From positions 1-64,000 of the forward strand of contig CAIQWB010000054.1 of the NCBI GenBank assembly GCA_903875465.1: 64,000 bases of DNA. Reading direction: 5' to 3'. The notes beneath the pieces were generated by a model that saw only the letters and a program-made list of their open reading frames with translations, ran no database searches and had not been told where the DNA came from. The position numbers were made by a program, and so were the translations under genes. Every line of letters begins with the position of its first letter. Within the stretch, counting starts at the first letter, position 1. This DNA comes from an uncultured Verrucomicrobia subdivision 3 bacterium (GTDB lineage: Bacteria > Verrucomicrobiota > Verrucomicrobiia > Limisphaerales > UBA11358). This document shows positions 1 to 64,000 of this stretch, piece after piece.

Positions 1-40
1 CCTGGTGGTGCGAAATTTTGACCAAACTCACAGCTTTTCC

Positions 41-57
41 CAACTGCAATGCAGTTG
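41..57. repeat. 17-bp perfect palindrome
   Basis: CAACTGCA and TGCAGTTG flank one central A. It lies in the non-coding stretch before the DNA glycosylase gene, so it could be an operator or the end of an upstream transcript. No T-run follows it. Function is not assignable from the sequence. Confidence 0.6.
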
Positions 58-162
58 CTTCCCTGCAAGCTTGAAACAAAAAACCTTCAATTTTGTGCCT
101 TCAACTGAATCGTTCCGGCTTAGTGAACGGCTGGCAAACGCTGGTATTCTAAACCAATCCAT

Positions 163-196
163 CGCCCGGGGCGTGGCCGACCCCGCGCCCCGGGCG
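163..196. repeat. GC-rich hairpin, 11-bp perfect stem
   Basis: CGCCCGGGGCG at 163-173 pairs with CGCCCCGGGCG at 186-196 around a 12-nt loop. It stands about 50 bp upstream of the glycosylase start. There is no T-tract, so it is not a classical terminator; it may be a REP-like intergenic hairpin. Confidence 0.65.
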
Positions 197-244
197 GCTG
201 ACCATGAATTAGAGCCCGATTTGCCATCGCCCACGCCCCGGATT

Positions 245-808
245 ATGATGCCGGCCATGCAACCGCTGCCCCGCTCCTTTTATACCCGGGACACTCGCCT
301 GGTCGCCCGCGAACTCCTGGGGATGCACCTCGTACATGTGACCCCCGAAGGCCGGCGCGTGGGCCGGATTGTAGAAACCGAAGCCTATCTCGGACCGCAT
401 GATCTCGCGGCCCACTCCTCCAAAGGTCTGACCGAACGCACCAAAATCATGTTCGGACCGCCCGGCCATAGTTACGTCTATCTCATTTACGGAATCCATC
501 ACTGTATGAACGTGGTGACCGAACCGCCGGGCCATGGTGCCGCCGTGCTGCTGCGCGCCCTCGAACCTGTCACTGGCGTGACCACCCGCACCCAGGGCCC
601 GGGTCTGCTCGCCCGCGCCATGGGCATTGACCTCCGCCTCAATGGCCACGACCTGCTCAGCGAACACTTTTTCATCACGGATCCGGGGACCAGCTCGGCA
701 TTGAAAATCGTCGCCCGCCCGCGCATCGGCGTGGGTTACGCCGGGCACTGGGCCAAACGCTTGTTGCGTTTTTATATTCGTGACAACCCGTTCGTTTCGC
801 AACCGTGA
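245..808 (+). CDS. mpg: 3-methyladenine DNA glycosylase (AAG/MPG family)
   Basis: Monofunctional base-excision repair enzyme that removes alkylated purines such as 3-methyladenine. The product (~187 aa) carries the family signatures in order: LPRSFY near the N-terminus, ARELLG, the catalytic-region VETEAY, the YLIYGIHHCMN strand that shapes the base pocket, and GPGLLARAMGI. Upstream in-frame codons exist, but residues encoded before 245 look non-coding, so the ATG at 245 (or 248/257) is preferred. Length fits the bacterial family. The gene converges on the CCA-adding enzyme gene with only 21 bp between the stops. Confidence 0.93.
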   Translation: MMPAMQPLPRSFYTRDTRLVARELLGMHLVHVTPEGRRVGRIVETEAYLGPHDLAAHSSKGLTERTKIMFGPPGHSYVYLIYGIHHCMNVVTEPPGHGAAVLLRALEPVTGVTTRTQGPGLLARAMGIDLRLNGHDLLSEHFFITDPGTSSALKIVARPRIGVGYAGHWAKRLLRFYIRDNPFVSQP

Positions 809-829
809 AACCAGCCCCACCCACTAAAA

Positions 830-2224
830 TCAGCCCGGGCCCGCAGTCTTTTTCAACTGGTCTCGCACCCACGTCCGCGCCCCTTCGGGCGTGCAAATAT
901 CGCCTTGCAACTGCTGGTCCCGCAGTTCGTGCAGCAGCCGCCCCAGTTCCACGCCCGGCAGCACGCCGAGTGCCATCACATCATGGCCATTCAGCAAAGC
1001 CGGATGCAGCGCCGGTTGCTGCGCCAGGTCCGCGGCCTGGGCTTGCATAAATTCATAATGCTCCAGCGAACCGTGCGACCCCAGACAGTCCAGCCGGTGC
1101 AAGGCCATTTCCAGCGCGAACGTCTCGCGCATCAGCATCCGCCGGCGGGTGGACTGCCGCATTTGCTTTACGTCCTTGAACTGCATGTGATGCCGCACGC
1201 ACTCGACAATTTCCGCGATTTGCTTCTTGGGAAACCGTAGTCGCTGCAACATAACCCCGGCCATTTCCGCCCCCACTTTTTCATGCCCGTAAAAATGGAT
1301 GCTGCCCGTTGCGGGATCGGTGGTCGCGGTCACGGGTTTGGCAATGTCATGCAACAGCACGACCCACGGCAGCGACTCGGGACACGGCACCGGCAGTTGC
1401 GCCAGCATCAACCGAATGTGCTCAAACACCGTGCCCTCTGGATGGTAATCGGGCGATTGGGCGCACGTGATCGTCGCCGCCAGCTCCGGCAAAACGTGTT
1501 CCAGCAATCCGCTGTCCCGCAATAAAACCAGCCCCCGGGCCGCGTGCGGTGGCCGGAATAATTTGATCAATTCATCCCGGATGCGCTCGGCACTAATGAC
1601 GGAAATCTTCACAGCGAACTGGCGGATGGCGGCCAGCGTGGCGGGCTCAATTTCAAAGCTTAACTGCGCGGCAAAACGCACTGCCCGCAGCAAACGCAAA
1701 TGATCCTCGCCAAAACGTTCCGCGGGCTGCCCAATGGTACGGATCAACCGCGCCGCCAAATCCGCCCGTCCCCCCACCCAGTCATGCAGTTCCTTGGCCA
1801 GCGGATCGTAAAACAGGCCATTGACGGTAAAGTCACGCCGAAGCGCGTCCGCCTCTGCTTCGGCATAGACCACCGTTTCCGGCCGGCGGCCGTCCTGGTA
1901 GTCGCCTTCCGCCCGAAATGTGGCCAGTTGAAACTGCATCCCCTGGACCACCACCACCACCACCCCAAATTGCCGCCCCACTGGAATGGTGTGGGGAAAC
2001 AACCTTTCCATCTCCGCCGGCCGCGCGTTTGTGGCGACGTCGTAATCCAGTGGCTCCCGGCCCAGCAAAAAATCGCGCACACAGCCACCCACCCAGAACG
2101 CGCGAAATCCCGCCGTTTGCAGGCGTTGCACAATGTCTCGGGCCAGTTGGGCCATGGGTAAACTCACCGCCTCCAATGTCGCGGAAAAGTCCGCCGGACG
2201 CAAAAACGAATTACCATCCGTCAC
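830..2224 (-). CDS. cca: tRNA nucleotidyltransferase/poly(A) polymerase family protein with HD domain
   Basis: Class II nucleotidyltransferase, probably adding or repairing the 3' CCA of tRNAs. The N-terminal domain shows WVGGCVRD, then LDYDVAT with the metal-binding aspartates, then RRDFTVNGLFYDP and the ARLIRTIG region. The RNA-binding domain has EDHLRLLRAVRFA. An HD phosphohydrolase domain follows, with HDIAKP near residue 290. It starts at a GTG whose last two bases form the stop of the upstream giant gene (GTGA overlap), suggesting translational coupling; an internal ATG at 2155 is an alternative. A run of six valines comes from an (ACC)6 tract on the plus strand. CCA-adding versus poly(A) activity cannot be separated by eye. 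Confidence 0.92.
   Translation of the reverse strand: MTDGNSFLRPADFSATLEAVSLPMAQLARDIVQRLQTAGFRAFWVGGCVRDFLLGREPLDYDVATNARPAEMERLFPHTIPVGRQFGVVVVVVQGMQFQLATFRAEGDYQDGRRPETVVYAEAEADALRRDFTVNGLFYDPLAKELHDWVGGRADLAARLIRTIGQPAERFGEDHLRLLRAVRFAAQLSFEIEPATLAAIRQFAVKISVISAERIRDELIKLFRPPHAARGLVLLRDSGLLEHVLPELAATITCAQSPDYHPEGTVFEHIRLMLAQLPVPCPESLPWVVLLHDIAKPVTATTDPATGSIHFYGHEKVGAEMAGVMLQRLRFPKKQIAEIVECVRHHMQFKDVKQMRQSTRRRMLMRETFALEMALHRLDCLGSHGSLEHYEFMQAQAADLAQQPALHPALLNGHDVMALGVLPGVELGRLLHELRDQQLQGDICTPEGARTWVRDQLKKTAGPG
1947..1964. repeat. (ACC)6 trinucleotide repeat inside cca
   Basis: Six perfect ACC units on the plus strand encode six consecutive valines in the nucleotidyltransferase core strand. 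Slippage here would add or remove valines without shifting the frame. Confidence 0.8.
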
Positions 2225-5200
2225 GGCAACTCCAGCAAATAAAATTGCTGGCTCCCGGAAACCGGCACCGGGGTGGTCAGCGTAAAATTCCCGCTGGCAT
2301 CAAACTGGTTGGTGGCCAGCACCGTCCATTGGTTCAATGGCCGCGTCAAGTCCGGGGCTCCCAACAAATAAAAATTTCCCGAGGGCATACCCCCCGTTCC
2401 GCTGATGACAAAATTGACGCCCAATAGTTGAATATTGCCAATTTGCGGCGGCACTAACTGGGTAACGAGCAGCTTTACAACGCCCGGGGTGGTGGTGTCG
2501 ATGACTCCGGTATAACCAACTGGCGTGGTGCCCATGGCGAGCCCGGCATTGTTCAAGCCTCCCGCATACTGCAAGAGCGGATAGGCGCCCGCGCCAAAGC
2601 CCGGACCCCCGGTCACATTCAAAGTCCCCCCCAGATTCAAGGTGCCCGCCACGGTGGCCAGGCTGTTCGTGAGGCCCAAAGTAAATTGCAATATGGCCGC
2701 CGGATCCAACTTTAAATCCGATCCACAGACCAAGGTGCCCACGGGATTACCCGGTGCCAGGGTTGCGCCGGCATCCACCACCACCGCCCCGGCAAGGGCC
2801 CCAACCCCGCCCAGCGTCGCGCCATCTGCCACCTCCACGCCGCCACTCCCCGTGGCGCTGCCCGTGCGGTTGCTGACCAGTAATGTGCCATCCCCTATCA
2901 AGGTGCCGCCCGTGTAACTATTGCTGGTGCCCAAGGTTAAGGTGCCGCTGCCCGAGAGCAGTAATAACATGGACCCGCCTAGGGAACCATTACCCGTCAG
3001 CGTGAAGTTTTGGCTGGCAGCCATGGTCAGTGATGAGGGTTGCAACTTGCCTGCGAGGTTTAGCGCTGACTGGTTCGCGCCGGTGTCGTCCAGCGTGACC
3101 GCATCGCCCGGTCCAAAACTGACCGGACTGCCAGCAATGAACCAATTCGTGGCCACCGTGTCCCAGACATTGCTCACCCCATCGCCATGCCAGACTAGCT
3201 GCCGGGTCAACCCGCTGACCGTCACCAGCACGCCCACGGTGTTGGTCATCGCCGAGCCATCCCCGGCCAGCACGGAAAAATTAAAACTGCCCAGACCTGA
3301 AAAGTTTCCCGCCGCCGTAAACCGCGCCGTGTGCCCATCTGCCAGCCGGCTGATGGTGCCATTCGTGGCCACCCCCACGGCAAACACATAACTAATGTTG
3401 GTAAACCCGCCACTGTACTGCCGCAAATCGACATCCACGAACGAATTTTTGGCGGCGATGGCATGGGGTGCCGCCAGCCAGTTGAGATAATTTTCCAGCC
3501 GGCTGTAACCGCCGTTACCAGCCACCTGGCTGTCCGCCACCGCCGGGTTCGAGCCCAGCGCCAGCTCCCAATCATCGGGCAGACCATCCTGGTCCGTGTC
3601 CGTCGGGGCAATGCCCCCGTTGATCACCCCGTAGCCATTATTGCCCAAACCCGTCGCCGTTTGTGTGGTCCACATTTGACCACGTTTCCCCAGGGAAGCC
3701 ACGTCACCCACCACCTGCTGGTCCACCTGATCATGGGGAAGTGCGCCTGCCAGGGAGAGATCATACCGGTAGGCGGTCACTGGTGCATAGGTCGGTATCG
3801 CCGGGGTAATGGCCGACCAGGCGGAACCCAGCACCACCACGCTCCCGGGCGCGGTAGCCGAACCGCCCAGGCTGCCACTCTTGTCACTATCCAACACATT
3901 GCCGGCGGAATAAATCTGCTGATTTGAATCCATCTGGAAAAAATTGTCACTGGCACTGGCGGTGGAGGGGCCGGCGATGAAATAATTATTGATAATGTCA
4001 TGCTTGAAATGACCGCTCGTGTTGGCAACCGTATAACCCGCCTGGTAATTATAAACTATGTTATTGATGAACAACGTGTTCATTTTGGCCAGCGGGCTGC
4101 GGTTGTGGGCGGAACTGAACACATTGTAAAACCAGGAGAAATTGTTACCCAGCGCCTCCGTGTGGGCGTTAAATTGCTGGCCGGTTGGATCGGCCAGAAT
4201 GGAATTTTGGATGGTGATCAAATGCGACCCCGTCGCGCTGCCCACCGCGTCCACATTGTCGTAAGGAGCGAATTCGATCGAAACATGGTCAAAAATCATG
4301 TTGGTACCATCCCCCACATTGATCCCATCATCACCCGAATTCGCCAGCGACCCCGGACGGATCCGCAAGTGCCGCACAATCTCATTGCTCTTCGCGCTGA
4401 ACGACAGTTCGTGGCCCATGATGCCAATCCCATCGCCCGGAGCCGTTTGCCCGGCGATCGTCAGGTTGTTGGCACAGCTCACCGCGCTACCCAGTACTAT
4501 GTAGCCACCCACGTCAAAAACAATGGTGCGATTCGGCTTGCTGACGGCATCGCGCAAGGAGCCCGTGCCGCTGTCACTCAAGGTGGTCACATGGTAAACC
4601 GAACCACCAAACCGCGCCCCCGTGGCTCCCGCCCCGAATCCGAGCGCCCCGGGAAAAGCCGGAATGCCGGCTTGCAGGGCATTCACGGTCAAATTCACCT
4701 GCCCTGGCGTGCTGGTGTCGAGCGTGGCCGAACTGTTGGCTGGAAGGATAATGGTGAGCGTCCCGAGGTTCAAAGTGCCGCCATATGTAAAAAGGGTATA
4801 GGTACCAGTGTTGAACCCAGTGCCGGCACTGATATTCAAGGTGCCGCTTAACGTAAGATTGCCACTGATGACGGCCCCGTCGCTGTTGGTGCCTAGCGAG
4901 AAATTGATAATGGCCCCGTTGCCACAGGTGAGTTGATTGCTGATGCTCAGGATGCCCACGGGATTGCCCGGGGCAAACATCCCGCCGTTATTAATGGTCA
5001 CGGGGCCGCCCACCACCCCGGTCCCACCCAGCGTACCGCCTGCATTCACGATCACGGGTCCGCCCCCCAAGCCGCTGCCATTGTTATTATTAACCAGCAA
5101 CGTGCCGGCATTGATCGTTGTGCCGCCACTATAGTTGTTATTGCCACTCAGGGCCACCGTCCCCGCCCCGGCCAGGGTAACTGAACCCCCGCCTGTGATC

Positions 5201-7854
5201 AGGGCCCCCACACTGGCGGTGCCGGTGGAATTAAAAACCAGACGGCTATTATCAGTGATCGGCCCCGGTCCAAACCAGCCGCCCGGGTTGAGCTGCAAGG
5301 TCCCGGCGTTGATGACCGTGCCGCCGGTGTAGGAATTGCTGGCCGTCAGCACCAGGGTGCCGGAGCTGGCCTGCACCAGATTTCCCGGACCACTCACCGC
5401 ATTGGCAAATGTATTGCTGCCCGGCAGCTTCAAGGCCAGCGTCCCGGCATTCTGAATTCCATTGGTGCCCAACGCGCCGCCCAGTATGCCGTTGCCGATT
5501 TGCAGGGTCCCCTGCCCGATGGCGGTGATGCCCGTGTAATTATTTGTGGTCAAAATGGTCAGGGTAGCGGTATTGGTTTTGGTAAAGAGCACCAGCCCGC
5601 TGATTTTCCCCGCGCCGGCAAAGGTGTAATCTTTGGTGGCATCCACCGTCACACTCGCGGGTTGCAGCGTGCCGGCCAGATTCACCACCTGGTTGGTGGC
5701 GCTGTCATCAAACACCACAAAATTGCCATTGCTAAAATAATCCGGAGAGCCGTTGTCCAGCCAGTTGAAGCTGGTGCCGTCCCACACATTCGCCCCGCCA
5801 TCCCCCTGCCAAACCCGCTCCGCCCCGCCTGCATGAGTCACGACCAGGTCCAGGCCGGCCGGGCCCGCATTGAGACTGGCTTGCAGACCGGAACCCGGCG
5901 AACCCACGATTTGAAAATTGGCCGCGCCCCCGCCGCCCAGCGCACCGTAGCTGATCAACCGGTAGGCGCCCGCCGCGAGCGCCCCGGTCAGCGGATTGAT
6001 GACCAGCGTGTTCACGCCGGAAAAATTCGCCACGCCCAGCACGTTGATTTGGTCATTGCCCGCGCCATTTGGGTCAAGCCCAAGGTCAAATTGATTGGTG
6101 ACATTGCCATTATACGTCAACCCGCCTGCCACGGTCAAGGTGCCACCCCCGCCTTTGGTTCCGGGCGTGATGGCCGCATTCGCCGCCACCACTACCCCCG
6201 TCACCACCCCATAACCCGAAAGGCTCTGCCCGGCTGCCAGGGCGAGCGTGTTCATGCCGGTCAAATCCAGGATGGCCGCATTATTACTAAGGACGATGGC
6301 TGGACCGGTGAAGCTGGATCCCGCCCCGCTCAAGGCCAGTCTGCCGCTACTGATCAAGAGGTTGCCGGCGTAGGCATTGATCCCGGTCAAGTTCAGATTA
6401 CCGCCCAATAAAGTCAGGGCAATCGGCTGGCTGCCCCCGGCCAGAGTGCCGCCAAAGGTGGCACTGGCCCCACTGTTACTATAGGTCAGGGTGCTGGCGG
6501 TGACCGCACTGGAATTGGTGATGAGCTGGCCGGCCGGCGTGGCCCCGGCAGCGGTGGCCAGTCCATTCACGGTGACATTATACCCCGCCAAATCCAGCGT
6601 GGCCGCCGTGCCACTCGCGCCCAGCGTCAACGCCGTCCCCTTGGGCAGGGCCCCGGCATTGCCCAGTCCCAGCCAGCCCGCACTCACCGTGGTGCTGCCT
6701 GCATAGGTGTTTGCCCCAGAGAGCATTAACGCACCGTTTCCCGTCTTGGCCAGACTGCCTGGACCGCTGATAACGTTGCTGAGCGTAATATTATGTGGCG
6801 CCCCGCTGGGGTCGCCGGCTTTGATCGTGCCCGCTCCGCCGGACAGCACCATGGCGGCGTTCCCACTCCAATCAGCCAGTGCCCCCAGCACCCCCTGGTC
6901 ATTCAAGGCCACGGTATAACTGCCGCTATTGAGCACATTTAAACCAGCGGAGCCCAGGTAAAGGTTGCCGCTGTTCGTCACCCGGGCCACCGCTCCCGCC
7001 ACCGCGTTGGGAAACAGGCGGATGCCATTGGCCGAAAATAGCGCACTCGTCCCCAGAACCCCGAACCAGGTGGTGTAATTCGCCGCCACCGCCATGTCGA
7101 CCGTGCCCGCACAGGCCACGGTGCCGCCCGTTTGATAGTACCGCACCTCCCGGCCCGCCGTGGCCGTGCCGGTGCCCAGTTGCAAACTGCCTGCATTGGT
7201 CAGGTTGCCCCCGCTCACGGCCATCGTGGCGTAGGAATTCCGGACGCCCACTGCGATGCTGTTGGCGGAAACCGTGCCCCCCGCAATGACCAGTCCGTAA
7301 CCCGAGGATTCCGTATGCCGGCCCACGGTGACATCCCCCAGGCTGGCCACCGCCCCGGAGTTGATCTTTAACACTGTGGAACCATCCACACTATTGTTAT
7401 TCGCCGCCTGGGTCGTGACATTCGTCAGGCTGCCACCACTATTCACGTTGATGATGCCGTTGCGGCTGGCCAGGTTCAGTGTGCCGTTGCTCATTACCCC
7501 GCCACTGTTCACATTCACCACTTCCGCCGAACTGTCCACCAGCGTGCAACTGCCCGCCACATTAAACCCGGGTGCGGTGATGGTCAGTGTGGGGATGCTG
7601 GAAGCGGAGCCCAGGGTGAGGGTGCCAATGCTGGCAGCGGGCATCGGGGAATTATATGTGACCGTATAAGTACCCGCCAGAGTGATGGCCACGTTGGTGC
7701 CTGCCAGAGGCACCAGTGCGGGCGACCAGCTTGCCGCCGCGTTCCAATTGCCACTCGCCGCCGCCGCCCAGACCGTCGTCTGGGCCCGCCCAGGCAGGGC
7801 CAGCGCCAAAAGCAACATCAGCCAGCCTCCCCGTCGAAGATTTGAATAATGCAT
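2221..7854 (-). CDS. Secreted autotransporter-associated beta-strand repeat protein with internal pectate-lyase-like domain
   Basis: Large exported protein of ~1877 aa. The N-terminus reads MHYSNLRRGG, a hydrophobic LMLLLALALPG core and a likely cleavage after GRAQ. Residues ~25-1060 and ~1550-1790 are Gly/Thr/Asn-rich beta-strand repeats with recurring GTLTLG.SNSYTGGT-like units. Between them, at ~1065-1415, lies a right-handed beta-helix resembling polysaccharide lyase family 1 (GSLRDAV, VRHLRIRPG, FDHVSIEF). A calcium-binding-type DTDQDGLPDDWE follows, then an Ig-like stretch. No outer-membrane barrel is visible. The C-terminus is a short beta-rich module ending FYLLELP. The ATG at 7854 gives a proper signal peptide; the in-frame GTG at 7929 would put a terminator-like hairpin in the coding sequence. 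Lyase activity is unproven. Confidence 0.85.
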   Translation of the reverse strand: MHYSNLRRGGWLMLLLALALPGRAQTTVWAAAASGNWNAAASWSPALVPLAGTNVAITLAGTYTVTYNSPMPAASIGTLTLGSASSIPTLTITAPGFNVAGSCTLVDSSAEVVNVNSGGVMSNGTLNLASRNGIINVNSGGSLTNVTTQAANNNSVDGSTVLKINSGAVASLGDVTVGRHTESSGYGLVIAGGTVSANSIAVGVRNSYATMAVSGGNLTNAGSLQLGTGTATAGREVRYYQTGGTVACAGTVDMAVAANYTTWFGVLGTSALFSANGIRLFPNAVAGAVARVTNSGNLYLGSAGLNVLNSGSYTVALNDQGVLGALADWSGNAAMVLSGGAGTIKAGDPSGAPHNITLSNVISGPGSLAKTGNGALMLSGANTYAGSTTVSAGWLGLGNAGALPKGTALTLGASGTAATLDLAGYNVTVNGLATAAGATPAGQLITNSSAVTASTLTYSNSGASATFGGTLAGGSQPIALTLLGGNLNLTGINAYAGNLLISSGRLALSGAGSSFTGPAIVLSNNAAILDLTGMNTLALAAGQSLSGYGVVTGVVVAANAAITPGTKGGGGTLTVAGGLTYNGNVTNQFDLGLDPNGAGNDQINVLGVANFSGVNTLVINPLTGALAAGAYRLISYGALGGGGAANFQIVGSPGSGLQASLNAGPAGLDLVVTHAGGAERVWQGDGGANVWDGTSFNWLDNGSPDYFSNGNFVVFDDSATNQVVNLAGTLQPASVTVDATKDYTFAGAGKISGLVLFTKTNTATLTILTTNNYTGITAIGQGTLQIGNGILGGALGTNGIQNAGTLALKLPGSNTFANAVSGPGNLVQASSGTLVLTASNSYTGGTVINAGTLQLNPGGWFGPGPITDNSRLVFNSTGTASVGALITGGGSVTLAGAGTVALSGNNNYSGGTTINAGTLLVNNNNGSGLGGGPVIVNAGGTLGGTGVVGGPVTINNGGMFAPGNPVGILSISNQLTCGNGAIINFSLGTNSDGAVISGNLTLSGTLNISAGTGFNTGTYTLFTYGGTLNLGTLTIILPANSSATLDTSTPGQVNLTVNALQAGIPAFPGALGFGAGATGARFGGSVYHVTTLSDSGTGSLRDAVSKPNRTIVFDVGGYIVLGSAVSCANNLTIAGQTAPGDGIGIMGHELSFSAKSNEIVRHLRIRPGSLANSGDDGINVGDGTNMIFDHVSIEFAPYDNVDAVGSATGSHLITIQNSILADPTGQQFNAHTEALGNNFSWFYNVFSSAHNRSPLAKMNTLFINNIVYNYQAGYTVANTSGHFKHDIINNYFIAGPSTASASDNFFQMDSNQQIYSAGNVLDSDKSGSLGGSATAPGSVVVLGSAWSAITPAIPTYAPVTAYRYDLSLAGALPHDQVDQQVVGDVASLGKRGQMWTTQTATGLGNNGYGVINGGIAPTDTDQDGLPDDWELALGSNPAVADSQVAGNGGYSRLENYLNWLAAPHAIAAKNSFVDVDLRQYSGGFTNISYVFAVGVATNGTISRLADGHTARFTAAGNFSGLGSFNFSVLAGDGSAMTNTVGVLVTVSGLTRQLVWHGDGVSNVWDTVATNWFIAGSPVSFGPGDAVTLDDTGANQSALNLAGKLQPSSLTMAASQNFTLTGNGSLGGSMLLLLSGSGTLTLGTSNSYTGGTLIGDGTLLVSNRTGSATGSGGVEVADGATLGGVGALAGAVVVDAGATLAPGNPVGTLVCGSDLKLDPAAILQFTLGLTNSLATVAGTLNLGGTLNVTGGPGFGAGAYPLLQYAGGLNNAGLAMGTTPVGYTGVIDTTTPGVVKLLVTQLVPPQIGNIQLLGVNFVISGTGGMPSGNFYLLGAPDLTRPLNQWTVLATNQFDASGNFTLTTPVPVSGSQQFYLLELP

Positions 7855-7860
7855 AAATAA

Positions 7861-7913
7861 AAAAACCGGGTTTTCAAAAGCAGACCCAACTTTTCCGCTC
7901 TTAAAAACCCGGT
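7861..7913 (-). terminator. Rho-independent terminator between the two beta-repeat genes
   Basis: On the minus strand ACCGGGTTTT pairs with AAAACCCGGT around a ~29-nt loop and is followed by a run of seven T residues. It lies just past the stop of the upstream beta-repeat gene. The T-run ends only a few bases before the preferred ATG (7854) of the downstream gene, so it could also act as an attenuator for that gene. Confidence 0.65.
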
Positions 7914-7946
7914 GAACCAAGCACCCCACCCAACCCCAAGAAACAC

Positions 7947-10900
7947 TTATTGCGCCTGCAAAAGGTAATAGGCCTGCGGCGCAGCCGGATCCACTGTCAC
8001 CGGCACTGTGTAATTGCCACTGCCATCAAAAGTGCTGCTGACGACCTTGGTCCAACTGCCCACCGGCAGGGTCAGGTTCGTGGTAGTGAGCACCGTCACC
8101 GCTCCATTGGGCACGCCGTTGCTGGCATTGAGGGTGATGGTGCCGCTGGCGAACTGGCTGAAATCCACCCCGCTAATGGCCGGCGGCGGCAGCAGTCCCG
8201 TCACCTTGATAGTACCATTGACGGTTAATTTGCTCGTGTCCCAGTTGTAATAATTGGGCAGCACCAGCGTGCTAAAGGCATTCAACAGGGCAGGCGCGCT
8301 GAACAACGTGAAGGTGTCGCCTGCTTGCAATTTTGCTCCAATATTTGTCACCACCAGGGTGCCGCCATACGTAATGCTGCCCAGTGTACTGATGATTTGG
8401 TCGCTGCTCGGCGTGCCGGCGCGGTTAAGTTTCATCCAGGCCAGGTTGTTCAAGGCCACCGCGTTGGTCACTGTCAAAATGCCCGTGCTCCCGCCGAATC
8501 CACCCCCCGGAACCACCAGACCATTGACATTCAAACTGCCCAGAATCGTGCCACGTCCTTCAATGATCTGGGTAGAGCTGTTTTGGAACGTGCCATCACT
8601 GCGTCCGGACACATCCAGAAACGCCCCGGCAAGCAGATTGACCGTGCCACTGTTATCGATGCTGGCATCCGTCGAGTTGGTCGGGTTGTACACCAAGGCC
8701 AGGGTGCCGCTGCTGATGGTGGTTGTGCCGGTATGGGTATTAACTCCGCCCAGGGTCAGCGTACCGCTGCCCACTTTGTTGATTTGGCAAATCCGGTTGG
8801 CCGCCCCGCCATCTTTGATCACGCCCCAGAAGGTGCTGTTCGGCGTGGTGGGACTCGAACCGATGTTCCACACCAGCGTGCCCGTGCCGGCCCCCTGGCC
8901 AGTGAGCGCCGTCCCGCTGGCACCAAACAAGGCCCCGATGGTCATCGTGCCCGCATTACGCGAGGAGAACGTGGCGGTATTTGTGCCCAAATCAAAGGTA
9001 GTGTTGGGTCCGCCAAACATGGAGTTGCCCCCGCCGGCGTTGAAGCGCAAATTGCCCGCGCTGTTGCCCATTTCCACTGTGCCCAGGAAGTTGGTCATGC
9101 TCCCATTCACGCTAAAGGTGCCGCTCGCCGCGCTGATATTCAGCGTCACCCCGGTGCCGCCCGTCCAAACGCCGCTCACAATATTGTTGTTGCCCCCGGC
9201 GGAAATCAGAGTGCTATTGGCAACCACAGTCAGGGCATTGTTATATGTGGGCTGCGAACCCACCGCCAGACGCAGGCTGCCGCCACTGAAAACAAGCGGG
9301 CCGGTGCTGGCCGCCGCCGTGTCATTCAAGGTCAATAGTCCATTGCTCAGGGTGGTGGAACCTTGGTAAGTATTGGGTGATCCCAACACCAAAGTGCCGG
9401 CATCCACCAGGGTCAGCCCGCCACTGCCGACCAATGCGCCTCCGACGGTGAGCGTGGTCCCGGCGGCAATGTCCAGTGTCCCCGTGCCCCCCAGGGTGGC
9501 GCCGCGATCAATGGTCGTGGACGGTCCAAAATAACTGAGCGTCCCATTGCTGATAATCAAATTCGAGGGATCCAGGCTGGCCGCTCCAATCCCGCTCGGC
9601 TGGGCCCCGTTGGCCAGCGAACCCACCGCCAGCACCCCGCCATTGATCACTGTTGCCCCCGTGTAAGTATTCGTGGTCAGGATGGTCAGCGTGCCCGTGT
9701 TGGTTTTGGTCAGGCTGGCCGTGCCGGCAATGACTCCCGCACCCGCTAATACATAATTCGACGTCGCATTCACATTAATCGCCGCGGGCACTTCCGTCCC
9801 CACCACATTAACGGGACCGTTGGCTGCGCCGGCGTTGTTAAACGTCACACTGTCACCGGGAATGAAATAATCCAGGGTCCCGGCATTCAACCAGTTGGTG
9901 CTGATGCTGGTGTCCCAGTTGGTATTGAGCGGATTCCCCTGCCACACGATGTTCGTGGGGCCGCGCACGGTGGCCAGGGTGATCAAAGAAATGGCTTTGG
10001 CCGACGGGTCGTTCGTCAACAAACCCACTACCCCGGTGAGGTTGAAATTAGCCAGCGAGCCGTTGAAGGCTCCGCCGTAGCTGATAAGTTTATAAATCTG
10101 CCCGCTGGGCACGGTGCCCGAAATAGCCACTGTATTGGTGCCGCTCACCGTCAAATCCCCGGTGATGTTCAAAGCATCATTGCCCGGTCCCGACGCGCTG
10201 GCGGAAAGATCAAAGTGATTGATAGCCCCTCCCGTTTCAATCAAGGAATTCCCGAAACTCAGCGTTGCGTTCACCGCATTGCTGCCGGGATTCACCGTGG
10301 CCCCCGCCGCCAACTGCACCATGCCGGCCACCACTCCCGCGCCGCCCAAGGTCTGGTTCGTGAGCACAAAGCCGCCGGCCACGGCGGAAACGTCCAAAGT
10401 CGCGCCACTGGCCACCACGATCGTGCCCGGACTGGTGATGGCACCGCCCGCATCCAGTGCCAGCGTGCCTGTGTTGATAAACGTATTGCCGGAATAGGTA
10501 TTCACCCCGCCCAGAAGAAGCGTGCCCCCCCCGGTTTTGCTCAAACTACCCGGCCCGCTCAACACGCCGGAAAATCCAATATTATTGGGCGTGCCGCTGA
10601 CATCCGCCGCTTTAAAAGTAAACGTCCCCCCGCCAAGCCGCATAGGCACCGACCCCGTCCACGGCGCATAGGCGCCGAACAGACCACCGCTGTTGAGTTG
10701 GGCATTGACGACCACCGTGCCATTGCCCTGGATGCCACCCGCGCCCACATAAATGGTGCCACTGTTCGTGAAGTAATCCGTGCCCGCCCCCAGGAAGGAA
10801 ATCCCATAAATCTGGTTCGTCCCGCCGATGACGGTGTAGACCGTGTCCCCGGTGCCCGAAGGGGTGGGGGAAATCAAATTGGGATCCGCATTGACAAAGA

Positions 10901-11765
10901 GACCGCCCGTTTGTAAAAACCGCGCCGGCCGTGAAACCGTGCCGTTTTTCAGGGTGAAAGCCCCGCTGTTGGTAACCGTGCCATTCACCAAATAAAGGAT
11001 GCCATGGGCATTGTTACCCACCGAAATACTGGTGGTATTCACGAAACCATTACTGATCACCAAACCATCCTGGCCCAGCGCCAGCGGAGCATTGGCCGCC
11101 CCCACCCCGCGTTGCATGGCAAAGTTGCCCAGATTATTGGTACCCCCGGCGATCACCAACCGGCAACCCGAGGAAATGCTTCCGTTGCCCGGATTCAAAC
11201 TTGTGCTGGCCGCCGTCAACGCCCCGCCGAAGTTCGTCATCAAGGCCGATGAACTAGCATTACCACCGCTCGTCCCCCCGGTGCTGCCCGAGCCAATAAT
11301 CATATTTCCGCCCACCGTGAGGCTGCCCCCCACTGCCAAGGCGACTGCAGAATTGGAAGTGACGCCAAAATTCCCCGTCACACTCACCACCCCGCCATTA
11401 TTGATAAAAAATTTACCGGTACCCCCGGGATTAAGTTCCGCCACGCTGGTCAAATTGAAGCCGGCGGCATTGACATTCAGCGTCCCATTCTCAATCAACG
11501 CCCCCAAACCGGCGGTCGCCATCGGCATATTATAGCTCACATTGGTGCCCGCGCCGATGAAGGCATTGGTCGTCTGGTTGGCATCGTTGCCCGGCACCCC
11601 GCCCAGGCTCCAGTTCGCCGGAGTGTTCCATTCGCCGCCGGTGGCGGGGCCCGTCCAAACGGCCGTGACTTGCGCCTGGAGCTGAACTGCCGTCAAAGTG
11701 CCCAAAAACCCCAGCCAGGCCGTGGTTTTGCGCCGATTAATATTCTTGTGTGATTGTGATTTCAT
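7947..11765 (-). CDS. Secreted autotransporter-associated beta-strand repeat protein
   Basis: Exported protein of ~1272 aa. The preferred start is the ATG at 11765, giving a basic N-region (HKNINRRKTT), a hydrophobic WLGFLGTL core and cleavage near QLQAQ. The mature part is almost wholly Gly/Thr/Asn/Val-rich parallel beta repeats, with recurring units such as LSKTGGGTLLLGGVNTYSGN and NTYTGATVINGG. It ends in a ~75-aa module (GSWTKVVSSTFDGSGNYT ... YYLLQAQ) shared in pattern with the downstream giant protein. No autotransporter barrel or catalytic domain is seen. It is probably a surface or extracellular structural protein; substrate and role are unknown. It shares orientation with the next gene, separated by a terminator-like hairpin. 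Confidence 0.82.
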   Translation of the reverse strand: MKSQSHKNINRRKTTAWLGFLGTLTAVQLQAQVTAVWTGPATGGEWNTPANWSLGGVPGNDANQTTNAFIGAGTNVSYNMPMATAGLGALIENGTLNVNAAGFNLTSVAELNPGGTGKFFINNGGVVSVTGNFGVTSNSAVALAVGGSLTVGGNMIIGSGSTGGTSGGNASSSALMTNFGGALTAASTSLNPGNGSISSGCRLVIAGGTNNLGNFAMQRGVGAANAPLALGQDGLVISNGFVNTTSISVGNNAHGILYLVNGTVTNSGAFTLKNGTVSRPARFLQTGGLFVNADPNLISPTPSGTGDTVYTVIGGTNQIYGISFLGAGTDYFTNSGTIYVGAGGIQGNGTVVVNAQLNSGGLFGAYAPWTGSVPMRLGGGTFTFKAADVSGTPNNIGFSGVLSGPGSLSKTGGGTLLLGGVNTYSGNTFINTGTLALDAGGAITSPGTIVVASGATLDVSAVAGGFVLTNQTLGGAGVVAGMVQLAAGATVNPGSNAVNATLSFGNSLIETGGAINHFDLSASASGPGNDALNITGDLTVSGTNTVAISGTVPSGQIYKLISYGGAFNGSLANFNLTGVVGLLTNDPSAKAISLITLATVRGPTNIVWQGNPLNTNWDTSISTNWLNAGTLDYFIPGDSVTFNNAGAANGPVNVVGTEVPAAINVNATSNYVLAGAGVIAGTASLTKTNTGTLTILTTNTYTGATVINGGVLAVGSLANGAQPSGIGAASLDPSNLIISNGTLSYFGPSTTIDRGATLGGTGTLDIAAGTTLTVGGALVGSGGLTLVDAGTLVLGSPNTYQGSTTLSNGLLTLNDTAAASTGPLVFSGGSLRLAVGSQPTYNNALTVVANSTLISAGGNNNIVSGVWTGGTGVTLNISAASGTFSVNGSMTNFLGTVEMGNSAGNLRFNAGGGNSMFGGPNTTFDLGTNTATFSSRNAGTMTIGALFGASGTALTGQGAGTGTLVWNIGSSPTTPNSTFWGVIKDGGAANRICQINKVGSGTLTLGGVNTHTGTTTISSGTLALVYNPTNSTDASIDNSGTVNLLAGAFLDVSGRSDGTFQNSSTQIIEGRGTILGSLNVNGLVVPGGGFGGSTGILTVTNAVALNNLAWMKLNRAGTPSSDQIISTLGSITYGGTLVVTNIGAKLQAGDTFTLFSAPALLNAFSTLVLPNYYNWDTSKLTVNGTIKVTGLLPPPAISGVDFSQFASGTITLNASNGVPNGAVTVLTTTNLTLPVGSWTKVVSSTFDGSGNYTVPVTVDPAAPQAYYLLQAQ

Positions 11766-12073
11766 GGGATTAACAAAGGGCTTCCGAATTCGATCAGGGC
11801 TGCGATGGGTGGCACCAGTGAACAGGCTGAATGACTGCCGCCCCGGGGGCGCAGGCAACAGTTGGCACCATAAATGGGTTTGGTTTCAGTCGCACAACGG
11901 GTAATTGCGAAGACTCTAAACTGCGGGCGGCCTGACGTCCATCGGATGTTTGTATGAGCAGCCTCCGCCGCGAGCGGGCCGCCCCGGGCTGGGCCCCGGA
12001 ACCCGCCGAAAAATGTGCCCTCCACCGTCAATAAACCCTCCCTCTTTCCCGTCAGAAGTTTTAAGCTGGGGAC
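11766..12073. other. Divergent intergenic region
   Basis: About 300 bp between the minus-strand beta-repeat gene and the plus-strand helicase, so it should hold both promoters. I see short GC-rich near-palindromes but no convincing -35/-10 pair, conserved RNA or open reading frame. Confidence 0.5.
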
Positions 12074-14626
12074 GTGGCCATCATCGCCGACTCCATGCCC
12101 GCCAGTTTGAATCTGGTGACCCTGCCCGACCTCTGGCAACAGCAGGCCGTCGCGGCCTTGCGCGCCGGTCAGGACGTCGTGGTCCACGCGCCCACCGGCG
12201 CGGGCAAAACACTCATCTTTGAACTCTGGTCCAATCAGGGCAAAAATCGCGGTCAGGCCATTTACACCGTCCCCACCCGCGCCCTCGCCAATGACAAACT
12301 CGCCGAATGGCGCGCCCGGGGCTGGAATGTGGGTATTGCCACCGGGGACCTCGCCGAAAACCTTTCCGCCCCCATCCTCGTTGCCACGCTCGAAACCCAA
12401 AAGGACCGCCTCGTGCGCGGCGAAGGCCCCGCCCTCCTGGTGGTCGACGAGTATCAAATGATCGGCGACCCCGATCGCGGCCTGAATTACGAACTCGCCC
12501 TGGCGCTCGCCCCCGCCACCACCCAGTTTCTCCTCCTGAGCGGCAGCGTGGCAAACCCCCAGGACGTCGTCAAATGGCTCCGCCGCCTTGGCCGCGATGC
12601 CGTGCTCATCCGCTCCGACCTCCGCCCGGTCCCCTTGGAAGAGGTTTCGACCGGCAGCCTCGGCTATGCCCTGCCTTCAGAAATCAAAGGCTACTGGCCC
12701 CGGCTCGTCGCCAAGGCGCTTGCCGAGGACCTCGGCCCCATCCTCCTCTTTGCCCCCCGCCGTCAGGGGGCCGAGGCCATGGCCGCAGAAATTGCCCGGC
12801 AACTGCCCAACCCCAATCCCCTCACCCTCACTGCCGAACAAAAAGCCCTCACCGGCGAGCACCTCGCCAAAATGCTCGCCAGCCGCGTCACCTACCACCA
12901 TAGCGGCCTGAGTTACGGCGTCCGCGCCGGGGTCATCGAACCCCTCGCCAAGGCGGGTCAACTCCGCGTGGTCGTTGCCACCATGGGCCTCGCCGCCGGC
13001 ATCAATTTCTCCCTGCGTAGCGTCGCCCTCGCCGCCGCCACCTACCGCCGCGACAACGTCGAGCAACCCCTGCGACCCGATGAAATCCTGCAAATGTTCG
13101 GGCGGGCCGGCCGCCGTGGCCTGGATGAAACCGGCTACGTGCTCATTGCGGCCAATGAACTGCGCCTGCTTGATGCCCGCCCCGGCCATTTGTCCCGCAG
13201 CAACGCCGTGGACTGGAGCGCCCTCCTGGGCCTCATGACCCGCGCCGCCCGCGCCGGCCGCGACCCCTTTGCCGAGGCCGTCCGCGTCCAGGAACGCCTC
13301 TTTACCACCAAACCCATTTTCCTTGGCGTCGAAGAATCCCTGAAAAATCCGGAGGTCCCCTGCGGCTTGAAAACCGATCCCGAGCGCGCCCGCCACGTCA
13401 AATTAATGGTACGCCAAATTCAGAACAGCCGCGGTGAATGGCAGCCCCTCCCCACCCCCGAACTCCGCCCCGTGGGAACCATCTATGCCTTGGTGTCCGG
13501 CGATAACGCCAGCGGGCCCGCCCATCCGCCCACTGCGGAACTGGGTGAACCTGCCGCCGAGGCAACGCCCGCGGCCACCGCCCCCACGCTCCGTTCGATT
13601 CTGGAAATCCCCGCCGCCGTCGACCAGGTCGGCCTCGGCCAGTTGTGCGTCCTCGACGAAACGGCCAGCCCCACCCGCTACGGCCGCCGCTTTCCCGTCG
13701 CCGATGTCCTGAATGGCGACGCTGTGGCCCTCGCCAAATGGATCCGCCGCCTGACCAATTGGAAAGCCCGCCAGGCACCCCGCGCCGAATGGGACGGCTC
13801 CATCGCCCCGCTCCTCGCCACCCGCCTGGCCGACCAGAAAACCCCGCTCGTCCGCTACGAAACCGAGGCCCACCAAATCTTCGCCGTGGTCAGCCTCGCA
13901 GAACTCCCCATGCGCACCCTGGTGGATGCCCATGGCCTCGCGCTCCACAAACCGCCCACCCGCGAGGTCATGCCCGCCGATTGCGCCCGCTGCCACCTCG
14001 TGGCCACCTGCCGCACCCTGCCCGCCGCCACCGGCACGGCCCTGCTCTGGCGCCGGCTCGGGCTCGTGGATGCTGCGGGCGTCCCCACCCGGCGCGGCCA
14101 GGTCATGAGCTGCTTTTCCGCTGGTGACGGCCTGGCCATTGCGGCTGCGCTGGAGGACGAGAAATATCCGCTGGAAGAACTCATTTACGACCTCGCCAAC
14201 CTCGAGGCCGGCCACCGTTTTTGCTCCGAGGATAGCCGCTGGTCCGGCCGGCTCGCCTTCGCCTGCCTCCAATGCTTTGGCAACCAGACCATCCCCGGCT
14301 ACCTCGAAAACGGCCTGCCCACGAAATACGGGGCCGGGGCTGAAACTGTCGTCGCCTCGGTCTACCAAAACCCCGCCGCCAAGGCCATGTGGATCACCGA
14401 GCTCCTCGGGGCCGGCGACATCGACCGGATCGTGATCGAATGGCGCAGCCTCCTCCGGCAAATCACCCACGCCCCGGACCTGGCCTGGCCCCGCTGGCAG
14501 GAACTAAAAACCCGTGCCCAGGCCCTGCTGGCCGAGACCACTTCGCCCACCATGACCGACCTGCCACCCCTGGCCTACCAACAAACCAAACGCACCGAAC
14601 ATCGCCTTCACCTCCGCCGCCACTGA
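12074..14626 (+). CDS. Ski2-type DEAD/DEAH-box superfamily 2 helicase with C-terminal cysteine motifs
   Basis: ATP-dependent nucleic-acid helicase of ~850 aa. Motifs in order: Q-like WQQQAVAALRAG, Walker A APTGAGKT (~39-46), Ia PTRALAND, DEYQ (~125) as motif II, SGSVAN as motif III, ATMGLAAGINF as motif V and QMFGRAGRRG as motif VI, the last typical of the Ski2/Mtr4/Hel308 group. The C-terminal half lacks a clear named domain but has CARCHLVATC (~637) and FACLQCFG (~729), possibly a zinc or Fe-S site. The start is GTG at 12074 or ATG at 12095. Whether it acts on RNA or DNA cannot be told. It is monocistronic, with a kilobase of non-coding DNA downstream. Confidence 0.85.
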   Translation: MAIIADSMPASLNLVTLPDLWQQQAVAALRAGQDVVVHAPTGAGKTLIFELWSNQGKNRGQAIYTVPTRALANDKLAEWRARGWNVGIATGDLAENLSAPILVATLETQKDRLVRGEGPALLVVDEYQMIGDPDRGLNYELALALAPATTQFLLLSGSVANPQDVVKWLRRLGRDAVLIRSDLRPVPLEEVSTGSLGYALPSEIKGYWPRLVAKALAEDLGPILLFAPRRQGAEAMAAEIARQLPNPNPLTLTAEQKALTGEHLAKMLASRVTYHHSGLSYGVRAGVIEPLAKAGQLRVVVATMGLAAGINFSLRSVALAAATYRRDNVEQPLRPDEILQMFGRAGRRGLDETGYVLIAANELRLLDARPGHLSRSNAVDWSALLGLMTRAARAGRDPFAEAVRVQERLFTTKPIFLGVEESLKNPEVPCGLKTDPERARHVKLMVRQIQNSRGEWQPLPTPELRPVGTIYALVSGDNASGPAHPPTAELGEPAAEATPAATAPTLRSILEIPAAVDQVGLGQLCVLDETASPTRYGRRFPVADVLNGDAVALAKWIRRLTNWKARQAPRAEWDGSIAPLLATRLADQKTPLVRYETEAHQIFAVVSLAELPMRTLVDAHGLALHKPPTREVMPADCARCHLVATCRTLPAATGTALLWRRLGLVDAAGVPTRRGQVMSCFSAGDGLAIAAALEDEKYPLEELIYDLANLEAGHRFCSEDSRWSGRLAFACLQCFGNQTIPGYLENGLPTKYGAGAETVVASVYQNPAAKAMWITELLGAGDIDRIVIEWRSLLRQITHAPDLAWPRWQELKTRAQALLAETTSPTMTDLPPLAYQQTKRTEHRLHLRRH

Positions 14627-14872
14627 CGGCACCTTTACCCGGGGGTGCGGAGGAAGTCCAAACACTAAAGTCTGATATCCACAGTCAAAGCCCGGACAAA
14701 GGGACGATTGGGCACGAGCAGGTGCGATTCACCGGGACTTGAGCACCCGTAACCCATCACCACACCCCGGCCACTCGTCATTCCCTCCCCCCCCTCTACA
14801 CTGGACAGGAGGAGGCCGCCGGCGGGCGCAGGAGTTCCCGGGGTGTTGGCGGGTCAGGATATTTTGTATTTT

Positions 14873-15103
14873 TAACCCGAACTCCGAAATTAAAATGGCC
14901 GGGATGCGTCAAGATGTTGGAGCAGAAACACTTTGGAAAAATCGCCGGCCTACCCGCAGTGGTCTGGTGAGACTGCCTCTGCGCGCAGCGCACACCCTTA
15001 AATGGGCAACTGCTTGGCAGCGGCTTGGGAAGCCAATTTTCCAAAGTGTTTATGCCCAAGAGATTGATGCAGACCGGCATTTTTAATTTCGGAGTTCGGG
15101 TTT
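14873..15103. repeat. ~230-bp imperfect inverted repeat (possible MITE or structured RNA)
   Basis: The left arm 14873-14946 matches the reverse complement of the right arm 15031-15103 at roughly 80% identity by eye. Perfect blocks are a 22-bp match at each outer end (AACCCGAACTCCG...) and a 15-bp block AAACACTTTGGAAAA at 14926-14940 with its complement at 15037-15051. The centre contains CTGCGCGCAG at 14979-14988. A transcript would fold into one long hairpin. No clear target-site duplication is seen and no transposase is encoded. Confidence 0.75.
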
Positions 15104-15512
15104 AAATGCCGGAATAGCACGGATTAAGCCGGCTGGGATCGGCGAACGGTGAATGTTTCAGGCGCCAAATTCCAGGTTTAAGGAAACCACGGGATCATCC
15201 CAGCGACCATCAGCGAACCGCAAGAATGCAAGCAGCTGATTGCCAATGCTTTCCACCTTGGCTGAGCGCCTTGCAGGGCACTTGCCACGACTATTGGTCG
15301 CTACTTGCTGAGGGACGGATCGGGAAGCATACCCCCCCAAACATGCGACTGACATATAGCGCAGCTTCGTTACGCTTTCCACCAATGCCCATTAACTTTT
15401 CCCAGCACGAATACTCGTTTTGTGCCCATTTTTGGAACGACCATGAGCAGTTATGGCCCAATTTGATGAGCTTGAACCCGTGCCGATTGGCCGGTGGAGC
15501 TCGATCCTTGCC

Positions 15513-15531
15513 GGTCAAATTAAGTCTGACC
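15513..15531. repeat. Imperfect palindrome GGTCA...TGACC
   Basis: A 19-bp imperfect palindrome about 90 bp upstream of the PA14/LamG gene. It resembles the GGGTCAGA-type ends of REP-like elements, by recollection only; it could equally be a regulator site. Confidence 0.3.
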
Positions 15532-15617
15532 CGTAATCGGGCGCGTCCCTTTTCCGATTGAGCGCAGAACCTCAGCCGGATTTTTAGAAACCAAACCGAA
15601 ACAACCGCAGTTATCAC

Positions 15618-18600
15618 ATGAAAAGAAAACAAAAAGTCCATCACCTAGCGCAAAAGGCCATGATGGTCCTAAGCCTAAGCCTTTTGACCGCCACCCAGGC
15701 ACCGGCGGGTTCAATATTTAGAGAGGTATACACCGGATTAGACAATTCCGGCATCGCTGGGACAAGTGTGTCCAGTCTGACGAGTGATCCAAGTTTCCCC
15801 AATTCTCCCGATGCGACCTTATCCTCGGAATTGGTGCAGGATACGTTTGAATTTCCCAGTCTCTTTGTTTCCAATTACGGCGACCAATCGGAAGGTTTCC
15901 TGAGCGCGCCGCAAACCGGAAATTACGTGTTTTGGATTGCCTCCGATGATGACAGCCAACTATTGCTGAGCACGGACGCAAACCCAGCCCACGCAGTGGT
16001 CATCGCTTCCGTGACCGGTTACACCGGCAAGGATCAATGGAATAAATATTCCAGCCAGCAGTCGGTACCAATCTCCTTGGTACAAGGGTCCAGTTATTAC
16101 CTGAAGGTTCTGCATAAACAGGGCGGCGGCGGGGACAATCTCGCGATTGGCTGGCAAAAGCCGGATGGTACATTGGAGAAACCCATGGCCACCCTCTATT
16201 ACGAACCTTACAGCACCACCAACACTTTGCCCATCATCACCCAAAGTCCCCAGGACGCCAGTGTATTGGACGGGCAACTCGTCAGTTTCTCCGTGGACGT
16301 GGCTCCGGCCGCCCAACCCCTGACCTATCAATGGTACCGGGGTGCGTCACCTATTCCCGGCGCCAATTTGCCGGGTTTGACCTTTCGGGCCAGCCTGGCG
16401 GATAACAGCATGGGATACAGTGTCCACGTGGGAAGCGCAACCAGCACAGCGGCAACCCTGAGTGTTTCGCCCACCACCGCACCGGCCTCCGTGGTTTCCG
16501 CCTATACCTTGGGTTATGACAACCTGGTGCAAATCACCTATTCCGAGCAGGTCACACCGCAGAGCGCGACCAACCTGGCCAACTATGGCCTCAGTGGCGG
16601 TATTTCCGTGCAAAAAGCGACCCTGGATGCCAGCGGGACAGTGGTAACTTTGTTTACTTCCCATTTTAATGTTCAAAATTCCTACACCTTGACCATCTCA
16701 GGCGTATCGGATTATGCCACCAGTCCGAACCTGCTAAACACCACGGTGCAGGTTGGCGCGGTGCCGGGCCTGATCACGCGTAAATATTTTCTGAATCTTT
16801 CCGGGACCGCCGTGGCTAATCTGACAAACAGTCCGGCCTATCCGAACAACTATGACATCCTGGAATACACCAATCTTTTTGAAGGCCGGATCAATTGGGC
16901 AACCACCTATGGCTCCCTGTTGCAAGGCTGGGTGGTGCCCGACACCACCGGGGATTATTCGTTTGCGATTTCCAGCGACGACAACAGCGCGCTGTACCTG
17001 AGCACCGATGCCAATCCCGCGAATTTGCGGGCAACGCCGATTGCGTTCGTTTCCAATTACACCGCTTCCCGGACCTACAACACCCTGGCCGGCCAGCAAA
17101 CCACCACGCCCATTCACCTCATTGCCAATCAAAAATACTACATTCAAGCGCTGCAAAAGCAGGACTCCGGCAATGACAACCTCGCGGTGGCCTGGCAATT
17201 AGGCGGCGGCAGTATTGGCGATGGCACCGCCCCCATCGATGGACAGAGTCTGATTCCCTGGTACGATGCCAACGTTCCGCTGGCCTTCACGAATCAACCC
17301 GCCAACCTGACGGTGTTGCAGTCCCGCCCCGTCACTTTGAGCATCGGGGTCAAGGGAGTTCCGATTTACACGGGAATTCAATGGTTCCGTAACGGCAACC
17401 CCATTGCGGGGGCCAATGGGCTCACGTATTCCGTGCCGCATGCCGCGTTGCTGGACAACAACGCCAATTTCTATGCGGTGGTTTCCAATCTGGCCTATAC
17501 CATTCAGAGCACCACGGCGCAACTGACGGTGCTGACCGACACGGTGCCTCCCCAGGTTACGCTGGTGACCACCGCCGTGGGCGCGAACGTGCAAGTGGCG
17601 TACAATGAATTCGTCGACCCGGCCACCGCCACCAACCTGTCAAATTATGCCATCTCTGGCATCACCTTTACCAATGCGATTTTGCAAGGCGACGGCATGA
17701 CCGTGGTGCTGGGTCTCACCGGGTCCCTGCCCGCGAACTTTACCATTTCGATCAGCAACGTGAAAGATTGGGCTGGCAACACCATTTCCCCCAATCCCTC
17801 GGTGGTCACCGGCTACACGACCGGCCTGGCACCCGGCATGATTTCCTACTGGCCCATGAATTTGGTTCAGGGAACCAAAACGCCGGATATCATCAGCGGG
17901 TATGATCTCACGTTGCAGAACATGACCGCCACGAATCTGGTGGCCGGCAAATATGGCAACAGCCTGTATTTCAGCACTTCCGACAAATCATTGCTGATTC
18001 ATACCTTCACGACCAACGACGCCCTCCCCATTTATAAGTATCCAAACTTCACGGTTTCCGCCTGGGTAAACGGTCCAGTTCAAACCGATCACCGCATCTA
18101 TGCCGAGTCCAGCACGTTGGGAAATAACAACCCGATGTTCAGCCTCGGAACCGACACCACGGGTGCCACGGGAAATTTTGACACCTACATTCGCAATAAT
18201 AGCAACACCACCGATGGCAATCACCACCAACATGGCATTGTGCTGGATAACACCTGGCATCATTTTTGTTTTGTCATGCAGTCCAACACCACCCCCAAGG
18301 CCTTGGTTTACATCGACGGGAAGCTGTCCAGCGCCAACCCCGCGCCCATCTGGCCGTTATCAGTCAATAACTTGACGATTGGGGCGATTGTGCGCTCCAG
18401 TGCGGCCGCCTGGTACACCGGCCTGATTGATGATGTCGCGGTTTGGAACCGGAGCCTGGCTGCGGACGAAGTGCAGTTTCTATTCAATAAAGGCACCCCG
18501 GTGCCGCCGCCCAAGCCGTTGCCCTTGACGATCAACTCCTTCAAATCGGATTTGCCCGCGATAGTGCAAGGCGACTCGGTCACCTTGCGGTGGGATGTCA

Positions 18601-19670
18601 CCAAAGACGCCACTTCGGTGCAACTCCTGCCGGTGGGTGATGTCACCGCTTACACCGCTGTCGGGGTGGGTTCCTATACGGTCAATCCGGCCTATTCCAC
18701 CACTTATACTCTGATCGTACAGCGCAGCGGCCAGTCCGTCACCAACACCTTGAATGTGGCGGTCATTGGCGGGGTGGCGTCGGGCTGGACCTTGCTGGAC
18801 AACTTCGACCGTTACAACACGGGACCGCTGCCGGCACCGTGGAGTTATTCGGGCGGAACCACGGTGGTGAATGTCAACGGCAACCGCATGTTGAAAACGG
18901 GCGGCGGAGGCGACTCCCTGGCCTCCCTGCCCCTGGGTGGCCTGTCCGTTTTGGAAGGGCAGCAAGCAACGCTGTTCGCCCGGTTCTGGCTGGCGCAAGC
19001 CATGCCGGCGGGCGCCGTGTTTCAAATGCTGGGCCTCACGGACCGCGGCATTCGTTTCTGGAGCGACATGAACCCGGATTTTGGACCGGATGTGATTTTC
19101 CAAAATCCGAATGGGGATCTGCAAGTGGGCACGCGCAATGGTTACCAGGCACCCATCGAGCTGGCGACGTTCAGCTTGCAGCCGCAAACGGCCTACAATA
19201 TCTGGATCGATGTGACGAACGTCCCCTTTGCCACTGGACCAGACATCTTCTCCATTTACATTGCCCAGGAAGGCAGCGCCACCCGTACGCTCCTCTTCCA
19301 AGATTACGCCTCGGACCGCAACCAGAATGACACCGGCGTCCTGGGCCCCACGGGTTCGAAGCTGATCTATTTACAAGCCGGGGGAAATGATGCCAATGCC
19401 TTGGTTTACTTAGATGACTTCTATCTGAGCAAGACCGGCCTCAACACCACCGTGCCCCTGCCCTTTGGGCCGACCACGCCATTAACGTCAACGCCCATTA
19501 CCTTGACGGCCAATCTGGTGGGCAATCAAATCGTGGTTCACTACGCTTCAGGCACCCTGCAATCCGCCGCCTCACCGGCGGGTCCTTGGACGAATGTCAC
19601 GGGGGCTAACCCGCCCGCCTACACGGGGCCGTTGACCGGAACGCAACTGTTCTTCCGCTGCAAACAGTAA
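15618..19670 (+). CDS. Exported protein with two PA14 domains, Ig-like stretches and a LamG/concanavalin-like domain
   Basis: Secreted 1350-aa protein, probably binding carbohydrate at the cell surface. It has a signal peptide (MKRKQKVHHL, hydrophobic MMVLSLSLLTA, cleavage near QAPAGS). Residues ~30-195 and ~385-545 are PA14-like, each with a GYT/NYT strand, an ASDDDSQLLLSTD or SSDDNSALYLSTD core and DNLA(I/V).WQ. Ig-like and SwmB-like segments follow each. Residues ~740-960 form a LamG/concanavalin A fold (SYWPMN, FTVSAWV, WHHFCFVM, GLIDDVAVWN). The C-terminal 60 aa include GPWTNVTGA and end FFRCKQ. No hydrolase motif is seen. A strong terminator follows the stop, so it is likely a single-gene transcript. 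Confidence 0.85.
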   Translation: MKRKQKVHHLAQKAMMVLSLSLLTATQAPAGSIFREVYTGLDNSGIAGTSVSSLTSDPSFPNSPDATLSSELVQDTFEFPSLFVSNYGDQSEGFLSAPQTGNYVFWIASDDDSQLLLSTDANPAHAVVIASVTGYTGKDQWNKYSSQQSVPISLVQGSSYYLKVLHKQGGGGDNLAIGWQKPDGTLEKPMATLYYEPYSTTNTLPIITQSPQDASVLDGQLVSFSVDVAPAAQPLTYQWYRGASPIPGANLPGLTFRASLADNSMGYSVHVGSATSTAATLSVSPTTAPASVVSAYTLGYDNLVQITYSEQVTPQSATNLANYGLSGGISVQKATLDASGTVVTLFTSHFNVQNSYTLTISGVSDYATSPNLLNTTVQVGAVPGLITRKYFLNLSGTAVANLTNSPAYPNNYDILEYTNLFEGRINWATTYGSLLQGWVVPDTTGDYSFAISSDDNSALYLSTDANPANLRATPIAFVSNYTASRTYNTLAGQQTTTPIHLIANQKYYIQALQKQDSGNDNLAVAWQLGGGSIGDGTAPIDGQSLIPWYDANVPLAFTNQPANLTVLQSRPVTLSIGVKGVPIYTGIQWFRNGNPIAGANGLTYSVPHAALLDNNANFYAVVSNLAYTIQSTTAQLTVLTDTVPPQVTLVTTAVGANVQVAYNEFVDPATATNLSNYAISGITFTNAILQGDGMTVVLGLTGSLPANFTISISNVKDWAGNTISPNPSVVTGYTTGLAPGMISYWPMNLVQGTKTPDIISGYDLTLQNMTATNLVAGKYGNSLYFSTSDKSLLIHTFTTNDALPIYKYPNFTVSAWVNGPVQTDHRIYAESSTLGNNNPMFSLGTDTTGATGNFDTYIRNNSNTTDGNHHQHGIVLDNTWHHFCFVMQSNTTPKALVYIDGKLSSANPAPIWPLSVNNLTIGAIVRSSAAAWYTGLIDDVAVWNRSLAADEVQFLFNKGTPVPPPKPLPLTINSFKSDLPAIVQGDSVTLRWDVTKDATSVQLLPVGDVTAYTAVGVGSYTVNPAYSTTYTLIVQRSGQSVTNTLNVAVIGGVASGWTLLDNFDRYNTGPLPAPWSYSGGTTVVNVNGNRMLKTGGGGDSLASLPLGGLSVLEGQQATLFARFWLAQAMPAGAVFQMLGLTDRGIRFWSDMNPDFGPDVIFQNPNGDLQVGTRNGYQAPIELATFSLQPQTAYNIWIDVTNVPFATGPDIFSIYIAQEGSATRTLLFQDYASDRNQNDTGVLGPTGSKLIYLQAGGNDANALVYLDDFYLSKTGLNTTVPLPFGPTTPLTSTPITLTANLVGNQIVVHYASGTLQSAASPAGPWTNVTGANPPAYTGPLTGTQLFFRCKQ

Positions 19671-19709
19671 TGCCGGCACCGGTCGCATGACCGGAGTTCG
19701 TTAAACACA

Positions 19710-19754
19710 CCCTGGTCGGGAAAGCCCAGCTTTTCCGACCAGGGTAATTTTTTT
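19710..19754 (+). terminator. Strong Rho-independent terminator
   Basis: CCCTGGTCGGGAAA at 19710-19723 pairs with TTTTCCGACCAGGG at 19731-19744 over a 7-nt loop, with one G-T wobble, and is followed by TAATTTTTTTT. It lies ~40 bp after the PA14/LamG stop codon. Confidence 0.9.
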
Positions 19755-19958
19755 GGGATGAAGACCGTGGGCCAATTGTTGCCCATTCCTTTTTTGGGGC
19801 AGGTTTGAGGTGCACCGGGTTTTCGGGCAAAAAGAAGGCGCCCTGCGGCAAGGCGCGGTTCGCGTCAAGGATCGATTCGCCGGGAATTAATCACCCGTCA
19901 GCCCCCTGCCCAATTCCCATTTGACGCCCCTCCCCCTATTGCCCAAGCTTTCCCCCCT

Positions 19959-21113
19959 TTGAATACGTCCGCCGCCATCCGCTATGATGTCGCCGTGGTG
20001 GGTGCCGGTCCGGCCGGCAGTTCCGCCGCCGCCGAACTGGCCCGCCGGGGTTGCTCGGTGTTGTTGCTGGAAAAAGCCGTCCTGCCCCGCTACAAAACCT
20101 GCGGGGGCGGGCTGCTCCGCCGGGCTTCCCAATTCCTGCCACCCTCGGCCGCCTCGGTGGTGGAAAGTTCCTTTAACTCCGTGCTCCTGAATTTCCACGC
20201 GGAAGACCTGCAATTCACCGCGACCCGCCCCGAACCGCTGGTGCAAATGACCATGCGCCCGGCATTGGACCAATTGCTGGCCCAGGAGGCCAAAAACCTG
20301 GGGGTGCAGTTAGTGGCTGGCTGCGCCCTCCGCCAGCTGGAGCCCCAGCCCGATGGCCTGGCGCTCACGACCGACCAGGGCCGGTTCCACGCCCGTTTCG
20401 TCATTGCCGCCGATGGGGTGCAGAGTTTCACGGCCAAAGCCAGCGGCTGGTCCCCCCTGCCATGCCTGGCCCCGGCCCTGGAATGGGAATTGCCCCTGCC
20501 TCCGCAGGTTTTCGAGCGGTTTAAAGCGGTGGCCCGGTTTGATTTTGGCTTTGTACCGGCGGGCTATGCCTGGGTCTTCCCCAAGCGCCATCACCTTTCG
20601 GTCGGCATTCTCACCACGGACCGCGCCAATGTGAATCTGGCCGCGCATTTGGAGGCGTACTTGCAGAGCCTGGGCATTCCCCTGGAGGCCGGGGTGGAAA
20701 AGCATGGCTATGTCATTCCCCTGGCCCCCCGGCGGGAACCGCTCTTCCGCGACCGGGTGTTGCTGGTGGGTGATGCCGCCGGGTTGGTGGATCCCATTAC
20801 CGCCGAAGGCATCTCGCACGCCTTGTGGAGTGGCCGGCTGGCCGCCGAGGCAATGGCCAGCCAGCAACTTGACCCGGCCCGGGTCGGTCCACATTACCAG
20901 GCCCTGCTGGAACGGCATATTCTGGCGGATTTGCGGGCGGCCCGCTGGCTGGCGCGCCTCATTTACCATGCTCCGCGCCTGCGCCATTGGGCCTTTCGCC
21001 ACCAGGGCGCGCGGATCACGAATTTTGCCGCCGATGTGGTCATGGGCCAGCGCGGTTACCAGGCCGCGCTGCGCGACCCGCGCAGCTATCTCAAATTGTT
21101 AGGCTTGATTTGA
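19959..21113 (+). CDS. Geranylgeranyl-reductase-family FAD-dependent oxidoreductase
   Basis: Flavoprotein of 384 aa in the geranylgeranyl reductase/halogenase-like superfamily; members reduce isoprenoid chains of quinones or lipids. Residues 8-40 form the Rossmann GAGPAGSSAA with LLLEKAVLPRYKTCGGG, typical of the GGR group. The second FAD motif LVGDAAGLVDPITAEGI is near residue 270, and WVFPKRHHLSVGI precedes it. The start is taken as TTG at 19959 because the only later in-frame candidates would remove the nucleotide-binding strand. The stop converges on the AraC gene with 12 bp between. The exact substrate is not readable. Confidence 0.87.
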   Translation: MNTSAAIRYDVAVVGAGPAGSSAAAELARRGCSVLLLEKAVLPRYKTCGGGLLRRASQFLPPSAASVVESSFNSVLLNFHAEDLQFTATRPEPLVQMTMRPALDQLLAQEAKNLGVQLVAGCALRQLEPQPDGLALTTDQGRFHARFVIAADGVQSFTAKASGWSPLPCLAPALEWELPLPPQVFERFKAVARFDFGFVPAGYAWVFPKRHHLSVGILTTDRANVNLAAHLEAYLQSLGIPLEAGVEKHGYVIPLAPRREPLFRDRVLLVGDAAGLVDPITAEGISHALWSGRLAAEAMASQQLDPARVGPHYQALLERHILADLRAARWLARLIYHAPRLRHWAFRHQGARITNFAADVVMGQRGYQAALRDPRSYLKLLGLI

Positions 21114-21125
21114 TCCCGCCCGGGC

Positions 21126-22130
21126 TCATTCGCGGCCGTTAACGGAAGTTTTTTGGGTGGGGGTCCGCAACGGGTACAGGCCCGGACAACAACCGAACGC
21201 CTCATGGAAGGCCTGGCTAAAGTGGCTGAGACTGGAATACCCCACCTCCAGGGCCGCCTCGGTGACATTAAATTTGCCCGTGCGCAGCAACTCCGCCGCC
21301 CGTTCCAGCCGGAGCTGGCGCAAATACTGGGGAATGGTCAGCCCGGTCTCGGCGGAAAAGGTGCGGCTGAGATGAAACGGACTGCAGCCCACAAATTTCC
21401 CCAGCTCTTCCAAATTCGGGGGTTCAATCAGCTTTTCCCGGAGCCGGGCAATTACTTTTTCCACCCGCTCGGAGGAGAGCCGCTTCTGGCGCTGGCAAAA
21501 TAACTCCTGCTGGTCAGGTGTGACAAAAAACAGTTCCGCCGCCAGTTCCAAGGCTTTCGCCTGGTACCAGACCGACTGCGACGGTGCCAGCACCGGGGCC
21601 TCGCGCAAACTGGCCAGTAATTGCTGCAACCGGCTGCTCAAGCGCACCGGCGAGACCACGGCGGATTTCTCCGCTTTGCCGGCGATAATTTCCCGCACCA
21701 CGGGATGCAACGACAGGCTGAACTCGCTCAGATGCCGGCGCAAAAAGTCAAAGGACATTTCGACGGTCAAAAACTGGTGGCGCTGGCCGGCCGCCCGCAC
21801 CGCCGGCAACCCCTGCTCGCCCCGCCGGTAAAACCCAACCGTCAATGGCGCAAACTCGGCCGCCCGGCCCTGGCCGGTCACCTGCCCGTGGCCTTCCAGA
21901 TTGAGACACACCTCCAGGCTGCCCGGATGAAAACTTTGGCCCCAGTCAAATTCCCCCGGCACGACAAAATCGTGCCATTCAAAGCTCACCCCCGCCCCAC
22001 GGACACTGCCATGGATATGCCGCCAGCCGTCGCCCACACTGCGCCAGACCGGCCGCTCGCTAAAGGCCGCCGCCCCCGTGAGCTCGATTTTGCGGTCCGC
22101 GGCCATCAGGGGTTTTCCAGATTTAAGCAC
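21126..22130 (-). CDS. AraC-family transcriptional regulator
   Basis: DNA-binding regulator of 334 aa. Residues ~1-215 are a variable sensor region, possibly cupin-like (EWHDFVVPGEFDWGQSFHPGSLEVCLN). Residues ~225-325 are the AraC double helix-turn-helix: LEELGKFVGCSPFHLSRTFSAETG with PQYLRQLRLERAAELL, then VTEAALEVGYSSLSHFSQAFHEAFG. It lies 92 bp downstream of, and codirectional with, the clan GH-D glycosidase gene, so it may control sugar uptake or hydrolysis (inference). The ATG at 22130 or 22106 can serve as start. Confidence 0.9.
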   Translation of the reverse strand: MLKSGKPLMAADRKIELTGAAAFSERPVWRSVGDGWRHIHGSVRGAGVSFEWHDFVVPGEFDWGQSFHPGSLEVCLNLEGHGQVTGQGRAAEFAPLTVGFYRRGEQGLPAVRAAGQRHQFLTVEMSFDFLRRHLSEFSLSLHPVVREIIAGKAEKSAVVSPVRLSSRLQQLLASLREAPVLAPSQSVWYQAKALELAAELFFVTPDQQELFCQRQKRLSSERVEKVIARLREKLIEPPNLEELGKFVGCSPFHLSRTFSAETGLTIPQYLRQLRLERAAELLRTGKFNVTEAALEVGYSSLSHFSQAFHEAFGCCPGLYPLRTPTQKTSVNGRE

Positions 22131-22222
22131 GCCAACAATGTGCCATTTCCTGGCCCGCGAGCAACTATTTGGTCAGCCCCGGCCAAATTTGAGCCAGCGC
22201 GTTCCCCAGGGGGGGCAGCCCC

Positions 22223-23971
22223 TCAAACTCGTAAGGGGTTCGCCCCGGCCGGCTCTTCCCAGTGGTAAGTGACAGTTTCCTGCCCGAACCGCCAGGTGCG
22301 CGGCGCGGTGGTGTGCAACCAGTCGAGCGGCTCCGCCCCGCCGGGCGAACCGCCGGACAACGCCAGTTGTAGCGCGGCCCGGAAGGCCGCTGTTTGCTCC
22401 GGCTGCACGGTGCGCGGATCCACCGAAATAAAGAGGGCGGTGCCACTGCGTGCCACCAAATCAAGGTATTGCCGGTCCATTTCCCAGGGTGTCTGCGCGG
22501 TGTGCGCGGCGCAGTCGGCATCGCAAGCGAAAAAGGCCCCCTGCTGCGCCAAACGGAAGGCCAGGGTGTTCACCCCCATGCGCCGCGTGCGCTCCCACAC
22601 ATGTCCCGAGGTGTCATCGCCGGTACGCTGGATTTCAAATAATCCCGCGCCCAGATGCCCGATGGTATTGCACCCCAGCAGCACGCTGTCACCGGCGGCC
22701 GCGCGCAGGGTTTGATACAGGCGCAGGATAATTTCGGCATTGGTCAGGGAGCGATCGGCGAAATGCCAGCCGGGGTCCGTCAGTTCCAATCCCATTTCCC
22801 CGCCCCAGCGGCCGAAAATATCGTAGGTGGAAAAATCGTGTTTGATCAGCTCATAGCCCCAACCGTGAACCCTGGCCACGTCATCGCGGATGAGGGCCAG
22901 ATTTTCCGGCCGCGTCAGGTCCAGCGGCTTTTCGTCGGCGTTGATGGGTCCCGACCGCAAACGGCCCGGATCGTCCACCCGGGTTAATGCGGTTGGCCGC
23001 ATCCAGATGCCCGGGCGCACCCCCAGTTTCTTGATGCTGGCCGCCAGCCCGGGCATGTCGGGAAAGCGCCGGGCATCCCCGGCTGTCCAGGGGCCGCCAG
23101 GACAAACCGAACCCGGGGTCCAGCCGGCATCGATCACGCAGTAGGGGCGGTTGGGATGCTGGCCGGCCAGCTCCGCGAGGAACGCGGCGTCGCGCAACAT
23201 CGCCTGGGCATCGAAATCCCGGCCATAGGCGTAATACCAGTTATTGTTGCCACAAATGGGCCCGGCCGCCAGCCGCGGTGCGGGTGAAAGCAACCGACAA
23301 AAACGTTTGAGGGCGGCGGCGGGCGGTTCCTCCGCCGTGGCTGCCAGCGTGACCACGGTCGCCGCCGCAATTTCCCGGTCTCCCGGATGCGACGGGCTGC
23401 CGCCATTGCGAAAATCGAGCCACAAGGAAATGCCTTCGGCATCCACCGTCCAGGCGCAAAATGCCGCCGGCTGGGTTTTCACGCCAGCCATGAAGGTGCG
23501 GCCGCTGGCCGGGTGATGGGCCGCGAAATACCAGGGCAACACCCGCTCCGGTTGCAAAAACCGCCATTGCAGATCCCCGTAGCTGCGCTCCCAGTGGTCC
23601 CCGAGAAAGAGTGTCTCCCGCGGAAAGGCCGTCGCCCAGCGCAAGACCACCCGGGCCAAGGGGCCAGCGGGACAGGCCACGCGGATGTCCACCCCCGCCG
23701 GCGTCCGGGCCAGGGTGACCACCGCGCGGTCGGAGGTAAACCGCGTGCCCGCGCGCTCCGCCGCCCGCAGTCCCTGGCCATCGTGATCAATCAAGACCCG
23801 CACTGGCAGCTCCGGCAGTTCGACCGGGAAGTCCCGCCAGGCTGGGACCGGAGCGGTCGGGTCCGCCAAGGCTCCCGGGCTAAGGGAAGCCATTAAGAGT
23901 GAACCTGAACCGAGCTTGAAGGCATTGCGCAGAAATTGTCGGCGCCCCAGAGGATTAAGCGGATCAGCCAT
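22223..23971 (-). CDS. Alpha-galactosidase-like glycoside hydrolase (clan GH-D, melibiase type)
   Basis: Exported glycosidase of 582 aa. The N-terminus has a twin-arginine-like GRRQFLRNAFKLG followed by SGSLLMASLSPGALA, suggesting Tat export. The (beta/alpha)8 domain shows PYCVIDAGWTPG, LGVRPGIWMRP, and YELIKHDFSTYDI, whose Asp (~379) is the expected nucleophile of families 27/36. A later GHVWERTRRMG loop may carry the acid/base. The C-terminal ~60 aa are beta-rich. It sits between a membrane kinase gene (79 bp upstream) and the AraC gene, all minus strand. Specificity could be galactosidase or a related activity. Confidence 0.82.
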   Translation of the reverse strand: MADPLNPLGRRQFLRNAFKLGSGSLLMASLSPGALADPTAPVPAWRDFPVELPELPVRVLIDHDGQGLRAAERAGTRFTSDRAVVTLARTPAGVDIRVACPAGPLARVVLRWATAFPRETLFLGDHWERSYGDLQWRFLQPERVLPWYFAAHHPASGRTFMAGVKTQPAAFCAWTVDAEGISLWLDFRNGGSPSHPGDREIAAATVVTLAATAEEPPAAALKRFCRLLSPAPRLAAGPICGNNNWYYAYGRDFDAQAMLRDAAFLAELAGQHPNRPYCVIDAGWTPGSVCPGGPWTAGDARRFPDMPGLAASIKKLGVRPGIWMRPTALTRVDDPGRLRSGPINADEKPLDLTRPENLALIRDDVARVHGWGYELIKHDFSTYDIFGRWGGEMGLELTDPGWHFADRSLTNAEIILRLYQTLRAAAGDSVLLGCNTIGHLGAGLFEIQRTGDDTSGHVWERTRRMGVNTLAFRLAQQGAFFACDADCAAHTAQTPWEMDRQYLDLVARSGTALFISVDPRTVQPEQTAAFRAALQLALSGGSPGGAEPLDWLHTTAPRTWRFGQETVTYHWEEPAGANPLRV

Positions 23972-24050
23972 GGGAAATAAAATGGGTTAAGCCCTCAGCC
24001 TGCCGCAAGCCCCCCAGGCGGGTCAAGCGCGCGGGACTGTCTGCCTTGAG

Positions 24051-26249
24051 TTAATCTTGCAGCCGGGTGTTGATGTCGATTTTGACCGTGGCCAAGGGGG
24101 TGGAGTCGTGCTCCACCGCCACGCGATGGAGGGCGGGTTGCTGGTGAAATTCAGCCCACCAGGCACTTTGTTTTTCCACAGTCCATTGCATAGCATGCGG
24201 AGTGGCCAGTAAAAGAGCATGCAGTTCGCGGGCACTGGCGGGGCGGCGGGCGGGATCGGCGGACAGGCAGCGCAACAACAACTCATCCAATTCCGGACTG
24301 ACGGGCTGCTGGGATTGCTGACTGGGCGGCAGCGGGGGCCCGGCCAGTTGTTTTTCGTGAATTTCCCGAATGGTCTCGCCGTGGTACGCGTAATCGCCCG
24401 TCAATAAATAATAGGCCAGGGCCCCCACGGAATAAAGGTCGCTACGGGGATCGCTGGCGCGGGCATCGCGAATGGCTTCCGGCGGCATGAACCAGGGGGT
24501 GCCTTCCAGCACATCTTGTTCCGCCAGGTGCTGTTGCTGACGGTTCGCGGCGCGGTATTCCTGGACCAGTCCAAAATCCAGCACTTTGACACAATCCGGA
24601 ATTCCGCCCCGATCGCAGAGAAACACATTGCCGGGTTTGATATCACGGTGCACCAGACCCAAGTCATGCGCCTCGGCCAGGGAATCGCAAATTTGCCGGA
24701 GCAAATGGATCACCCGGGCTTCCGGCAGCGGCCCATTGCGGGCGACCAATTCGTGCAGGTTTAAGCCCCGCAAATATTCCATGACATAATAAAAAATCCC
24801 CTCGGGCGTGTGCCCATAATCGTACACCTGGATGGTGTTGGGATGCGTCAGCTGGCAGGTAAGACAGACTTCCCGCTCGAAACGCTGGATGGTTTCCGGA
24901 TCGGCCCGGTCGGGCAGGAGCAATTTCACTGCGGTGTCGCGCCGCATGAGGGCATGTCGCGCGCGGTACACCACCCCCATGCCGCCCTCGCCAATTTTCT
25001 CCTCCAACGTGTACTGGCCCAGTTGCTTTAATTTCAGCTCGGCCTCGGTCAGCCGCCGCCGGGAGACCACGTTGGCGCAGGAAAAAATGAACATGCCAAT
25101 GGCGCACAGAAGGAGCAGCAGCAGCAGCAGCAGGAACAACAGGCGCACGATATGTAGCGGCCGGTAGGCTTCATCGGCATCAATCTGGGTGGCGATGCCA
25201 AAGCCCAGATGGGGCAGCCAGCGCCAGGCACCCACCACCGGCACGCCCCGATAATCGCGGAAGGGCTCAACTTCCACCCCGTCCATCCCCTCCACGGCAT
25301 CCGCGACCGAGCGAATCAGCGGCTGGGTGGCGGGATCGGCATCCGGCGGGACCAACCCCGCGGTAAGATTGACACCAGGATCATGCAACCGCACAAACAG
25401 GGCGGAACTGTTGTTGGTGGCAGTTAGCAAGCCGATCTGATGCAACTGGACGTCGAACCGGCTGTGCGAAATCAGGAGGCCGGTTTGGTCAAACGCATAG
25501 GTTTCCCCGGAATCGCCGGAGCGGGCGACGGATAGAATCCGGGAAAATTCGGTGTCCGGATTAATGATCAAAGCCAGGGCGCCGCGCACCAGTCCGGCGG
25601 GATCAAGCAGCGGCGCGGCCACTTGCATGAGGGTGATATCGCCCCGGCGGGAGCGGCCGGTGAGCGCGGGGGGCCGGCGATTGCGACGCAAAGCATTGGT
25701 GGTGGCCGCCCCGAAACCGCCCGGCAAACCGCGCGCATTGAGCAGCATGTCCGGCTTGAAGGGCGTGATCATCACCGGCTGGCCGGAGGCGAACAACTCG
25801 GCAAACTTATTGGTATGGGCATCGAAAATAGGGGTGCCAACGGGCAGGCGGACACGCCCCGAGCTGGCGGCCACCACAAAGTTGGTGTCCACCAATTGCG
25901 CAATTTCGTACCCCAACGGATTCAGCCGGGGCCGGAGGTAATTGCCAAATTTTTCCGCGTCCAAGGGCGGCCGAAAACCCGGGCCGGCCGGGGGCGGGTT
26001 GTCCAGGATCCGCAGTCCCAGGTTGCGCACCCCGGGCTCCTCCGCCAGCAGCGAGGCAAATTTAATCTGGTTGGTGGTCCAGACTTCCAGAGCGGTCACG
26101 TTCGCATTCAGCGTGGCCGTGAGCTGGTCCTTTAGCTGGTCCTGAATGGTGTCGCGCAGCCGGAGGTTGCCCCACCAGCCAAACACGGCGACCAGACCGG
26201 CAATAATCAAAGGCACCACCCAGAGTGGCAGTTTAAACAATTGGCGCAT
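24051..26249 (-). CDS. Membrane Ser/Thr protein kinase with extracytoplasmic Cache-like sensor
   Basis: Receptor-like kinase of 732 aa. A first membrane helix (~9-27), then an external region ~30-360 resembling double Cache (GDSGETYAFDQTGLLISHS, VPVVGAWRWLPHLGFGIATQ), then a leucine-rich helix at ~363-391. The cytoplasmic kinase starts near 413 with IGEGGMGVVYRA; AVKLLL gives the lysine, HRDIKPGN the catalytic Asp (~535) and LDFG the metal Asp (~558), followed by GTPWFMPPEA. The C-terminal ~60 aa have no repeats. It should phosphorylate proteins in response to a small external ligand (inference). The start ATG overlaps a 12-bp palindrome. It is divergent from the TetR gene. Confidence 0.9.
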   Translation of the reverse strand: MRQLFKLPLWVVPLIIAGLVAVFGWWGNLRLRDTIQDQLKDQLTATLNANVTALEVWTTNQIKFASLLAEEPGVRNLGLRILDNPPPAGPGFRPPLDAEKFGNYLRPRLNPLGYEIAQLVDTNFVVAASSGRVRLPVGTPIFDAHTNKFAELFASGQPVMITPFKPDMLLNARGLPGGFGAATTNALRRNRRPPALTGRSRRGDITLMQVAAPLLDPAGLVRGALALIINPDTEFSRILSVARSGDSGETYAFDQTGLLISHSRFDVQLHQIGLLTATNNSSALFVRLHDPGVNLTAGLVPPDADPATQPLIRSVADAVEGMDGVEVEPFRDYRGVPVVGAWRWLPHLGFGIATQIDADEAYRPLHIVRLLFLLLLLLLLLCAIGMFIFSCANVVSRRRLTEAELKLKQLGQYTLEEKIGEGGMGVVYRARHALMRRDTAVKLLLPDRADPETIQRFEREVCLTCQLTHPNTIQVYDYGHTPEGIFYYVMEYLRGLNLHELVARNGPLPEARVIHLLRQICDSLAEAHDLGLVHRDIKPGNVFLCDRGGIPDCVKVLDFGLVQEYRAANRQQQHLAEQDVLEGTPWFMPPEAIRDARASDPRSDLYSVGALAYYLLTGDYAYHGETIREIHEKQLAGPPLPPSQQSQQPVSPELDELLLRCLSADPARRPASARELHALLLATPHAMQWTVEKQSAWWAEFHQQPALHRVAVEHDSTPLATVKIDINTRLQD
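25114..25131. repeat. (AGC)6 trinucleotide repeat in the kinase transmembrane segment
   Basis: Six perfect AGC units on the plus strand encode part of a run of leucines in the second membrane helix. In-frame slippage would change helix length by single residues. Confidence 0.8.
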
Positions 26250-26259
26250 GATATATCAT
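26248..26259. promoter_or_regulatory. 12-bp palindrome over the kinase start codon
   Basis: ATGATATATCAT is a perfect palindrome overlapping the minus-strand start codon at 26247-26249. It may be an operator for the divergent TetR protein, but this is only positional inference. Confidence 0.35.
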
Positions 26260-26278
26260 TCTGCAACCCAGACGCTGC

Positions 26279-26292
26279 CCCGCCCGGGCGGG
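26279..26292. promoter_or_regulatory. 14-bp perfect palindrome in the kinase-TetR divergent region
   Basis: CCCGCCCGGGCGGG is perfectly self-complementary and lies between the divergent kinase and TetR genes. TetR proteins bind palindromes and often control divergent neighbours, so it is a candidate operator; no T-run suggests a terminator. Confidence 0.35.
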
Positions 26293-26391
26293 TTTCGTCA
26301 ATGGGGTCTTCCTCCCGAAAAATCTGACCGCCACGAGTGGGAAGTGTTCAACGGGAAAAAATTTAGTGAATATTTCCACACGATATGACAA

Positions 26392-26397
26392 TATAAT
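26392..26397 (+). promoter_or_regulatory. Candidate -10 box upstream of the TetR gene
   Basis: A perfect TATAAT lies 40 bp before the TetR start codon. No good -35 hexamer is present at the usual 16-18 bp spacing, so this would need an activator or an unusual -35. Confidence 0.35.
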
Positions 26398-26436
26398 CGG
26401 GTTGAGAGGAATTGGCCGCAACAAGGTAAATTAATT

Positions 26437-27066
26437 ATGTCAATCAGCGCCGCCCATGTCATGCCCCTGCCCCTGGCTCCGCCCAAGGCCAAACGTCGCG
26501 GCCGCCAGCGGAGCGCCGAGGCGGAATCGGCCATTTTGCTGGCCACCATGGACCTGCTGGCCAAACATCCGCTGCGGGATGTCACGGCCGCCGACATCGC
26601 CCGCAAGGCCGGGGTGAGCAAGGCAACCTTGTACAAGTGGTGGCCGAACAAAAACATCGTGGCGCTGGATGCTTTTTTGGCCAGCATGCAGGCGGCGGTG
26701 ACCATTCCGGACACCGGCTCGGCCGAGCATGATTTCACCATTCAATTTGAGGCGGCCATTGATTTCTACAAAAACTCGAGCGGCCGGCTCTTGTGCCATT
26801 TTATTGCGGAAGGCCAGAGTGATTCCGAATTGTTGCGGCTGTTCCGGGAACGGTTTCTGAAACCGTGCCGGCAGAACTTGAAAGTCATCTGGCAGCGCGG
26901 GGTGGCGCGCGGCGAAATCCACCCCGGGGTGGACGGCGACCTGGTGCTGGATTTGATCTTCGGTCCGATGGTATATCGCCTGCTGGTGGGGCATGGGCCA
27001 CTGGATGAAAAACAAGCCCGGGCGATCATTCGCACCGTGTTTGGCGGGGTGAAGCAATCCAGTTGA
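26437..27066 (+). CDS. TetR-family transcriptional regulator
   Basis: 209-aa repressor-type regulator. A basic N-terminal tail (PPKAKRRGRQRS) precedes the helix-turn-helix VTAADIARKAGVSKATLYKWWPNK (~48-72), a textbook TetR motif. The remaining helices form the ligand/dimer domain, with FYKNSSGRLLCHFIAEGQ and a C-terminal PMVYRLLVGHGPLDE typical of the TetR_C group. It is divergent from the Cache-kinase gene across 187 bp holding palindromes. The ligand is unknown; it may regulate itself and the kinase. Confidence 0.92.
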   Translation: MSISAAHVMPLPLAPPKAKRRGRQRSAEAESAILLATMDLLAKHPLRDVTAADIARKAGVSKATLYKWWPNKNIVALDAFLASMQAAVTIPDTGSAEHDFTIQFEAAIDFYKNSSGRLLCHFIAEGQSDSELLRLFRERFLKPCRQNLKVIWQRGVARGEIHPGVDGDLVLDLIFGPMVYRLLVGHGPLDEKQARAIIRTVFGGVKQSS

Positions 27067-27229
27067 GGTGGGGGTCGCCGGATCCTCCCAACCCTGCAAG
27101 TGTTAGCGCCGGATGGTGGTTGGTCAGGACGCATCCGGGGTAACCGGCCCCTGAACACGGGGATGTTGCTCCTGGTGTTTCCGCCGTTCCATAAAATATT
27201 TCTGGCAAGATTTGGCCGCGAGATCCGTA

Positions 27230-28102
27230 ATGGCCAATGCACCGGCCCCAAAGCAGCCGGCCAAGCGCATGAATAAAACTGTCCAGATACAATTGCCGCC
27301 GGCCCGGCGGCCGTCAGCGTTCACCTTGATTGAACTGCTGGTGGTGATTGCGATCATTGCCATTCTGGCGGCGATGCTGCTGCCGGCACTGGGTAAAGCC
27401 AGGGATCGGGCCCGGGCGATTGGCTGCCTCAACAACCTGCGGCAGCTCATGCTCACCACCAAATTATATTTGGATGACAACAACGGCACCATGATTCCCC
27501 TGTGGGTGCAGCAAGGGACGCCGGGGTGGGGGCCATGGAATTACGATCCCTCCTCCTTCATCATCCAAAATGCCAGTTTCTTTTGGTGGCCGGATAAATT
27601 ACGCATCAATGGCTATTCCGCCCCGCAAAAACTCTACGACTGCCCGGCGTTAACCCTGCCCGCCACCACCGGCCAGGGCGGGGCTTACAGCACCAATAAT
27701 TCCCTCGGCCTCGGCATGAATTATCCTGAATATGGCACCATCGCCCCGCAGGCCGGGTTTGGGAGCCCGGTTTACAACCCTTGCCGAGAAGGCCAGGTCG
27801 CCAACCCGAGCCAGTCGGTGGTGTTTGCCGATGCGGGCAAGGTTGCTAATCCGGCTGAACTAAATGCCGACAACTGGCACGAAGTCGCCGGCACCGGTTG
27901 CGCCTATTTTCGCGTGCCCAGCGATCCGGATGGCTATCCCACCGGGGATTCCCGCTCGGTACCCCGCCACGGATCCCGGGTGAACACCGCATTTTTTGAC
28001 GGTCATGCCCAGAGTCTCCGCAACCGCGCATTTCATTTCGAACTGCCCCGGACGGATGCAACCATCCTGTGGGCCAAGAATAATAATGGCACCCAGCCGT
28101 AA
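27230..28102 (+). CDS. Prepilin-type N-terminal cleavage/methylation protein with H-X9-DG motif
   Basis: Type II secretion/pilin-like protein of ~290 aa, abundant in the Planctomycetes-Verrucomicrobia group. A basic leader ends at the prepilin peptidase site before [20 protein letters not shown], the signature hydrophobic helix. The processed domain includes GCLNNLRQL and, near the C-terminus, His-nine residues-Asp-Gly ([12 protein letters not shown]), the processing-associated motif. The ATG at 27230 is preferred over an in-frame TTG at 27212; ATG 27269 is also possible. No other pilus or secretion genes are nearby, so it is an orphan pseudopilin of unknown role. Confidence 0.9.
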
Positions 28103-28194
28103 TCACCTGGGGCGGTTCCGGCTCAGCCCCCCGGCGAAGCGCAACCTTTAGATTCGATTTATTACCGGCTTTGTGGGTAATCTTGGGCTTGGCT

Positions 28195-29154
28195 ATGAGC
28201 AATGCACCCAGCAAACCACCCACCGGCCGTTATTTCTGGCCGCTGGCGATACTATTTATCTTTCTCCTGGCCGTCGCAGCGAGCCTCAGCTCGATCTGGC
28301 GCTCGGGAGCCCGCGTGCGGACCTATCCCGCCCAGGGCGTGGTGAAGGAAATGGATCTGGTCCAGCGCACCGTGACCATTGCCCACGAGGCCATTCCCGG
28401 CTTCATGCCGGCCATGACCATGCCGTTTGCAGTGACGGATGCCCGGGAATTGCGGGCCGTCACCAATGGCGACACCGTGTCCTTTCGCATCACCGTCACG
28501 GCCAAGGATGGTTGGATTGACCACCTGCAAAAAATCACCCCGGCACCCGCCACCGAGGTCGTCACCGACCCCCGGCAACTGACCAACGGCAACTTCCGGC
28601 TGGTGCGGGATGTCGAACCGCTCAACGTGGGCGAGCCCCTGCCCGACTATGGGTTTACCAACGAACTGGGCCAGCCGGTTCGCCTGGCGGCCTTTCGCGG
28701 CCAGGCCCTGGCAATCACCTTTATTTTCACGCGCTGCCCGTTTCCCACGTTTTGCCCGCGCATGTCGCAACTCTTTCATGACACCCTCGCGGTGCTGGCC
28801 AAAAACCCTGCCGCCCCCACCAATGTGCATTTCCTCACCGTGTCCTTTGATCCGGAGTATGACACGCCGGCAACCCTGAGGGCCTACGCGGAGGCCCACG
28901 GCTACGATTCCCAGCGGTGGAATTTCCTGACCGGCGCGTTGATTGACATCACGGCTTTGGCCGATGCGTTTGGCATGAAGTTCTGGCATGAAGGTGCCGG
29001 CCTTAACCACAACCTGCGCACTGCGGTGATTGACTCCCAGGGACGCCTCCAGAAAGTATGGGTGGGCAATGCGTGGACGGCTGATGCGCTCGCGGCGGAA
29101 CTGGCCACAGGCGCCGTTATAAAGTCCGCTCCCTCCTCCAAGGTGACGAACTAA
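28195..29154 (+). CDS. SCO1/SenC-family protein fused to an N-terminal copper-binding (CusF-like) domain
   Basis: Membrane-anchored thioredoxin-fold protein of 319 aa, probably handling copper for cytochrome oxidase assembly. A membrane helix (FWPLAILFIFLLAVAA) is followed by a CusF-like domain at ~45-120 (YPAQGVVKEMD, HEAIPGFMPAMTMPF with Met ligands). The SCO domain at ~135-310 has PDYGFTNELGQ, FIFTRCPFPTFCPRM and a conserved His in LNHNLRTAVID. The cysteines are spaced CX5C rather than the classic CX3C. The ATG at 28195 is preferred to an upstream TTG. The ABC ATPase gene starts 13 bp downstream, suggesting one transcript. Confidence 0.88.
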   Translation: MSNAPSKPPTGRYFWPLAILFIFLLAVAASLSSIWRSGARVRTYPAQGVVKEMDLVQRTVTIAHEAIPGFMPAMTMPFAVTDARELRAVTNGDTVSFRITVTAKDGWIDHLQKITPAPATEVVTDPRQLTNGNFRLVRDVEPLNVGEPLPDYGFTNELGQPVRLAAFRGQALAITFIFTRCPFPTFCPRMSQLFHDTLAVLAKNPAAPTNVHFLTVSFDPEYDTPATLRAYAEAHGYDSQRWNFLTGALIDITALADAFGMKFWHEGAGLNHNLRTAVIDSQGRLQKVWVGNAWTADALAAELATGAVIKSAPSSKVTN

Positions 29155-29167
29155 CGCCGATGGTAGC

Positions 29168-30010
29168 ATGAGCAACTTCAAGGTCACCGTGAAAGTAACC
29201 AAACCCATCCTGGCAGTAACCGGCCTGCGCATCGTGCGCGACGAAACCGTCATTATCAATGACATCTCCTGGCGCGTGGACCCCGGCCAGCACTGGGTGA
29301 TCCTCGGCGCCAATGGCTCGGGCAAAACCTCCCTGCTCAGCGCGCTCACCGGCTACCTCATGCCCACCGCCGGCGGGCTCAGCCTGCTGGGTGAGTCCTA
29401 TGGCGAGTCCGACTGGCGCGAACTGCGCAAGCGCGTGGGCATTGTCAGTTCCTCCGTGCGGCAAATGATGGCCGACGAGGAACCCGCCCTGGAAACCGTG
29501 GCCAGCGGCAAGTATGCAATGATTGATTTCTGGGGCAAGTTGTCGCGGACCGACCGCACGCAAGCCCTGCAACTGCTGCGCTCGGTGGAAGGCACCCACC
29601 TGGCCGGCCGCGCGTGGCGGGTGCTCTCCCAGGGGGAACGTCAGCGCGTGCTCATTGGCCGGGCCTTGATGGCGCGCCCGCGGGTGCTGATTTTGGACGA
29701 GCCCTGTGCCGGCCTGGATCCCGCCACCCGCGAACATTTCCTGCAATTTCTGGAACGTTTGGGCCGGAGCCGTAACGCCCCCACCCTGGTGTTGGTGACC
29801 CATCACGTGGAGGAAATCATGCCGGTGTTTTCGCACCTGTTAATGTTGAAACAGGGCGCCGTGCTGGCCAGCGGCGCGAAGGCCGGGGTGCTGACCTCGC
29901 GGCACTTGTCGGCCGCCTTCGGGGAACGCATGGTATTACGCGCCGTGGGCGGGCCGGCGGGCCGGCGCTATGCTTTGAAAGTAAGCATGGCCGCCGGGCG
30001 CATGATGTAG
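29168..30010 (+). CDS. ABC transporter ATP-binding protein
   Basis: Single-domain ABC ATPase of 280 aa. Walker A is GANGSGKT, the Q-loop region is SSSVRQ, the signature is LSQGERQRV, and Walker B is VLILDEPCAGLD with the H-loop in VTHHVEE. The short, soluble form without a permease gene beside it resembles the YlmA/ModF-like group, in which partners are encoded elsewhere or the protein is not a transporter. It follows the SCO gene by 13 bp and converges on the beta-propeller gene with 10 bp between stops. The substrate cannot be predicted. Confidence 0.88.
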   Translation: MSNFKVTVKVTKPILAVTGLRIVRDETVIINDISWRVDPGQHWVILGANGSGKTSLLSALTGYLMPTAGGLSLLGESYGESDWRELRKRVGIVSSSVRQMMADEEPALETVASGKYAMIDFWGKLSRTDRTQALQLLRSVEGTHLAGRAWRVLSQGERQRVLIGRALMARPRVLILDEPCAGLDPATREHFLQFLERLGRSRNAPTLVLVTHHVEEIMPVFSHLLMLKQGAVLASGAKAGVLTSRHLSAAFGERMVLRAVGGPAGRRYALKVSMAAGRMM

Positions 30011-30020
30011 CCCCAGTCGC

Positions 30021-31061
30021 TTACCGGGCCGGCACCCAGGCCAGTCCATCCGCCCCTTTTCCCGCCGGGATCAAGGCGCTGACGCGCCACGTTTTCAGGT
30101 CAATCACCGCGATCTGCCGGCTGGTGGTGCAGGAAACATACGCCACCGCGCCATCCGGGCGGACGAGCACTTCTTGCGGCACCACCGGCACCTTGATGGT
30201 GCGCACCTGGCTCAGGCTTTGCAAATCCACCACCCCGACCTCATTGGACCCGGACAGCGCCACGATTAACCAGCGGCCATCGGGCGTGACATCCGTGCCA
30301 TAGGCGACCGACGTCAGCTCAATGCGCTTGACCACTTCCTGTTTTGCGGTGTCGATCACCGCGAGTTGCGGCTTGGTTTGGTCCGCCGTGAAAACCCAGT
30401 GATCGTCGCGCGAAATGGCAATCCGCTGGGTGTTGCCCGAAACCGGAATGACTTTCAGCAACTGATTAAGTTCCAAGTCCAGTACGGAAACCGTTCCGGG
30501 GCCGACATTGGCGGTAAAGCCCCGCCGCCCGTCACTGCTGATGATCAGCATGTGGGATTCGGTTTGGCCCGTGGGCACTGTGCCCAAAATTTTCAAAGTG
30601 CCCGGATCCAAAATGGTAATGCACTTGTCCAGTTCGGTGGTGACGTACAGCAGGCCGTTGCGCGGACCCATACGGGCGCAGTGCGGGCGGATGCCCCGGC
30701 CAAAATCCACCGTACCCACGATGCGGTGCTGGTCCAGATCCAGTACGCGGATCAACTGGCCATCAGTGCCCGGTTTGCCCACACCGGAATTGCCGTAGAT
30801 GGGCACAAAGGCGCGGTGGCCATCCGGGGAAGCCACAACTTCGTGGCCGGTCACCCCATCCTCGGGGATGGTGGCGATTTGCAGGTTGGTTTCCGGGTCG
30901 ATGATGCCCAGCGTGGCGTCCCCTTTATTGCAGACTAACAACCGCGCCTTGGCCCCCTCCGCCAGGCTGGTGGCCGGAGCGAGCAGGAGCGCGCCGGCCG
31001 TTAGCAGGGATAATGTCGCGGTCCAGGTCAGGGATGCGAGTGGCCGGCTCAGGTTGGTCAT
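30021..31061 (-). CDS. Exported YVTN-type beta-propeller protein
   Basis: Secreted or periplasmic protein of 346 aa made of beta-propeller blades. The signal peptide is MTNLSRPLAS with a hydrophobic TLSLLTAGALLLAPA core, cut near SLAEG. Blades repeat the pattern V.D......I.VG..P......PDG...V, for example LLVCNKGDATLGIIDPETN, VTTELDKCITILDPGTLK and VSCTTSRQIAVIDLKTWR. Such proteins act as scaffolds or periplasmic binding factors; no catalytic motif is visible. The start at 31061 gives a proper signal; an in-frame ATG at 31118 overlaps the stop of the upstream dihydrouridine synthase gene. Confidence 0.83.
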   Translation of the reverse strand: MTNLSRPLASLTWTATLSLLTAGALLLAPATSLAEGAKARLLVCNKGDATLGIIDPETNLQIATIPEDGVTGHEVVASPDGHRAFVPIYGNSGVGKPGTDGQLIRVLDLDQHRIVGTVDFGRGIRPHCARMGPRNGLLYVTTELDKCITILDPGTLKILGTVPTGQTESHMLIISSDGRRGFTANVGPGTVSVLDLELNQLLKVIPVSGNTQRIAISRDDHWVFTADQTKPQLAVIDTAKQEVVKRIELTSVAYGTDVTPDGRWLIVALSGSNEVGVVDLQSLSQVRTIKVPVVPQEVLVRPDGAVAYVSCTTSRQIAVIDLKTWRVSALIPAGKGADGLAWVPAR

Positions 31062-31110
31062 GACCGTATGGTTGACTGGGCTGCCGCCGATTTCAAGGGC
31101 GATGTTTGCA

Positions 31111-32160
31111 TTACCCATGCTCGCCCGCCATGACGTCTTTCTCCGTCAGGGGCAGGGCGAAGGGTTCCAGCGGCATGGGCTGGTCATGGCCGAGATACTC
31201 CTCGCAGACCGCGAAGAAATCGGCGCGGGTGGTCACGCGGCGGATGCGGTGCAGGAATTGCCCGGTGGGTTCCACGCCCAGGCCCAGGTAGTTCAGGTAT
31301 TTCTTCATCTTTTGCACTTGGGCGGATTCGCGGATGCCGGGGGTGCAAACGGCGTCATAGAGGGCGCGGATGTAGGCGAGAACTTCCCGGCCGCAGGGGA
31401 TGAAAACCGGTTCGCCGCGCTGGAGCTGGCGGATTTGATGGAAGAGCCAGGGGTTGCGGATGGCCCCCCGGCCAATCATCAGGCCGTGCGCCCCGGTGAG
31501 TTCCAGCACTTGGGCGGCCCGGGCGGCGGAATAAATATTGCCATTGGCGATCACGGGGCAGGCCAGCGCATCCACGGCCCGGGCGATGTAATCGTAATGC
31601 ACTTCGCTGCGATACATTTCCAGCACGGTGCGGCCGTGGACCGTAAGCAGGTCCAGGGAATGCCGGGCGAAAATCGTGAGCATTTCGGCAAAGCTGTCCG
31701 GGGAATCGAAACCGATGCGGGTTTTTACGGTGAACTTGATGCTCACGGCGTGGCGGAGGGCGCCGAGGATGGCGTCGACGCGTTTGGGTTCGCGCAAGAG
31801 GCCGCCGCCGGCGCATTTGCGGTAAACAATCGGAGCCGGACAGCCGAGGTTGAGGTCCACGGCGGCAATGGGGTATTCCTGAAGCTGTTTGGCCGTGCGC
31901 ACGAGGGCGGCGATGTCGTTACCGATCATCTGGGCCACAATGGGCCGCCCCGTGGTGTTCTTGGTGATGGCGTCCACGATCCAGGGTTCCAGGGTGGAGG
32001 TGGCGTGGACGCGAAAATATTCGGTATAATAGACATCGGGTCCGCCGTAGCCGGACATCAATTGCATGAAGGGCAAGTCGGTGACGTCCTGCATGGGGGC
32101 CAGCGCCAGAATGGGCGCGGGACCGGTCAGGAGGGCGTTGAATGGCTCGCGGTAATGCAC
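31111..32160 (-). CDS. dus: tRNA-dihydrouridine synthase
   Basis: FMN- and NADPH-dependent enzyme that reduces uridines in tRNA. The TIM-barrel motifs are clear: LALAPMQDVTD near the N-terminus, IVAQMIGND, VDLNLGCPAP, the catalytic cysteine in YRKCAGGGLL (~116), VKTRIGF, LTVHGRT, VIANGNI and GLMIGRGAIRNPWLF for phosphate binding. The length of 349 aa fits the family. Translation starts at GTG 32160. The beta-propeller gene lies 49 bp downstream in the same direction. Which tRNA position is modified is not decided. Confidence 0.94.
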   Translation of the reverse strand: MHYREPFNALLTGPAPILALAPMQDVTDLPFMQLMSGYGGPDVYYTEYFRVHATSTLEPWIVDAITKNTTGRPIVAQMIGNDIAALVRTAKQLQEYPIAAVDLNLGCPAPIVYRKCAGGGLLREPKRVDAILGALRHAVSIKFTVKTRIGFDSPDSFAEMLTIFARHSLDLLTVHGRTVLEMYRSEVHYDYIARAVDALACPVIANGNIYSAARAAQVLELTGAHGLMIGRGAIRNPWLFHQIRQLQRGEPVFIPCGREVLAYIRALYDAVCTPGIRESAQVQKMKKYLNYLGLGVEPTGQFLHRIRRVTTRADFFAVCEEYLGHDQPMPLEPFALPLTEKDVMAGEHG

Positions 32161-32208
32161 GGGGTGAGTATGGCATCTTTACGGACGAAGGGATATGCTT
32201 AAAAAGCT

Positions 32209-32236
32209 CCAAAATCCAAGATCCAAGCTCCAGACT
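32209..32236. repeat. Degenerate heptamer tandem repeat (CCAARNT)4
   Basis: Four consecutive 7-bp units, CCAAAAT, CCAAGAT, CCAAGCT and CCAGACT, lie in the intergenic space between dus and prs. It resembles the short heptameric tandem repeats seen in intergenic DNA of several bacterial phyla. Confidence 0.65.
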
Positions 32237-32324
32237 TCGGGGAAAATTCCATGATCAATGTTCAAAATAGGCGCTTGGGTATTGGTGGATTTCCCCTTCG
32301 CCGCGCGTTGAAAAAAAATTGCGC

Positions 32325-32352
32325 TTGCTTGGGATTGAATCGCCGCTAAAGT
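32325..32352 (+). promoter_or_regulatory. Candidate sigma70-like promoter of the prs operon
   Basis: TTGCTT (-35) is followed 16 bp later by TAAAGT (-10). This would start transcription just before the two leader hairpins. The match is moderate. Confidence 0.35.
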
Positions 32353-32354
32353 GG

Positions 32355-32395
32355 GGGTTGGACTTTTTCAACCGCCGGAAGCGGCGGTTTTTGCG
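32355..32395 (+). promoter_or_regulatory. prs leader: alternative hairpins resembling an attenuator
   Basis: AACCGCCG at 32370-32377 pairs with CGGCGGTT at 32382-32389 and is followed by TTTGCGTTTT, a terminator-like structure before the prs start. The left arm also overlaps CAACC (32369-32373), which can pair with GGTTG at 32356-32360. The two structures exclude each other, as in terminator/antiterminator switches. There is no upstream plus-strand gene that needs terminating. Confidence 0.5.
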
Positions 32396-32426
32396 TTTTA
32401 TCCGGAACAACCTTTTTATTTAATAC

Positions 32427-33371
32427 GTGAAAGTATTTAGTGGTACCGCCAACGAACCGCTTGCCCGCGCCATCTGTAAATCCATGGGCGTGGACTTGGG
32501 GAAATGCAACATCACGCCGTTTCCCGATGGCGAAACGTTTGTCCGCATTGAGGAAAATGTCCGCGGCGAGGATGTTTACATCATCCAGCCCACCTCCCCG
32601 CCCACCAACCACAATCTGATGGAAATGTTCATCATGATTGACGCCCTGCGCCGGGCCAGCGCCGCCCGCATCACGGCGGTCATGCCCTTTTATGGTTATG
32701 CGCGCCAGGACCGCAAGGACAAGCCCCGCGTGCCCATCACCGCCAAGCTGGTGGCCAACCTGCTCGTGGCCTCCGGCACGAACCGCGTGCTCACCATGGA
32801 CCTCCACGCCCAGCAAATTCAGGGATTTTTTGACATCCCCGTGGATCATCTTTACGCCGCGCCGGTGATGTATGATTACCTCAAGCAAAAGAACCTCAAA
32901 AACCTCACCATTGTCAGCCCGGATGTAGGTGGTTTGAAGATGGCCCACGCCTATTCCCAGACACTGGAAGGCGAACTCGCCATCGTGGCCAAACGCCGTA
33001 AAAGCGCCACGGAAGTGGAGTCCATGGCCGTGATCGGCGAAATTGAAGGCCGCAACATTTTGATCGTGGATGACCTCACCGAAACCGCCGGCACCCTGAC
33101 CATGGCGGCCTCGTTGTTAAAGAAAAAAGGTGCCCAAAGCATCATGGCCTGCGTCTCCCACGCCATCCTCAATGATGTGGCAATTGAAAGATTGCGAAAT
33201 TCTGTTATTGACGAATTGATAACAACTGATACAGTCCAACGCCCTGCTATTGACGGTGTGAAAATAACCACGCTGTCGGTGGCCGGACTGTTGGGCGAAG
33301 CCATTAAACGGATTCATAATAATTCGTCAGTGAACTCGCTGTTTGAATTCAAAGGCGGACGCACGAGTTAG
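32427..33371 (+). CDS. prs: Ribose-phosphate pyrophosphokinase (PRPP synthetase)
   Basis: Makes PRPP from ribose 5-phosphate and ATP for nucleotide, His and Trp synthesis. The 314-aa protein has all family marks: VFSGTANEPLA, FPDGETFVRI, the ATP-binding MPFYGYARQDRKD, DLHAQQIQGFFDIPVD, VSPDVGG and the PRPP-binding loop ILIVDDLTETAGT. It starts at GTG 32427 behind a T-rich leader with no Shine-Dalgarno sequence. It heads the likely operon prs-rplY-pth-rpsF-ssb-rplI; the next start is 25 bp away. The leader hairpins suggest transcriptional attenuation. Confidence 0.97.
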   Translation: MKVFSGTANEPLARAICKSMGVDLGKCNITPFPDGETFVRIEENVRGEDVYIIQPTSPPTNHNLMEMFIMIDALRRASAARITAVMPFYGYARQDRKDKPRVPITAKLVANLLVASGTNRVLTMDLHAQQIQGFFDIPVDHLYAAPVMYDYLKQKNLKNLTIVSPDVGGLKMAHAYSQTLEGELAIVAKRRKSATEVESMAVIGEIEGRNILIVDDLTETAGTLTMAASLLKKKGAQSIMACVSHAILNDVAIERLRNSVIDELITTDTVQRPAIDGVKITTLSVAGLLGEAIKRIHNNSSVNSLFEFKGGRTS

Positions 33372-33396
33372 TGCGCCGCGAGCATATTTTAAGAAC

Positions 33397-34152
33397 ATGA
33401 AATCAGTTCCGTTACAAGCCTATCAGCGTTCGCAGGTGCGCCGCGGTGAAGTCAAAAAACTGCGCGCCGCCGGCCGCGTTCCGGCGACCATTTATGGCCG
33501 CCTCGCGCAACCGCAAAACCTCGAGCTCAACACCAAGGAGATCTCCAATCTCATCAACCACTCGGCCTCCGAGAACTTGCTGGTGGACCTGTCCGTCGAA
33601 AACGACGCCCGGGCCAAGCGGCTCGCACTGGTGCAGGAAATCCAGCACCATCCGCTCGACGGCCACGTGGTGCACGTGGATTTTCATGAAGTCGCGGAAA
33701 ACGAAAAGGTGACCATCCAGGTCCCCGTGGAAACCAAGGGCGAACCCGCCGGGGTCAAAAACAACGGTGGCGTGCTCGAACACGTGTTATTTAAGCTCAA
33801 AGTCCGCAGCCTGCCGAAAGATTTGCCCGAAGTCATCATCATTGATGTTTCCGGACTCGAAGTTGGCAAATCCATCCATTTGGGCGAGGTCCAAGCCGGC
33901 GAAGGCGTGGAAATTTTGGGCGACAAGCATTTGACCGTCGTGGCCGTGGCGCAACCGCGCACCGAGACCGAAGATGCCGCCGCCGCCGCCGCCACCCCGG
34001 GTGCGGGCGACGTGGAAATGATCAAAGAGAAAAAGGAAGACGGCACCGATGCCGCTCCGGCCAAAGGTGGCGCCAAAGCCCCGGCCGCCGGCAAGGCCGA
34101 CGCCAAGGCGGGCGACAAGAAGCCCGACGCCAAGGCCGACAAGAAGAAATAA
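33397..34152 (+). CDS. rplY: 50S ribosomal protein L25/general stress protein Ctc
   Basis: 5S rRNA-binding protein of 251 aa, the long (Ctc-like) form. The N-terminal L25 domain (~1-95) includes GEVKKLRAAGRVPATIYG and VHVDFHEV; the C-terminal TL5-like beta domain (~100-190) includes VPVETKGEPAGVKNNGG and LPKDLPEVIIIDVS. The last ~60 aa are an Ala/Lys/Asp-rich tail of low complexity, probably disordered. The ATG at 33397 is chosen because upstream in-frame codons fall in the prs-rplY gap. It is next to pth, as in many bacteria. Confidence 0.95.
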   Translation: MKSVPLQAYQRSQVRRGEVKKLRAAGRVPATIYGRLAQPQNLELNTKEISNLINHSASENLLVDLSVENDARAKRLALVQEIQHHPLDGHVVHVDFHEVAENEKVTIQVPVETKGEPAGVKNNGGVLEHVLFKLKVRSLPKDLPEVIIIDVSGLEVGKSIHLGEVQAGEGVEILGDKHLTVVAVAQPRTETEDAAAAAATPGAGDVEMIKEKKEDGTDAAPAKGGAKAPAAGKADAKAGDKKPDAKADKKK

Positions 34153-34185
34153 TCATCGGGGCGGCGCAAGCCGCCAGTCCTGCGC

Positions 34186-34791
34186 ATGGACTCCGGGCAT
34201 CTTATTGTGGGATTGGGCAATCCAGGGGCGCAGTACAGCCGAACCCGACACAATGCCGGGTTTTTGCTGGTCGAAAAGCTGGCCTCCCGTTGGGGTGCCG
34301 GTTGGACCGAAGAAAAGAAGTTTAATGCCCGCGTGGCCGTTGTGCGGCGGGCCGGACAGCGAGTCTGGTTGTGCCAGCCGCAAACGTTCATGAATTTGAG
34401 CGGAGCGGCGGTAAAACCCCTGGTGGATTTCTACCAGTTGCCGCTGTCACGGGTATTGCTGGCGGTGGATGATGCGGATTTGGCACTCGGTGCCCTGCGC
34501 TTGCGGCCGGAAGGCAGCAGTGGCGGACATCACGGGTTGGAATCCATTGAGCAGCATCTGGGCTCCCGGGCCACCGCCCGTTTGCGGATTGGGATTGGCC
34601 GGGCGGATGGCATCCGGGAAATCAGCAATTACGTGCTGGGCCGGTTTGACCCAGTGGAGAGTGTTTTGTTGGAGAAAGTTTTGACGGTGGCGGCCGACCA
34701 GGTGGAATGCTGGATCGACGCCGGAATAGCAAAAGCAATGAACCAGTACAACGGAGTGGTTAACTCCGGGAACGAGAATATAAAAAAGTGA
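34186..34791 (+). CDS. pth: Peptidyl-tRNA hydrolase
   Basis: Releases peptides from peptidyl-tRNAs that drop off the ribosome. The 201-aa product shows IVGLGNPG.QY..TRHNAGF with the catalytic His, QTFMNLSG, and VDDADLALGALRLRPEGSSGGHHGLESI. In the last motif, usual family members read D(D/E)LDLP.G..R....GG..GH.GL, so the HHGL form is close to canonical. Its stop overlaps the GTG start of rpsF (GTGA), indicating coupled translation. Confidence 0.96.
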   Translation: MDSGHLIVGLGNPGAQYSRTRHNAGFLLVEKLASRWGAGWTEEKKFNARVAVVRRAGQRVWLCQPQTFMNLSGAAVKPLVDFYQLPLSRVLLAVDDADLALGALRLRPEGSSGGHHGLESIEQHLGSRATARLRIGIGRADGIREISNYVLGRFDPVESVLLEKVLTVAADQVECWIDAGIAKAMNQYNGVVNSGNENIKK

Positions 34792-35108
34792 AACGATACG
34801 AAGGTTTGTTCATCTTGAACATCGCAGGCAAGGAAGAGGGCATCAAAGATGTTCTCGACAAGATTTCTGCGGAAATCACGGCCACCGGTGGCAAAGTGGA
34901 AACGGTCCAAAAAATGGACAAAAAAGCGTTTTCCCGCATTGCCGACAAGAAGTTCACGTCCGGCTTCTACGCCAACGTGATTTTCAACGGCACCCCCTCG
35001 GTCGTCGCGCAGTTGCAATCCAAGTTCGCCTTGAACGAGGATGTCTTCCGCACGCTGTTTACCGAATCGCCGGAACCCAAGGCAGCGACTGCCGCCGCCG
35101 CGAAGTAA
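34788..35108 (+). CDS. rpsF: 30S ribosomal protein S6
   Basis: Small-subunit protein of 106 aa that normally binds 16S rRNA with S18. It opens KRYEGLFILNIAGKEE and has VQKMDKKAFSRIADKK, followed by the FYANVIFNG strand and a short Ala/Lys tail. The family is normally 95-130 aa. It starts with GTG overlapping the pth stop. S18 (rpsR) is not found between ssb and rplI, where it usually lies. Confidence 0.92.
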   Translation: MKRYEGLFILNIAGKEEGIKDVLDKISAEITATGGKVETVQKMDKKAFSRIADKKFTSGFYANVIFNGTPSVVAQLQSKFALNEDVFRTLFTESPEPKAATAAAAK

Positions 35109-35117
35109 TTTTTGGCC

Positions 35118-35579
35118 ATGGCCAGCTTTAACAAAGTAATCATCGCGGGGAATCTCACCCGCGATCCGGAATTGCGCTACACCCCGAAAGGGACGGCTGT
35201 GGCGCGCATTACTTTGGCCGTGAACCGCGTTTACAGCAGCGGTGAGGGCGGTGAGAAAAAAGAAGAAGTGAGCTTCATCGATGTCGATGTCTGGGGCCGC
35301 CAGGCTGAAGTCATCGGCCAGTACCTCAAAAAAGGCCGTCCCCTGCTCGTGGAAGGCCGCCTCAAGCTCGACTCTTGGGAGGATAAAAATACCAAGCAAA
35401 AGCAGAGCAAACTGAAAGTCGTGCTGGAAAATTTCAGTTTTCTCGATTCCAAGGGCGACGGTTCTGGCGTGGCCGAGGCGCCGCGCAGCAGCCGCCCGGC
35501 ACCGGCACCCTCCGCCCCGCCCCCGCCGTCCGATCCCGGCGATTCCGAGCCCCCGCAGGACGACGACGTGCCGTTTTGA
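35118..35579 (+). CDS. ssb: Single-stranded DNA-binding protein
   Basis: OB-fold protein of ~153 aa that coats ssDNA in replication and repair. It shows NKVIIAGNLTRDPELRYTPKGTAVA, FIDVDVWGRQAE and YLKKGRPLLVEGRLK, then a Pro/Ala/Ser-rich linker and the acidic protein-interaction tip DDDVPF. The ATG at 35118 is preferred to a TTG 6 bp upstream. It sits between rpsF and rplI, the conserved ribosomal neighbourhood. Confidence 0.96.
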   Translation: MASFNKVIIAGNLTRDPELRYTPKGTAVARITLAVNRVYSSGEGGEKKEEVSFIDVDVWGRQAEVIGQYLKKGRPLLVEGRLKLDSWEDKNTKQKQSKLKVVLENFSFLDSKGDGSGVAEAPRSSRPAPAPSAPPPPSDPGDSEPPQDDDVPF

Positions 35580-35609
35580 TTTTTAAATCCGCAACCAATA
35601 ATTTTTCGT

Positions 35610-36248
35610 ATGGCAAAAACTGAAGTCATTCTTACTCATAACATCATCGGTCTGGGCGGCGAGTCCGACCAGGTCAAAGTAGCCGCCGGGTTCGCGCGCA
35701 ATTACCTGCTCCCGCAGGGTCTGGCGATTCCCCTCACGGGCGCCAACAAACGCCGCATCGAGTCGCTCAAGCAGCGCCGCGCGGAACGCGAAGCCCATGA
35801 GTTCAACACCATGAACGAACTGGCCAAGGGCGTCTCCAAGCTGATCTGCGTCGTCAAGGTCAAGACCGGCGAAGACGGCAAGATGTTCGGAACGGTCACG
35901 CCCGGCATGATTGCCGACGAGTTGAAGCACCAGTTCGAAATCACCCTCGACAAGAAGAAAATTCACCTGGAAGCGCCGATCCGCGCGCTGGGCGAGCACG
36001 AAGTCGAACTGCGCCTGCATGCCGAATTGAAATCCACCCTCAAAGTGCGCGTGGAAAGCATCAATCCGACGACGGCCACCCCCGAAGCCATCGCCACCCC
36101 CGAAGCCATCGCCGCCGCTGAAGCCGCCACCAAAGCCGAGCGTCCCCACACTGAAAAGCGTGGCCGCGCTGCCGATGCCGACAAGGCCCCCGCTGCCGAT
36201 GCCAAAGCCAAGGGCGACAAAAAGTCCAAGGGCGACAAAAAAGCCTGA
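35610..36248 (+). CDS. rplI: 50S ribosomal protein L9 with extended C-terminal tail
   Basis: Binds 23S rRNA. The N-terminal domain has EVILTHNIIGLGGESDQVKV and GFARNYLLPQGLA; the long helix and C-terminal domain end near residue 150 (ALGEHEVELRLHAELKS). The remaining ~60 aa are an Ala/Lys/Glu-rich tail not found in most L9 proteins, including a perfect 18-bp tandem duplication giving TPEAIA twice. It is the last gene of the operon and is followed by a hairpin shared with the convergent ABC operon. Confidence 0.94.
   Translation: MAKTEVILTHNIIGLGGESDQVKVAAGFARNYLLPQGLAIPLTGANKRRIESLKQRRAEREAHEFNTMNELAKGVSKLICVVKVKTGEDGKMFGTVTPGMIADELKHQFEITLDKKKIHLEAPIRALGEHEVELRLHAELKSTLKVRVESINPTTATPEAIATPEAIAAAEAATKAERPHTEKRGRAADADKAPAADAKAKGDKKSKGDKKA
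36078..36113. repeat. 18-bp perfect tandem duplication in rplI
   Basis: ACCCCCGAAGCCATCGCC occurs twice back to back, at 36078-36095 and 36096-36113, in the low-complexity L9 tail. Confidence 0.85.
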
Positions 36249-36271
36249 TTTAAAAAATCAATTCAAACGCC

Positions 36272-36303
36272 AACCGTCCCGGAACTTGTTCCGGGGCGGT
36301 TTG
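36272..36303. terminator. Hairpin terminator between rplI and the convergent ABC operon
   Basis: AACCGTCCCGGAAC pairs with GTTCCGGGGCGGTT over a very short loop. A weak TTTGCTT follows on the plus strand; on the minus strand a longer T-run lies further out. Probably a bidirectional terminator. Confidence 0.6.
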
Positions 36304-36380
36304 CTTGGTGGCCATGCTTTGCCACCTGACCGGCGTGGCCTCAAATCAAGAGTTGACGGTCAAACCCACCGCCCGCCCGC

Positions 36381-37646
36381 TTATTCATACCGCAGCGACT
36401 CAATCGGGTCCAAATTCGCCGCTTTCCAGGCCGGGTAAGTCCCAAACACAATACCCACAAAGGAGCAGATGCCCAGGCCAATGAAAATCCAATCCACCGG
36501 GATCACCGCTTCCAGATGCAATAAATAAGCCGTGGCATTACCACCTAAAATCCCCAAGGCCACCCCCACTGCCCCGCCCAGTTCGCAGAGCACCACGGCC
36601 TCCATGATGAACTGTGTCATAATATTCCGCTTTTTGGCGCCAATGGCCCGGCGAATCCCAATTTCCCGGGTCCGCTCCGTGACCGACACCAGCATGATGT
36701 TCATAATGCCAATGCCCGCCGCCACCAAGGCGATCGAACTGACCACCACCACGCCAATGCGCACGGCCCGCGTGAAGTTGCTGAACTGCTCAATCATGGA
36801 GTCGTTCGAGGCAATTTCAAAATCATCCTCTTCCCCCGGTGGCACCTTGCGAATGGTGCGTAATTCACCCCGCACCTCCTCCAGCGTGTCATCGTAACTG
36901 GCCGTGTCGCGTGCCTGCACCAGAATCGTCAAACTCCGATTCCAGCGCCCAAACCGATCCAACCCCGTGGTGAGGGGCACCACGGCAAAATTATCCTGAT
37001 CGCCGCCCAGCGCCCCGCCCTTGGGAGCCAGCACCCCAATCACCGTGTAATTAATGCCATCTATTTTCACACGTTCCCCCAGGGCGGAGCAGTTGGGAAA
37101 AATATTGGTGGCCAGACTGCTGCCCAGCACACACACATCACGCGTGCTGTCCACATCCGAGTCCAAAATTAAACGACCTTCCCCCAGTTCCCAGTTATGC
37201 GCGGAAAAGCTCCCCGGGGTTTCCCCATACATTTGCACCGTCGGCGCGCTTTTTTTGAAGCGGGTAATGATTTCCCCGGCCCAGAAAGAACTTTCCATGC
37301 CCATGCTGATCGGCAGGCTGGCCTTGTTTTGGAGCCGCAACCCCTGCTCCAGCGTGATGTTTTTGCGCCGCCAGTATTTCTCAAAATCCGCGCTTGAGCC
37401 GCCAAAATAAATGGCGGGCCATTTGCGAATCATGAAGGTCTGGCCACCGAGCGAACTCAATTTTTGATTGATGTCGTTTTGCAACACCCGCATCGCGGTC
37501 ATTACCACAATGATGGAAAACACCCCCACCAGCACCCCGAGCAAGGTCAGGGCGGAACGCAACTTGTGCGCTCGCAGCGCGGCCATGGCCATGAAGAAGC
37601 TTTCTTGCAACTCGCCCAAAAATGCCAGGATGCCGGTTTTATTCAT
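36381..37646 (-). CDS. MacB/FtsX-type ABC transporter permease (second of pair)
   Basis: Permease of 421 aa. An N-terminal amphipathic stretch and helix (RSALTLLGVLVGVFSIIVVM) precede a ~230-aa periplasmic MacB core domain, followed by three helices containing GIGIMNIMLVSVTERTREIGIRRAIGAKKRNI, the hallmark of the family, and a C-terminal PAWKAANLDPIESLRYE. Its start overlaps the end of the other permease gene by 8 bp. Together with the ATPase and adaptor it should form a tripartite-type exporter or lipoprotein/peptide pump. No dedicated outer-membrane channel gene is present nearby. Confidence 0.93.
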   Translation of the reverse strand: MNKTGILAFLGELQESFFMAMAALRAHKLRSALTLLGVLVGVFSIIVVMTAMRVLQNDINQKLSSLGGQTFMIRKWPAIYFGGSSADFEKYWRRKNITLEQGLRLQNKASLPISMGMESSFWAGEIITRFKKSAPTVQMYGETPGSFSAHNWELGEGRLILDSDVDSTRDVCVLGSSLATNIFPNCSALGERVKIDGINYTVIGVLAPKGGALGGDQDNFAVVPLTTGLDRFGRWNRSLTILVQARDTASYDDTLEEVRGELRTIRKVPPGEEDDFEIASNDSMIEQFSNFTRAVRIGVVVVSSIALVAAGIGIMNIMLVSVTERTREIGIRRAIGAKKRNIMTQFIMEAVVLCELGGAVGVALGILGGNATAYLLHLEAVIPVDWIFIGLGICSFVGIVFGTYPAWKAANLDPIESLRYE

Positions 37647-38868
37647 TGCGCAGGGCGTCCACCGGGTTCATGCGGGCGGCGCGCCAGGCCGGGAAAAATC
37701 CCGACAATACACCGGTCACCAGCGATACCAGCAAGGCCACGCCAACGATGCCCAGGGACAGACTGGACGGCATGACTTTGTTCAGCAGCAGCGTGGCGGG
37801 CCACGCAATGGCCAGGGCGATCAGCCCTCCCAGCAGGCAGATGCTGGCGGCCTCGATGAGAAATTGCAGCAGGATGGTCCGCCGCTTCGCGCCAATCGCC
37901 TTGCGCACCCCAATTTCCCGCGTCCGCTCCGCCACCGAAACGAACATGATGTTCATGATGCCAATGCCCCCCACAAACAGCGATAGCCCCGTGATAAACA
38001 AGCCCACCCCGCCAATAGTCCCGGCCAGTTGGTGAAATAGCTTCAAAAACTGGTCCTGCTGGTTGATCGCAAAATTATCCGGCGTCCCCGGCGGCAGTTG
38101 CCGCAGCCGGCGCATCACCACCCGCACTTCCTCCACCGCATCCTCCATCTGCTCGACATGGCTGATCTTGATCTGCATTTCGTAGTCCGGGTTATGATCC
38201 AGATTCTGGGTGAATTGTGGCAGCGGAATGATGATCTGGTCGTCCACCCCGCCATTGCCCGCCATCCCCCCCAGCTTTTCCAGCACCCCCACCACTTCAA
38301 ACTGATGCTGGCCAATTAGGATTTTCTCGCCCAGCGGTGATTCCCCCTGAAACAAATTCGTCGCCGCCATCGCCCCCAGCACACACACCGGCCGCCCCCC
38401 GCTGCATTCCCCGGCCGTCAAGAACCGCCCGGTTTCCACGGTCAAACCCATGGTAATCTCATAGTTTTCGGTCGTGCCAATGATATTCACCCCGGAGGAC
38501 CGGCGCTTCTTGTATTTGACATCCGCATTATCGTCCGCCACGGGCGCAATGGCCGAGGCCATGGTGAGCTGGCGCGCCAGCCCGTCCGCCATCGCCAGGG
38601 TCAATGGGGGGCGCTTCTGACCCCGGATCCAATCCTGGGCCGACTGGTTGATCCAGTTCCGCCGGTCCACAAATAATACGTCCGCGCCAATTGAGGACAC
38701 GCTTTGCACAAAAGAACTGTTCAACCCCTGAATCGCCGTGCCCATCAAAGTCACCGTCACGATCCCAATAACGATGCCCAGGGTGGTCAGCGCCGAACGC
38801 AGTTTATTGGCCCGGATGGCACTCCAGGAAATACTCAACCCCTCGCGCAATTCGGTGAATAGATTCAT
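37639..38868 (-). CDS. MacB/FtsX-type ABC transporter permease (first of pair)
   Basis: 409-aa permease paralogous to its neighbour. It has the N-terminal RSALTTLGIVIGIVTVTLMG helix, a periplasmic core (~60-280), and GIGIMNIMFVSVAERTREIGVRKAIGAKRRTIL with two further helices, ending PAWRAARMNPVDALRNE. The two permeases probably pair as a heterodimer driven by the ATPase encoded 6 bp upstream. Having two different permeases instead of one MacB polypeptide is common in this phylum (recollection). Confidence 0.93.
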   Translation of the reverse strand: MNLFTELREGLSISWSAIRANKLRSALTTLGIVIGIVTVTLMGTAIQGLNSSFVQSVSSIGADVLFVDRRNWINQSAQDWIRGQKRPPLTLAMADGLARQLTMASAIAPVADDNADVKYKKRRSSGVNIIGTTENYEITMGLTVETGRFLTAGECSGGRPVCVLGAMAATNLFQGESPLGEKILIGQHQFEVVGVLEKLGGMAGNGGVDDQIIIPLPQFTQNLDHNPDYEMQIKISHVEQMEDAVEEVRVVMRRLRQLPPGTPDNFAINQQDQFLKLFHQLAGTIGGVGLFITGLSLFVGGIGIMNIMFVSVAERTREIGVRKAIGAKRRTILLQFLIEAASICLLGGLIALAIAWPATLLLNKVMPSSLSLGIVGVALLVSLVTGVLSGFFPAWRAARMNPVDALRNE

Positions 38869-38874
38869 CCCGTG

Positions 38875-39558
38875 TTAGCGGATCCGCTCGTCACTCGCGA
38901 TCAGGCCGTCCCGAATGCGGATGATGCGCCGGGATTGCCGGGCAATGGCTTCCTCGTGGGTCACCACAATGATCGTGTTCCCCTGATTGGCCAGGTTTTC
39001 AAACAAGGCCATGATCTCCGCGCCGGTCTTGGAATCCAAATTCCCCGTGGGCTCGTCCGCCAGTAAAATCGAAGGCCGGTTGACCAGTGCCCGCGCCACC
39101 GCCACGCGCTGCCGCTGACCGCCGGAAAGCTCGTTCGGCTTGTGGTGCACCCGTTCCGCCAGCCCCACACTGGCCAGCGTATCCAGGGCGGCTTTGCGGC
39201 GCTGGGAGGGGGCGACCCCGGCATAAACCAGGGGCAATTCCACATTGCGCAACGCGTCCGAACGCGGCAGCAGATTGAAGGTCTGAAAAATGAAGCCAAT
39301 TTCCCGGTTCCGAATTTCCGCGAGCTGGTTGTCATTCATCTCGCTCACCCGGTTGCCGTTCAATTCGTAACTGCCCCCCGAGGGCGAGTCCAGGCAGCCC
39401 AGCAAATTCATCAACGTGGATTTCCCGGAACCCGAGGGTCCCATGATCGCCACATACTCGCCTTTGGCGATTTCCAAAGATACCTCCCGCAAGGCATGAA
39501 CCGTCTCCGTGCCCATGACATAGCGCCGGGAAATGTGCTGTAGGCGAATCAGGCTCAC
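38875..39558 (-). CDS. MacB/LolD-type ABC transporter ATPase
   Basis: 227-aa ATPase with Walker [10 protein letters not shown]-loop [11 protein letters not shown], signature [15 protein letters not shown], Walker [13 protein letters not shown] and H-loop VVTHEE. The sequence groups with MacB/LolD ATPases. Its start overlaps the stop of the adaptor gene (ATGA, 4 bp), and the permease begins 6 bp after its stop, so the four genes are one operon. Confidence 0.95.
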
Positions 39559-40886
39559 AACGGTTTTTTGGTCGTGTCCGCGCTCGTGGTTTCCTTGAAG
39601 ATTTTCTTCCCGTCCTCCAAATCGTGACTGATCGCGTGGTAACCGCCCGAAACCACTTCATCGCCCTCATTCACGCCCTCGGTAATCTCCCAGAAATTGT
39701 CATCACTGATGCCGATTTTTACCGGCACCATTTTGACATGGTCGTTGTCCACGAGGAACACCACATCCTTGAGTTTCTGCACTGCGGCCGGTTTTTTGTC
39801 CGGGTCCGGGCTGCTGTTGGTATCCGTCATTGCCCCCGTGGTGCTCCCGCCCACCCCATTGGTCGCACTCTTGGGCGCCCGGGCCGTCACACTGGCAATC
39901 GGCACGCTCAACGTGTTGGTGTGTGTCCGGGTTTCAATTTCCGCCGTCACCGACATGCCGGGGCGGAAGTTTTCCCGGTCAGTAATCCGGATGCGCACTT
40001 GAAACTGCGTGGCTTGCTGGCCTGCGGAGGACGAACTGGAAGAACCACCCAGGGCGGAACTGGTGTTCAAACCCTCCGAGGTATTGCCAATGTCCGTTAC
40101 CGTCCCGAGAAATTTAGTATCCTTGTAGGAATCCACTTCCAAACGCGCTTTTTGCCCCTGTTTGATCAGCACCACATCCATTTCGCCCACATCCACCCGG
40201 GCTTCCATCGCATTGAGATCCGAAATCACCATGATGTCCGTGCCGGCATTTTGCACCGTGCCCAGCACGCGTTCGCCCAATTGTGAGTTCAACTGGCTGA
40301 TCGTGCCGTCCAGCGGCGAAACAATGGTGGTTTTCATCAGCGAACTCTCGGCACTATCCACATTCGCCTTCGCCACCGCCATTTGGTCAATGGCACTTTC
40401 CACGTTGGCCTGCGCCACTTCCTGCGCCACTTTGAAACCAATGTAATCCGATTCCGATAACAACTTGTGGCCAAACAACTCCTTGTTCCGCAGGTATTCC
40501 GCATCCGCCTTTTCCAAGTTTGCCTCCGCCGTCACCTTCGCCGAAAGTGCCGATTGGTAATTCGCCTTGGCTTGGTTGACCGCCGCCTGGTAAACGTCCG
40601 GATTGATCTTCAGCAGCAACTGCCCCTTTTTCACCACCTGGCCTTCTTTCACTGGCAGGGCGATGATTTCGCCACTGACTTCCGGGCTGATATGAACTTG
40701 CAGCACCGGATAAATTTTGCCGTTGGCCACCACCGTTTCCACCAGGGTTCGGCGGGCGACTTTTTCGGTTTGCACACTGATTGCCACTTCCTTTTTCTTG
40801 AAAATGGCCACCGCCCCGAGGGCGAGTAAGACCAGGAAAATCAGGGAGAAAACGATGATTTTACGCTGCTTTTTGGGTGAGGCCAT
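39555..40886 (-). CDS. Periplasmic adaptor subunit (HlyD/MacA family)
   Basis: Membrane-fusion protein of 443 aa. An N-terminal anchor ([20 protein letters not shown]) is followed by a lipoyl/barrel-sandwich half ([26 protein letters not shown]), an alpha-helical hairpin (~95-185) and the second half ([22 protein letters not shown]). A Ser/Ala-rich insertion ([16 protein letters not shown]) lies near residue 270. The beta-barrel and membrane-proximal domains follow. It connects the MacB-type permeases to an outer-membrane channel. Confidence 0.93.
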
Positions 40887-40910
40887 GAGTCGATGGGGGG
40901 AATTGTGGAA

Positions 40911-41684
40911 TTATTTGAAACCGTTGCCAAGAGCCGTAAAAAACCAGGAGATACCGATCGTGATGCCTTCCATCACCAGCCAGTAGCAGATGATCAGCGA
41001 CAACGCCTTGGTCCAGGCCACACTGGCCAGCCGGGCCAGCCCGACCGTTAGAATACCGAACATCCAGAAATCAAACAAATCCAGCGATTGCAGGAAGGTG
41101 TGCATCACGCTCTGCGGGTCCATGTCCCCCGCGAATAACGCCGCACTCGCCGTGACCAGTTTGCCCAGGGCAATGGACAGCAAGGCGCAGGCGACCGAAC
41201 CCAGAATCGTGACCACGTAGGCCAGCCCCACCACCTCCAGCGCTTTCCCGTACGCAAAGTTGGCTTGCAACAGCCATTTGCCAAAGGCCCACAGGATCAG
41301 GGCCAGCCAGAACAACCGCAGCACCACAAAGATGGCTACGAAAATACAGCCGATAAATTTGGTCATCCCCGGCCCGCCAAATTTGTCCATCATCGCCTCG
41401 GCCTGGTCGGCCTGGGCCTGCGTCATGGTGCCCGCTTTGACCTTGGCTTCCAGCACCTTGGTCTGCTGTTCGTGCATTTGTTGCAGCACCGCCGGTTGCG
41501 AATAAATCACCAGCACTGCGGCAATCCCGGTGATTAATGCCAGCAATAAGGGGAGCAGCCAGTTGGCCGTGGTGACGGGAGCTGACTTAATTTCATCAAA
41601 AACCTCGCCCGGAGCGGCCAGAACGTTAAACAGCCGGCCAGCCAATGACGTGGGTGGTACTGGCGGGTTTGTGGCAGGCTCCAT
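40911..41684 (-). CDS. Yip1-family integral membrane protein
   Basis: 257-aa protein with a short cytoplasmic head (LAGRLFNVLAAPGEVFDEI) and about five hydrophobic segments (LLPLLLALITGIAAVLVIY, FVAIFVVLRLFWLALILWAF, and others). The NVLAAPGEVFDEI head is typical of bacterial Yip1-like proteins, which often lie in MacAB-like operons. The ATG at 41684 is preferred; a TTG at 41723 would add 13 aa. The adaptor gene starts 24 bp downstream, so it is probably the first gene of the export operon. Its molecular role is unknown. Confidence 0.82.
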   Translation of the reverse strand: MEPATNPPVPPTSLAGRLFNVLAAPGEVFDEIKSAPVTTANWLLPLLLALITGIAAVLVIYSQPAVLQQMHEQQTKVLEAKVKAGTMTQAQADQAEAMMDKFGGPGMTKFIGCIFVAIFVVLRLFWLALILWAFGKWLLQANFAYGKALEVVGLAYVVTILGSVACALLSIALGKLVTASAALFAGDMDPQSVMHTFLQSLDLFDFWMFGILTVGLARLASVAWTKALSLIICYWLVMEGITIGISWFFTALGNGFK

Positions 41685-41887
41685 GAGTGTTGACTTGTCT
41701 TCCACGCGGGAATCCTGCGCCAAATTTTTGGACTTGTCCAGCGCAGGATTATACTGCTTGCCGAATTTAATTGATCAACTGAGTTTGCGCCTTGCACCCG
41801 GCCGGACAGTTCCTTGCGGGCGGGGCAACAATGGGTGGCGTGCACCAGCGCCACTCTGGCAGCCGGGTTTGAACGGGTAATCGCCCG

Positions 41888-44587
41888 TCATTTTTGCGCG
41901 GATGCCTGCGCCCGTTCCAGCATTTTAACCAACCAGGCAACTGTCGCTGGGTTTTTCAGCAATTCCAAATGCTCCCCGACTACGGGATAAAACCGAACCC
42001 CACCCCCGGCCAGATACTTCCACCCCCATACATTATTTTGTAAAAACACAGTTTCAGTTACTAGCACTTCCACGGAACCATCAAATGGTTTCAGACGGTT
42101 TTTTAGACTCATCTGCACGTATGGGTCGGCATAAATTTTCGCCATGACATCCGTATCAGGGTTTGTGCCCGTGGCCGGCTGGTGCCACCATTTTTTAATC
42201 CGCTCAACCAGCAACTGGCGATGTCTCCAGGACACTGAGCGCAGTCTAAATTCGATTTTGGATAACACGCGGGGCCAGAAATCAAGCTGGCCCATGGGCT
42301 CGTTGTCGATGATCCCCACTAACGCCACCTGGCGGTCGAGCCGCCGTAATTGACAGGCAATTTCATAGGCCAGCACCCCGCCCATCGAGAAACCCACCAG
42401 GCAAAAGGCACCCGTTGGTAAAAAACTGCATAGTTCCCGCGCGTAATGGGCCGCCATCTCTTCAAACGATTTGTGGGGCTCCCTCCGTCCGTCAATTCCT
42501 GCCGCTTGAATGCCATAACCGGGCTGGTCCTCTGGCAGCAGCTTGGCCATGGGGAGATAGCAAAACACGTCGCCGTACATGGCATGAACAAAGAAAATGG
42601 GGGGCTTGGTACCCTGGGCTTTAAGAGGGATAATGGAACTCCAATCCGGCGCCCAGTTTTTATCCGTGATCCAACGCGCCAGGAGTTCCACGGTGGGGGC
42701 CTGGAACAAAACCGCGATGGGCAAGGGATGGGCAAGGAGCTTTTCCACGCCCACCGCCAGTTGCAACGCGCTGAGGGAATTGCCGCCCAGCTCAAAAAAA
42801 TTCTCGCGCAAAGCGATTTTTTCCCGGCCCAAAACCTTCGCCCACAATCCCGCCAGCTTGCCTTCCAAAGGGGTGCGCGGCAAATCCTGGGCGGTGTCTC
42901 CCGCCGCCACCGCCGGCTCCTCCCGGACCGCCAGGGCCGCCCGGTCCACCTTGCCGTTGGCCGTCAATGGCATCGCGGGCAGAACGATGATCCGGGCGGG
43001 CACCAGGTGATCCGGCAGCCGGCCCGCCAGCCAGGTCCGCAAATGCTCCGCCGAAACCGCGCTTTCCCGCCGCCAAACCACATAGCCGACCAGCTCTTTG
43101 CCACCAGCCACCGACCGCGCAATCACCGCCGCCACGCTGACCGCCGGATGGCTCGCCAGAGCGGTTTCAATCTCGCCGGGTTCAATCCGGAAGCCCCGGA
43201 TCTTGACCTGCTGATCCATGCGTCCCAGGAATTCGATAATGCCATCCGCGCGGTGGCGGCAGCGATCCCCGGTTTTATAGAGCCGGTCGCCGGGAGTCGT
43301 CCCAAATGGATTGGGGACAAAGCGTTCCGCAGTCAATTCCGGCTGTTTCCAATACCCCAGGGCCAGCCCGTCCCCGCCGGTGTACAACTCCCCCGGCTCA
43401 CCCGGGGCCACCGGCTGCTGCTGTTCATCCAGAATAAGAACCGTGGTATTCGCCACCGGCCGCCCGATGGGCACCCCGCCCGCCAGCGCTTCCGTCCGGG
43501 TGACCGTGTGGCAGCAGGTAAAGGTGGTGTTTTCCGTGGGACCATAGCCATTGATCAGTCGGCAATCCGGCAACCCCTGCAAAACCTTGCGCACTTTTTC
43601 CGGGGACAGCACATCGCCCCCCGCCAGCAATTGCCGCAGCGGTCGCAAATCTTCCAACCGCTCCTCCACCATCAGGTGAAACAAACCCGCCGTCAGCCAC
43701 AAAGTCGTCACACCATGCCGGCGGATGGCCTCGCCCATCTCCGTCAGCGAAACCGGGCCAGCCGGCAGCAATGCCACGCACCCGCCATTGAGCAAGGCTC
43801 CCCAGATTTCAAAGGTGCTGGCGTCAAACGCCAGCGGCGCATTGTGCAAAATCACCTCCCGGGGTCCCAAAGTAACATAATCCGGGTTGCACACCAGACG
43901 CACCACCCCCTTTTGCGGGATCACCACGCCCTTGGGCTGCCCGGTGGAACCGGACGTGTACATGACATACACTGGCATTTCCGGCGTCACCGGCACCCGG
44001 GGATCTTCCACCGCCTCCGCCGCCAGGTCCGCCGCCAGCGCATCCAGGCAAACCAACCGGGCGGCCGCCACGCCGGCCGCAAACAGTCCCCGGTGTTGTT
44101 CCAAGGTCACGATGAGCGGGGCCGCCGTGTCCTGCACCATAAACTCCAGCCGGGCCACGGGGTAATCCGGATCCAACGGCACATAGGCCCCGCCGGCTTT
44201 CAGGATGCCCAGCAGCGCCACCAGGGTGGCCGCGGAACGCTCCACACACACACCCACCAAAGTGCCCGGCTGCAACCCCCGGCGCACCAGATACCGGGCG
44301 AGTTGATTGGCCCTGCGCTCGAGTTCCCCATATGTCACCGCCCCCGCATCTTCCACAATTGCCACGGCTCCAGGATTTTGCGCCGCCTGCACTCCAAAAA
44401 GTTCCGCCACCCCGGCGTTGCGGGGATAATCCCGCGAGCTCGCCGGCCCAGTCTCCAATATATGTTGAGGTTCAACAGCGATGAACCATTTCCGCCCGCC
44501 CAACTGCTGGTCGGGACTCTCAACCTGGTCGGTTGCCTCCGCCGATGACTGGCTCGCTTTATGATGTAATTTATTGTCGCTAAACAT
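41888..44587 (-). CDS. Single-module nonribosomal peptide synthetase: adenylation, carrier protein, thioesterase
   Basis: Stand-alone A-T-TE enzyme of 899 aa with no condensation domain. The adenylation domain (~55-565) has YMVTSGSTGQPKG-like core A3 (MYTSGSTGQPKG), FDAS with Asp ~255, NGYGPTEN and NGKVDR with the A10 lysine. Reading the pocket residues by eye gives D-A-F-W-L-G-G-T-F-K, close to the known valine code. The carrier domain has LGGNSLSAL with the phosphopantetheine serine ~604. The thioesterase shows GFSMGG (Ser ~733) and a late GEHLELL histidine. It would activate an aliphatic amino acid and release or condense it. No phosphopantetheinyl transferase or tailoring gene is nearby. 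Product unknown. Confidence 0.9.
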   Translation of the reverse strand: MFSDNKLHHKASQSSAEATDQVESPDQQLGGRKWFIAVEPQHILETGPASSRDYPRNAGVAELFGVQAAQNPGAVAIVEDAGAVTYGELERRANQLARYLVRRGLQPGTLVGVCVERSAATLVALLGILKAGGAYVPLDPDYPVARLEFMVQDTAAPLIVTLEQHRGLFAAGVAAARLVCLDALAADLAAEAVEDPRVPVTPEMPVYVMYTSGSTGQPKGVVIPQKGVVRLVCNPDYVTLGPREVILHNAPLAFDASTFEIWGALLNGGCVALLPAGPVSLTEMGEAIRRHGVTTLWLTAGLFHLMVEERLEDLRPLRQLLAGGDVLSPEKVRKVLQGLPDCRLINGYGPTENTTFTCCHTVTRTEALAGGVPIGRPVANTTVLILDEQQQPVAPGEPGELYTGGDGLALGYWKQPELTAERFVPNPFGTTPGDRLYKTGDRCRHRADGIIEFLGRMDQQVKIRGFRIEPGEIETALASHPAVSVAAVIARSVAGGKELVGYVVWRRESAVSAEHLRTWLAGRLPDHLVPARIIVLPAMPLTANGKVDRAALAVREEPAVAAGDTAQDLPRTPLEGKLAGLWAKVLGREKIALRENFFELGGNSLSALQLAVGVEKLLAHPLPIAVLFQAPTVELLARWITDKNWAPDWSSIIPLKAQGTKPPIFFVHAMYGDVFCYLPMAKLLPEDQPGYGIQAAGIDGRREPHKSFEEMAAHYARELCSFLPTGAFCLVGFSMGGVLAYEIACQLRRLDRQVALVGIIDNEPMGQLDFWPRVLSKIEFRLRSVSWRHRQLLVERIKKWWHQPATGTNPDTDVMAKIYADPYVQMSLKNRLKPFDGSVEVLVTETVFLQNNVWGWKYLAGGGVRFYPVVGEHLELLKNPATVAWLVKMLERAQASAQK

Positions 44588-44910
44588 TTTAAATCAACTT
44601 GCGATATTCGTAAATTAGCCCCAGACAGCGTCAGCCCTAAATATTTGAGGACGGATCAACCGCCTAGGTTGGTAAATTTGTGTAATTACAGTCTAGGATG
44701 GTTGAAGATTGCCACTTTGCAAATAAAAAACTGGAAACAACATTCCTGAAAAGGCAGTTGAAATATTCATTTTTTAATAATTCTAATATCAAAGCCCGCA
44801 GTGCCCCCCAGCCTGGGTTCCCTTGAGTTTTAAAAATGAAATAAAGACCGGGCCGGTCGGGAGTGGCCATTCGGATTGCTCCCAATGGCATCACCGCTTA
44901 TAAACGATGC
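44588..44910. other. AT-richer upstream region of the NRPS gene
   Basis: About 320 bp, clearly richer in A and T than its neighbours, separating the minus-strand NRPS gene from a small plus-strand gene. It contains T/A runs suitable for promoters and a 13-bp palindrome GACCGGGCCGGTC at 44846-44858. No open frame or conserved RNA is recognised. Confidence 0.45.
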
Positions 44911-45168
44911 ATGAACGCATTTGTGCTCCGCCATCTCAAAACCTTGAAAATGTTGGGCGTGTTATTACGCATCGGCTGCTTTTCCGTGGTGAGCTGGTGT
45001 GGACCGGCCAGCCCGTTTTTAATTGTGTGGTGCCTGAACACGGTGGATGCCATTCGCCTGACGTGGTGTTCTCGCTTAAAACGCGATACTGCCTACACCC
45101 TTCCCAATGGCTTTTGGATTTTGGTCGGCCTTGCCGGCGTGCTACGCGCCCAACACTGGCTCCTGTGA
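44911..45168 (+). CDS. Small predicted membrane protein
   Basis: 85-aa protein with two hydrophobic segments, roughly MLGVLLRIGCFSVVSW and GFWILVGLAGVLRA, separated by a region with FLIVWCLNTVDAIRLTWCSRLKRD. The even spread of membrane helices and polar loops argues for a real gene rather than a chance frame, but I do not recognise the family. The ATG at 44911 is preferred to an upstream GTG at 44863. Its stop is 47 bp from the stop of the convergent hybrid kinase. Confidence 0.5.
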   Translation: MNAFVLRHLKTLKMLGVLLRIGCFSVVSWCGPASPFLIVWCLNTVDAIRLTWCSRLKRDTAYTLPNGFWILVGLAGVLRAQHWLL

Positions 45169-45215
45169 CCGCCGGCCTGCCAAACCCGGAGCCGCAGGAA
45201 GGACCACCGTCCCCC

Positions 45216-47213
45216 CTACCCTCGTGTTACCGGCCCTAACTCCGTCTCCTGACCGCTGGGATGCAACACCCGTGCCACGGCCTCGCCCAAGGCCTGTGCC
45301 GTCGTCGGTTTGTTTAACATCTCCCGGAAACCCAGTTCCCGCACCCGCCCGGGCGTCAGCAGGCCGCTGTACCCCGTGGCCAGGATCATGGCCAGCCCCG
45401 GTTGCACCAGCAATAATTCCCGCCCGAGACTGGCCCCGTCCATCAACGGCATCGTCAAATCCGTGATCACCAGGTCAAACGCCTGGGGATTTTCGCGCAC
45501 CGCCCGGATGGCCTCCTGTGCATTGGTGGCCATGGTCACGCGATAGCCGAGCCGTTCGAGCATGCGCTGGCCCAGGCGCGCCAGTACCTCCTCATCGTCC
45601 ACAAACAAAACATGCTCACCCGCCCCGCGCGGAATCGGCGGGAGCTCGGCGGCCAGCACCACCGGCTCGGCAGCAAAAACCGGGAAATACAAATGGAACG
45701 TGGTCCCCTCGCCGGGCTGGCTGTAGACGGTAATGGCCCCCTCGTGACTGCGCATGATCCCGTGCACCACCGCCAGTCCCAAACCGGTGCCCTCCCCCAC
45801 CCCTTTGGTCGTGAAAAAAGGATCAAAAATGCGCGCTTGTGTCAGGCGGTCCATGCCACAACCCGTGTCACTCACCGCCAGCAGGATGTAACGCCCGAGG
45901 TGCAGTTCGGGATGGCTTTGGATGAAATCCGCATCGGCCTCCAGAATGTTCATTTCCACCTTGAGCACCCCCGGTCGCGGACGCATCGCATGCCAGGCAT
46001 TCGTCCCCAAATTCATGATGGCCTGGTGAATGGCCGTGGCATTCGCCAGCACCGTGGGCGTCTCGGTCAGCTCGGTTTGGATCCGGATGGTGGCCGGCAG
46101 GCTCGCCCGCAGCAGCTTCAGGGCTTCGAGCACCACCTGGTTGAGTTGCATGGGCGTGCGCTCCGGTTTGTGCTGCCGGCTAAACGTCAGGATTTGGTTG
46201 ACTAAATCCGTCGCCCGCTGGGTGGCCACCATCATGCTCTCCAGGTGCTCCTGGATGGCCGGCAGGGCGGCCGTCTCCAGTTTCACCAGGTACAGATTGC
46301 CCACCAGGGCCATCAGGATATTATTAAAATCATGGGCAATGCCGCCGGCCAGCTGCCCCATGGATTCCATTTTTTGCATCTGCTGCAACTGCCTCTCCAT
46401 TTTGCGGCGCTCGGTGATATCGCGAAATGACCAGATGCGCCCATGGTGCCCGCCTGCATGATCCCGCACCGGGGCCGAGTAACGGTCCAGCAGCGTGCCA
46501 TCCAGCAATTCAATTTCATCCTGGCTGGTCAGTTCGGGATGCGCGTACAAAAAATTAATTTTAGCCAGGAATGCCGCCGGCGCTTTTACCTGGCTGGCCG
46601 CGAATTGCAATTGCGCCGCCTCGTCGTTCCCCGCCATAATCGGCGCGGGAATGTCCCATAGCTCGCCGAACCGGCGGTTTTGCAGCACTTTGTTTTGCTG
46701 GTTATCCACCACCAGAATGCCGTCAATGGAGGCCTCCAATTGGGCTTCCAGCAAGGTCGTTTTATAACGCAATTCTTGCTCGGTATGTTTGCGGGCGGTA
46801 ATGTCGCGGACATTACATTGAATCACCTTTTGCCCGCCCGCCTCATAGACATTGCTGACGAATTCCACCGCGATATTACGGCTATCCCGGGTGGTCAAAG
46901 GCAAATCTTCATAACGCACATAGCCATCCCTTTGCAAGCGTTCCAGCATGGCCTGGTTGCAGACACTGTCTTTGAAAGGACTCAGTTCCCCGACCGTATG
47001 CCCCACCATTTCTGCGTGGGTAAACCCCAGCAATTTTTCCAGAAACGGATTCACGTCGGTGATCCGGCCGCTGGCATAGTCCAGAATGAGGATGCCATCC
47101 TGCGCGGCCTGGAACAGCCGGCGGTAACTGAGTTCCGAGATCCGGCACGCCTGGTCGGTTTGGGCCGGGGTGGGCAGGTCACCGGGGTTCGCCCGAGGCT
47201 GGTCGCTGGTCAT
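45216..47213 (-). CDS. PAS-containing hybrid histidine kinase/response regulator
   Basis: 665-aa cytoplasmic hybrid sensor. A PAS domain (~28-145; YRRLFQAAQDGILILD) and a second PAS-like domain (~160-275; EASIDGILVVDNQQ, WSFRDITERRKMERQL) precede the HisKA H-box GGIAHDFNNIL with His ~294. The HATPase has NLGTNAWHAM (N), DTGCGMD (G1) and GEGTGLGLAVVHG (G2). A receiver domain (~535-655) follows, with Asp ~585 in DLVITDLTMP. No membrane helix is visible, so the signal is sensed in the cytoplasm. It has no adjacent output regulator. Confidence 0.93.
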   Translation of the reverse strand: MTSDQPRANPGDLPTPAQTDQACRISELSYRRLFQAAQDGILILDYASGRITDVNPFLEKLLGFTHAEMVGHTVGELSPFKDSVCNQAMLERLQRDGYVRYEDLPLTTRDSRNIAVEFVSNVYEAGGQKVIQCNVRDITARKHTEQELRYKTTLLEAQLEASIDGILVVDNQQNKVLQNRRFGELWDIPAPIMAGNDEAAQLQFAASQVKAPAAFLAKINFLYAHPELTSQDEIELLDGTLLDRYSAPVRDHAGGHHGRIWSFRDITERRKMERQLQQMQKMESMGQLAGGIAHDFNNILMALVGNLYLVKLETAALPAIQEHLESMMVATQRATDLVNQILTFSRQHKPERTPMQLNQVVLEALKLLRASLPATIRIQTELTETPTVLANATAIHQAIMNLGTNAWHAMRPRPGVLKVEMNILEADADFIQSHPELHLGRYILLAVSDTGCGMDRLTQARIFDPFFTTKGVGEGTGLGLAVVHGIMRSHEGAITVYSQPGEGTTFHLYFPVFAAEPVVLAAELPPIPRGAGEHVLFVDDEEVLARLGQRMLERLGYRVTMATNAQEAIRAVRENPQAFDLVITDLTMPLMDGASLGRELLLVQPGLAMILATGYSGLLTPGRVRELGFREMLNKPTTAQALGEAVARVLHPSGQETELGPVTRG

Positions 47214-47447
47214 AGGATGGTTTTATGCCGGATCCGTCGGCCAGCCAGGGCATCCGACAGCCCGGTCCTGAAGCCAGCCACCGCAGCGACAGCGTAGGGC
47301 GGTCAACCCGCCGGCGATATGGGGTGTTTACCCCATGGGCCGTCACCGCCAGCGGCCGTCCACCCTCCCGAAATATCGACTAATATATGCCAATTAAATC
47401 GCCCACCCAAGCCCGCCGCACGCTCATCCCCACCCCGCCTGCGGAGC

Positions 47448-47463
47448 GCGGCGTTCACGCCGC
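47448..47463. repeat. REP-like hairpin GCGGCG-TTCA-CGCCGC
   Basis: Perfect 6-bp stem with a TTCA loop, set within GGAGC...CTC flanks. It is a candidate dispersed repeat rather than a terminator because no T-run follows. Confidence 0.5.
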
Positions 47464-47781
47464 CTCAACGTCCAAACCACCTGATCCCGCCAAATGGATT
47501 GCCCATCACCGCTCAGGGTCCCCCGGTTGCGGAGCGACCTTGCCGCCCCGTCGCCCGGCCCCCCCTGCAGAACCGCATCCCCCTCAAAACCACCTTGTCC
47601 CGCGCCATGTTTACCTCCCTGCCGCCGCCAACTTGGTCGTAAAACAATGCAAAAATGACCTGTTTTATGCTATATGCTGCTCTTTAATAATTTTGTGCTT
47701 GGCGGGTGGCGAAACCCCGGCCGATGGCAGCCCGGCACGCCCGTGCCACCGGGCCAGCAGAAATTGTAGTGGACATTTTAC

Positions 47782-47808
47782 CCTCCCACATTAGTCTATA
47801 GTTGGGAG
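47782..47808 (+). promoter_or_regulatory. Inverted repeat and -10-like box before the FHA gene
   Basis: CTCCCA and TGGGAG flank a 14-nt spacer containing TATAGT (47797-47802), immediately before the FHA start codon. This could be a promoter embedded in an operator. GGGAG also lies in Shine-Dalgarno position. Confidence 0.35.
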
Positions 47809-47814
47809 CGGTTT

Positions 47815-48429
47815 ATGGCCAGATTACTAATCAAAACTGAGGGTTTGCCCAACCGGACGCTGGAATTGCGCCTCGGGGTCAACCGTGTTGGCCGCGTGCC
47901 GGAGAACGAACTCCAAATCAACCACACCACCGTCTCCTCCCATCATTGCGAGCTCATGGTCACCAACGATGGGGTTTATCTCCGCGACTGTGGCTCCACC
48001 AACGGCACCTTCCTCAATGGCGAACCCGTCCAGGAGGCCTGGCTGCAAGCCGGCCAGGAACTCCGCCTTGGCGATGTGGAAATGGTCGTGGAATCCACGG
48101 AAGTGACGATTGCCATTCCGGAATTTGAGCGCCCCTCGCAACTGCCCCCGCCCCCAACTGTGCTGCCCGATGGCACCCTGTGCTGTCCGCGCCACGCGGG
48201 CGTGCCGGCCATCTTTCGCTGCACCCATTGCGGCGAGGTGATGTGCAACACCTGCATTCACATCATGAAGCGCCAGGGCGGCGTGCCGCTGTTTCTCTGC
48301 ACGATTTGCAGCCACAAATGCGAGCGCATCACCGTGGCCAAAGCCGCCAAAAAAGTCGGCCTCCTGGGCTACATCCAGGAGACCGTGAAACTAAAATTCG
48401 GCCACTTCCGCCATCCAAACAAGAAATAA
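47815..48429 (+). CDS. FHA domain protein with C-terminal cysteine-rich zinc-finger-like domain
   Basis: 204-aa protein. Residues ~1-95 form a forkhead-associated domain that binds phosphothreonine: NRVGRVPENELQI, VSSHHCEL and DCGSTNGTFLNG are the canonical loops. Residues ~122-172 carry CCPRHAGVPAIFRCTHCGEVMCNTCI and FLCTICSHKCE, resembling a B-box-type zinc finger. A basic C-terminal tail follows. The combination suggests a phosphorylation-dependent scaffold, possibly reading Ser/Thr kinase marks such as those from the membrane kinase at 24-26 kb (inference). It converges on hemH with 7 bp between the stops. Confidence 0.87.
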   Translation: MARLLIKTEGLPNRTLELRLGVNRVGRVPENELQINHTTVSSHHCELMVTNDGVYLRDCGSTNGTFLNGEPVQEAWLQAGQELRLGDVEMVVESTEVTIAIPEFERPSQLPPPPTVLPDGTLCCPRHAGVPAIFRCTHCGEVMCNTCIHIMKRQGGVPLFLCTICSHKCERITVAKAAKKVGLLGYIQETVKLKFGHFRHPNKK

Positions 48430-48436
48430 CCCCGTG

Positions 48437-49453
48437 TTATTTCGCGGCCAGGAACTTGCCCGCCATATTCTTGAGCGCGGCAATCCACTGCGGGTGCTCA
48501 TTCATGCAGGGGATCAGGGCAAATTCCTTGCCGCCCGCCTCCAAAAACGTCTCCCGGCCGCGCTCTCCGATTTCCTCGATGGTTTCCAGGCAGTCCGATA
48601 CAAACGCCGGACAAATCACCAGCAGCTTTTTCACCCCGCGCTTGGGCAGAATTTGTAGTTCAAAATCCGTGTACGGCTTCAGCCACGGATCATTGCCCAG
48701 CCGCGATTGGAAGGCCACCGAGTATTTTTCCGGGGGAATTCCCGCCCGCGCCACAAACCCCGCCACCGTCTTAAAACATTGCGCCCGGTAACAAGTCGCA
48801 TGCGCCGGACTCGCCATCTCGCAGCAATTCGAAACCCGCAGGCAGTTGCATCCCGTGGTATCCGACTTGTACAAATGCCGTTCCGGGATGCCGTGAAAAC
48901 TGAAGAGCAAATGATCATAGCCGGCTTTTAACTGCGGCTCCGCACTGGCCACCAGCGCGGCCAGATAATCCGGATCGGCAAAATAAGGCGGTTGCACCTT
49001 CACTTTCATTTGCGGGGCCAGTTGTGCGGCCACTTCCTGCACCCGCACCACGGCGGTCTCGTAACTCGACATGGCAAAATGCGGGAAAAGGGGGATCAGC
49101 AGCACCTCGGTAATGCCCTGCGCCGCCAGCTTTTTCACGGCCGCCGTAATGGAAGGATTTTGATACCGCATCGCCAGTTCCACCGGCACCGGCACCTGCG
49201 CCTGCACGAGTTGTTGCACGTGCCGACTGGTGACCACCAGGGGCGAGCCCTCCTTGGTCCACACGGTGGAGTAGGCATGGGCTGACTCCTTCGGCCGGTT
49301 GATCAAAATGAACCCGACGATCAGCCGCCGCAACGGCCAGGCCACGTCAATCACCCGCCCATCCATGAGAAACTCATTCAAATACCGGCGGACATCGCCC
49401 ACCTTCGGCGAATCCGGCGACCCCAAATTGACCAGCAGCACAGCTTTACTCAT
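48437..49453 (-). CDS. hemH: Ferrochelatase
   Basis: Inserts Fe(II) into protoporphyrin IX, the last step of protoheme synthesis. The 338-aa protein starts KAVLLVNLGSPDSP and has YRYQNPSI-like pocket residues (AMRYQNPSI), SFHGIPERH with the metal-binding His (~187), and CPAFVSDCLETIEEIGE with the catalytic Glu. A cysteine-rich insertion (GCNCLRVSNCCEM ... CYRAQC) near 205-230 may bind an iron-sulfur cluster or metal. It lies 161 bp downstream of hemY in the same direction, forming a heme pair. Confidence 0.95.
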   Translation of the reverse strand: MSKAVLLVNLGSPDSPKVGDVRRYLNEFLMDGRVIDVAWPLRRLIVGFILINRPKESAHAYSTVWTKEGSPLVVTSRHVQQLVQAQVPVPVELAMRYQNPSITAAVKKLAAQGITEVLLIPLFPHFAMSSYETAVVRVQEVAAQLAPQMKVKVQPPYFADPDYLAALVASAEPQLKAGYDHLLFSFHGIPERHLYKSDTTGCNCLRVSNCCEMASPAHATCYRAQCFKTVAGFVARAGIPPEKYSVAFQSRLGNDPWLKPYTDFELQILPKRGVKKLLVICPAFVSDCLETIEEIGERGRETFLEAGGKEFALIPCMNEHPQWIAALKNMAGKFLAAK

Positions 49454-49614
49454 GCACCCAATCTAATAAAAGCAACCGTCACAATAAACAGGATTCGACT
49501 GGGAACTGCCGGGAACATCCGCTGGGTGCTTGGGTCAAGGGCAGCGGGCAACCGGCCAGGCCGGAGCCGTCTCCAACCGTAAATCCGAAGTGCCCCCCCG
49601 AAAATCCCGGCCGC

Positions 49615-50991
49615 TCAAACCGCCGCCAGGATCCGTTCCGCCACGTTGCTGCCGGACACAATGGAATCACTCAACGACACCCCGTCCCGGTAGCTACCGG
49701 CCAGAAATAGCCCCGGCGCTTTTTGTTCCACCTCAGTCATCCAAGCCCGGTAACGGCCGAAGCCGACATTGTACTGGGGAATGGCCCGGGGCCAGTAAAC
49801 GGCATGGGCAAAAGTGGGTTCGCCCCGCACTCCCAGCAACCGCCGCAAATCCCCGGTGACCAACGAATATAACTTTTCCGGCGGCAGCGCCGCGAGTTCC
49901 GGCTGGCGTTCCCCGCCCACATAACACGTAAGGGTGAGGTGTCCCGCCGGCGCCCGGTTGGGAAAGAGAGCCGAGGAAAAGATCGCGCCCAAAATATTAA
50001 AACCCTCCACCCGGGGAATCAGCATGCCAAAGCCATGACAGGGATGGGCAACCTCGGACCGCCGGAAACCCAGCACCACGCTGGCCACGGGCGGATACCG
50101 GATTTCAGCGAACACCGAAAGATCCACCGGCACCGGCGCGACCACCTTCAATTCGGCCAGCCGGTAGGCCGTGCCGGCGTAGAGGACGTGATCATGAGAG
50201 GCTTGCGCCGGCCCGGCCGGCGTCTGCAGGTCCACCGTCCAGCCCGCGGCAGTGCGCGTGAGTTGGGTCACCGAGGTGTTCAGCCGCAAACGATCCCCGA
50301 GGTGTTGTCCGAGGGTGTCGGTGAGCACTTGCAGGCCTTCATCGAACGAAAATTTCGGGGCCCGGTCCTTGGCCACCTCCCCGGTGCGCTTGCGCTCCCG
50401 GGCCCCCAGCATCTGGCCTTTGATCATGGAGCCATATTGCGCCTCCAAGGCGGCGAGTTTGGGAAAGGCCTGTTGCAGGGAAAGTTTGTGCGGATCCCCG
50501 GCATAAATCCCCGCCACGAGCGCATCGATGGCGTGGTCCAAAAACTCCTGCCCCAGCCGGCGCTGCACAAACTGCGCAATGCTCTCCTCGACCCCATCCC
50601 GCCGGGCCGGGCGAAACGGTTCCCGGATCAAGGCGAGTTTGGCCTTCAGGGTAAACAGTCCGGTGGTGAAAAAACCCAATTGCGTGGCCGGCATGGGAAT
50701 GGGCCGCTGGTACCGCACCACATAACGCGCGGAGGCCGTGGGATCGGGGTCGATCCGCCGCGCGGACAAACCGGCATCCCGGACCAACTGGCCAATTTTC
50801 GGCGACGTTTCGAGCAGGGTATTCGGTCCGAATTCAGCCAGGTAACCGTCCCGGCGGAGGGATTGGATCACGCCCCCGACACGGGGCGCAGCCTCATACA
50901 ACGTCACTGCCACCCCGGCGCGCTGCAGATAAAACGCCGCCGTGAGCCCGGTAATCCCGCCACCAATAATCGCAACAGATTTTGACAACAC
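49615..50991 (-). CDS. hemY: Protoporphyrinogen oxidase (HemY type)
   Basis: FAD enzyme of 458 aa that oxidises protoporphyrinogen IX, with oxygen as acceptor in known HemY proteins. It begins SVAIIGGGITGLTAAFYLQRAG (Rossmann fold) followed by LYEAAPRVGGVIQS and FGPNTLLE. The central SLQQAFPKLAALEAQYGSM and the C-terminal PGLFLAGSYRDGVSLSDSIVSG are standard for HemY. It is upstream of hemH; the two complete heme synthesis through protoporphyrin. It is divergent from the cardiolipin synthase gene. Confidence 0.94.
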   Translation of the reverse strand: MLSKSVAIIGGGITGLTAAFYLQRAGVAVTLYEAAPRVGGVIQSLRRDGYLAEFGPNTLLETSPKIGQLVRDAGLSARRIDPDPTASARYVVRYQRPIPMPATQLGFFTTGLFTLKAKLALIREPFRPARRDGVEESIAQFVQRRLGQEFLDHAIDALVAGIYAGDPHKLSLQQAFPKLAALEAQYGSMIKGQMLGARERKRTGEVAKDRAPKFSFDEGLQVLTDTLGQHLGDRLRLNTSVTQLTRTAAGWTVDLQTPAGPAQASHDHVLYAGTAYRLAELKVVAPVPVDLSVFAEIRYPPVASVVLGFRRSEVAHPCHGFGMLIPRVEGFNILGAIFSSALFPNRAPAGHLTLTCYVGGERQPELAALPPEKLYSLVTGDLRRLLGVRGEPTFAHAVYWPRAIPQYNVGFGRYRAWMTEVEQKAPGLFLAGSYRDGVSLSDSIVSGSNVAERILAAV

Positions 50992-51109
50992 CTCACTTTA
51001 AAACAATCCCCGGCAAAGTCCAGAACACGTCTTAATTGGCGATGGTGAATCCGGTGAATGTTGCAGTTTGCATGTTGCACTTGCGGGTCCTTCGGCCAAA
51101 CTTCGGGTC

Positions 51110-52552
51110 ATGGACTGGCTCGACCTGCTGAACCGTTTCTGGCCGCACCTGGCGGCGGGCTGCGATTTATTCGCGGCCGCCCTGGCGTCCGGGCACGCTT
51201 TGTTGAACAAGCGCGATGTGCGGGCGGCCACGCTGTGGATCGGGATTATTTGGTTCCTGCCGCTGCTCGGCACCGTGTTGTACCTGGTACTGGGGGTCAA
51301 TCGCATCCGCCGGCGGGCGATTCAATTGGGGGTCCACGCCACGGGTGACCGGCCGGTGCCGGTGGACTTGGGCGATTCGGAACCGGAATGCGCCCGGCAC
51401 CTGGCCGCGCTGGCCCGCGTGGTGGGGCGCGTGGTGGGCGAGCCATTAATTGCCGGCAACCGCATTGAGCCACTGGTAAACGGAGACGCGGCTTTCCCGG
51501 CAATGCTCGCGGCAATTGACGGGGCCAAAACTTCGGTGTCACTGGTCACCTACATTTTTGATAATGATGCTTGCGGCCGGCAGTTTGTGGCGGCACTCCA
51601 GCGGGCGAAAGCCCGCGGGGTCGCGGTACGCGTGCTGGTGGATGCTGCGGGCACGCGGTATTCCTTTCCTTCGATCATGCACCGGTTGAAGCACGCCGGG
51701 GTGACGTCAGCCATGTTTCTGCCCTCCTCCATTTTTGCGCCCTGGCGGGCCACGACCATCAATTTGCGCAACCACCGCAAAGTGCTGGTGGTGGACGGCC
51801 GGATGGCATTCACCGGGGGCATGAATATCCGGCAGGGCAATCTCTTGCAGGAGCAGCCGGCGAGCCCCGTGCAAGATTTGCAGTTTCGGGTAAGCGGGCC
51901 GGTGGTGACGCGGTTACAAGAGGCATTTGCGAATGACTGGGCCTTTACCACGAACGAAGTTCTCAACGGGGAAAAGTGGTTTCCAGAATTAAAGGAGGCC
52001 GGCGATGTAATCGCCCGGGTGATTTTGGATGGCCCGGACGGCGACTTTGACAAATTGCGCTGGACATTGCTGGCGGCGGTGGCGGAGGCGCAGACGGCCA
52101 TCCAGATTGTAACCCCCTACTTTTTACCCGACCAGGAGGTGGTGGCGGCGCTCAATCTGGCCGCGCTTCGTGGGGTGCGGGTGGACATTATTTTACCGGC
52201 CAAAAACAACCTGGCAGTGGTCCATTGGGCCTCCCGGGCAATGTGGTGGCAGGTGCTGGAGCGAGGCTGCCATGTCTGGCTCACCCCACCGCCCTTTGAC
52301 CATTCCAAGCTCGTGGTGGTGGATGATCACTGGGTCCTGCTGGGCTCGGCGAACTGGGACGCGCGGAGTTTGCGGCTCAATTTCGAGCTTAACGTGGAGG
52401 CCTATGGCCATGCACTGGCCGGGGCGATGAAGCAGATTATTCAGCAAAAATTGGCCCAAGCCCGGGAAGTCTCGCTGGCAGAATTAAATGGCCGGTCCAC
52501 TGTGGGAAAATTACGCGATGCGATTGCCCGGCTGTTCTCACCGTTTTTATAA
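51110..52552 (+). CDS. cls: Cardiolipin synthase (phospholipase D family)
   Basis: Makes cardiolipin from phosphatidylglycerol at the membrane. The 480-aa protein has two N-terminal hydrophobic segments (about ~10-30 and WIGIIWFLPLLGTVLYLVLG), then two phospholipase D motifs: NHRKVLVVDG near residue 220 and DHSKLVVVDD near residue 397, each followed by G(G/S)...N. The ATG at 51110 is preferred to one at 51068 because family members begin close to this point. It is followed by an AT-rich region and the HTH/zinc-ribbon gene. Confidence 0.93.
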   Translation: MDWLDLLNRFWPHLAAGCDLFAAALASGHALLNKRDVRAATLWIGIIWFLPLLGTVLYLVLGVNRIRRRAIQLGVHATGDRPVPVDLGDSEPECARHLAALARVVGRVVGEPLIAGNRIEPLVNGDAAFPAMLAAIDGAKTSVSLVTYIFDNDACGRQFVAALQRAKARGVAVRVLVDAAGTRYSFPSIMHRLKHAGVTSAMFLPSSIFAPWRATTINLRNHRKVLVVDGRMAFTGGMNIRQGNLLQEQPASPVQDLQFRVSGPVVTRLQEAFANDWAFTTNEVLNGEKWFPELKEAGDVIARVILDGPDGDFDKLRWTLLAAVAEAQTAIQIVTPYFLPDQEVVAALNLAALRGVRVDIILPAKNNLAVVHWASRAMWWQVLERGCHVWLTPPPFDHSKLVVVDDHWVLLGSANWDARSLRLNFELNVEAYGHALAGAMKQIIQQKLAQAREVSLAELNGRSTVGKLRDAIARLFSPFL

Positions 52553-52611
52553 ATTGCGGGAAACCGCCCGTCAAAGGAGTGAAGATAAGAGAGTTTTAGG
52601 GAAACTAGTTA

Positions 52612-52670
52612 ATAAATGTGCATAAATGTAATTAAATAATTGCAAATCGAACATTAACGATTAATTTAAT
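52612..52670 (+). promoter_or_regulatory. AT-rich promoter region with direct repeats and palindrome
   Basis: ATAAATGT occurs at 52612-52619 and 52622-52629, exactly 10 bp (one helical turn) apart. Downstream lie TTGCAA (52640), a palindrome ATTAACGATTAAT (52653-52665) and TTTAAT (52665), a possible -35/operator/-10 arrangement. The composition is far more A/T-rich than the surroundings. Confidence 0.45.
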
Positions 52671-52697
52671 AAGAAAAGCACACAAAACTACGATCAT

Positions 52698-53180
52698 ATG
52701 GAACCTAAACCAATCGATCAACCGGGCAAAATCCAATGGTTTTCCGTGAAAGAGGCGGCGGAGTACCTGGACGTGGGCGAACCGACGCTGTACCGGTGGA
52801 TCAAAGACGGCAAAATCACCTATCGCAAAGTCGGCGAGACGACCCGGTTTTTGCGGGAGGATTTGGCGGCTATGGTGGAGGTGTTTCACCGGGTCAAGGA
52901 CGTTACGATGGTCCGCGAGCTATGTCCGCTTTGCGGGGCCGGGGATTTGGTGGAGGGCCGGGTCGCGAGCACGGGGCTGAATTACTTTCAACCCGCAAAA
53001 ACCAAATTTTGGACGCTCACCGACAGCAATTTGGAAACCAAGGCGCGCATGTGCGCCCGGTGCGGGGCGGTGGTTTGGTTTGCCGACACGGTGAAACTGG
53101 CGGCGCTAAGGGTGCCAGCGGTGGCCAAGCCCAACCAGCCCTTGGCAGGAGCGGGCACACCTCCGCCGGCGGAGGCATAA
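52698..53180 (+). CDS. Excisionase-type helix-turn-helix protein with C-terminal zinc ribbon
   Basis: 160-aa DNA-binding protein. Residues ~14-62 form the MerR-like/excisionase helix-turn-helix: FSVKEAAEYLDVGEPTLYRWIKDGKITYRKVGETTRFLREDL. Residues ~76-135 have CPLCG ... CARCG, spaced as in a zinc ribbon. A Pro/Ala-rich tail ends the protein. It is not next to any integrase or att-like site, so it is more likely a transcription factor. It may bind the AT-rich direct repeats directly upstream, and may act on the MoxR operon that starts 36 bp after its stop (both inference). Confidence 0.85.
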   Translation: MEPKPIDQPGKIQWFSVKEAAEYLDVGEPTLYRWIKDGKITYRKVGETTRFLREDLAAMVEVFHRVKDVTMVRELCPLCGAGDLVEGRVASTGLNYFQPAKTKFWTLTDSNLETKARMCARCGAVVWFADTVKLAALRVPAVAKPNQPLAGAGTPPPAEA

Positions 53181-53215
53181 GCATTTCAGCGAATTGATTA
53201 ACCCTTTTATACATT

Positions 53216-54166
53216 ATGAATCCGGAAACAATCACGGCGGCCCGGGCGGTTTATCAGAAAATCGCCGGCAATATTGGCAAGGTCATTCAAGGCCAGTCGG
53301 GGGCCACGCGTAAATTACTGGCGGCCCTGGCCAGTGGCGGGCACGTGTTGCTGGAAGATTTTCCCGGCACGGGCAAGACAACCCTGGCCAAGGCGTTGGC
53401 GCGGTCCATTGACGCATCTTTCAAGCGGATCCAATTCACGCCGGACCTGCTGCCCTCGGACATTCTGGGCGTGGCCATTTTCAATCAACGCGACCAGGCG
53501 TTTCATTTTCATGAGGGACCGATTTTCACCAACATTTTGCTCGCGGATGAAATCAACCGCGCCTCGCCCCGCACCCAGTCGGCGCTGCTGGAGGCGATGG
53601 GGGAAAGTCAGGTGAGCATTGATGGGGAACACCGCACTTTGTCGGAGTTGTTTTTTGTGATTGCGACGGAGAATCCGGTGGAATTTCGCGGCACCTACCC
53701 CCTGCCTGAGGCGCAGATGGACCGGTTCGCGATGCGGTTTACGCTGGGCTACGTATCGCCGGAGGAAGAAGTGTCCATTCTGGCGGCGCAGCAAAGCCAG
53801 CATCCCCTGGAGGCGCTCAAAGCCTGCGTCACCCTCGCCGAAGTATTGCAGTTGAAGCAGGTGGTGCAGGCGATGCGGATCAGTGATGAATTGAAGCGTT
53901 ATGTGGTGGACTTGGTGGGCGCCACGCGCAAGGCGGCCGGCGTGCAACTGGGGGCCAGCCCGCGGGCATCGCTGGCCCTGATGAAAGCCGCCCAGGCCCT
54001 CGCGCTCTTCGACGGGCTGGAGTTTGTGACCCCGGAGCAAATTCAGGAACTGGCCATACCGGTGATTGCGCACCGGCTGGTGATGGAACCTCAGGCACGG
54101 TTTGCCGGGGTGACCGCGCGCGGCGTGGTGGAGGGAATTTTGAAGAGCACGAAGGTGCCGGCTTGA
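53216..54166 (+). CDS. MoxR-family AAA+ ATPase
   Basis: 316-aa chaperone-type ATPase. Walker A is DFPGTGKTTL, Walker B is NILLADEINRASPRTQSALLEAM, sensor 1 is FFVIATENPVEFRGTYPLPEAQMDRF, and the C-terminal lid contains GASPRASLALMKAAQA. MoxR proteins help assemble or activate partner complexes, often with DUF58/VWA proteins. The next gene is a DUF58 protein 16 bp away, and the third is a transglutaminase-like protein, the usual trio. Confidence 0.95.
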   Translation: MNPETITAARAVYQKIAGNIGKVIQGQSGATRKLLAALASGGHVLLEDFPGTGKTTLAKALARSIDASFKRIQFTPDLLPSDILGVAIFNQRDQAFHFHEGPIFTNILLADEINRASPRTQSALLEAMGESQVSIDGEHRTLSELFFVIATENPVEFRGTYPLPEAQMDRFAMRFTLGYVSPEEEVSILAAQQSQHPLEALKACVTLAEVLQLKQVVQAMRISDELKRYVVDLVGATRKAAGVQLGASPRASLALMKAAQALALFDGLEFVTPEQIQELAIPVIAHRLVMEPQARFAGVTARGVVEGILKSTKVPA

Positions 54167-54182
54167 ATGGCGTGAGAACCGC

Positions 54183-55595
54183 ATGAACTGGTTTTGGCGG
54201 CAAATTTACCGGCAGTACCGGTTGTTCACGTGGCTGCAATATGCTGCGGGCAGACGGTTGACCGCCACTGGCGGGCTCGTGCTGGCGGGTTTGGTGATGA
54301 CGCTGGTAATGAGTGTGAACCATGAGAGCATGGTGGCCTACCAGGCGATCACCCTGCTGCTCTTCATCTGGGTGTCGGCACCGGTGGCGGCACTGTTGTT
54401 CCGGTTGAAAATGTCGGTCACGCGCACGCTGCCGCGGTTTGGCACAGTGGGCCAGCCGACGCGTTACCAGGTGCGGGTGAAAAACCTGGCGCTCAAGCCG
54501 CAACCCGAGTTGCTATTGCTGGAAGATTTGAAAGATCCCCGGCCCAGTTTTCCGGAATGGCTCGCCCTAAAAAAAGTGGAGCAACAGTCCGTGCGTCCAT
54601 TTTGGCTGAGCGGCCGCCCCCGGGGCGTGCCCACGAGAGTGGCGCAGATTACCGGGGTGCCGGTGCCCGCGTTGCCGCCGGGCCGGGAACTGGAAGTAAC
54701 GATTGAACTCACCCCCTTGCGCCGGGGCGTGCTGGAACTGGAGGGCCTGACCGCGGCGCGGCCGGATCCGCTGGGACTGTTCCGGGCGCTCCGAAAAATC
54801 AGGCATCCGGGTAAAATGCTGATCCTGCCCAAGCGTTATCCGCTGCCACCGCTGGCGATGCCGGGCACGCTCAAATATCAGGAGGGCGGCGTGGCACTGG
54901 CCGCGCAGGTGGGGCAGAGTGATGAGTTTGTGGCCCTGCGGGATTACCGGCACGGGGATCCGTTACGGCATATCCACTGGCGGAGCTGGGCGCGCACGGG
55001 CAAACCAATTGTCAAAGAGTTCGAGGACGAATTTTTTGTGCGCCACGCGCTGGTGCTGGACACCTTTGCCCAAGGCATCCCGGGCGCGGTGTTTGAGGAG
55101 GCGGTTTCGGTGGCGGCTTCATTTGCCTGCACCATTCCCACGCAAGAATCCCTGCTGGACCTGCTGTTTGTCGGCACGGAGGCCTACTGCTTCACAGCGG
55201 GCCGGAGTCTGGCGTATGGCGACCAGATGCTGGAGATTTTGGCCGCCGTGCAACCGTGTCCGCAAAAAAACCCGGAAGAAGTCGGGGAGTTGGTGCCGTT
55301 CATGACCCAAATGCTGGCCGGGCGGCCGACGGTCAAAACGTTTGCCGATCTCGATCAACTGGTCGTCAACCATGCCTCCCTGGTGAGCAATTGCATCTGC
55401 ATTTTGCTCGCTTGGGATGCGCCGCGCCAGCGGCTCGTGGAAAAATTAAAAATGTCCGGCGTGCCGGTCCTGGTGCTGGTGGTGCTGGCCAGCCCGCCCA
55501 CAGCACCCCTGGACGGGGGCCCGCTCCGGAATGACCCGGCCAATTTCCACACTCTGGTGCTGGGCGAAATCGAACAGGGGTTGCAAGCGTTATGA
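54183..55595 (+). CDS. DUF58 domain protein, MoxR partner
   Basis: 470-aa protein with two N-terminal hydrophobic segments (about GLVLAGLVMTLVMSV and ITLLLFIWVSAPVAALLF), a beta-rich middle and the DUF58 signature EFVALRDYRHGDPLRHIHWRSWARTGKPIVKEFEDE at ~255-290. The remainder resembles a von Willebrand-factor-A-like fold. It overlaps the next gene by 4 bp (ATGA). In the trio it is thought to work with MoxR at the membrane on envelope processes; the exact substrate is unknown. Confidence 0.92.
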   Translation: MNWFWRQIYRQYRLFTWLQYAAGRRLTATGGLVLAGLVMTLVMSVNHESMVAYQAITLLLFIWVSAPVAALLFRLKMSVTRTLPRFGTVGQPTRYQVRVKNLALKPQPELLLLEDLKDPRPSFPEWLALKKVEQQSVRPFWLSGRPRGVPTRVAQITGVPVPALPPGRELEVTIELTPLRRGVLELEGLTAARPDPLGLFRALRKIRHPGKMLILPKRYPLPPLAMPGTLKYQEGGVALAAQVGQSDEFVALRDYRHGDPLRHIHWRSWARTGKPIVKEFEDEFFVRHALVLDTFAQGIPGAVFEEAVSVAASFACTIPTQESLLDLLFVGTEAYCFTAGRSLAYGDQMLEILAAVQPCPQKNPEEVGELVPFMTQMLAGRPTVKTFADLDQLVVNHASLVSNCICILLAWDAPRQRLVEKLKMSGVPVLVLVVLASPPTAPLDGGPLRNDPANFHTLVLGEIEQGLQAL

Positions 55596-57736
55596 AAACG
55601 CCGCCCTTGCTGATGGCCGCAGTCCTGCTCTTCTGGGGCTGGCAATCGGACCTGTTGCTGGCCGGGCTGGGACTGGGGCTGCTGCTCGAAAGCGCGCGGG
55701 TCATTCCCGCCCGCTGGGAAATGACCGACGCGGAAATTATCCGCATTTGGAATTTTTGCTCCTTGTTGGGCCTGGCGGCCGCGATTTACGCCTTCACCAG
55801 CAATGAAGGGCCGGCCGACTTCGGCAAAATGTTTGAGCACCCGGACCTCCAAACCAGCCAGTTGGCGGGCAATGCAAGCACGGCGGCCGCCATCGGGCTG
55901 ATTCGGTGGCTGCCGCTGGTGTTTTATTTTTTTATGCTGACCCAGGCATTCAGTGCCCGGGGGGATTTCCCGCTGGACGCCCTCTCGCCCTTTTTGCGGT
56001 ACCGGCGGAAGTGGCATTTGCAGGCGAACCGCCCCCCGCCCCGGGTGATCATCCTCCACGCGGCCTGGCCGTATTTCATGCTCTGCCTGTTCGCGGCCAG
56101 CGCGCATGCGGCCACGGACCTGACGTTCTTCTGGGGCACGGGCGCGCTGCTGGCGTGGGCTTTGTGGAGCCAGCGCCCGCCGGGCTTTACGCGCCTGGTC
56201 TGGCTCATCACCCTGGGTGTGGTGCTGGGGAGCGCATTGGTGGGCCAGCGTGGCCTGGGGGCATTGAACCGCCTCACGAATTTCGCGGATAATTACAACG
56301 CCCAATGGATGGCGCGGTTCATGCGGCATAACACGGATCCGGAGCAAAGCCGCACTTCCATCGGCCGGATCGGCGAGCAACAGATGTCCTCGCAAATCGT
56401 GCTGCGGGTGGCCCCGGTGAATGGCACGGCGGTGCCCACCCATCTGCGCGAGGCAACGTACCGGGTGTACCACGCGCCGGTATGGTATACGAGCGGCACG
56501 CCGAATGATTTTACGAGCGTGCCGGAAACGCCGGTGAACAGCGGACACTGGGTGCTGCACCCCAAAGTGGCCGGCCGGGCGCTGGTGAATATTTCCTGCT
56601 ACCTGAACGCGATCAATCCCAAGGATGGCAACCCCTTGGGGGTGCTGCCGTTGCCGGGGGATTGTGATCATTTGGAGAACTTGAACGCCTATGACCTGAA
56701 AAACAACAGTGTGGGCACGGTGCTGGCGGAAGGGCCGGGACTTTTGACATTCAACGCGGGTTTCGGGGCGGGCAGCTCCTCGGACGAACCGCCGGCCACC
56801 AATAATCCACCGGAAATCGGCGATGACCTGGTGGTGCCGGACAAGGAAAAACCCGCGCTGGATGCCTTCCTCGCCCAGGTGCCCCTGGCCGGACTGGGTG
56901 ACCGCGCCAAGGGCCAGGCGATTGACCATTATTTTGGCACGCATTTTGAATACAGTATCTGGCAGGAGCCGCCTAAAGCGTCCGACCGGCCCGGGACTAC
57001 CAATGAAACCGCGGTGGGTAATTTTTTATTGCATACGCACAAAGGGCATTGCGAATTTTTTGCCACGGCCACGGTCTTGCTGCTGCGTGAACTGGGGATT
57101 CCAGCCCGGTATGCGGTGGGTTATTATGTGCATGAAACCGCCGGCAGTCACTATGTGGTGCGCGAGCGCGATGCGCATGCCTGGTGCCTCGTCTGGGATG
57201 CGCCAACCCGCACCTGGGTGACGCTGGACACCACGCCAGGGTCATGGGTGGATACGGAGCGAAAACGAATTTCGCACTGGCAGGTGATCGCGGACGGTTT
57301 TTCCTGGATGGGGTATCAGTTTGCCAAGTTTCGCTGGGGCCAGAGTCATATCCGGCCATATCTGCTGGCCTTGCTGATTCCCGCCCTGGGCTATTTTCTC
57401 TACCAAATCATCGCGTACCGCCGGCGGCACCAGCCAGCCGCCACCACCAATCGAGCGGTGCCCGTCAACTGGCCGGGGCGGGACTCGGAGTTTTATGAAC
57501 TGGAGGCGGCCCTGGCGCAGCGCGGGTTACCCCGTCGCCCGGGGGAATCACTGACGTCCTGGCTGGACCAGGTGACGGCGGATCCGGCAGTGGCGGGCTT
57601 TCAGGAGCCGTTGCGGCGCCTGGTGCGGTTGCATTACCGGCACCGGTTTGATCCGCCGGGGTTGACGGGAGTGGAGCGCGAGGCGTTGCGGCGGGAGGCC
57701 AGAGAATGCCTCAAAAGAATTCTCCCAGCCAAGTAA
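55592..57736 (+). CDS. Membrane transglutaminase-like protein (TgpA family)
   Basis: 714-aa protein. Residues ~1-225 have about six membrane segments (DUF3488-like). A periplasmic part includes a transglutaminase core with the catalytic Cys in THKGHCEFFATATVLLLRELGIPARYAVGY (~485), His in RERDAHAWCLVWD and Asp in VTLDTTPGSW. A last helix (YLLALLIPALGYFLYQII) precedes a ~100-aa cytoplasmic DUF4129-like tail. All three catalytic residues are kept, so it should be active as a peptidase or transferase. Third gene of the MoxR-DUF58 operon. Confidence 0.92.
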   Translation: MKTPPLLMAAVLLFWGWQSDLLLAGLGLGLLLESARVIPARWEMTDAEIIRIWNFCSLLGLAAAIYAFTSNEGPADFGKMFEHPDLQTSQLAGNASTAAAIGLIRWLPLVFYFFMLTQAFSARGDFPLDALSPFLRYRRKWHLQANRPPPRVIILHAAWPYFMLCLFAASAHAATDLTFFWGTGALLAWALWSQRPPGFTRLVWLITLGVVLGSALVGQRGLGALNRLTNFADNYNAQWMARFMRHNTDPEQSRTSIGRIGEQQMSSQIVLRVAPVNGTAVPTHLREATYRVYHAPVWYTSGTPNDFTSVPETPVNSGHWVLHPKVAGRALVNISCYLNAINPKDGNPLGVLPLPGDCDHLENLNAYDLKNNSVGTVLAEGPGLLTFNAGFGAGSSSDEPPATNNPPEIGDDLVVPDKEKPALDAFLAQVPLAGLGDRAKGQAIDHYFGTHFEYSIWQEPPKASDRPGTTNETAVGNFLLHTHKGHCEFFATATVLLLRELGIPARYAVGYYVHETAGSHYVVRERDAHAWCLVWDAPTRTWVTLDTTPGSWVDTERKRISHWQVIADGFSWMGYQFAKFRWGQSHIRPYLLALLIPALGYFLYQIIAYRRRHQPAATTNRAVPVNWPGRDSEFYELEAALAQRGLPRRPGESLTSWLDQVTADPAVAGFQEPLRRLVRLHYRHRFDPPGLTGVEREALRREARECLKRILPAK

Positions 57737-58164
57737 AAACCCAGAAACCGGAAATTGTTTTCGCAGACCACAACAGCATGCGCCACACCATGGTTGCGAA
57801 CTATTACAAATGCCCGCCCCACCAGATTTAGCCGGCTCAGCAGCATCAATCATCCTTAATGTGGGCGTGCTCAGCTGAACCGCATCGCGTGAATGTCTCA
57901 ACGCATGCAACCTGCCATAAAATGAGCCGGGTTCGCCGAACGTAAAATGAATTTACCCACGCCAGCAAGGGCGGGCATACAGTGCTGGCATGAGGTGTGC
58001 TTTTGGCAATATTGTGTCAGGCCGGCGGGGCAAAATTGCGCCTGCGCTTGACCCATGGGGATATTTACCGGAAAATTTTTCATCCCAACTGGCAAACCAA
58101 ACTTGCTTCTGCCGTTTAAACTCGGCATAGTGAGTATTCCATTTGGCAACCTTGACCAGCGATT
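57737..58164. other. Intergenic region before the phosphate-transport genes
   Basis: About 430 bp with no supportable gene on either strand. The first ~100 bp may hold the end of the transglutaminase transcript, but no hairpin with a T-run is seen. The last ~100 bp should hold the promoter of the DUF47-Pit pair; no clear Pho box was found. Confidence 0.45.
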
Positions 58165-58794
58165 ATGTTTTCATTTAAAAAATTGTTCGGTAAAGAAGAT
58201 GTCTTTTTTGGACTGCTGGCTGCCAGCGCCCAGGAGGCCCACGACAGCGTGCAGGCCTTGGTGAAATTATGCCAGGGGATGGACCAGCCGGCAGGGCTCG
58301 AGGAAATCGCCCGGGCCCGGCGCAAGGACAAGGAAATCACCACAGAAATCCGCACGGCCATTCACACCGCCTTTGCCACCGCCCTGGAGCGTGAGGACAT
58401 TGATGCCCTGGCCCGGGCCCTCTATCGCATTCCCAAAACCGTTGAAAAATTTGTGGACCGCGTGCAAATCGTGCCCTTGCAGGTCAAAGGCGTGGATTTC
58501 TCGCAGCAAATCCCGCTCCTCAAAGAAGCCACCGAATGTGTCTTGCAACTCGTGCAGAGCCTCTGCCGCGGAATTAATTTGGAAGAGGTGCAAAAATGGA
58601 ACGACCGCCTGCAACATTTGGAAAGCGAAGGGGACAAGGCCATGATCGTTATTTACCGCAATCTCTTTGACGGCCAGCACGATCCCCTGCGGGTGTTAAT
58701 CTTGAAAGATCTCTATGAGATGCTGGAAAAAGTCATCGACCGGTGCCGTGACGTCGGCAATGTCATATCCCAAATCGTCCTGAAAAATTCCTGA
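58165..58794 (+). CDS. DUF47 (PhoU-like) phosphate-transport accessory protein
   Basis: 209-aa all-helical cytoplasmic protein of the DUF47/PhoU-like family (KLFGKEDVFFGLLAASAQEAHDSVQALVKL, and the C-terminal LKDLYEMLEKVIDRCRDVGNVISQIVLKNS). Conserved E/D and DxxxD-like residues in the helical bundle can bind metal. It precedes the phosphate permease gene by 5 bp, a standard pair in which it modulates the transporter. Confidence 0.92.
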   Translation: MFSFKKLFGKEDVFFGLLAASAQEAHDSVQALVKLCQGMDQPAGLEEIARARRKDKEITTEIRTAIHTAFATALEREDIDALARALYRIPKTVEKFVDRVQIVPLQVKGVDFSQQIPLLKEATECVLQLVQSLCRGINLEEVQKWNDRLQHLESEGDKAMIVIYRNLFDGQHDPLRVLILKDLYEMLEKVIDRCRDVGNVISQIVLKNS

Positions 58795-58799
58795 CGGTC

Positions 58800-59906
58800 A
58801 TGCTCCTGCTCTTCACCGTTATTTTGGTGGCGTTGATTTTCAACTTCACCAACGGGTTCCACGACACGGCCAACGCCATTGCCACCGTCGTGGGCACCAA
58901 GGTGCTGACGCCGCGCCAGGCCATTGTCCTGGCGACCATCACCAACTTGCTCGGGGCCATGGTCGGGGCCGCCGTGGCCAAAACCATCGCTTCTGGATTA
59001 GTGGATTCCAACTTTATTGCACCGGATTTCGCGTCCACCATGCTGGTCTGCGCCTTGGTGGCCGCCATTTTCTGGAATCTGCTCACTTGGTATTTCGGAC
59101 TTCCTTCCAGTTCCAGCCACGCCTTGATTGGCGGTTTGGTCGGCTCGGCGCTGGCGGCGGCTCACGGCAATTGGTCGGCCATTATCTGGTGCAAATTCCC
59201 CGCCGCCGGCCAGCATTGGTGGATGGGCAGCGGCGTGATGTACAAAGTGGTGATCCCCATGATTATTTCGCCGATTTTGGGTTTTTTCCTGGCCTTTGGC
59301 TTGATGACGCTGCTGTATTTCCTGCTCCAAAACGCACGGCCACTGACAGTTTCCCGTCGCTTTGGATTCTTGCAGCTGCTCAGCTCGGCTTATATGGGGT
59401 TCAGCCACGGCACGAATGACGCGCAAAAAACCATGGGCATAATCGCCTTGGCGCTGGTGGCCGCCACCAAAGCCGGCACCCTCGACGGCCTCCCTGACTG
59501 GTTGAGCTTTCTTAAAACCGCCGACACCCTGCCCGGCCAAACCTTGGTCATCGCCTTGTGGATCAAAATTCTTTGTTCCATTACCATGGCCGCCGGCACG
59601 GCCAGTGGCGGCTGGCGGATCATTAAGACCCTGGGGCACAAGCTCGTTAAACTTCAGCCCGTGCATGGCTTTGCCGCGGAAACCGCCGGGGCCACCGTGC
59701 TGCTGGGCACCGCCGCCATGGGCATGCCGGTTTCCACCACCCACGTCATCACCACTGCCATCATGGGCGTGGGTGCCTCCAAGCGCTGGACCGCCGTGAA
59801 GTGGCCGGTGGTCAGGCGCATCCTCTGGGCCTGGGTGCTTACGCTGCCCGTCTGCGGCGGCCTCGGTTATTTGATGGTGCAAGTGGTGCACGCGTTCGGT
59901 CACTGA
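58800..59906 (+). CDS. pit: Low-affinity inorganic phosphate transporter (PiT family)
   Basis: Cation-coupled phosphate permease of 368 aa with about 10 hydrophobic segments. Both repeat signatures are present: FTNGFHDTANAIATVVGTKVLTPRQA at the N-terminus and GFSHGTNDAQKTMGIIAL near 205. PSSSSHALIGGLVGSALA and MPVSTTHVITTAIMGVGA flank them, as in the family. It is cotranscribed with the DUF47 gene. Confidence 0.95.
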   Translation: MLLLFTVILVALIFNFTNGFHDTANAIATVVGTKVLTPRQAIVLATITNLLGAMVGAAVAKTIASGLVDSNFIAPDFASTMLVCALVAAIFWNLLTWYFGLPSSSSHALIGGLVGSALAAAHGNWSAIIWCKFPAAGQHWWMGSGVMYKVVIPMIISPILGFFLAFGLMTLLYFLLQNARPLTVSRRFGFLQLLSSAYMGFSHGTNDAQKTMGIIALALVAATKAGTLDGLPDWLSFLKTADTLPGQTLVIALWIKILCSITMAAGTASGGWRIIKTLGHKLVKLQPVHGFAAETAGATVLLGTAAMGMPVSTTHVITTAIMGVGASKRWTAVKWPVVRRILWAWVLTLPVCGGLGYLMVQVVHAFGH

Positions 59907-60003
59907 AGCCTTGGCCGGTGAGGGTGGCACTGCCCGCCAGCACCAATGCCTGAGTCCATTTTCGGGGTGGCTAGAAATGGTTGTCTTCCGCACAATGCTG
60001 CCG

Positions 60004-62643
60004 ATGACCACTTTGACTGTGCCCATGTTGAAAATTTCCCGGCTTGCCCTGTGCGTCGCCGTTGTAACCGCACTGGCTGGCCATGCCGACGAGGCCGCCA
60101 CCAATGCCCGGCCCGCCTCCCAACCCACCCCGTATCTGACGCCCGCCGAGGAGCTGAAAACATTTGTTTTGCCACCCGGTTACCGTATGGAATTAGTGGT
60201 GGGCGACCCGGACATCAAAGAACCGGTCGTGGCGGCGTTTGATGGCAACGGCCGTATGTATGTGGCGGAAATGCGCACGTACATGCAGAATATCGATGGC
60301 ACGGGGGAACACGTCCCCAGCAGCCGGGTGTCGCGCCACTGGTCCAGCCGGGGCGACGGCCAATATGATCGGCACAGTGTGTTTATCGATCATCTCCTGC
60401 TCCCGCGCATGATTCTGCCGCTGTCCGACGGCGTGCTGGTGAATGAAACCGATTCGGATGATATCTGGTTGTACCGGGATACCAACGGCGACGGGGTGGC
60501 TGATCAAAAGACCCTCTTTTATGCCGGGGGCAAACGCGGCGGTAATTTGGAGCATCAGTCCAGTGGCCTGATTTGGGCCCGGGACAACTGGCTGTATCAA
60601 ACCTTGAATGCCTACCGGCTGCGCCTGAGCGGCACGAATGTGATCAAGGAGAACACCCCGCCCAATGGCGGTCAATGGGGTGTCGCGCAAGATGATTATG
60701 GCAAGCCCTGGTTTGTGAATGCCAGTGGGGAGCAGGGGCCGACGGATTACCAGGCGCCCTTCATTTATGGTCCGATCAAGGTAAAGGATGAACCGTCCCA
60801 GGAATTCATGGAAGTCTGGCCGCTGGTTGGCCTGGGGGACGTGCAGGGGGGCCCCCACCGGTTGCGACCGGAAAATAAAACCCTCAATTACATCACCTCC
60901 GCCGCTGGTGTGGATATTTACCGGGGTGACCGCCTGCCGCCGGAATTGCGCGGCGACTTGTTTTTCGGCGAGCCAGTGGGCCGGCTGGTCCGGCGTGGAA
61001 AAGTGGCGGTAAATGCCGGAGTCACCCATCTGACCAATGCTTGCGGACATTCCGAATTCATTCGCTCCACTGATCCCAATTTCCGCCCGGTCAACCTGGT
61101 GACCGCCCCGGATGGCACCCTTTATATAGTGGACATGTATCGCGGGATCATCCAGGAGGCGGCGTGGGTCAACGAAGGTTCGTATCTGCGTCCCCAAGTG
61201 CGGGCCCACCAACTGGATAAAAATTTCGGCCGCGGCCGCATCTGGCGCCTCACGTACGATGGCCTGGCCCCCGGTCCGCAACCACACATGCTGGACCAAA
61301 CACCGGCGGAATGGGTGGCCTGCCTGGGCCATCCCAACGGCTGGTGGCGGGACACCGCGCAAAAACTGCTGGTGTTGCGCGGCGACCATTCGGTGGTGCC
61401 GGCGTTGACGGAGATGGTGCGCCGCCACCCGGACCCACTCGCCCGCCTGGGCGCGCTCTGGACCCTGGAAGGCTTGCAGGTGATTCCACCGGATTTGATT
61501 CGCGCCGCCCTCCACGACCCCGATGGCCATGTGCGCAGCGCTGGGATTCGCGTGAGTGAAACGCTCTACAAAAATGGCGATCACTCCCTCGTGCCTGATC
61601 TCGCCAAACTGACCGGCGACCCTGACCCCAGCGTCGTGATCCAGGTGCTCCTGACCGCCAATTTGCTCCAGTGGACCAATGCCGCAAACCTGATTGAAGC
61701 CACCCTCTCGGCCAACCCGGACTCGGGGATCAGCGTCATTGGGGGGCAACTGCATCCACCGGGCTCAGTGTTCGGGAACTACTCGGGGCCGGACCGGAAG
61801 TTACTCGACCAGGGGGCCACGATTTACAAAACCCTGTGCTTCGCCTGTCACGGCCAGACCGGTGAAGGCGCGCCCATGCCCGGAGCCCCGAAGGGCACCA
61901 CCATCGCCCCGCCCTTCAAGCATTCGGCGATGGCCACGAATCTGAGCGATTCCATGGTCAGCGTCCTGCTCAAAGGCATGAAAGGCCCGGTGGCCGGCAA
62001 AGCCTACGACGCCCAGATGCTCGCTATGGAAAATAATGACGACACTTGGGTGGCCGCCGTAACGTCGTACATCCGCAATAGCTTTTTCAACAACGGCTCC
62101 CTCGTCCGCCCGGCGGACGTGGCCCGGGTGCGCGCGAACCTCAAAGATCACGATGCCCCGTGGACCGAGGCGGAACTGGCGGCCGCTGTGCCCCAGGCGC
62201 TCACCAACCGTTCCGCGTGGCGAGTGTCGGCTAATTACAACGCGCAGACCGCTGCCCGGGCCATCGATGGCGACCTGGGCACCCGCTACGACACCAGCAC
62301 CGACCAGGTTCCGGGCATGTGGTACCAAATTGAATTGCCACAGCCGGACATCATTACCGGCCTGCGCATGGAAGCGGCCAGTTCCCGCGAGGACTATCCC
62401 CGGAGCTACCAAGTCCAACTCTCCGCCGACGGCAAAACCTGGGGCAACCCGGTGGCCACCGGTACCGGCACGCAGCCCACCACGGAAATTTGGTTCCCTC
62501 CCGCCGCCGCCAAATTCATTCGCCTCACCCAAACCGGCTCAGTCCGTGGCCTTTTCTGGTCCATCCACGAACTCTCGGTTTATACGCCGGGAATAATGAC
62601 CAAGGCCGCCCCTGCGACCAAGGGGTCGTCCAAATTTGAATAG
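60004..62643 (+). CDS. PVC-type membrane-bound dehydrogenase domain protein with cytochrome c and F5/8 C domains
   Basis: Exported ~879-aa multidomain protein. The signal peptide includes LKISRLALCVAVVTALAGHA (ATG 60004; ATG 60025 also possible). Residues ~35-420 form a beta-propeller of the membrane-bound dehydrogenase type (FDGNGRMYVAEMRTYMQ, DTNGDGVADQK, TAPDGTLYIVDMYRGIIQ). HEAT-like helices follow (~430-560), then a cytochrome c with CFACHGQTGEGAP (heme site ~612). The C-terminal ~140 aa are a discoidin/F5-8 type C carbohydrate-binding fold. Such proteins probably oxidise sugars outside the cytoplasm and pass electrons to the heme; the substrate is unknown. Confidence 0.9.
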   Translation: MTTLTVPMLKISRLALCVAVVTALAGHADEAATNARPASQPTPYLTPAEELKTFVLPPGYRMELVVGDPDIKEPVVAAFDGNGRMYVAEMRTYMQNIDGTGEHVPSSRVSRHWSSRGDGQYDRHSVFIDHLLLPRMILPLSDGVLVNETDSDDIWLYRDTNGDGVADQKTLFYAGGKRGGNLEHQSSGLIWARDNWLYQTLNAYRLRLSGTNVIKENTPPNGGQWGVAQDDYGKPWFVNASGEQGPTDYQAPFIYGPIKVKDEPSQEFMEVWPLVGLGDVQGGPHRLRPENKTLNYITSAAGVDIYRGDRLPPELRGDLFFGEPVGRLVRRGKVAVNAGVTHLTNACGHSEFIRSTDPNFRPVNLVTAPDGTLYIVDMYRGIIQEAAWVNEGSYLRPQVRAHQLDKNFGRGRIWRLTYDGLAPGPQPHMLDQTPAEWVACLGHPNGWWRDTAQKLLVLRGDHSVVPALTEMVRRHPDPLARLGALWTLEGLQVIPPDLIRAALHDPDGHVRSAGIRVSETLYKNGDHSLVPDLAKLTGDPDPSVVIQVLLTANLLQWTNAANLIEATLSANPDSGISVIGGQLHPPGSVFGNYSGPDRKLLDQGATIYKTLCFACHGQTGEGAPMPGAPKGTTIAPPFKHSAMATNLSDSMVSVLLKGMKGPVAGKAYDAQMLAMENNDDTWVAAVTSYIRNSFFNNGSLVRPADVARVRANLKDHDAPWTEAELAAAVPQALTNRSAWRVSANYNAQTAARAIDGDLGTRYDTSTDQVPGMWYQIELPQPDIITGLRMEAASSREDYPRSYQVQLSADGKTWGNPVATGTGTQPTTEIWFPPAAAKFIRLTQTGSVRGLFWSIHELSVYTPGIMTKAAPATKGSSKFE

Positions 62644-62821
62644 CATCGCTAAATGGAAAAATCTGGTCATTAGCTGGTAGTCATTCAGCATAATGGCCGC
62701 ACCAAGGGTTGGGAAACCTGCGGTGCCAGTACCGGCCGCCCGACTCCAAGCCAGCGCAGGTCGGCAGCAAAAAAGCCGCCCCCGTTTCCGGGAGCGGCTG
62801 GTGAAAGGTCAGGCGTTCAGC
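62644..62821. other. Short convergent intergenic region
   Basis: Only 178 bp between convergent genes. It holds the minus-strand terminator of the dikinase gene; nothing else is recognised. Confidence 0.5.
62769..62802 (-). terminator. Rho-independent terminator of the pyruvate phosphate dikinase gene
   Basis: On the minus strand AGCCGCTCCCG pairs with CGGGGGCGGCT around a GAAA-type loop and is followed by TTTTTTG. It lies ~20 bp after the ppdK stop codon. Confidence 0.85.
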
Positions 62822-64000
62822 TTACTTCTTCTTGGGCGCTTTCGCCACGGAGGCCGCCTTGCGCTTCTCTTCGATCGCGGCCTGCGCGGCGGCCAGACGG
62901 GCCACCGGGACGCGGTACGGGGAGCAGCTCACATAGGTCAAACCGATGCGATGGCAGAACTTCACGGAATCCGGATCGCCACCGTGTTCGCCGCAGATGC
63001 CCAGCTTGATGTCGGGGCGGGTGATGCGGCCCTTGGCAATCGCGATTTCCATCAACTGGCCCACGCCGGTCTGGTCAATGGAGGCGAAAGGATTCTTCTT
63101 CATGATCTCGGCTTCCTGGTAGGCCCCAAGGAAGCTGCCGGAATCGTCACGGCTCATGCCCAGCGTGGTCTGGGTCAGGTCGTTGGTGCCGAAGCTGAAG
63201 AACTCCGCCGTCTGCGCGATTTCATCCGCCGTCAAAGCGCCGCGCGGAATTTCGATCATGGTGCCGACGCTGTAGGTCAGCTTGACCTTCTTCTCCGCCT
63301 GCACCTGCTTGGCCGTTTCGTGAACGATCGCGACCTGGAGGTCGAGTTCCTTCTTGAAGCCGACGAGCGGGATCATGATCTCGGGCTTGCACTTGATCTT
63401 GGCCTTGACGCATTGCGCGGCCGCTTCAAACACCGCGCGGGCCTGCATGCGGGTGATTTCCGGGAACTTGATGCCCAGGCGGCAGCCGCGGAAACCCAGC
63501 ATGGGGTTGAATTCATGCAGTTCGTGCACGCGATGGATGATCTTTTCCACCGGAATGCCGAGCTTGGTCGCGAGGTCCAGTTGCTGTTCCTTCGCGTGGG
63601 GCAGGAACTCATGCAACGGGGGATCGAGGAAACGGATGGTCGCCGGGAAGCCTTTCAGCGCCTTGAAGATGCCGAAGAAGTCATCGCGTTGGTACGGCAG
63701 CAGCTTGGCCAGCGCGGTTTCGCGGGCAGCCAAAGAATCCGCCAGGATCATTTCGCGCATGGCGTCGATGCGGTTGCCCTCGAAGAACATGTGTTCCGTG
63801 CGGGTCAGACCGATGCCCGTGGCGCCGAAGGCCACGGCGTTCTGCGCCTGCTCGGGCGTGTCCGCATTGGTGCGCACTTGCAGGCGCGAGGCCTGGCCGC
63901 ACCATTTCATCAATTGCGTGAAGTTCTTGAACTTCTCGGTGGCCTGCGCGGCTTTGTCGCCATTGATCAAACCGGCGATGATTTCGGACGGCGCGGTTTT
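62822..64000 (-). CDS. ppdK: Pyruvate phosphate dikinase, C-terminal part (truncated by window end)
   Basis: C-terminal ~390 aa of the enzyme interconverting pyruvate, ATP and phosphate with PEP, AMP and pyrophosphate. The open frame runs through the window edge, so the N-terminal and swivelling histidine domains lie outside. Visible motifs of the PEP/pyruvate domain: [91 protein letters not shown] and ICGEHGGDP with the acid/base Cys region. A Lys/Ala-rich tail ends the protein. A terminator lies directly downstream. Confidence 0.96.

Follow-up and report, generated by a model that had tools for sequence, protein, structure and literature searches.

The 225-bp palindrome at positions 14876-15100 of the window (the whole stretch of 64,000 nucleotides that we analysed) is very probably a miniature inverted-repeat element (MITE). 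It would be a non-autonomous DNA transposon that is moved in trans by a transposase of the IS1380 family, and its autonomous partner would have been lost from the host or be missing from the host assembly. An unexplained palindrome becomes a defined mobile-element family, with boundaries, a target rule and a likely transposase. The element adds a well-resolved new case to a familiar class of mobile DNA, and it behaves like other bacterial MITEs that are linked to insertion sequences.

Structure and boundaries of the element

The first-pass annotation, made from the letters of the window, described a large palindrome at 14873-15103. The inverted repeat is real and the bounds were slightly off. 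When copies with unrelated flanks are lined up, the boundary falls at CCC/GGG, which places the element proper at 14876-15100. It is flanked on each side by TTTAA (14871-14875 and 15101-15105), a 5-bp target-site duplication of the kind found around other copies in the host. The perfect 22-bp inverted-repeat block reported in the annotation is present at 14874-14895 and 15081-15102. The outer 2 bp of each block belong to the TTTAA duplication, and hence the terminal inverted repeats are 20 bp long: CCCGAACTCCGAAATTAAAA at 14876-14895 on the forward strand, matched perfectly at 15081-15100 on the reverse strand. The first 13-16 bp of this repeat match the ends of IS1380-family elements.

The interior is non-coding and near-palindromic throughout. 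The repeat search, the fold and paired substitutions delimit two subterminal arms of a long hairpin, the left at 14896-14942 and the right at 15036-15080 (both given on the forward strand). These arms contain the other perfect block that had been noticed, the 15-bp sequence AAACACTTTGGAAAA (14926-14940 and 15037-15051). Between the arms, positions 14943-14972 (forward strand) correspond to the hairpin tip of a shorter, 162-bp form of the element. According to the consensus alignment and the identity by segment, this tip (..CATACCCGCAGNGGTCTGGTGAG..) is alike across species. It is followed by about 63 bp (14973-15035) that are part of the 225-bp form and missing from the 162-bp form, and that form small hairpins of their own (consensus alignment and folds).

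The arms had been judged by eye to be about 73 nt long and about 80% identical. By the repeat search, 82% of a 51-nt stretch and 78% of a 36-nt stretch are complementary, with an offset of about 1 nt between them. Because of this offset, an ungapped comparison of the arms matches at only 45 of 73 positions. As RNA, the forward strand has a folding energy of -130.1 kcal/mol compared to -70.1 ± 4.4 kcal/mol for shuffled sequences (z = -13.6), and none of 200 shuffles equals it. No other inverted repeat in the window combines an exact 18-bp arm match with a span of at most ~280 bp.

The element lies in a 991-bp gap between two forward-strand open reading frames (12074-14626 and 15618-19670). It holds no genes, just spurious overlapping open reading frames.

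Could the palindrome be a single-copy inverted repeat that arose by chance or has decayed? The inner arms are imperfectly complementary, and nothing else speaks for this explanation. It is refuted by the roughly 110-115 copies in the host, by the target duplications and by 100 shuffles of the window, in none of which the end sequence was matched by chance. We therefore give it practically no weight. The first-pass annotation had reserved it for a single-copy sequence without homologues and without compensatory changes between the arms, a description from which the palindrome departs on every count.

Copies in the host genome and their target sites

Searching the host genome and its relatives, as the first-pass annotation had proposed, reveals a multi-copy family. 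With up to 3 mismatches the end sequence matches the host genome 115 times in forward and 114 times in reverse orientation, compared to 0 and 1 matches for a reversed-pattern control. Hence the host carries roughly 110-115 elements. At least 40 full-length copies were scored in the host-genome search, mostly 91-95% identical. The mean pairwise identity among 41 host copies is 91.7%, and the copy in the window is 95.6% identical to the host consensus.

The sequence flanking the element varies from copy to copy. Exact 5-bp duplications surround 34 of 55 distinct host copies, compared to 12.9 expected if left flanks are combined with right flanks at random. Allowing one mismatch raises the number to 47 of 55. 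The target consensus of these duplications is TTNAA, and duplication lengths other than 5 are not prominent. Paralogous empty sites were also sought: the few spanning matches resembled repeats near copies, and none was a clean empty site. The element has no match in plasmid and viral collections.

Two loci have unusual arrangements. At L060 (1360-1540) one copy carries a second right end in tandem (tttaATTTCGGAGTTCGGG). An ATAAT duplication lies outside both right ends, so the duplication length is again 5. At L098, left ends at 1269 and 1526 point the same way. They are 257 bp apart, and gcttttaa precedes each; one may be nested in the other, or the two may form a tandem pair.

Copies are placed almost exclusively between genes. 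With a simple codon-usage gene caller, whose calls are approximate, 51 of 54 host copies are intergenic. Among random positions the figure is 34 of 400, and among the TTNAA sites in the window it is 48 of 212. Where both neighbours of an intergenic copy were called, the genes are convergent in 19 cases, tandem in 24 and divergent in 6. An apparent insertion into a 674-aa open reading frame (L023) was discarded: neither half of the frame matches Pfam, and we regard it as a spurious high-GC reading frame.

The host genome is an assembly of 153 contigs with 96% completeness. Copies lie at or close to the termini of many contigs (for example C3, C25, C31, C44, C48, C49, C71, C78, C81, C108, C115 and C130). 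The family explains many of these contig ends, and it is probably a main cause of breaks in the host assembly.

The likely transposase

The link to a transposase comes from relatives of the host. In at least three relatives of the order (L142, L135 and L217), ends of the MITE type lie about 1.5 kb apart and enclose a transposase gene, forming insertion sequences of 1509-1528 bp. The 473-aa protein of L142 scores 233.4 bits against NF033539 (NCBIfam, cut-off 180) and 109 bits against PF13701 (cut-off 34.7); by these profile matches it is an IS1380-family transposase. L135 carries the same gene with a frameshift. The L217 insertion sequence is flanked on both sides by a TTAAA duplication. We thus observe the same ends, together with a 5-bp duplication of the TTNAA type, directly on IS1380 elements of relatives. 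In fragments with about 50-70% protein identity to the L142 transposase, the end motif is nearly always present, at a distance of about 55-60 bp from the coding region on its outer side, and the more distant IS1380-type transposases of the order are without it.

These insertion sequences share with the MITE their CCCGAANNCCGAA.. ends. Like IS1247, an IS1380-family element with inverted repeats of 16/13 and a 5-bp duplication (PMC3281130), they have short terminal repeats and duplicate 5 bp at TTNAA-like targets. They differ in being about 1.5 kb long and in carrying a transposase gene, whereas the MITE is gene-less and has a different, palindromic interior. Similarity between the MITE and IS1380 elements is confined to the terminal ~13-16 bp, and the MITE interior is not derived from the known IS1380 elements by deletion. 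Since only these terminal bases are common to both, we claim that the MITE is mobilised by IS1380 elements, not that it is a deleted copy of one. An IS1380-derived element should have a partner of this family and a target duplication of 4-5 bp; the partner is seen in relatives, and the duplication here is 5 bp.

An IS1380-family enzyme is hence the most likely mobiliser. In the mechanism that we propose, a DDE transposase of this family, supplied in trans, would bind the CCCGAANNCCGAA.. ends and excise or copy the MITE. The MITE would then be inserted at 5-bp TTNAA targets, and the target would be duplicated. Repeated rounds would lead to the roughly 110-115 copies, nearly all of them intergenic.

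In the host assembly, a profile search finds no match to PF13701, and there is neither a match to the L142 protein nor a convincing end of the autonomous type. As far as the assembly shows, the MITE looks orphaned in its host. The autonomous partner may have been lost from the host, or it may be missing from the assembly: a multi-copy partner could be lost in assembly because the genome is in 153 contigs, many of which end in or near copies.

Alternatively, a transposase of another family, with 5-bp duplications and similar ends, could have mobilised the MITE. The absence of a detectable IS1380 transposase from the host assembly fits this idea, as does the confinement of the likeness to the terminal 13-16 bp. 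Against it, the same ends enclose IS1380-family genes in relatives, in one case with a 5-bp TTAAA duplication, and the three DDE_Tnp_1 matches in the host, which we considered as partners, have no matching ends nearby. We regard mobilisation by another family as improbable.

The best-scoring PF13701/IS1380 transposases of the order were also considered as partners for the IS1380 model. Their ends differ, and CCCGAANNCCGAA ends occur in one subgroup only.

Decayed transposase genes occur in relatives. In genome G033 (L215, about 1321-1688, contig G033:C75) an N-terminal relic of the transposase lies beside a decayed end; this genome has many MITE copies and no intact transposase. Two IS1380-type genes in another genome (L230 on G245:C181 and L231 on G245:C165) carry internal deletions, for example residues 1-68 followed by 367-449. 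Genes shortened in this way may be intermediates between insertion sequence and MITE.

Co-evolution of the hairpin arms

The two arms of the hairpin change together. In 32 copies of the 162-bp form, drawn from four genomes, the pairing holds in 96.6% of cells, and both partners have changed in 12 pairs. When the host consensus is set against that of G033, both partners differ in 8 shared pairs, compared to 1.3 expected if the arms were independent. This count is limited to pairs common to both consensus folds and so favours paired changes. Five of the 8 lie outside the terminal repeat. If all pairs present in at least one of the two folds are included, the count is 11 compared to 3.1 expected. 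From these alignments we conclude that the hairpin arms co-evolve.

Co-evolution of the arms does not imply an RNA function, and the paired changes are few independent events. Recognition of both ends by the transposase, or correction of one arm by the other during replication, gives the same pattern; hence an RNA function is not singled out. The first-pass annotation had offered a structured regulatory or non-coding RNA beside the miniature element. In such a scenario an RNA function would maintain the sequence and transposition would be secondary. The very stable fold, the paired substitutions between the families of different species (8 compared to 1.3) and the excess of copies between convergent over divergent genes (19 to 6) would suit it. 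The proposal found no independent support, however: Rfam has no match in 14600-15600 even at E ≤ 1 and none at gathering scores in the window. The neighbours of the copies are unrelated, the paired changes are few events on the tree, and arm co-evolution is also expected from a transposase that reads both ends and from palindrome-templated correction at replication. We consider an RNA function of this kind very improbable. The other proposal, a miniature inverted-repeat element, is upheld by the numerous copies, which lie at unrelated sites, by a 5-bp duplication, by perfect ends and by the same ends on an IS1380 insertion sequence in relatives.

More generally, the whole hairpin with its 70-bp arms, not only its ends, might be under selection across species. 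It would then be exapted or structurally required, rather than a product of neutral palindrome correction. The hairpin could serve the host as a transcript end or as a structure that stabilises mRNA, for instance, or the transposase could need a cruciform. We think such selection unlikely. The family is a natural test case for the persistence of orphan MITEs without a detected partner, and for the question why paired changes keep the long hairpin.

Comparison with known elements

The element has the properties by which MITEs are recognised: it is short and gene-less, with terminal inverted repeats, target duplications and many copies. Ends in common with an autonomous element are found in relatives, and no partner was found in the host.

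Links between bacterial MITEs and insertion sequences have been described in Anabaena sp. 90 (PMC3542288) and in Paracoccus, where MITEPye1 is linked to IS1182, has target duplications and occurs 1-3 times per chromosome (PMC11578231). Like the present MITE, these are short, gene-less and mostly intergenic, with terminal repeats and a long hairpin. Compared to MITEPye1, the present MITE is linked to IS1380 and has a far higher copy number, and its host assembly shows no partner transposase. Our searches of the openly licensed literature brought up neither a MITE that had been tied to IS1380 nor one from this order.

REP and REPIN palindromes, which are mobilised by RAYTs, are likewise high-copy and intergenic. 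To our knowledge, REPs do not have target duplications. The MITE is 162-225 bp long, whereas REPs measure 20-40 bp (PMC3733652), and with its 5-bp duplications and DDE-type ends it does not belong with REPs or REPINs.

Related families in the genus and the order

Forms of 225 bp and 162 bp predominate in the host, and at the hairpin tip the longer one has ~63 bp that the shorter one lacks. Three further genomes of the genus (G033, G063 and G008) likewise carry the 162-bp form, with altered ends (for example CCCGAAAARCGAAATT). Because of this wider occurrence we take the 162-bp form to be ancestral; the 225-bp form is probably derived.

Across the order, 53 of 320 genomes and 29 of 118 genera contain a broader motif, TTNAA-CCCGAANNCCGAANT. 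Where both ends can be read, the motif encloses elements that carry no gene, measure about 80-220 bp and differ in their interiors. Exact 5-bp duplications flank 9 of the 21 listed order-wide elements, two of which are full insertion sequences, compared to 3.3 expected.

A second MITE family with the same ends is 184-187 bp long (for example L065 1505-1690, L085 3131-3317, L109 1506-1692, L119 1506-1689 and L124 1329-1515). It is common to genomes of several taxonomic families in the order, and parts of its interior are 75-94% identical. This distribution suggests that these elements are either old or horizontally spread.

Finally, contig CAIXXC010000065.1, labelled as uncultured Rhodospirillales, carries a 225-type copy (L080 6771-6995; also L081 from 748 onwards). 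Since this copy is near the host consensus, the contig may be a mis-binned verrucomicrobial one.
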